DNA of 20,047 bases from a virus: positions 1 to 20,047 of the IMG/VR virus record IMGVR_UViG_3300029309_000443; one strand, 5' to 3'. The notes beneath the pieces were generated by a model. That model saw only the letters and a list, made by a program, of their open reading frames with translations, did not search any database and was not told the DNA's origin. Position numbers and translations under genes: made by a program. How positions within the stretch are numbered: the stretch's first letter is position 1; every line of letters begins with the position of its first letter. This document shows positions 1 to 20,047 of this stretch, piece by piece.

Positions 1-1398
1 ATTTACAACCAACCTATAACACAGGCTGTATCAACAGTTGAATCACCAAATGCGGCATATCAACGCATGGCGCAGTTCTGGGATTTGATTGCAGATTTAA
101 AAGAAGGTACATATAAAATTAGATCAAAGCATAGAAAATATTTACCACAGTTAGAAAGAGAAGTAGATGACAGCTATGATCGTAGGCTTGCTAGATCAAC
201 AGTAGTTCCATATTTGCAACGAATAGAGAAGATGCTTTCTGGAATGTTAGTTAGAAAACCAATTCGTTTAGATGACGTTTCAGATCTTGTTCGTGAGCAG
301 CTATTTGATGTAGATCTTGAAGGTAATGATTTAAATATCTGGCTATATCAAACGGCAAGAACAGTCATATCTTTTGGTCATGTAGGTGTTTTAGTAGATG
401 CACCAAAAGAAGGAGAGAAAGCAAGGCCATATTGGGTAACATATAAACCAGAAGATATTCTAGGCTGGAGAACTGAGGTGATAGAAGGAGCAAGAGAACT
501 TACACAGGTACGATTGTTAGAAAGAGTTATTGAAGCCGATGGTAAATATGGAGAAAAAACAATAACGCAGATTAGAGTTTTAGAGCGTGGCAGATATGAA
601 ATACATAGAAAAGACGATAAGAGGGGTGAATATAAATTGTTTGATGAGGGCGAAATGAGCCTTAAAGATAAAATTCCTTTTGCTGTGGCATATTCCAACA
701 GAGTTGGTTATTTCGAGAGCCGTAGCCCTTTATATGACATAGCGGAGTTAAATTTAAAACATTATCAAATACAATCTGATCTTGATAACATTTTGCATAT
801 AAGTTCTGTTCCCTTGCTTGCAGTTTTTGGTTATCCAAATGCAGATGAGATTACGACTGGCCCTAGTGAAGCTTTATCATTACCGCCAGAGTCCAGAATG
901 GAATATATCAGCCCATCAGGTGATAGCTATGACAGTCAGTTTAAGAGACTTGATGACATTAAAGAACAGATAAACACTTTGTCACTGGCTGCGGTATTAG
1001 GGCAGAAGTTAGTAGGAGAAACAGCAGAGGCTAAAAGAATAGACCGTTCACAGAATGACAGCACAATGATGGTTGTTGCCCAGCAGATGCAAGATTTAAT
1101 TGATAACTGTCTTAAGTTTCATAGTGAATATCTCAATGAACCTAATGCTGGCAGTTCTTTTGTTAATAGAGACTTTGTAACAGCAAGACTAGAGCCACAA
1201 GAAATACAGGCATATTTGCAATTGTTCACTGCTGGCACTATCAGTCAGGAAACATTACTGAATCAACTATCGGCTGGAGAGATTCTTGGTGATGACTTTG
1301 ACGTAGAGGATGAGATAGAAACCACACAGAATGGTGGCCTTACAGAAAGAGAAGCTCCAGACATAGAAGATGATGAAGAGACAGAAGAGGCGGCTTGA
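1..1398 (+). CDS. Portal protein, DUF4055-type (5' partial)
   Basis: The portal forms the ring at the capsid vertex through which DNA is packaged and ejected and to which the neck attaches. The frame is open from base 1, so the true start lies left of the window. The 22 residues before the first internal Met (base 67) fit the family, with a segment ending SPNAAYQRM followed by FWDLIADLKEG and a YLPQ motif. Further family-like features are the RSTVVPYLQRIEKMLSGM segment, the FGHVGVLVDAP strand and a long helical region in the second half. The C-terminus is strongly acidic (runs of D and E), as in many portals. At least 465 residues are present, close to full length for this family. It ends in tandem TGA codons, and the MuF gene starts immediately after, the usual portal-MuF order. 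Identification is from recalled family features, not from a search. Confidence 0.88.
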   Translation: MYNQPITQAVSTVESPNAAYQRMAQFWDLIADLKEGTYKIRSKHRKYLPQLEREVDDSYDRRLARSTVVPYLQRIEKMLSGMLVRKPIRLDDVSDLVREQLFDVDLEGNDLNIWLYQTARTVISFGHVGVLVDAPKEGEKARPYWVTYKPEDILGWRTEVIEGARELTQVRLLERVIEADGKYGEKTITQIRVLERGRYEIHRKDDKRGEYKLFDEGEMSLKDKIPFAVAYSNRVGYFESRSPLYDIAELNLKHYQIQSDLDNILHISSVPLLAVFGYPNADEITTGPSEALSLPPESRMEYISPSGDSYDSQFKRLDDIKEQINTLSLAAVLGQKLVGETAEAKRIDRSQNDSTMMVVAQQMQDLIDNCLKFHSEYLNEPNAGSSFVNRDFVTARLEPQEIQAYLQLFTAGTISQETLLNQLSAGEILGDDFDVEDEIETTQNGGLTEREAPDIEDDEETEEAA

Positions 1399-1401
1399 TG
1401 A

Positions 1402-3651
1402 ATGAGTACACCAGAAGCATTTTTTCGTGAGACTATTGATTTAAACAGATATAGTAACGCTGTTGCAAAAGATTTTCAGAAGGCATACAATGATGTAATT
1501 TTAACGGCAGCGAAAAAACTAAAGCAAATAAATATAAGACAAGCCGAAGCTGGAGCAGGGGTTATTGTTGCACCACAGACAAGAAAAAGATTAAGGGCAA
1601 TAATTCAACAGTCAAAAATAAGTTTAGATACTTGGTCAAGGACTACAACAAAGCAGATGATAAAAGAGATTGAAGGTTTAGCGGAAGTACAGGCTGGATT
1701 CATAGAGAATGAACTTAAGAAAGTTGTAAAGTCTGGTGATGTACCAATAAATTCTGTTGCTGTTAGTAGAAAATATGCAGAATCTTTTGTAAAAACAGAT
1801 CCAACACAAACAAATATTTTTACCAGTAAAGAATTTACAGAAGATGATTTTAAAAAGTTTGGCTCTGGAAAGTTTGAACTTACTGCAAGACAGGGAGCAA
1901 TGCAGACTCTTCCTAATGGGCAAACAGTAGAGAAAGCATTTAGAGGCATAGCGGAAAGGCAAAAAGATGCTTTAGCAAGACATATTAGGCAAGGAGTATT
2001 TAGTGGAGAATCAACAGCAGAGATAGCAAGACGCATGGTTGGCAGACTTGAGTTTGGACAGAAAGGAAGTGTAAGACAAATTGCAGCCGCAGGAGGAGAA
2101 CTTACAAAACTTGCAAACTATCAAGTTCAAACAATAGTAAGAACATCTGTTAATCAAGTACAAAATCAAGCATCACAGGCGGTGTATGCGGCAAATAGTA
2201 AAGTTGCACCTAAATATGAATATGTTGCAACTCTGGACAGTAGAACAAGTCCTATTTGTAGAAGGCTTGATGGACAGGAGTTTGCATATAACAAAGGGCC
2301 AACACCACCACAGCATTTTAATTGTCGATCTACTACTGTTCCTGTCGTTGACTTTGATGGATTGCAGAAGAAATATCCAAGCTTGGAAAAGCCACCAGTA
2401 GGCAAGGTTGTTACACGACCTACAGGAGAGGGAACTGGCAGAGTACCACAGGGAACAGCTTATGGTGATTGGTTATTGAAGCAAGATAAAAAGCTACAGG
2501 TTAAAACTTTAGGCAATGAAGGGAAGGTAAATTATTTTAAAAGGTTGGCAAAGAAGGAAGGATCAGGACAGAAGGCGATAAGAAAACTTGTTAGAGAAGA
2601 TGGCAGCGAAAGAAGTCTTAAGGACTTGAAAAGGCTATATGGCAAGCCTAGTGATATAACAATCAAGACACCAAAGCCCAAGTCTGTAACTAAGCCTGTT
2701 GCCTTTGAAAGAAGGTTAGTAGATTCAAGCCCAGAACAATTAAGAAAAGATGGTAAAGCTTTAATTGATGAAGTGGGTGGACTTGATGTTGATAAACTTA
2801 AAAAACTTGAAGCAGAGTTTAAAGTTGCTGCAAAAGAAGCGGCAAGAGATATAGGTGCTTTAGATAAATTTGAAAAAGTTAAAAAGAATTACTTTGATTA
2901 CAGAGAAAAATTTGAAACAAGATTAACTACTTTGAAAAATAAAATGCTTGAAACGACTCTTAATGATGCACAAATAAATAAATATATTAAAAATACAAAG
3001 ATTACAACATGGAACGCTGCTCAAAAAACAGAAATTAGAAGTCAGTTAGATGAATACATAAGAATGTTTAATGGTAATGGTTTTATTGATGCTGAAAATG
3101 GAGTTCCAGCAATAACAAAAATTGGTAAAGCCAGCAGGGCATCTAATTCACACTGGAAAGGTTCTATTACTGCACAGCTTAATAGGCAAGGAAAGATAAG
3201 TAAATCTACAACATTCCATGAAATAACACATTCAGTAGAAGTTATGAACCCAAAACTAAATAATTATATGAATGAATGGAAATTTAAAAGAGCATTTACA
3301 GACAATGCAAAGATAAAAGAAGTTATTAATAACAAGAGAGCTTATGCCGAGTCTGGTCTAGTTGATAGGGCTGCTGGCAAGCCAATTTATAAACTTAAAG
3401 ATATAACAAATATCAGGTATCAACCAAGAGAAAAAGCATTTGTTGATAAGTATTTAGATCCTTATATGGGGAAAAAATATGAACCATATGATTTTTCAAG
3501 ATTTGGAATAAAAGAAAAACTTGAATCATCTGAAGTTTTAACAATGAGCGTTCAACAGTTTGGAAAAGTAGAAAACATGACAAAACTATATAGAGAACAC
3601 CAAGATCTTTTTGAAATAATTGTTGGTATGTCTAGGGCAAAGGGTTTATAG
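1402..3651 (+). CDS. MuF-type minor head protein fused to a C-terminal HExxH metalloprotease-like domain
   Basis: MuF/SPP1 gp7-type proteins are minor head proteins, present in few copies, that bind the portal and may be ejected with DNA. The N-terminal half (about residues 1-320) is helical and ends in the MuF signature: TLDSRTSPICRRLDGQ at 277-292, then PPQHFNCRSTTVPV near 302-315, with C286, H305 and C308 as putative metal ligands. A spacer with a TAYGDWLLKQ segment follows, then a charged helical linker (about 430-550). The last 200 residues carry FHEITHSVE, with H606, E607 and H610 forming an HExxH motif. An ESSEVLTM segment with E711 could supply the third ligand, as in gluzincins. At 749 aa it is far longer than a MuF domain alone, matching the known pattern of MuF proteins with variable C-terminal effector domains. 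AGAGG about 11 bases upstream supports the start. Whether the protease domain acts in virion maturation or in the host is inference. Confidence 0.9.
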   Translation: MSTPEAFFRETIDLNRYSNAVAKDFQKAYNDVILTAAKKLKQINIRQAEAGAGVIVAPQTRKRLRAIIQQSKISLDTWSRTTTKQMIKEIEGLAEVQAGFIENELKKVVKSGDVPINSVAVSRKYAESFVKTDPTQTNIFTSKEFTEDDFKKFGSGKFELTARQGAMQTLPNGQTVEKAFRGIAERQKDALARHIRQGVFSGESTAEIARRMVGRLEFGQKGSVRQIAAAGGELTKLANYQVQTIVRTSVNQVQNQASQAVYAANSKVAPKYEYVATLDSRTSPICRRLDGQEFAYNKGPTPPQHFNCRSTTVPVVDFDGLQKKYPSLEKPPVGKVVTRPTGEGTGRVPQGTAYGDWLLKQDKKLQVKTLGNEGKVNYFKRLAKKEGSGQKAIRKLVREDGSERSLKDLKRLYGKPSDITIKTPKPKSVTKPVAFERRLVDSSPEQLRKDGKALIDEVGGLDVDKLKKLEAEFKVAAKEAARDIGALDKFEKVKKNYFDYREKFETRLTTLKNKMLETTLNDAQINKYIKNTKITTWNAAQKTEIRSQLDEYIRMFNGNGFIDAENGVPAITKIGKASRASNSHWKGSITAQLNRQGKISKSTTFHEITHSVEVMNPKLNNYMNEWKFKRAFTDNAKIKEVINNKRAYAESGLVDRAAGKPIYKLKDITNIRYQPREKAFVDKYLDPYMGKKYEPYDFSRFGIKEKLESSEVLTMSVQQFGKVENMTKLYREHQDLFEIIVGMSRAKGL

Positions 3652-3934
3652 CATATCCAGTTGTATAACTTTCTAAATCTTTAACAGCTTGAAGTCTTGA
3701 TTTTTCTGGCACTTTTACATTTGACAATCCAACTGAATTAATGGCTGCATTTATTACATCTGCAATATCACAACTGTTTTTATCAAACATATGCCCATGA
3801 ACACCAAATAGTCCTTCTCTTACATCATTTTCCCAAAGCTCAACAGCATTTTTTGACCCTATAGCTTTTGCTGTTTGTTTAGAATGTTGAATTTCAATAT
3901 CCCCTAGTGGGGTGGTGATAGTTATAGTTAACAT
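3632..3934 (-). CDS. Hypothetical 100-aa protein, convergent with the MuF-metalloprotease gene
   Basis: This is the only minus-strand reading frame I accept. It fills what would otherwise be a 298-base empty gap, uses the same A/T-ending codons as the phage genes, and encodes a balanced protein rather than the Ser/Leu-rich, Lys-poor composition typical of shadow frames. It begins with a beta-strand-like MLTITITTPLGDIEI and has a central GLFGVHGHMFDKN segment. Its 3' end overlaps the MuF gene tail-to-tail by 20 bases. Its start lies 15 bases from the divergent start of the next plus-strand gene. No Shine-Dalgarno sequence precedes it, and a weak promoter would place transcription at or near the ATG. 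I do not recognise a function. Position next to a MuF protein with a possible effector domain makes an immunity or partner role conceivable, but nothing in the sequence proves it. A lysogeny-expressed accessory gene is an alternative. Confidence 0.6.
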   Translation of the reverse strand: MLTITITTPLGDIEIQHSKQTAKAIGSKNAVELWENDVREGLFGVHGHMFDKNSCDIADVINAAINSVGLSNVKVPEKSRLQAVKDLESYTTGYAINPLP

Positions 3935-3940
3935 AAATAC

Positions 3941-3969
3941 AGTTTACTTATGCCACTAAAAAAAGGCAA
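3941..3969 (-). promoter_or_regulatory. Weak candidate promoter for the minus-strand gene
   Basis: Read on the minus strand, TTGCCT (4/6 to the -35 consensus) is separated by 17 bases from TAAACT (4/6 to the -10 consensus). A start about seven bases downstream falls at the ATG at 3934, implying a leaderless message. Matches this weak are common in AT-rich DNA. The support is mainly the correct spacing and position in front of an isolated minus-strand gene that must have its own promoter if expressed. Confidence 0.22.
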
Positions 3970-4081
3970 ATCACAGAAGGCGATATCTGCAAACATTCGT
4001 TTGTTAATGAAGGAAGGCAAAACATTAAAACAAGCACAAGCCATAGCATTATCAAGTGCTAAAAAACGTAAAAGGAAGTAA
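3950..4081 (+). CDS. Conserved small lysine-rich phage protein (43 aa)
   Basis: This is the first gene of the small basic cluster. The product starts MPLKKGKSQKAISANIR and continues with a KEGKTLKQAQAIAL helix and a KKRKRK tail; 14 of 43 residues are Lys or Arg. The KGKS start followed by an ISxNIR segment and a KQAxAIAL helix resembles a widespread family of tiny phage proteins of unknown function, often found near head genes. It has no Shine-Dalgarno sequence and its start is nearly back-to-back with the minus-strand gene at 3934. High charge suggests nucleic-acid or virion association, which is inference. The start is supported by the family-like N-terminus. Confidence 0.72.
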   Translation: MPLKKGKSQKAISANIRLLMKEGKTLKQAQAIALSSAKKRKRK

Positions 4082-4106
4082 AATAAAATCAGTTGCACTT
4101 CTTACT

Positions 4107-4166
4107 ATGTACGGAACACCAAAAAAAACTAAGATCAAAAAAACTAAAAAAATTAAGAAGAAGTGA
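4107..4166 (+). CDS. Putative 19-aa lysine-rich microprotein
   Basis: This short frame encodes MYGTPKKTKIKKTKKIKKK, with 10 lysines in 19 residues. Its TGA stop overlaps the GTG start of the next gene (GTGA), an arrangement typical of translational coupling and the main reason to list it. No Shine-Dalgarno sequence is visible upstream. The A-rich tract could also be merely the leader of the next gene, with the frame open by chance. Confidence 0.35.
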   Translation: MYGTPKKTKIKKTKKIKKK

Positions 4167-4387
4167 AAAAAAGAAAGTTTAGAAAAGTAGCAAAGGATAA
4201 AAAGACTGGTGTTGCTAAGAAGTATCTTAGTGGTGCTAAAAACAAGAGTGCAAAAGCAGCAGAAATAAAACGTACATCAGCAGCATATAAGAGAGGTGAA
4301 TTTATAGACATTAAAGCTGTATCAAAATCCCGAACTAATCAAGATGGCTCCAAGAAAAAAAAGCGCAAAAAAAGCTCCACCCGCTAA
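4163..4387 (+). CDS. Small basic conserved phage protein (74 aa, GTG start)
   Basis: The product has a DKKTGVAKKYLSGAKNKSA segment, then a helix (AEIKRTSAAYKRGE), then a very basic tail with KKKKRKKS. The KTGxxKKYLSG pattern followed by an IKRxSxxYKxG helix resembles small proteins I associate with aquatic phages; their function is unknown. The GTG start overlaps the stop of the preceding microgene and follows an A/G-rich AAGAAGAAG stretch that may act as a weak ribosome binding site. Its 3' end overlaps the next gene by 44 bases in another frame. Nucleic-acid binding is plausible from charge only. Confidence 0.68.
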   Translation: MKKRKFRKVAKDKKTGVAKKYLSGAKNKSAKAAEIKRTSAAYKRGEFIDIKAVSKSRTNQDGSKKKKRKKSSTR

Positions 4388-4607
4388 ACCTTTAAGTGCC
4401 GCAGTAGTCAAGGCACTTAAGAAAAAAGCCGAAGGTACTAAATTTACTTATCGAACACTGGCTGCTGTTTACAGGAGAGGTCAAGGGGCTTACTTGTCTG
4501 GTGGATCAAGAAATGTTCCTATGGGTGCATGGGCAATGGGTAGAGTAAATAGTTTCATTACTGGCAAAGGTGGAGCTAGAAAAGCAGATGCTGACTTAAC
4601 TAAGTAA
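4344..4607 (+). CDS. Small conserved phage protein with GAYLSGGSR/WAMGRVNSF signature (87 aa)
   Basis: After a Lys/Pro/Ala-rich N-terminus comes a compact conserved-looking core: TYRTLAAVYRRGQGAYLSGG, then GAWAMGRVNSFITG, then KADADLTK at the C-terminus. A YRRGxGAYxSGGSR...WAMxRVNSF...RKxDxDL pattern is one I recall from small uncharacterised proteins of phages and some large DNA viruses; I cannot give a function. The start lies inside the preceding gene (44-base overlap), and there is no clear Shine-Dalgarno sequence. The basic N-terminal arm and globular core would fit a DNA-associated or virion protein, as inference. Confidence 0.72.
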   Translation: MAPRKKSAKKAPPAKPLSAAVVKALKKKAEGTKFTYRTLAAVYRRGQGAYLSGGSRNVPMGAWAMGRVNSFITGKGGARKADADLTK

Positions 4608-4613
4608 ATCAAA

Positions 4614-4769
4614 ATGAAACTTACTACAAGACAAAAGAATACTCTTAAAAAACACCAAGAGACTCATGGGCATACAAAGGCTCACATGGAATATATGAAA
4701 CGTAAGATGAGGGAGGGCATGAGTTTTACACAGGCTCATAGAATGGCAATGAAGAGGAAGGGTAAATGA
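4614..4769 (+). CDS. Small conserved phage protein, Lys/His/Met-rich (51 aa)
   Basis: The product contains LKKHQETHGHTKAHMEYMKR followed by a MREGMSFTQAHRMAMKRKGK tail. It matches the recurring pattern of tiny phage proteins of the form KHxxxHxxxHMxxMKxxMxxGxSFxxAHxxAMKxxGK, whose function is not established. The regular His/Met/Lys spacing predicts two amphipathic helices. Its stop overlaps the methyltransferase start as ATGA, so the two are probably translated together, and the strong AGAGG of the downstream gene lies inside its last codons. Confidence 0.72.
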   Translation: MKLTTRQKNTLKKHQETHGHTKAHMEYMKRKMREGMSFTQAHRMAMKRKGK

Positions 4770-5599
4770 ATAAAATTTTTTATGGTGACTCTAGGACAGT
4801 ATTAAAGAATGTCAATTTTAAAGCCAGAACTTGTGTGACTTCACCACCTTATTTTGGAGTGAGAAACTATGGTGACAAACCTAATCAAATAGGAATTGAA
4901 AAAACTGTTGATGAATATATTGATAATCTTGTTGAAGTTTTTAGCTTAGTCAAAGATTGTCTTACAGATGATGGAACTTTATGGGTAAATATTGGTGATA
5001 ATTATGAAAAGAAGAATTTGCTTGGAATACCTTTTCAGTTAGCTTTTGCTTTAAAAAAAGATGGCTGGTATCTAAGACAAGACATAATTTGGCATAAACC
5101 AAATCCAATGCCCGAAAGTGTTACTGACAGATGTACTAAATCTCACGAATATATTTTCTTGTTGAGTAAGTCTAAAGATTATTATTTTAATTCTGATGCA
5201 ATTAAAGAAAAAGCTGTAGGAGAAAGATGGGGCAAGAATAAACCAATGGATATAAATAACTCAAAAGATAAAACGAATCAATTTAATGGGTTGTCAAGAG
5301 CAAGACAGATGCTTTTTGAAACAAGAAACAAGCGTTCTGTTTGGACTGTAAAAACAAAACCATATAAAGAATCACATTTTGCAGTTTTTCCTAAAGAATT
5401 AATTACACCTTGTATATTATCAGGCTCAGAACATGGAGATATTGTTCTTGATCCTTTTATTGGCTCTGGAACTACGGCAGAAACAGCAAAAAATTTAGGA
5501 AGAAAATATATTGGTGTAGAACTTAATGAAGAATATAAAAATATTGTTGATAAAAGAAGCGATTTATTTCAATACGATTTAGACCTAAAATATGGATAA
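4766..5599 (+). CDS. Beta-class DNA methyltransferase (N4-cytosine or N6-adenine)
   Basis: It transfers a methyl group from S-adenosylmethionine to an exocyclic amino group in DNA. The N-terminus carries the catalytic motif IV as TSPPYFGVRNYG (SPPY at residues 26-29). The C-terminus carries the AdoMet-binding motif I as DPFIGSGTTAE (from residue 229), followed by an acidic GVELNEEY. Motif IV before motif I places it in the beta class (N6_N4_Mtase family). SPPY is more common in N4-cytosine enzymes but does not decide the target base. At 277 aa it is full length. No restriction endonuclease is adjacent, so it looks like an orphan phage enzyme, perhaps protecting phage DNA from host restriction. 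AGAGGAAGG lies upstream and the start overlaps the previous stop as ATGA. Placement inside the head operon suggests late expression. Confidence 0.92.
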   Translation: MNKIFYGDSRTVLKNVNFKARTCVTSPPYFGVRNYGDKPNQIGIEKTVDEYIDNLVEVFSLVKDCLTDDGTLWVNIGDNYEKKNLLGIPFQLAFALKKDGWYLRQDIIWHKPNPMPESVTDRCTKSHEYIFLLSKSKDYYFNSDAIKEKAVGERWGKNKPMDINNSKDKTNQFNGLSRARQMLFETRNKRSVWTVKTKPYKESHFAVFPKELITPCILSGSEHGDIVLDPFIGSGTTAETAKNLGRKYIGVELNEEYKNIVDKRSDLFQYDLDLKYG

Positions 5600-5605
5600 A
5601 AAATT

Positions 5606-5890
5606 ATGAGCAAAGATCCTAGATTAGAAAAATTTAAATTAGCTGGTTTTAACAAACCAAAGAGAACCCCATCACACCCAACAAAGAGTCACGTTGTTCT
5701 TGCCAAAGAAGGCGATAAGGTCAAATTAATTCGTTTTGGGATGCAGGGAGCAAAGAATAAACCGCCAAGAAAAGGAGAATCAGATGCAGATAAGGCAAAA
5801 CGCAAGAGTTTTAAGGCTAGACATGCTAAAAATATTGCCAAAGGTAAAATGTCGGCCGCTTTTTGGGCAGACAAAACCAAGTGGAGCTAA
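5606..5890 (+). CDS. Conserved small basic phage protein (94 aa)
   Basis: The sequence reads GFNKPKRTPSHPTKSHVVLA, then KVKLIRFGMQGA, a Lys-rich linker and the block ARHAKNIAKGKMSAAFWADK. The order KRTPSHPTKSHxV, IRFGxQG, FKARHAKNIAKGKMSAxxWA is one I recall from small uncharacterised proteins of aquatic phages and large DNA viruses. The invariant-looking His, Arg and Trp suggest a folded nucleic-acid-associated domain, but no activity is known to me. It follows the methyltransferase stop by six bases without a Shine-Dalgarno sequence. It closes the small basic cluster before the scaffold gene. Confidence 0.78.
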   Translation: MSKDPRLEKFKLAGFNKPKRTPSHPTKSHVVLAKEGDKVKLIRFGMQGAKNKPPRKGESDADKAKRKSFKARHAKNIAKGKMSAAFWADKTKWS

Positions 5891-5918
5891 TATTGTGAAT
5901 AATTGTTAAAATTTATTT

Positions 5919-6599
5919 ATGGCAGAAGAACTAATCAAGCCTAATCCACCTGTTAATACAGCAGAAGTTGAAGCATTAAAAGAAAGCGTAAGAAAGCTTG
6001 AAGCAAATAACAAAGCATTAATGGATCAATATGCTAAAGCGCAAGAGAAAGCAAAGGCACTACCACCTGATGTTGATGTAAATGCTTTAATAGCTTTTAA
6101 ACAACAGAAAGAGCAAGAAGAGTTAGAAGCTAAAGGCAGATATGAAGAAGCAATTGCAAAACAGGCACAGCAATATCGTGAAGCGGAAGAAGCTAAAAAT
6201 AAAAAAATACAAGAACTTGAATCTAGGCAGAGACAGTTAGAAGTTGAAGCTCCAGCCGTCACAGCCCTTGCTGATGTCGTACACGATCCCCAATATGTGC
6301 TTTCACGCATTAGCAAGGAGCAATTATCTAGAGAAGCAGATGGAACTGTAGTTGTCGTTGATGGATATAACAGAACTCCAGTTAAGGAATGGGCAATGTC
6401 ACAAATGCCTCAATGGGTACAGAAGAACCCAAGACCACAAGGAGGTGGAGCTACTACAACAAAAGTTCAAACAGAATTTGTTTCTGCTGGTGAAAAAAAC
6501 CCTTTTGCAAAGGAATCTTTTAATCTTACAGAACAAAGCAGATTGTTTAGAACAGATATAAATAAATATAATATGCTCAAAAATGCTGTTAGCGGTTAA
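5919..6599 (+). CDS. Capsid scaffolding-like protein
   Basis: Position directly before the major capsid gene and a long Glu/Lys/Gln/Ala-rich coiled coil (about residues 12-112) indicate a scaffold that guides capsid assembly and is then lost. The middle has a folded-looking segment (EAPAVTALADVVHDPQYVLS to VKEWAMSQMPQWVQ). The C-terminus contains NPFAKESFNLTEQSRLF and a short terminal helix, a pattern common in such proteins and likely to contact the capsid protein. It is 226 aa. No protease motif is visible, so if prohead processing occurs the enzyme is elsewhere. No Shine-Dalgarno sequence is present; the leader is AT-rich and the second codon is GCA. Confidence 0.78.
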   Translation: MAEELIKPNPPVNTAEVEALKESVRKLEANNKALMDQYAKAQEKAKALPPDVDVNALIAFKQQKEQEELEAKGRYEEAIAKQAQQYREAEEAKNKKIQELESRQRQLEVEAPAVTALADVVHDPQYVLSRISKEQLSREADGTVVVVDGYNRTPVKEWAMSQMPQWVQKNPRPQGGGATTTKVQTEFVSAGEKNPFAKESFNLTEQSRLFRTDINKYNMLKNAVSG

Positions 6600-6610
6600 T
6601 ATAGAACTAT

Positions 6611-6643
6611 CTAGTGTGCGCTAGTCAGGGTTTGCACCCGCAA
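6611..6643 (+). promoter_or_regulatory. Structured, GC-richer leader of the major capsid gene
   Basis: The 67-base scaffold-capsid spacer is the longest plus-strand gap in the head region and is richer in G+C than its surroundings. It holds CTAG-TGTGCG-CTAG (6611-6624), then GGGT-TTGC-ACCC (6628-6639), the latter overlapping an alternative TTGC-ACCC-GCAA stem (6632-6643). There is no Shine-Dalgarno sequence before the capsid ATG. The stems are short, without a U-tract, so this is not a standard terminator. A processing site, mRNA-stabilising element or protein-binding leader is possible. Confidence 0.35.
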
Positions 6644-6666
6644 GTGAACATATCTTATTAATTAAC

Positions 6667-7704
6667 ATGGCTACAGTACGTAGTGATTTAATTATCCCAG
6701 AGGTGTTTACCCCCTATTTGATAGAAGCTACAACTCAAACTGATAGCTTTCTTCAAAGCGGTGTGGTGCAACCTCTAGCAGAATTAAATCTATCGTCAGA
6801 CAGAGGCGGTGACTTTGTAAAGATTCCATTTTATAAAGCAAATTTAAGTGGTGATTTTGAAGTTCTAACAGATTCAACTTCTTTAACACCTTCTAAGATT
6901 CAAGCAGATAATCAAATAGCTGCTGTTCTTCATAGAGGTAGAGCTTTTAGCTCAAGAGATTTAGCTAGTCTTGCAGTTGGTAGCAGTACTGATCCTATGG
7001 CTGCTATTGCTCAAAAAATGGCGGCATACGTCAACAACCAGAAACAGAAGGATTTATATTCTTGCTTAACTGGTGCTTTTGGTTCTATCAATAACAACTC
7101 AAGCAGTTCAGCATTGTTTGGTTTAACTATTGATTCTGAGTCAGGAGATACTCCTACAGCATTAAGTCCTAGACACGTTGCGAAGGCACAGTCTTTACTT
7201 GGCGACCAAGGCGGAAAGCTTACAACAATCGCAATGCACAGCAAAGTGTATTACGACCTAGTTGAAAGAAGAGCAGTTGATTTTGTTGCAGCTACAGACA
7301 TCAATGGTGGCGGTGCTACAGCTTCTGGTGGTTCTATTGAAAATGCTTTCGGGAATCCAACAGTACCAACATTTATGGGTCTAAGAGTAATTATCTCTGA
7401 TGACATTCCTACAACAGGGTCTGGATCTTCTACAGAATATTCAGTATTCATGTTTACAAATGGTGCTGTTGTAACTGGTGAACAAGCTCCGATCAGAACA
7501 CAAACAGACAGAGACATCCTTGCTTTAGAAGAAGCAATGGCTGTTGATCTTCACTACATCTACCATCCAGTTGGTTTGAAGTATGCGGTGACAACTGTCA
7601 ACCCAAACAGATCAGTTCTTGAAACTGTAGGCTCTTGGTCGAAAGTCTATGAGACAAAGAATATCGGTATCGTGAGAGCTACCGTTGTATCAAATAACGA
7701 CTAG
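6667..7704 (+). CDS. Major capsid protein (HK97-fold type)
   Basis: This is the main shell protein. The start IIPEVFTPYLIEATTQTDSF, then VKIPFYKANLSGDFEVLTDS, LHRGRAFSSRDLASLA, a long helix (AAYVNNQKQKDLYSCLTGAF), ALSPRHVAKAQSLLGDQG and MHSKVYYDLVERR match the N-arm, E-loop and spine-helix arrangement of a phage capsid family I recognise. The later segment GLRVIISDDIP and the C-terminal HPVGLKYAV strand are also typical. It is 345 aa with no N-terminal delta domain, so separate scaffolding by the upstream gene fits. The start has no Shine-Dalgarno sequence but is followed by GCT, like the other highly expressed structural genes here. Codon use is richer in C and G than in neighbouring genes, as expected for high expression. 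Confidence 0.93.
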   Translation: MATVRSDLIIPEVFTPYLIEATTQTDSFLQSGVVQPLAELNLSSDRGGDFVKIPFYKANLSGDFEVLTDSTSLTPSKIQADNQIAAVLHRGRAFSSRDLASLAVGSSTDPMAAIAQKMAAYVNNQKQKDLYSCLTGAFGSINNNSSSSALFGLTIDSESGDTPTALSPRHVAKAQSLLGDQGGKLTTIAMHSKVYYDLVERRAVDFVAATDINGGGATASGGSIENAFGNPTVPTFMGLRVIISDDIPTTGSGSSTEYSVFMFTNGAVVTGEQAPIRTQTDRDILALEEAMAVDLHYIYHPVGLKYAVTTVNPNRSVLETVGSWSKVYETKNIGIVRATVVSNND

Positions 7705-7712
7705 AGGTAATT

Positions 7713-8078
7713 ATGACTTCATTATTTGACGTTACTGCTGGTTCTTTAATAGGGCCAACAACAGGCGGCACTGTTACTCAAGGAACAAGCAAATCAACAG
7801 GTGTGACCCTTAACACTTCAAGCGGTCAGATCACTATGCATGATGCGGCTCTTGCTGCTGCTGCTGAAGTATCTTTCACTGTTACAAACAGTAAGATCAC
7901 TTCAACAGATGTAGTAGTTGCTATTCATGGATCTGGTGGAACTGCTGGATCTTACTCAGTAGAAGCCAATTCAATAGGTTCTGGATCTTTTGCAATCACT
8001 GTATCTAACACATCGAGTGGTTCATTAGGTGAAGCTATTGTTATTAATTTCATTGCATTAAAAGGTGCATCAAGTTAA
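7713..8078 (+). CDS. Putative head decoration or virion surface protein (121 aa)
   Basis: The protein is Ser/Thr/Gly/Ala-rich and predicted almost entirely beta. It has no cysteine and few charges. A TSKSTGVTLNTSSGQITM start, an alternating TDVVVAIHGSGG strand and a GEAIVINFIALKG end resemble a small beta-sandwich domain that also occurs attached to phage fibres and surface proteins. Position immediately after the capsid gene is where decoration proteins usually lie. GAGGT 6 bases upstream of the ATG gives a good ribosome binding site. Decoration is inference from position and fold-like composition; a tail- or fibre-associated role cannot be excluded. Confidence 0.6.
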   Translation: MTSLFDVTAGSLIGPTTGGTVTQGTSKSTGVTLNTSSGQITMHDAALAAAAEVSFTVTNSKITSTDVVVAIHGSGGTAGSYSVEANSIGSGSFAITVSNTSSGSLGEAIVINFIALKGASS

Positions 8079-8224
8079 TGGGGATGTACGCATTTAGGCG
8101 TATGAGGGAACAAAACGAAGCTGCTCAAAAGGCGGCTTCAGTTTCCACCTCTAAGCCAAAACCAAAACGTAAGACAAAAAAGGAAACAACTAATGGCGAT
8201 CTCAATAGTATCGACAGTCGGTAG
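8078..8224 (+). CDS. Small conserved phage protein (48 aa) overlapping the connector gene
   Basis: The start overlaps the stop of the preceding gene (TAATG), and the 3' end overlaps the next gene by 32 bases in another frame. The product begins MGMYAFRRMREQNEAAQKAA and ends with a PKPKRKTKKE basic stretch and an acidic tail. MGMxAFRRMRExxxA is a pattern I associate with small proteins located between capsid and head-tail connector genes in many phages. Function is unknown. A short helix plus basic tail could bind the capsid interior or DNA. The Shine-Dalgarno sequence of the connector gene lies inside it. Confidence 0.7.
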   Translation: MGMYAFRRMREQNEAAQKAASVSTSKPKPKRKTKKETTNGDLNSIDSR

Positions 8225-8753
8225 TGCTACAGCTAACAGTTATGTCACATTAACTGAGGCTCAAGCTTTTATTGATGGCCTTACAGAATCTGATGACGTA
8301 GTTGCATGGGGTAACAGCACTGAAGATCAAAAAAACAGAGCTTTATTTTCAAGCACAAGAAGAATAGATCGTGAAAAATTTTTAGGTGCTAAAGCTTCTA
8401 ATACACAGGCAAGAATGTGGCCTCGCAGTGGTGTTCGAGTTCCAGATCAATATACAAATTTGTATGGTTTATCTTTTCCAAACAGAATATTGGCTGATTA
8501 TTACACAGACACAGAGATTCCAGACGAGGTGAAACACGCACAGATAGAACTTGCTGTTTATCTTAATAATAATAAAGATGGTATTGGCCTAAGTGGCCTA
8601 GAAGATTTTGCAACAATGAATGTAGGAAATATAAATATCACTCCTAATTTTTTTGGAAGAGTAGGAGTTGATCGCATACCGCCAATTATTGACCATTACT
8701 TGATAGGCCTTAGAATAGGTGGAAGTGCTAATCTATCAATCAAGAGGTCTTAA
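8193..8753 (+). CDS. Head-tail connector (DnaT-like phage structural family)
   Basis: ANSYVTLTEAQAFIDGL, a SSTRRIDREKF helix and ARMWPRSGV match the family often labelled 'DnaT-like ssDNA binding protein' in phage annotations. In structural operons these occupy the place of the first head-tail connector under the portal. The middle helix EIPDEVKHAQIELAVYL is the common AxxELA connector helix, and the C-terminus (IPPIIDHYLIGL) is family-like. At 186 aa the length is usual. AGGAAA upstream supports the start inside the preceding small gene. The replication-related family name is probably historical; the neck role rests on position and fold family. Confidence 0.82.
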   Translation: MAISIVSTVGSATANSYVTLTEAQAFIDGLTESDDVVAWGNSTEDQKNRALFSSTRRIDREKFLGAKASNTQARMWPRSGVRVPDQYTNLYGLSFPNRILADYYTDTEIPDEVKHAQIELAVYLNNNKDGIGLSGLEDFATMNVGNINITPNFFGRVGVDRIPPIIDHYLIGLRIGGSANLSIKRS

Positions 8754-8756
8754 CTA

Positions 8757-8990
8757 ATGGCATACGAATATCCAGCCGCAATCATCATTACTGATACAAA
8801 TGCCCATACAGGCAGATTTGGAAAGGTGCATTGTTTAACAGATGCGAGTGCTACTTTTGTCGCAGAAAACATTACAGAAAATGGATCTTCAACAATTAAT
8901 GGCATAACAATGAAGGCTTCAAGTGAAGTTTGCGGGGTTATTACAAGTATTACTCTTGCCAGTGGTCAAGTTATAGCTTATTACTTATGA
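8757..8990 (+). CDS. Hypothetical small neck or virion protein (77 aa)
   Basis: This is a small beta-rich protein: YPAAIIITDTNAHTGRFGKV, then a NGITMKASSEVCG segment and a C-terminal SITLASGQVIAYYL. The pattern TGxFGxI...I..G..I...ITSITLxSGxVIAY recurs in small phage proteins next to connector genes, with no firm function. AGAGGT about 11 bases upstream gives a ribosome binding site. The stop overlaps the next start as ATGA. A role as a neck accessory or small decoration protein is inference from position. Confidence 0.66.
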   Translation: MAYEYPAAIIITDTNAHTGRFGKVHCLTDASATFVAENITENGSSTINGITMKASSEVCGVITSITLASGQVIAYYL

Positions 8991-9340
8991 GCATTGCATC
9001 AGGCATTATAAAAGGTGTAAGCGCAGCAATGCGGGCTGTAGGAGGTGATATTACTTTGGTTAGATTTACAGAAGGTACTTATGATGAAGAGTCTGGTGTT
9101 TTTTATAACAATGAAACTAAAGTTACAATCAAAGGCATTTTAAGTAATGTTAGTAGAAGTCAAGCTAATGATTTAATAGAAGCACAGGATAAAAACTTAA
9201 CTATTTCTGCTGGCGATATAACTTTTGTGCCAACTACAAAAGATAAAGTACTAATAAGTGGTATCAGTTATAGAATTATTCAAGTTAATGTAAATGAGCA
9301 AAATAATACACCACTAAGCTTTAATCTTATTTTGAGGTAA
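8987..9340 (+). CDS. Head-tail joining (stopper-like) protein
   Basis: I take the ATG at 8987, which forms an ATGA overlap with the preceding stop, rather than an upstream in-frame ATG that would overlap that gene by 61 bases. The 117-aa product has a DITLVRFTEGTYDEESGVFY opening, an IKGILSNVSRSQAND segment, a GDITFVPTTKDKVLISGISY beta region and a C-terminal beta strand. This is the profile of small stopper or adaptor proteins that close the connector after packaging. It lies between connector and HK97 gp10-like genes, as expected. The assignment rests on order and fold pattern, not on catalytic residues. Confidence 0.72.
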   Translation: MSIASGIIKGVSAAMRAVGGDITLVRFTEGTYDEESGVFYNNETKVTIKGILSNVSRSQANDLIEAQDKNLTISAGDITFVPTTKDKVLISGISYRIIQVNVNEQNNTPLSFNLILR

Positions 9341-9342
9341 GA

Positions 9343-9681
9343 ATGACTAGAAGAATAAAAGTAAATCAAATAAAACAATTTTATGAAGAATTAATTGTTG
9401 ATGCTGTAGCTGGAACAACTCTTGAATGGACAAGAAGGGTGAAAAAAGCAACTCCTGTTGATACTGGGAGATTAAGAGCCGCATGGCAAACAGATATAAA
9501 ACCACTGCAAGGAACAATAATTAATAATGTTGTTTATGCAGAACCAGTTTGCTTTGGTGTAAATCTTCCACCGTCATGGGGAGGACGTTATAGAACAAGA
9601 CAGCAAACAGTTGCTGGATTTCCAGAGTTAATTGGAAAAGAATTAGAAATTTATATTAATAAACTTTTTAGGAAATTTTAA
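9343..9681 (+). CDS. HK97 gp10-like neck/tail completion protein
   Basis: The signature VKKATPVDTGRLRAAWQ in the first half is the classic (K)xxxPVDTGxLRxxW motif of the HK97 gp10 / lambda gpZ-like group that takes part in joining head and tail. IINNVVYAEPVCFGVN and the final amphipathic helix are also typical. At 112 aa it is full length. The gene starts two bases after the stopper gene with GAGGT just upstream, and abuts the terminator gene. It shows no unusual features. Confidence 0.86.
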   Translation: MTRRIKVNQIKQFYEELIVDAVAGTTLEWTRRVKKATPVDTGRLRAAWQTDIKPLQGTIINNVVYAEPVCFGVNLPPSWGGRYRTRQQTVAGFPELIGKELEIYINKLFRKF

Positions 9682-10110
9682 ATGGCTGCTACAGATTTAA
9701 ATACCGTTAGAGCTACTATCGAAACACGTTTAAGAGATGAATTTAGGACAAACGAAATAATTCCTATTATTTTTAACAATATGCCTTTTGATTCTCAAAA
9801 TGTTGATAAATATATTCAATGTATTACTAGCTTTGGTCAGAGTGAATACCTTACACAAGGAAACGCTACCAGTGCAACAAATCTTGTTGTTGGTCTTACT
9901 ACTTTTAATATTTTTACAGAGCAAGGTTTAGGATCTGGATCTAATTTTGCAATATGTAAAAGAATAAGAGATTTATTTAATAGGATTACTGCATCAGACG
10001 TAAGATTTGACCCGCCTGTTGGCCCTGAGATATTACAACCTAGTCCAGAAGGTAAATTTCAAACCCAGATAAGAGTAACATTTGAATTATATGAAACATT
10101 AACAGCATGA
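9682..10110 (+). CDS. Tail terminator protein (lambda gpU-like)
   Basis: The terminator caps the tail tube after it reaches full length and contacts the head connector. The product has an N-terminal helix (DLNTVRATIETRLRDEF), beta strands with YIQCITSFGQSEYL, a central LVVGLTTFNIFTEQGLG and a C-terminal FQTQIRVTFELYET strand. That matches the alpha/beta fold and length (142 aa) of gpU-type terminators. It follows gp10 directly and precedes the major tail protein, the expected slot. AGGA upstream is a weak ribosome binding site. The stop overlaps the next small gene as ATGA. Confidence 0.78.
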   Translation: MAATDLNTVRATIETRLRDEFRTNEIIPIIFNNMPFDSQNVDKYIQCITSFGQSEYLTQGNATSATNLVVGLTTFNIFTEQGLGSGSNFAICKRIRDLFNRITASDVRFDPPVGPEILQPSPEGKFQTQIRVTFELYETLTA

Positions 10111-10253
10111 TTGAAATTACTGAAGAAATGCTAGACGCTATTGAAGCTGTAAAAGGTAGAAGAGATCCAAAATATTGGGATCCACGTTGCAGAAGATATA
10201 TGGAAAAACTAAGAGCAAATAAAAAAGATGAAAAAAAAGCTGAAAAAGGTTAA
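10107..10253 (+). CDS. Small hypothetical protein (48 aa)
   Basis: The start overlaps the terminator stop as ATGA, which suggests coupled translation. The product begins MIEITEEMLDAIEAVKGRRD, continues PKYWDPRCRRYMEKLR, and ends in a Lys/Glu-rich tail. The charged helical pattern and codon use match neighbouring genes. I recall similar short proteins with a DPKYW motif between terminator and tail tube genes in related phages, without a known role. It could be a tail assembly accessory factor, by position only. Confidence 0.62.
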   Translation: MIEITEEMLDAIEAVKGRRDPKYWDPRCRRYMEKLRANKKDEKKAEKG

Positions 10254-10281
10254 TATATACTTAAATCTTTTATAAATTGTT

Positions 10282-10701
10282 ATGGCTGCTGTTAAAGGTG
10301 ACGTAGGTCAAGTTAAATTTGATGACGGTGGTAGTTCGCCCGCTGCTGTCGCTGGTACTAGATCATGGTCTATGTCGATCACAAAGGACACACAAGAAAC
10401 AACTGTACAAGGTGACACTTTTAAATCTTTTATTGGTGGAGCTATTGAAGGAGAGGGATCTGCGGAGCTTGTATATGATAATGCAGCATCAGGAGAAACC
10501 GCTACATTTATGGACGGTATTTTAACCACTGGCGACCCTGCAACAGCTTCTTTTGAACTTTTTCCTGATAGTGGTGCATCAACAAAGAAAATAAGCTTTG
10601 TTGGCCTGATAACTAGCTTTGAACAATCTTCATCTCAAGGAGATATAAACACAATTAACATTACATTTAAACCATCTGGAACTATTACATCAGCAATTTA
10701 A
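10282..10701 (+). CDS. Major tail (tube) protein
   Basis: This is the protein that stacks to form the tail tube. It has the typical Gly/Ser/Thr-rich beta composition: GDVGQVKFDDGG, SWSMSITKDTQETTVQGDTF with a FKSFIGG loop, and a late FVGLITSFEQSSSQGDINTI strand pair. TxDTQETTxxGDxFKSF is a recurrent feature of tube proteins of this length (139 aa). It lies between terminator and chaperone genes. A 28-base AT-rich leader without a Shine-Dalgarno sequence precedes it, and the second codon is GCT, as for the capsid gene. Confidence 0.88.
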   Translation: MAAVKGDVGQVKFDDGGSSPAAVAGTRSWSMSITKDTQETTVQGDTFKSFIGGAIEGEGSAELVYDNAASGETATFMDGILTTGDPATASFELFPDSGASTKKISFVGLITSFEQSSSQGDINTINITFKPSGTITSAI

Positions 10702-10704
10702 TTT

Positions 10705-11058
10705 ATGGCAACTCAAAGATCAGCGGACATACTGCTTGGAGCATTTAAAGATGAAATGGTCACAAGGAGAAAATTTGAAGTTAAAGATTCTAAAGGAGAA
10801 GTCAAATTAACTTTATATTTTAAGCCAATTACAAGATATGCAAGGGTAAGAGCGCAACAACTAGCTGGATCAGATGATGCTTTAGTTATATCAACACAAT
10901 TACTTTGTCAGATGGCAGAAAAAGAAGATGGAACTCCAGCTTTTGATATGTCAGATGCACCAATATTGCAAAGATCTTTACCAGAAAAAGTATTAAATGA
11001 TTTAGAACTTTTCTTGAACGATATAAAACTTGATATTGATACAGCAAAAAAAGAATAA
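10705..11058 (+). CDS. Tail assembly chaperone, short (G-like) form
   Basis: This 117-aa frame 0 product lies between the major tail protein and the tape measure, the slot of tail assembly chaperones that coat the tape measure during tube assembly. It has a KFEVKDSKGEVKLTLYFKPI beta region and helices with ITRYARVRAQQLAGSDDA and an acidic C-terminal helix (VLNDLELFLNDI). It ends with codons AAA AAA GAA TAA directly after a seven-A slippery run. No Shine-Dalgarno sequence is present; three bases separate it from the tail tube stop. It is expected to be made in excess over the frameshifted form. Confidence 0.82.
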   Translation: MATQRSADILLGAFKDEMVTRRKFEVKDSKGEVKLTLYFKPITRYARVRAQQLAGSDDALVISTQLLCQMAEKEDGTPAFDMSDAPILQRSLPEKVLNDLELFLNDIKLDIDTAKKE

Positions 11059-11234
11059 AAGGGGATAACTGGTTAAGATTTGAGTTTTTCCTTGCAACAG
11101 AACTAGGTAAGACAGTACAAGAACTCAGAATAAATTTAACTGAGGTCGAACTTATGTATTGGGCTGCATACTATGAGATAAAATATGACGAAGAAAAAAA
11201 AGCATTACAACGACAAAAACACAATTCAAGGTAA
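10705..11234 (+). CDS. Tail assembly chaperone, -1 frameshifted (G-T-like) fusion
   Basis: Translation in frame 0 to 11052, a slip of one base back, then reading from 11052 to the TAA at 11232-11234 gives about 176 aa: 116 from the G part and 60 from the T part. The T frame has no ATG or GTG until 11154, deep inside its conserved part, so it cannot be made independently. The encoded segment contains WLRFEFFLATELGKTVQELR and EVELMYWAAYYEI, the usual T-domain pattern (LGKTVxELRxxLTxxELxxWxAYY). In lambda-type tails the long form binds the tape measure through T. The sequence shows the open frame and the slippery site; frameshifting itself is inferred. Confidence 0.82.
11046..11053 (+). promoter_or_regulatory. 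A-AAA-AAA slippery heptamer for -1 frameshifting
   Basis: Seven A residues at 11046-11052 followed by G sit as A-AAA-AAA in frame 0, five codons before the G-like stop codon counted from the start of the run. Both tRNA-Lys can re-pair after a one-base slip. No strong stimulatory stem or upstream Shine-Dalgarno-like element is obvious; AAGG and CCTT downstream could pair weakly over a long loop. Confidence 0.8.
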
Positions 11235-11259
11235 AATAAAGTAAAGGTTTTTTTCATTT

Positions 11260-13101
11260 GTGGCAGAAGCAGTTGTAAAACTTAGAGTTGATGCGACAAA
11301 CGCAAATAAAGCATTAAATGGTGTACAGGCAAAAACACAAAAGCTTCAATCTTCTTTAGGTGGATTAAAAACAGCTATAGGCGGAATTGGCCTTACACTC
11401 TTAGCAAGGCAAGCAATAAATACTTCAGCAAATTTTGAAAAATTAAATGTCAGGCTAGGTCTTTTAACAAAAGCAAATGGCACTTTTGCTAAATCACAGC
11501 AAATTGCTGCGGATGCACAAAAAGCATTTGGATTAAGTGCAACAGAAGCACTTGAAGGTATTACAGATATAACAGCAAGATTAGCCCCTTTAGGTGTTGG
11601 AGTTGAAGATATAAAAAGTACATTTTTTGGATTTAATACAGCAGCTAAATTAGCTGGCGCATCAGCTATAGAGTCTTCAAACGCATTTAGACAGTTAGCA
11701 CAGGCTTTAGGTTCTGGAAGACTTGCTGGTGATGAATTTAGAAGTATATCTGAACAAATTCCAACCTTGCTTGCGCCTATAGCTGATGAATTAAATGTGC
11801 CAATAGGTAAATTAAAAGAACTAGCAGCAGAAGGTAAATTAACAAGTGATGTTGTTTTAAGGGCATTGAGGAAGATTGAGACAGATGGCGGTGCTTCTTT
11901 AAAGGCTTTAATTGAAAATGACCCCACACAAGTTTTTAAAGATTTTAATAATGCAACGGAAGATTTATCAAGAGCATTTGGAGATCAGTTAAAACCTGTA
12001 GTTGTTGCTGTTACAAAAGCTTTAACAGAATTTATTATAAAAATTACAGAATTTGTAAATACAGATGCGGGCAAAGCCTCAATGATACTGCTAGGTATTG
12101 CTGCGGCTTTAAAGACTATTACTGTTGTTGCCCCTTTAGCTCAAGCTGCTGTAGCGGCATTTACTGTAAAAGTAGGTGCTTTAAAAATTGCAGTTCTTGG
12201 ACTATCTGGTGCGTTAGCCGCTAGTGGTATAGGAGCTTTTGCTTTAGCTCTTGGGTTTGTTACAACAAAAATAATACAGGCTAGAAGAGAACAAAAAGAA
12301 TTGAATAATGCAATAAAAGAAGGATCTAGTGAAGAGGTAAATAACCAAATTGAAAAACAACAAGAAATATTAGATAAAATAAATAAACAACTTGAAAGAG
12401 GTAGAGTAATAAACAGAAAAGAACTAGAATTTAAAAAGCAGTTAATAGAAAAAAATATTGTAGAGCTAGAAAATAGAAATCAAGTTCTTGAAAAAGAAAC
12501 AGAAATAACTGGAGAAAAGAAAAAACAAAATGTAGAAAATAAAAATGCAGAAGTATCCTTAAAAAATCAACAAACAGAAACAGAAAAACTAAAAGAAAAA
12601 ATGACTGCTGTAGGTGAAGAGATCGAAAGCAGTATTAAAAATAATTTAAGAGATGCTATAACTGGAGCAAAATCATTTGGTGAAGCAATGGCAGGGGTTC
12701 TTAATAAGATAAGAGACAAAATTATAGATGCTCAACTAGATAAGTTATTAGGTGGCTTTGCTGAAAACTTTGCCAAAGGTAAAAAGGGTAAAGGTTTTGG
12801 AGGATTTGTTGGTAGCATTATTGGTGGCTTGTTTGCAAATGGTGGACAACCCCCTGTAAATAAAATTTCAGTCGTAGGTGAGCGAGGCCCCGAATTATTT
12901 GTGCCTCGTTCTGCCGGTACTGTTATTCCTAATAGTGATATCGGTGGGTCAAATATTACGAATAATATTAGCATCAGTGTTGATGCTACAAATTCAAATG
13001 TGCAAAGCGATGGTGACGGGCAACAATTTGGGCAAGCTCTTGCAACTGCTGTTCAATTAGAAATAGTTAAACAAAAACGTAGTGGAGGTTTACTTACATA
13101 A
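11260..13101 (+). CDS. Tail tape measure protein (GTG start)
   Basis: This protein sets tail length and is ejected before DNA. The N-terminus (AEAVVKLRVDATNANKALNG) and residues about 55-210 (FEKLNVRLGLLTKANG, FRQLAQALGSGRLAGDEFRS, LAAEGKLTSDVVLRAL) match the lambda-type tape measure N-terminal domain. Residues about 270-345 are hydrophobic and may insert in membrane. Residues about 345-475 form a Lys/Glu coiled coil. Near residue 527 onward lies ANGGQPPVNKISVVGERGPE continuing LFVPRSAG, the usual C-terminal motif. At 613 aa and 0.15 nm per residue the tail would be roughly 90 nm. GTG at 11260 is chosen because it gives the family N-terminus; the U-rich leader has no Shine-Dalgarno sequence. 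No lytic transglycosylase or peptidase domain is visible. Confidence 0.93.
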   Translation: MAEAVVKLRVDATNANKALNGVQAKTQKLQSSLGGLKTAIGGIGLTLLARQAINTSANFEKLNVRLGLLTKANGTFAKSQQIAADAQKAFGLSATEALEGITDITARLAPLGVGVEDIKSTFFGFNTAAKLAGASAIESSNAFRQLAQALGSGRLAGDEFRSISEQIPTLLAPIADELNVPIGKLKELAAEGKLTSDVVLRALRKIETDGGASLKALIENDPTQVFKDFNNATEDLSRAFGDQLKPVVVAVTKALTEFIIKITEFVNTDAGKASMILLGIAAALKTITVVAPLAQAAVAAFTVKVGALKIAVLGLSGALAASGIGAFALALGFVTTKIIQARREQKELNNAIKEGSSEEVNNQIEKQQEILDKINKQLERGRVINRKELEFKKQLIEKNIVELENRNQVLEKETEITGEKKKQNVENKNAEVSLKNQQTETEKLKEKMTAVGEEIESSIKNNLRDAITGAKSFGEAMAGVLNKIRDKIIDAQLDKLLGGFAENFAKGKKGKGFGGFVGSIIGGLFANGGQPPVNKISVVGERGPELFVPRSAGTVIPNSDIGGSNITNNISISVDATNSNVQSDGDGQQFGQALATAVQLEIVKQKRSGGLLT

Positions 13102-13469
13102 TGGCTACATTTAATGATTCAACACTTGGTACAACAACAGGTGCGACTACTCCTACATATGGCTCTGTAGAAAATGCTTCACCTAAAAATATTACAGTGC
13201 AATTTGGAGATGGATATAAGTCAAGAAATGCATTTGGATTAAATCAAAATCCAAAAACTTATAATTTCAGCTTTGTAGTTTCTGTATCTGATGGTGATAA
13301 AATTTTAGCTTTTTTTGATGACAGAGCTAAAGACAGTGCAAGTTTTACATTTACCCCACCAGCAACAAGTACAGCAAGACAATTTATTTGTGAAAGATAT
13401 GTTAGAAATAATACTTATTTAAATAGAGTTACAATACAAGCAACATTTGAGGAGGTATTTCAGCCATGA
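13101..13469 (+). CDS. Minor tail protein M-like
   Basis: This member of the lambda gpM-type minor tail protein family acts in building the tail tip. The core ITVQFGDGYKSRNAFGLNQN (FGDGYxxRxxxGxN), then NFSFVVSVSDGDKILAFFDD and SFTFTPP followed by QFICERY, matches the family pattern well. At 122 aa the length is usual. The ATG overlaps the tape measure stop by one base and has a strong GGAGGT upstream, located inside the tape measure's last codons. It is followed by L, K and I in the standard order. Confidence 0.85.
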   Translation: MATFNDSTLGTTTGATTPTYGSVENASPKNITVQFGDGYKSRNAFGLNQNPKTYNFSFVVSVSDGDKILAFFDDRAKDSASFTFTPPATSTARQFICERYVRNNTYLNRVTIQATFEEVFQP

Positions 13470-14059
13470 CAATACCAGTTGAACAATTACAAAAACTAGA
13501 TAGCATTACAATTATTGAATTGTTTCAGCTTGATTTAGTTTCTGGTTTGCATTACGGAGCTACAGACACTTCAGCTACTACTTTATATAGATTTCATAAT
13601 GGTACGAATGAAATCAACACAGATATTATTTGGCAGGGAAATTCATACGCTGCTATAGCTTGTCAGGCTGAAGGCTTTGAGTCAGGTGATAATTCTGTTA
13701 TGGCTAGACCAACAATGACTTTTGCTAATACTGTAGGAAACTTTTCTACTATCTTGCAGATAGTAAATACAATAACTCCTTTCAATGATTTACAAGAAGC
13801 TCAAATAACAAGAATTAGAACGATGGCACAGTTTTTAGATGGACAAAACTTTGAAAATCAAATCAATCCTTATGGAACACCAGACAGCACAAAAGAACTT
13901 GAGCAACAAAAGTTTTTAATTAATAAAAAAATTGTTGAAAATAATAATATTTGTAGTTTTGAGCTTGTTAATACTATTGATTTTGAAAGTCTCAATATAC
14001 CTAGGTTACAAATAACTAAAGATAGATTTCCAGCAGTGGGGAGTTATGTTTTTATATGA
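13466..14059 (+). CDS. Minor tail protein L-like, lacking the C-terminal cysteine cluster
   Basis: The opening IPVEQLQKLDSITIIELFQL, the DIIWQGNSYAAIACQAEGFE segment, RPTMTFANTVGNFS and the ENNNICSFELVNTIDF region match the gpL-type minor tail family. At 197 aa it stops after LQITKDRFPAVGSYVFI. Lambda gpL continues with four cysteines that bind an iron-sulfur cluster. Here only two cysteines exist in the whole protein, neither in a CxxxxxxxxC-type terminal arrangement. The frame closes cleanly with TGA overlapping the next start (ATGA), so this looks like a naturally short form rather than a frameshift. A strong GGAGG precedes the start. Confidence 0.82.
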   Translation: MTIPVEQLQKLDSITIIELFQLDLVSGLHYGATDTSATTLYRFHNGTNEINTDIIWQGNSYAAIACQAEGFESGDNSVMARPTMTFANTVGNFSTILQIVNTITPFNDLQEAQITRIRTMAQFLDGQNFENQINPYGTPDSTKELEQQKFLINKKIVENNNICSFELVNTIDFESLNIPRLQITKDRFPAVGSYVFI

Positions 14060-14391
14060 TTTGGAAAGAAGAAGCCAAAAAACATTTTATTGACTGTAAA
14101 CCAGCAGAAGGTTGTGGATTGTTGATAGAAAAAAATGGTAATGAATTATTTTATCCTTGTAAAAATATAGCTTCACATATAACTGAAGATATTACTTTCG
14201 CTATAGATCCTTTAGATTATGCAGCCTGTGAAGATGATGGAGCAGAAGTATTAGCAGTAATACACTCTCATGTAGAAGGCAGCGCAGACCCTTCAGAGGC
14301 AGACATTAATAACTGTAAGTTATATATGATTGATTGGTATATTTATTCTGTACAAGATGATAATTGGTGTTTTTTGGAGGCGGAAACATGA
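14056..14391 (+). CDS. Tail assembly protein K-like, JAMM/Mov34 metallopeptidase domain only
   Basis: The JAMM isopeptidase-type zinc motif is complete: E18 in KPAEGCGLL, then H70-S-H72 followed after seven residues by S80 and D83 (IHSHVEGSADPSEAD). Lambda-type gpK usually continues into a C-terminal NlpC/P60 peptidase; at 111 aa this protein ends just after the JAMM fold (WCFLEAET). The gene sits between L and I with ATGA overlaps on both sides, so it is not obviously truncated by mutation. The likely role is tail tip assembly or processing, possibly acting on the ubiquitin-like I protein encoded next door. That pairing is known from comparative analysis of phage tails; activity here is inference. 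Confidence 0.87.
   Translation: MIWKEEAKKHFIDCKPAEGCGLLIEKNGNELFYPCKNIASHITEDITFAIDPLDYAACEDDGAEVLAVIHSHVEGSADPSEADINNCKLYMIDWYIYSVQDDNWCFLEAET
14376..14380 (+). promoter_or_regulatory. Shine-Dalgarno sequence deciding the start of the I-like gene
   Basis: GGAGG seven bases before the ATG at 14388 selects that codon over an in-frame ATG at 14364, which has no such site and would add eight residues (MVFFGGGN) not expected in the family. The chosen start also gives the ATGA overlap with the K-like stop. Confidence 0.75.
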
Positions 14392-14936
14392 CCAAAAAAA
14401 TTAAATTATATGGCACTTTAAGAAAATTATGCGGTGTGAAAGAATTTAAAGCAGATGTTTTTACTGTAGATCAGGTATTTAGTTTTATAAAAGTAAATTT
14501 TCCTAATACTAAAGAACATCTTACTAATGCCTGTTACAGTGTCGTAGTTAATGAAAGAGATATTACTTTTGCGAATATATTAATTCAAACTGACGAAGAG
14601 ATAAAAGTAGTTCCATTAATTTCTGGTAATTTTATTTTTGGTTTAGGTAGTTTAATAGCTGGCTTCTTTACGTCTTCTGTTGTAACAAGTGCTTTAACTA
14701 TGTTGGCTGTTAACGTAGGTATAGGATTTTTATCAGATTTATTAGCCCCAACCCCATCTGCACCAGAGGCAGATCCGCAAGTTTCATCTTTTTTAAGCAA
14801 TCAAAATGCAAACACAACAAAGGCTGGAGGTGCAGCCCCTTTGATTTTTGGTGAATGTTTAGTAGGTTCTATTGTTATAAGTGCTGGTGCTGATACAGTA
14901 CAAGTAAATGACATTCCAGAATCAGACGTACCTTAA
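14388..14936 (+). CDS. Tail assembly protein I-like (ubiquitin-like beta-grasp plus hydrophobic region)
   Basis: Residues 1-80 have the ThiS/MoaD-like beta-grasp pattern: KIKLYGTLRKLCG, a DVFTVDQVFSFI helix, CYSVVVNERDI and a terminal EEIKVVPLISG strand. Residues about 83-115 are strongly hydrophobic with Gly/Ala (FIFGLGSLIAGFF to GIGFLSDLLAP), followed by a Pro/Ala/Asp linker and GAAPLIFGECLVGSIVISAG, which is typical of gpI-type proteins. The length (182 aa) is close to family size. It is translated from a strong GGAGG overlapping the K-like gene and precedes J by 12 bases. The protein is thought to act in tip assembly and may not remain in the virion. Confidence 0.86.
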   Translation: MTKKIKLYGTLRKLCGVKEFKADVFTVDQVFSFIKVNFPNTKEHLTNACYSVVVNERDITFANILIQTDEEIKVVPLISGNFIFGLGSLIAGFFTSSVVTSALTMLAVNVGIGFLSDLLAPTPSAPEADPQVSSFLSNQNANTTKAGGAAPLIFGECLVGSIVISAGADTVQVNDIPESDVP

Positions 14937-14948
14937 TCCTATAAAAAA

Positions 14949-17900
14949 ATGGCACGAGAAATTAGCAATAATAATTTTCAATTAAATGAAGATTTACCAG
15001 ATAATTTTTCAAAATCTGTTCAATTTTTTACTTTTCTTGATTTAGTTTCTGATGGAGCAGAAATTGAAGGTTTTTCTACACCTTCAAAAAATAATTTACC
15101 AATACCAAGTAGTTTATTAAATCCTTCTACAGCTAACGACCCTGAGTTAGTTACTGAAGATGAAAAAACTTATATCCAGTTAGCACAACAGGATATTTTT
15201 TTGGATGGTCGTGCAATACGAGATGAAGGAGGTAATGAAAATATAATAAATACAGCTTTAGCAATAAGAACAGGAAGGGAAAACCAACCAATAATGACAG
15301 GTGTGAATGAATTTAAAATAAATGGTAATTTAACCTCGGCTAAAGTATTAAACAATGGAAATGCTGAACTCAATAAAGTAACAGGTACTATAGATGCTGG
15401 TGTTGACGTTAATAGCACACCAAAAGCAGTAATAATAACTTTAAGGTGGCCTAGTTTAAGGCAACTAAGTGCAGATGACGGTAGTACAGTGGGTTTGGGC
15501 ATTAACAGTGGTGAATTTAAAGGTGAATCTGGCAGCGTGGATATACTTTTGAGAATAAGAAATAAAAACGGTATAGAAATTAAAAGAAAACAAGTTCTGG
15601 TTAACACTATTTCAGTTGGACAATACAGTGTTGATTACAGACTTGAAATTCCAGTGAGTATTCATCAAGATTTAACTGCTATTAATGATAATTACCCATT
15701 AAGTGTAGATGTTTTAAGGTCTGATCAAGAATTTAGAGATTCTGCTTTAGGAAGGAGTCCTTTTAGTAAAACTAATCGTAGGGGTAATAATATTTATGAG
15801 GAAGGAACAAGAAGATTCACTGAATTTTTCTTTTCTGGGCTTCAAGGTGTTATTCCTTTAAATCAAGCAAATGCTACATTTCCAAAAAGTGCATACATAG
15901 GATTAAGGTACTCGGCAGAACAGTTTCCAAACATACCTCAAAGAAAATATTTTATAAGAGGAATTAAGGTCAGAATACCAACATTCGTAAATATTGACAC
16001 CGCTAATACAGGTCGAATCATATACCCATCAGGATATACTTTTGGAGCGTTAACAGGAGTAAGAAATGAATCTAATGGTAAATTCTGGACAACAGACCCA
16101 GCTTGGATTTTGTATGCACTTTTGACTGAAGATTATGGTTTAAATATAGAAGATTCAAAAATTGATTCTGCATCTTTTTTTGCTGCTAGTCAATATTGTT
16201 GTGATTTTAATAATACTGGTTTGCCTAGATTTTCTTTTAATGGTGTATTGAATAGAAGAAAAAAAGCCTTAGACGTTATTAAAGAAATTGCAAGTTTAAT
16301 GAGGGCTACTCTTTACTACAAGAATGGTTCTATAAAAATTGCAATAGATAAACCAGAAACTGTTACTTCATATTTGTTTACAAATGCAAATGTTGTTGAT
16401 GGAGCTTTTAATTATTCTGGTAATGACAAAGATAAAAAATATACACAAATAAATGTGAGTTACTTTAATAACGACATACAAGAATTAGACCTGATATCAA
16501 TAGAAGAACCCTCTATGATAACAAAATTAGGTTTAAATCAAACTAATATATCAGCTTTACATACTACAGACAGACAGCAAGCAAAAAGATTAGGTCGAAC
16601 AATTTTATATACTTCATTATTTGAATCAGAAATTATTACTTTTGATTGTGGTTTAGAAGCAGCAGCTATATTAGAACCTTTTGATATAATTAAAGTTGCA
16701 GATAGATTAAAAGAGACATTCAGAGCAAGCGGAAGAATTAATTCTGTTACTAGTTCAACAGTAGTGGTTGTTGATGATAGTACAGATACAACAGTTGGAA
16801 CTATTGGCGATACTTTTTTAATTATTGATAAGAAAGGTAATGTTCAAGAGAAAACTATTAGTGGAGTAAATGGCAGTTCTATTACATTATCAAGTAGTTT
16901 TTCTACAGATGAGCTACCTCAAGCTGGTACGATTTGGGCTGTTAAAACACAAAATATTCAACACAGAAAATTTAGAGTTACCAACATTAAACAAAAAGAT
17001 AATTTTACTTTTACTGTTACAGCAATTACTTATGACGATAATAAATATAGTTATATAGATGATCAATCAAGTAATTTTGGTGAAGGTGATGCCCCTTCTA
17101 CACTTTTAGATACATTAGAGCCACCAGAAATTTTTGAATTAAAAGAAGAATTAATTGTAGTGAATGGTAGAGCTACAAGCAGAATAGTATTAAATTTTGC
17201 ATATGTTAATGGGGCAAAAAGATATCAAGTAAGTTATAAGCATGATAATTCTCCAAGCAAAACTCAAAATGTTTTTGACAATCAATTTATATTAACTAAT
17301 AATGCTGCTGGGTCTTATGAATTTACAGTTAAGTCAGTTAATACAGCACATTTAGTAAGTAAAACTGGATCTGTTAGAACAATATTAGCAGAAGGATTAT
17401 CTGATAAACCTAGTGCAGTCAGTAATTTAAGAGCCGAAGAAAGTGGTGATAATTTAATTTTAAAATTTGATCGTGCTACTGATAAAGATGTTCTGTTTGG
17501 TGGCTTTGTAGATGTAAAATTAGCACTAATAACTGATGGAACTGCAACTTTACAAGATTCAAATCCCGAAAAACGTGTTGATGGGAATATTAATGAAATT
17601 GTTTTTAATGACTTTCAAAGCGGAGAATATTTTTTAAAATTTATTGACGTAAACGGCAACGAATCCGAAACTGCTACATCTGTTGTTGTTAATAGGACTA
17701 TAAGTTCAAATAATTTACTTGCTCAACAAATAAGAGAAAATCCAAGCTTTTCTGGTACAAAAGTTAATTTAAGACTAGATGGCACAGTTAATGGCTTAGT
17801 GCTAGACAGTGGTACAACGATTGATTCGATTACAGATTTTAATACTCTTGCTTTAGCAGATGGAACTACTTTTAATAATATTGATGATGTTATTAGTGGA

Positions 17901-18566
17901 ATTTCTACATCAGGATCATACATTTTTAATGCAAATGATATAAATCTTGGTGCGCCTTTTAGATTACATCTTGAACCACATTTTAAAAAATCTGGATTTG
18001 ATACTGCAAATTTGTGGGATTCATACACAGATGATATGGATGATTGGCCTGATATTTTTACATCAGGTACAACAGTTGTTGATAAAAGTGCTGATTTAAT
18101 ATTTCAAGTCGCAAAAAGTCAAACAGCAACAGCCAGTACAAGTTTTGAAACTTTTACAAATACAGATATTATTGCTCAAACTTTATCATTTAAAGTTTTA
18201 GTGGAAAACCAAAGCACTTATGAGAATGTAGATATAGAAGAACTAGGAGTAAATTTAATATTTAGACCTAGAACTGAAAGAAGTATTGATAATGCAAATG
18301 CTACAAATGGTGTTTTAACAAGTTCTAGTAGTGGAGCAACTTCAGTAACTTTTGCTAAAAAATTCTTTACAGGAACAACTTCTATTGGTGGTAGCACAAC
18401 AGCATTTAATCCAGTTGTTTTTATAAATATAAATAATATGTCTGATAATGATTTCTTCACTGTAACCAATGTTTCTGGTACAGGATTTACTGTCAGTATT
18501 AAAAATGGCTCTAGTTTTGTAGTTAGACAATTTACATATAGTGCTTTTGGATATGGAGAAGGGTAG
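14949..18566 (+). CDS. Tip attachment (host specificity) protein J-like
   Basis: The trimeric J protein forms the tail tip hub and carries the host-binding end. At 1205 aa it has the usual length. The N-terminal part contains IFLDGRAIRDEGG and, near residues 310-345, AYIGLRYSAEQFPNIPQRKY. From about 380, TTDPAWILYALLTEDYGLNI and RRKKALDVIKEIASLMRATL match the phage-tail hub domain. Two fibronectin type III-like domains follow (about 720-815 and 818-905). The last 300 residues are Ser/Thr/Asn-rich and predicted beta, ending in a FTYSAFGYGEG terminus; this is where host range is likely set. There is no Shine-Dalgarno sequence; the leader is A-rich (ATAAAAAA) and the second codon is GCA. Receptor identity cannot be read from the sequence. 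Confidence 0.92.
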   Translation: MAREISNNNFQLNEDLPDNFSKSVQFFTFLDLVSDGAEIEGFSTPSKNNLPIPSSLLNPSTANDPELVTEDEKTYIQLAQQDIFLDGRAIRDEGGNENIINTALAIRTGRENQPIMTGVNEFKINGNLTSAKVLNNGNAELNKVTGTIDAGVDVNSTPKAVIITLRWPSLRQLSADDGSTVGLGINSGEFKGESGSVDILLRIRNKNGIEIKRKQVLVNTISVGQYSVDYRLEIPVSIHQDLTAINDNYPLSVDVLRSDQEFRDSALGRSPFSKTNRRGNNIYEEGTRRFTEFFFSGLQGVIPLNQANATFPKSAYIGLRYSAEQFPNIPQRKYFIRGIKVRIPTFVNIDTANTGRIIYPSGYTFGALTGVRNESNGKFWTTDPAWILYALLTEDYGLNIEDSKIDSASFFAASQYCCDFNNTGLPRFSFNGVLNRRKKALDVIKEIASLMRATLYYKNGSIKIAIDKPETVTSYLFTNANVVDGAFNYSGNDKDKKYTQINVSYFNNDIQELDLISIEEPSMITKLGLNQTNISALHTTDRQQAKRLGRTILYTSLFESEIITFDCGLEAAAILEPFDIIKVADRLKETFRASGRINSVTSSTVVVVDDSTDTTVGTIGDTFLIIDKKGNVQEKTISGVNGSSITLSSSFSTDELPQAGTIWAVKTQNIQHRKFRVTNIKQKDNFTFTVTAITYDDNKYSYIDDQSSNFGEGDAPSTLLDTLEPPEIFELKEELIVVNGRATSRIVLNFAYVNGAKRYQVSYKHDNSPSKTQNVFDNQFILTNNAAGSYEFTVKSVNTAHLVSKTGSVRTILAEGLSDKPSAVSNLRAEESGDNLILKFDRATDKDVLFGGFVDVKLALITDGTATLQDSNPEKRVDGNINEIVFNDFQSGEYFLKFIDVNGNESETATSVVVNRTISSNNLLAQQIRENPSFSGTKVNLRLDGTVNGLVLDSGTTIDSITDFNTLALADGTTFNNIDDVISGISTSGSYIFNANDINLGAPFRLHLEPHFKKSGFDTANLWDSYTDDMDDWPDIFTSGTTVVDKSADLIFQVAKSQTATASTSFETFTNTDIIAQTLSFKVLVENQSTYENVDIEELGVNLIFRPRTERSIDNANATNGVLTSSSSGATSVTFAKKFFTGTTSIGGSTTAFNPVVFININNMSDNDFFTVTNVSGTGFTVSIKNGSSFVVRQFTYSAFGYGEG

Positions 18567-18572
18567 TATAAT
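18567..18572 (+). promoter_or_regulatory. Perfect TATAAT hexamer before the tail fibre gene
   Basis: A perfect -10 hexamer begins directly after the J stop, within the 25-base spacer, and would place a start about 13 bases before the fibre ATG. No good -35 is found at 16-18 bases upstream, and no extended TGn precedes it. Chance is a serious alternative in AT-rich DNA. Confidence 0.2.
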
Positions 18573-18591
18573 AGGAAAAACATAAACTAAA

Positions 18592-19782
18592 ATGGCAAAA
18601 CCTCTAGACTTTGTAGTAGATAATGGGTCTGGTTCTGCGGTAAGAACTGATTTAAATAATTTATTTGATGCCATAAGTATTAACAATGGCTTTTCAAGTG
18701 GTGCGCCAACTACAAAATATAAATATATGTGGTATGCAGACGAAGCAGGGACAGGGAAAATGTCGTTTTACAAAGCTGATGCACAAAACAAACTAGATTT
18801 TATAAGCCTTACTGATGGTAGTTTTTTCGGCCCAAATGGAACTGCCTCTAATCCCTCTTACACGTTTACCAACTCACCAAACTTAGGTATTTTTAGACAA
18901 TCTGCTAATGTGCTTGGTATTTCTACAGATGGTGTTGCCAGATCAACTTTTAATAATTTAGGTCAAACTTTAATTGGAAATTTCTTAGTAGCACCTAGTT
19001 CTGGAGAAGCAAAAATTGAAGTGCAAACTAACGGAGTAAATAATGAAGAAGCGTTTATAGATCTTATAGCTGATACTACATATACTGATTATGGTTTACG
19101 TCTTCTCAGAGGAGAAACTGGAGAAAATACACAGTCTCAGTTAGAACATAGAGGAACAGGCGCACTTGAGCTAATAGCTACAGATGGAGGCACAATTGAT
19201 TTTAAATTAGGTGTTACTGCAAACAATGCAAACTTAGCTCGATGGAGGTTTCATTCATCTGGTGCTTTTGTTTGGGCTGAACATACTGCGGCTTTGGGTA
19301 CTGGTGCTGACGTTTCTGGTGTTGTCGTTCCAAAAGGAATAGCAAGTAAAACAGGATCAAATGCCGGAGCAACAACATCTGGGAATCTTTATAATTTTTA
19401 TTGGACAGGTTCTGCTCTAAAATGTTGGGTAGATGAAGTTGATCAAGGTGTTGTTAGTATTTCAAGCTCTGATTACAGAATTAAGCAAAAAATAACAACA
19501 CAAACAGCGTTAGGTATTGACAAAATAAAACAATTAAGGCCAGTAAACTATGAATATAAAAATTATGGTCATTTTAAAGCAGACGGAGTAGCAAGAGAAG
19601 GTTTTATTGCTCATGAATTGCAAGAAGTTATACCAAGTGCTGTTAATGATGAAAAGGATGGTGATGCTATACAGTCACTAAATTTAGATGCAATAGTTTC
19701 TGTTCTAACTAAAGCATTACAGGAGTCAATTGCTAAAATAGAAACATTAGAAGCTAAAGTGGCTGCTCTTGAGGCAAAGTAA
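18592..19782 (+). CDS. Tail fibre with C-terminal peptidase S74 / intramolecular chaperone domain
   Basis: The N-terminus (FVVDNGSGSAVRTDLNNLFD, then PTTKYKYMWYADEAG) resembles attachment domains of aquatic phage fibres. A middle region with PSYTFTNSPNLGIFRQSANV is of the TGIYR-like fibre repeat type. The C-terminal 105 residues form an S74 domain: SSDYRIKQKI at 292-301 with S293-D294 as the expected self-cleavage site, GFIAHELQEVIPSAV, a NLDAIVSVLTKAL helix and a coiled-coil end (IETLEAKVAALEAK). Such domains trimerise and fold fibres, then cut themselves off. At 396 aa this is a short fibre. No Shine-Dalgarno sequence is present; the stop overlaps the next gene by one base. Receptor binding is inferred. 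Confidence 0.9.
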   Translation: MAKPLDFVVDNGSGSAVRTDLNNLFDAISINNGFSSGAPTTKYKYMWYADEAGTGKMSFYKADAQNKLDFISLTDGSFFGPNGTASNPSYTFTNSPNLGIFRQSANVLGISTDGVARSTFNNLGQTLIGNFLVAPSSGEAKIEVQTNGVNNEEAFIDLIADTTYTDYGLRLLRGETGENTQSQLEHRGTGALELIATDGGTIDFKLGVTANNANLARWRFHSSGAFVWAEHTAALGTGADVSGVVVPKGIASKTGSNAGATTSGNLYNFYWTGSALKCWVDEVDQGVVSISSSDYRIKQKITTQTALGIDKIKQLRPVNYEYKNYGHFKADGVAREGFIAHELQEVIPSAVNDEKDGDAIQSLNLDAIVSVLTKALQESIAKIETLEAKVAALEAK

Positions 19783-20047
19783 TGGCAATTCAACCTGCGA
19801 CGTACAACTTTACTGTTCAAAGAAGATCAGATCATACGATTCCTTTGTTATTTAAAGACGGTAATAATAATGCCATAAATCTAACAGGATTTACGGTAGA
19901 AGCTGAAGTCTGGGAAGATACACGTACAACAAAATTTGCAGATTTTACGACAACTTATACAGATAGATCAGCAGGGTCAGTTAGTATTTCTTTAACGGAT
20001 GTGCAGACTGCTACATTTACTCCAAATATTTTAAAATACGATGTTTT
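19782..20047 (+). CDS. Tail/fibre-associated structural protein (3' partial)
   Basis: The start overlaps the fibre stop by one base (TAATG), and the frame remains open to the window edge (88 complete codons). The visible part, YNFTVQRRSDHTIPLLFKDG, NLTGFTVEAEVWEDTRT, GSVSISLTDVQTATF and LKYDV, has a strand-rich pattern with an LTxxQTxxF-like turn, seen in N-terminal domains of baseplate or fibre-associated proteins of siphophages. It is probably an upper-baseplate or receptor-binding accessory component. The remainder and its role lie outside the window. Confidence 0.75.
   Translation, partial: MAIQPATYNFTVQRRSDHTIPLLFKDGNNNAINLTGFTVEAEVWEDTRTTKFADFTTTYTDRSAGSVSISLTDVQTATFTPNILKYDV

What the first reader, a model, noticed from the sequence alone, without database searches (positions are those of the whole stretch)
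14056..14936. JAMM-only K protein beside a ubiquitin-like I protein
The K-like gene keeps a complete JAMM motif (E18, H70, H72, S80, D83) but has no NlpC/P60 part, while the overlapping I gene starts with a beta-grasp domain ending in PLISG. The peptidoglycan-cutting function has been lost or moved, leaving a minimal deubiquitinase-like/ubiquitin-like pair. This is a compact case for testing whether JAMM processes the beta-grasp domain during tip assembly.
Basis: partly seen in the sequence, partly recalled or inferred. Interest (0 to 1): 0.55.

Follow-up and report, generated by a model that had tools for sequence, protein, structure and literature searches.

The report
Phage tail-tip enzyme beside ubiquitin-like partner
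A marine virus that infects bacteria carries a stripped-down ubiquitin-cutting-type enzyme right beside (in relatives joined to) a ubiquitin-like tail-plug protein, which makes an untested 2006 idea, that such enzymes trim tail proteins during assembly, easy to test.

Summary
K (14056-14391) is a JAMM-only protein with E18, H70, H72, S80 and D83. I (14388-14936) is a MoaD-like ubiquitin-like domain (Ubl) followed by a lambda-type plug; the genes overlap by ATGA. No NlpC/P60 domain is in the window or in the complete genomes of the nearest cultured relatives.

Survey: in 367 I genes the Ubl ends P-x-x-x-G without exception, and the zinc motif is intact in 283 of 283 loci with a recognised JAMM. 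NlpC is missing from 97 of those loci, all in one marine clade. There K and I are often one polypeptide (Prochlorococcus phages; 61 of 79 loci of one scan); in two contigs K, I and the J hub are one open frame. Conversely, 14 of 14 loci with a Ubl-less plug (5 strong matches) lack JAMM.

Best explanation: JAMM cuts the Ubl off the plug during tail-tip assembly, probably after residue 81 rather than G80. Lambda and T1 cryo-EM models both begin five residues after this glycine, which fits a cut or a flexible hinge.

Iyer et al. predicted this cleavage in 2006; the fusions and the NlpC-less clade are the addition. "Peptidoglycan-cutting lost" is not supported. Cleavage remains untested.

The parts
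13466..14059 (+). L-type minor tail (hub) protein, 197 aa; without the C-terminal cysteine-rich part of lambda gpL
   Evidence: PF05100 E 7.6e-24; 2 Cys against 8 in HK629 L
14056..14391 (+). K-position JAMM-only metallopeptidase-like protein, 111 aa
   Evidence: PF14464 42.8 bits; phrog_2635 and phrog_30; conserved in 15 IMG/VR loci
14107..14109 (+). codon of E18, the catalytic-type Glu of JAMM
14263..14304 (+). H70-S-H72-x7-S80-x2-D83, zinc-site motif of JAMM
   Evidence: HxH..S..D intact in 283 of 283 JAMM-bearing loci
14388..14936 (+). I-type tail-tip (insertion/plug) protein, 182 aa
   Evidence: phrog_32 E 2.7e-21; profile match to lambda gpI 8iyk_I E 1.7e-31
14388..14627 (+). N-terminal ubiquitin-like (MoaD-like beta-grasp) domain, residues 1-80
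   Evidence: AF2 model and VIA Z 10.4 to MoaD
14613..14630 (+). P76-L-I-S-G80-N81, Ubl C-terminal tail; predicted scissile bond N81|F82 (inferred)
   Evidence: P and G in 301 of 301 distinct I tails, next residue S/A/N in 298 of 301; register
14631..14936 (+). hydrophobic segment and plug part of I
   Evidence: alignment to lambda/T1 I proteins; role from PMC11101478, PMC10721106
14056..14059 (+). ATGA overlap of the L stop and K start
14388..14391 (+). ATGA overlap of the K stop and I start
14949..18566 (+). J-type hub and central fibre protein, 1205 aa
   Evidence: phrog_31 E 1.1e-115

Best explanation
K is a tail-assembly JAMM peptidase whose dedicated substrate is the ubiquitin-like domain at the N-terminus of I. 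While the tip is built, K binds the Ubl of I and cuts just behind it (in the window most likely N81|F82), freeing the hydrophobic plug part of I to seat inside the J/L hub under the tape-measure protein; the Ubl, and K where it is separate, are discarded. In Prochlorococcus phages the same enzyme, Ubl and plug are one chain and would cut themselves, in cis or in trans. Shown here: the domains, the intact zinc motif, the MoaD-like fold, the invariant tail, the linkage and the fusions. Inferred: zinc binding, catalysis, the exact bond, timing and the fate of the Ubl.
For: (1) JAMM and Ubl stay together: HxH..S..D intact in 283 of 283 JAMM-bearing loci; P-x-x-x-G in 367 of 367 I loci. (2) They are missing together: 14 of 14 phrog_1180 loci (Ubl-less plug; 5 strong, 9 weak matches) have no JAMM and no Ubl hit in about 19 kb, while 4 of 4 positive controls ring. 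Two of the 14 have an NlpC-only gene over Pfam's cut-off directly before a plug-hub frame. (3) Natural fusions: JAMM-Ubl-plug in one 322-aa frame of MED4-184 and 61 of 79 loci with full motifs; JAMM-Ubl-plug-J in one frame in two contigs. (4) The tail looks like a JAMM substrate: invariant Gly at the penultimate position, then a small residue (298 of 301). CsRpn11 still cuts after Gly78Ala and is stricter at Gly77 (PMC6043591). [quoted passage not shown] DRJAMM cuts MoaD-MoaE (PMC8832034). Best fold matches of a fused relative's JAMM part are P. furiosus JAMM1 alone (VIA Z 13.6) and with SAMP2. (6) Lambda gpI is modelled from residue 101 (PMC11101478), its Gly is 96; T1 gp34 from 92 (PMC11945409), its Gly is 87.
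Against: No cleavage has been seen by anyone in what I read. The structural start at Gly+5 is explained equally well by a flexible hinge; the lambda paper speaks of an unresolved N-terminal domain, not of a cut. One lambda paper models gpI only from 135 (PMC10721106). Known substrates end Gly-Gly; here the last position is N in the window clade (23 of 23 distinct), S or A elsewhere. An invariant P-x-x-x-G could be a fold or hinge requirement; Gly does not vary, so its dependence on JAMM cannot be tested inside the family. No JAMM-Ubl docking could be read from the fused model (no coordinates or PAE given).
Confidence: 0.6

Rival explanations
1. K is a binding chaperone, not a protease in practice: the JAMM fold recognises the Ubl of I and delivers or holds the plug until the hub closes; the Ubl stays on I as a flexible handle below the tip.
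For: Co-retention and fusion need only binding; density simply missing before residue 101 or 92 fits a tethered domain (PMC11101478, PMC11945409).
Against: All five catalytic-type residues are invariant in 19 of 19 diverse K proteins and the motif is intact in 283 of 283; pure binders usually lose them (recalled from MPN- proteins).
Confidence: 0.22
2. The JAMM domain works against host ubiquitin-like conjugation that attacks tails (Bil-type defence, whose conjugates sit on the central fibre), with the Ubl of I as a by-stander or decoy.
For: Bil conjugates Ubl to the central tail fibre (told in PMC11364771, citing Hor et al. 2024, not read); J is the neighbouring gene.
Against: PADLOC gives no hit for K or I of the window; the Ubl partner is encoded in the same unit and fused to JAMM; the pair is present in enterobacterial prophages and marine phages alike.
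Confidence: 0.06
3. Sulfur-carrier role: JAMM frees the Ubl end for thiolation, serving the iron-sulfur cluster of L.
For: MoaD/ThiS-like fold; lambda gpL holds an iron-sulfur cluster (PMC10721106).
Against: Window L has 2 Cys and MED4-184 L has 1, both without the cysteine-rich C-terminal part, yet JAMM and Ubl are fully kept; the Ubl does not end in Gly-Gly.
Confidence: 0.04
4. Relic: K is the remains of a two-domain K that lost NlpC and is on its way out.
For: NlpC missing in 97 of 283 JAMM-bearing loci, one clade.
Against: dN/dS about 0.12, motif intact in 30 of 30 JAMM-only loci and HxH..S..D in 67 of 67 fused loci, clade diverse and widespread.
Confidence: 0.03

Closest known systems
Lambda tail assembly protein K (JAMM + NlpC/P60), phrog_30
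   Same: Gene position after L and before I; JAMM half homologous with intact motif
   Different: No NlpC/P60 half; 111 aa
Lambda gpI / T1 gp34 insertion (plug) proteins, phrog_32
   Same: Ubl, glycine, hydrophobic segment, plug motif, place before J
   Different: N/F after the glycine instead of S/A-K; no PF06805 hit at E 0.1
phrog_35166, JAMM-Ubl-plug fusion of Prochlorococcus phage MED4-184 (function listed as unknown)
   Same: Same three modules, no NlpC, sister clade
   Different: One polypeptide there, two genes here
Archaeal/bacterial JAMM-Ubl pairs (HvJAMM1-SAMP1, PfJAMM1-SAMP2, DRJAMM with MoaD-MoaE)
   Same: JAMM acting on a MoaD-like Ubl joined by a peptide bond to another domain; best fold matches
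   Different: Those Ubls end Gly-Gly (partly recalled) and serve cofactor synthesis or conjugation; here the cargo is a virion plug
RcGTA-type tail genes (NlpC-only gene, plug at the start of the hub gene)
   Same: Same gene order and plug-hub logic
   Different: Have NlpC but neither JAMM nor Ubl; the reciprocal arrangement

Membership tests
JAMM/MPN+ (Prok-JAB) peptidase | E...HxH-x7-S-x2-D motif | tested here: met
   E18, H70, H72, S80, D83
JAMM/MPN+ (Prok-JAB) peptidase | profile match over the curated cut-off | tested here: met
   PF14464 42.8 bits, cut-off 25
JAMM/MPN+ (Prok-JAB) peptidase | JAMM fold of the window's own K | not tested
   only the JAMM part of fused relative L031 was modelled: VIA Z 13.6 to PfJAMM1
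JAMM/MPN+ (Prok-JAB) peptidase | zinc-dependent peptidase activity | not testable with these tools
   needs protein
Lambda-type tail assembly protein K | JAMM domain in the gene between L and I | tested here: met
Lambda-type tail assembly protein K | C-terminal NlpC/P60 domain | tested here: not met
   no hit in K nor in six frames of the window; so it is filed as a JAMM-only protein in the K position, not as a two-domain K
Lambda gpI-type insertion/plug protein | N-terminal Ubl plus C-terminal plug, gene before J | tested here: met
   phrog_32 E 2.7e-21; family profile to lambda and T1 I chains E 1.7e-31 and 9e-44; fold
Lambda gpI-type insertion/plug protein | Pfam PF06805 match | tested here: not met
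   not listed at E 0.1
MoaD/ThiS/SAMP ubiquitin-like modifiers | beta-grasp fold of MoaD type | tested here: met
   VIA Z 10.4, rmsd 2.7, 78 aligned, model residues 1-80
MoaD/ThiS/SAMP ubiquitin-like modifiers | protein ends in Gly-Gly | tested here: not met
   S-G80-N81 inside a 182-aa chain
MoaD/ThiS/SAMP ubiquitin-like modifiers | E1-like activating partner | not tested
   window is a fragment
phrog_35166 fusion protein | JAMM and Ubl-plug in one open frame | tested here: not met
   two frames with ATGA overlap
Bil/CBASS-type deubiquitinase | match to PADLOC defence JAB models | tested here: inconclusive
   0 families for window K and I; two weak JAB hits (E 0.007, 0.055) for MED4-184

The most novel reading that the evidence does not exclude
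A self-cleaving tail-tip zymogen: in Prochlorococcus-type phages one chain carries protease, ubiquitin-like domain and membrane plug, and in two contigs the J hub as well. The JAMM domain cuts its own chain behind the Ubl when the tip has assembled, so Ubl-directed proteolysis is the maturation switch of a virion, and the window's two-gene form is the same switch working in trans. This would be the deubiquitinase/ubiquitin-like pair at its smallest, used as a virus assembly checkpoint.
Probability: 0.3. Interest if true: 0.8.

Novelty: new variant of a known kind. Interest (0 to 1): 0.52.

Why it matters
JAMM of lambda K was listed as of unknown function in 2003 (PMC300881) and its substrate was guessed in 2006 (PMC1779556); none of the papers found by my searches tests it. 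The marine phages separate the question from the NlpC domain and give a one-chain substrate-plus-enzyme that can be expressed in E. coli and read on a gel. A positive answer would make ubiquitin-like processing part of virion maturation in one of the commonest phage tail types and would explain why the first ~100 residues of gpI are missing from tail structures. A negative answer would show a JAMM with an intact, strictly conserved site doing something else.

Tried and rejected
Peptidoglycan hydrolase moved elsewhere: searched PF00877 in the window and in nine records (0 hits in 8; S-CBS4 rings as control); searched PF01464, PF01510, PF00959, PF01551, PF08291 and PF05257 in the window, MED4-184, MED4-117 and S-CBS4 (0 of 4 each). 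15 of 59 annotated MED4-184 proteins were also scanned with Pfam; no lysin found. A divergent lysin is not excluded.

G-versus-JAMM covariation inside the I family: impossible, because G never varies. Loci first tagged 'none' or 'NlpC-only' (84 of 367) are not evidence of JAMM-less K: many are contig ends, and the four NlpC-only ones read have other genes before I or a broken K (L261). They were kept out of the JAMM counts. The next-residue count picked a later P-x-x-x-G in some rows and was redone; both find G in all.

JAMM motif: the Glu was not found in 8 of 283; by my reading seven are cut by contig ends and one (L154) is a short frame.

NlpC loss: JAMM-only plus fused rows form one clade at 93/68, so two losses are not excluded; the root choice and several long branches are unsure.

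Foldseek and VIA results cover only the confident parts; the plug part of both models is under pLDDT 50. The absence of lambda gpI from the fold lists shows nothing.

phrog_1180 matches: 5 of 14 strong (E below 1e-26), 9 weak (E 1e-4 to 1e-3); weak ones may not be plugs.

Papers: passages only of PMC1779556 (also outline), PMC11101478, PMC10721106, PMC13243795, PMC11945409, PMC4443979, PMC8832034, PMC6043591, PMC300881, PMC11364771, PMC12987554, PMC11354881; PMC12724387 was searched and held none of the terms. Searches on which 'not tested in print' rests: (open-licence library only; listings and the passages above).

Full report
What is there. The window is a 20,047-base IMG/VR record with head and tail genes in lambda-like order. 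In the tip region L (13466-14059), K (14056-14391), I (14388-14936) and J (14949-18566) follow each other; L/K and K/I overlap by ATGA. K is 111 aa, JAMM only: Prok-JAB 42.8 bits, residues E18, H70, H72, S80, D83. I is 182 aa; residues 1-80 are modelled as a beta-grasp fold nearest MoaD (VIA Z 10.4, rmsd 2.7, 78 aligned), followed by a hydrophobic segment and the plug part that a profile of the family links to lambda gpI, T1 gp34 and a third solved tail protein.

No NlpC/P60. PF00877 finds nothing in six frames of the window, in the complete genomes of cyanophages MED4-184 and MED4-117, or in six further IMG/VR contigs of up to 34.7 kb; S-CBS4, whose K has both domains, rings as control. Six other lysin families also give 0 of 4 records (S-CBS4 was among the four). 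So NlpC was not found to have moved. But 'peptidoglycan-cutting lost' assumes a role that I found no proof of: lambda gpK was not detected in virions (PMC10721106, passage), the lambda cell-wall enzyme is called unidentified (PMC11101478, passage), and Iyer et al. thought NlpC/P60 might itself process the Ubl (PMC1779556, passage).

Relatives. The closest cultured phages carry K and I as one 322-aa protein, JAMM-linker-Ubl-plug (in MED4-117 I saw only a coding sequence of the same size at that place); PHROGs lists it as phrog_35166, unknown function. A scan with that protein gave 79 loci, of which 61 show one open frame with Glu, HxH..S..D and the Ubl glycine (my count of the listing, L100 not included). 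The linker between the two matched domains is 18-23 aa in 66 fused loci. One further locus of that scan (L100) and a second contig (L127), 72% identical over the queried part, carry JAMM, Ubl, plug and the J hub in one frame of 1173 and 1150 codons, with the remaining J-like sequence in an overlapping second frame. Window-type pairs were found in 26 loci from two scans, four repeats of the same contigs not counted (my count of the listings).

Survey. With four home-made profiles I classified 367 I loci, including the window, from 366 loci: JAMM+NlpC before I 186, fused JAMM-I 67, JAMM-only 30, no JAMM recognised 84. Collapsing the repeated contigs that I recognised gives 184, 66, 27 and 81 of 358. 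Loci were chosen by similarity to I or K, so the shares are not those of nature. HxH..S..D is intact in 283 of 283 JAMM-bearing loci; the Glu was found in 275, with seven of the rest at contig ends. P-x-x-x-G closes the Ubl in 367 of 367 (301 of 301 distinct), followed by S, A or N in 298 of 301 and preceded by a variable residue.

Reciprocal case. phrog_1180 describes plug proteins without the Ubl. In 398 genomes drawn from the phylum of an Enterobacter genome it matched in 13 genomes, 14 places. None of the 14 has a JAMM or Ubl hit in about 19 kb; the four control loci all ring. Two have an NlpC-only gene over Pfam's cut-off directly before the plug-hub frame, one of them with a GTA TIM-barrel domain. 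Nine of the 14 matches are weak. So JAMM and Ubl come and go together, and NlpC is independent of them.

History. In a 72-row tree of JAMM plus I pieces (72 of 167 non-redundant rows) the JAMM-only rows form one clade (100/100), the fused rows one clade (99/81), and both together one clade (93/68), among relatives with NlpC. The simplest story is one loss of NlpC in marine phages, then fusion in one branch, then addition of the hub in a twig. Median dN/dS is 0.119 (K), 0.145 (Ubl) and 0.345 (plug) in the window clade, and 0.116, 0.119 and 0.197 in the fused clade (NG86, dS near 1).

Where the cut would be. Local alignments to ThiS, moaD_arch, Urm1-like and SAMP1 profiles all place G80 on the last but one profile position (75/76, 87/88, 78/79, 90/91; all under their cut-offs), and the fold alignment runs to residue 81 against the last residue of MoaD and SAMP1. 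SAMP1 ends VSGG (PMC4443979); that MoaD ends Gly-Gly is recalled. Hence G80 answers to the penultimate Gly and N81 to the last. In CsRpn11 the last Gly can be Ala while Val or Glu block, and the penultimate Gly is the stricter one (PMC6043591). The phage pattern, invariant G then S/A/N, fits; I saw no test of Asn in those passages. HvJAMM1 cuts SAMP1-MoaE precisely after the SAMP1 C-terminal Gly, and the cut needs its last residues in vivo (PMC4443979); PMC8832034 cites earlier work in which the diglycine was not needed for linear fusions.

Structures. HK629 I is identical to lambda gpI; its glycine is G96. The lambda tail map shows gpI from residue 101 in the closed state and calls the N-terminus unresolved (PMC11101478); another lambda model starts at 135 (PMC10721106). 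T1 gp34 is built from 92 of 199 (PMC11945409); its glycine is 87 by my count on the alignment. Both longest models start at Gly+5. A cut there, or a loose hinge there, gives the same picture. Iyer et al. stated that I is not in the mature tail (PMC1779556), while gpI is now found by mass spectrometry (PMC10721106); loss of the N-terminal part would reconcile the two (inference).

Mechanism and standing. Most likely K trims the Ubl from the plug of I during tip assembly (0.6). Binding without cutting is the main rival (0.22). Counter-defence, sulfur relay and relic are less likely; sulfur relay because the window and MED4-184 L proteins lack the cysteine-rich end while JAMM and Ubl stay. The core idea is Iyer, Burroughs and Aravind 2006, who also noted NlpC-only K, I-J fusions and one E. 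coli prophage with I fused to JAB. What I add is the NlpC-less marine clade with every JAMM and tail residue kept, the many JAMM-Ubl-plug fusions, the K-I-J fusion, the reciprocal JAMM-less and Ubl-less loci, the one-residue correction of the site, and the Gly+5 coincidence. Hence 'new variant of a known kind', interest 0.52.

Noticed in passing
L100:718-4236 and L127:4977-8426: JAMM, Ubl, plug and J hub domains in one open frame, with the remaining J-like sequence in a second, overlapping frame; resembles the T5 arrangement of plug and hub in one protein.
   Followed up: partly
window 13466-14059: L lacks the C-terminal cysteine-rich (iron-sulfur) part of lambda gpL; MED4-184, L101 and L100 L proteins too.
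   Followed up: partly
window 1402-3651: Mu-F-type head morphogenesis protein of 749 aa with an HEITH (zincin-like) motif in its C-terminal third, seen on reading.
   Followed up: no
L016 and L110 (cyanophages MED4-184, MED4-117): No match to seven common lysin families in two complete phage genomes; their host-lysis enzyme is unrecognised.
   Followed up: partly
window 4766-5599: DNA methyltransferase-like gene set among head genes (reading).
   Followed up: no
L368:1486-1728, L381:1486-1728: Stand-alone plug protein of about 75-81 aa (phrog_1180, labelled 'tail assembly chaperone'), the plug of I without any Ubl; the label looks wrong.
   Followed up: partly
L020:4261-5854, L267, L278: Other genes (KilA-N/anti-repressor types and unknowns) sit between K and I or before I in several phages and prophages.
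   Followed up: no
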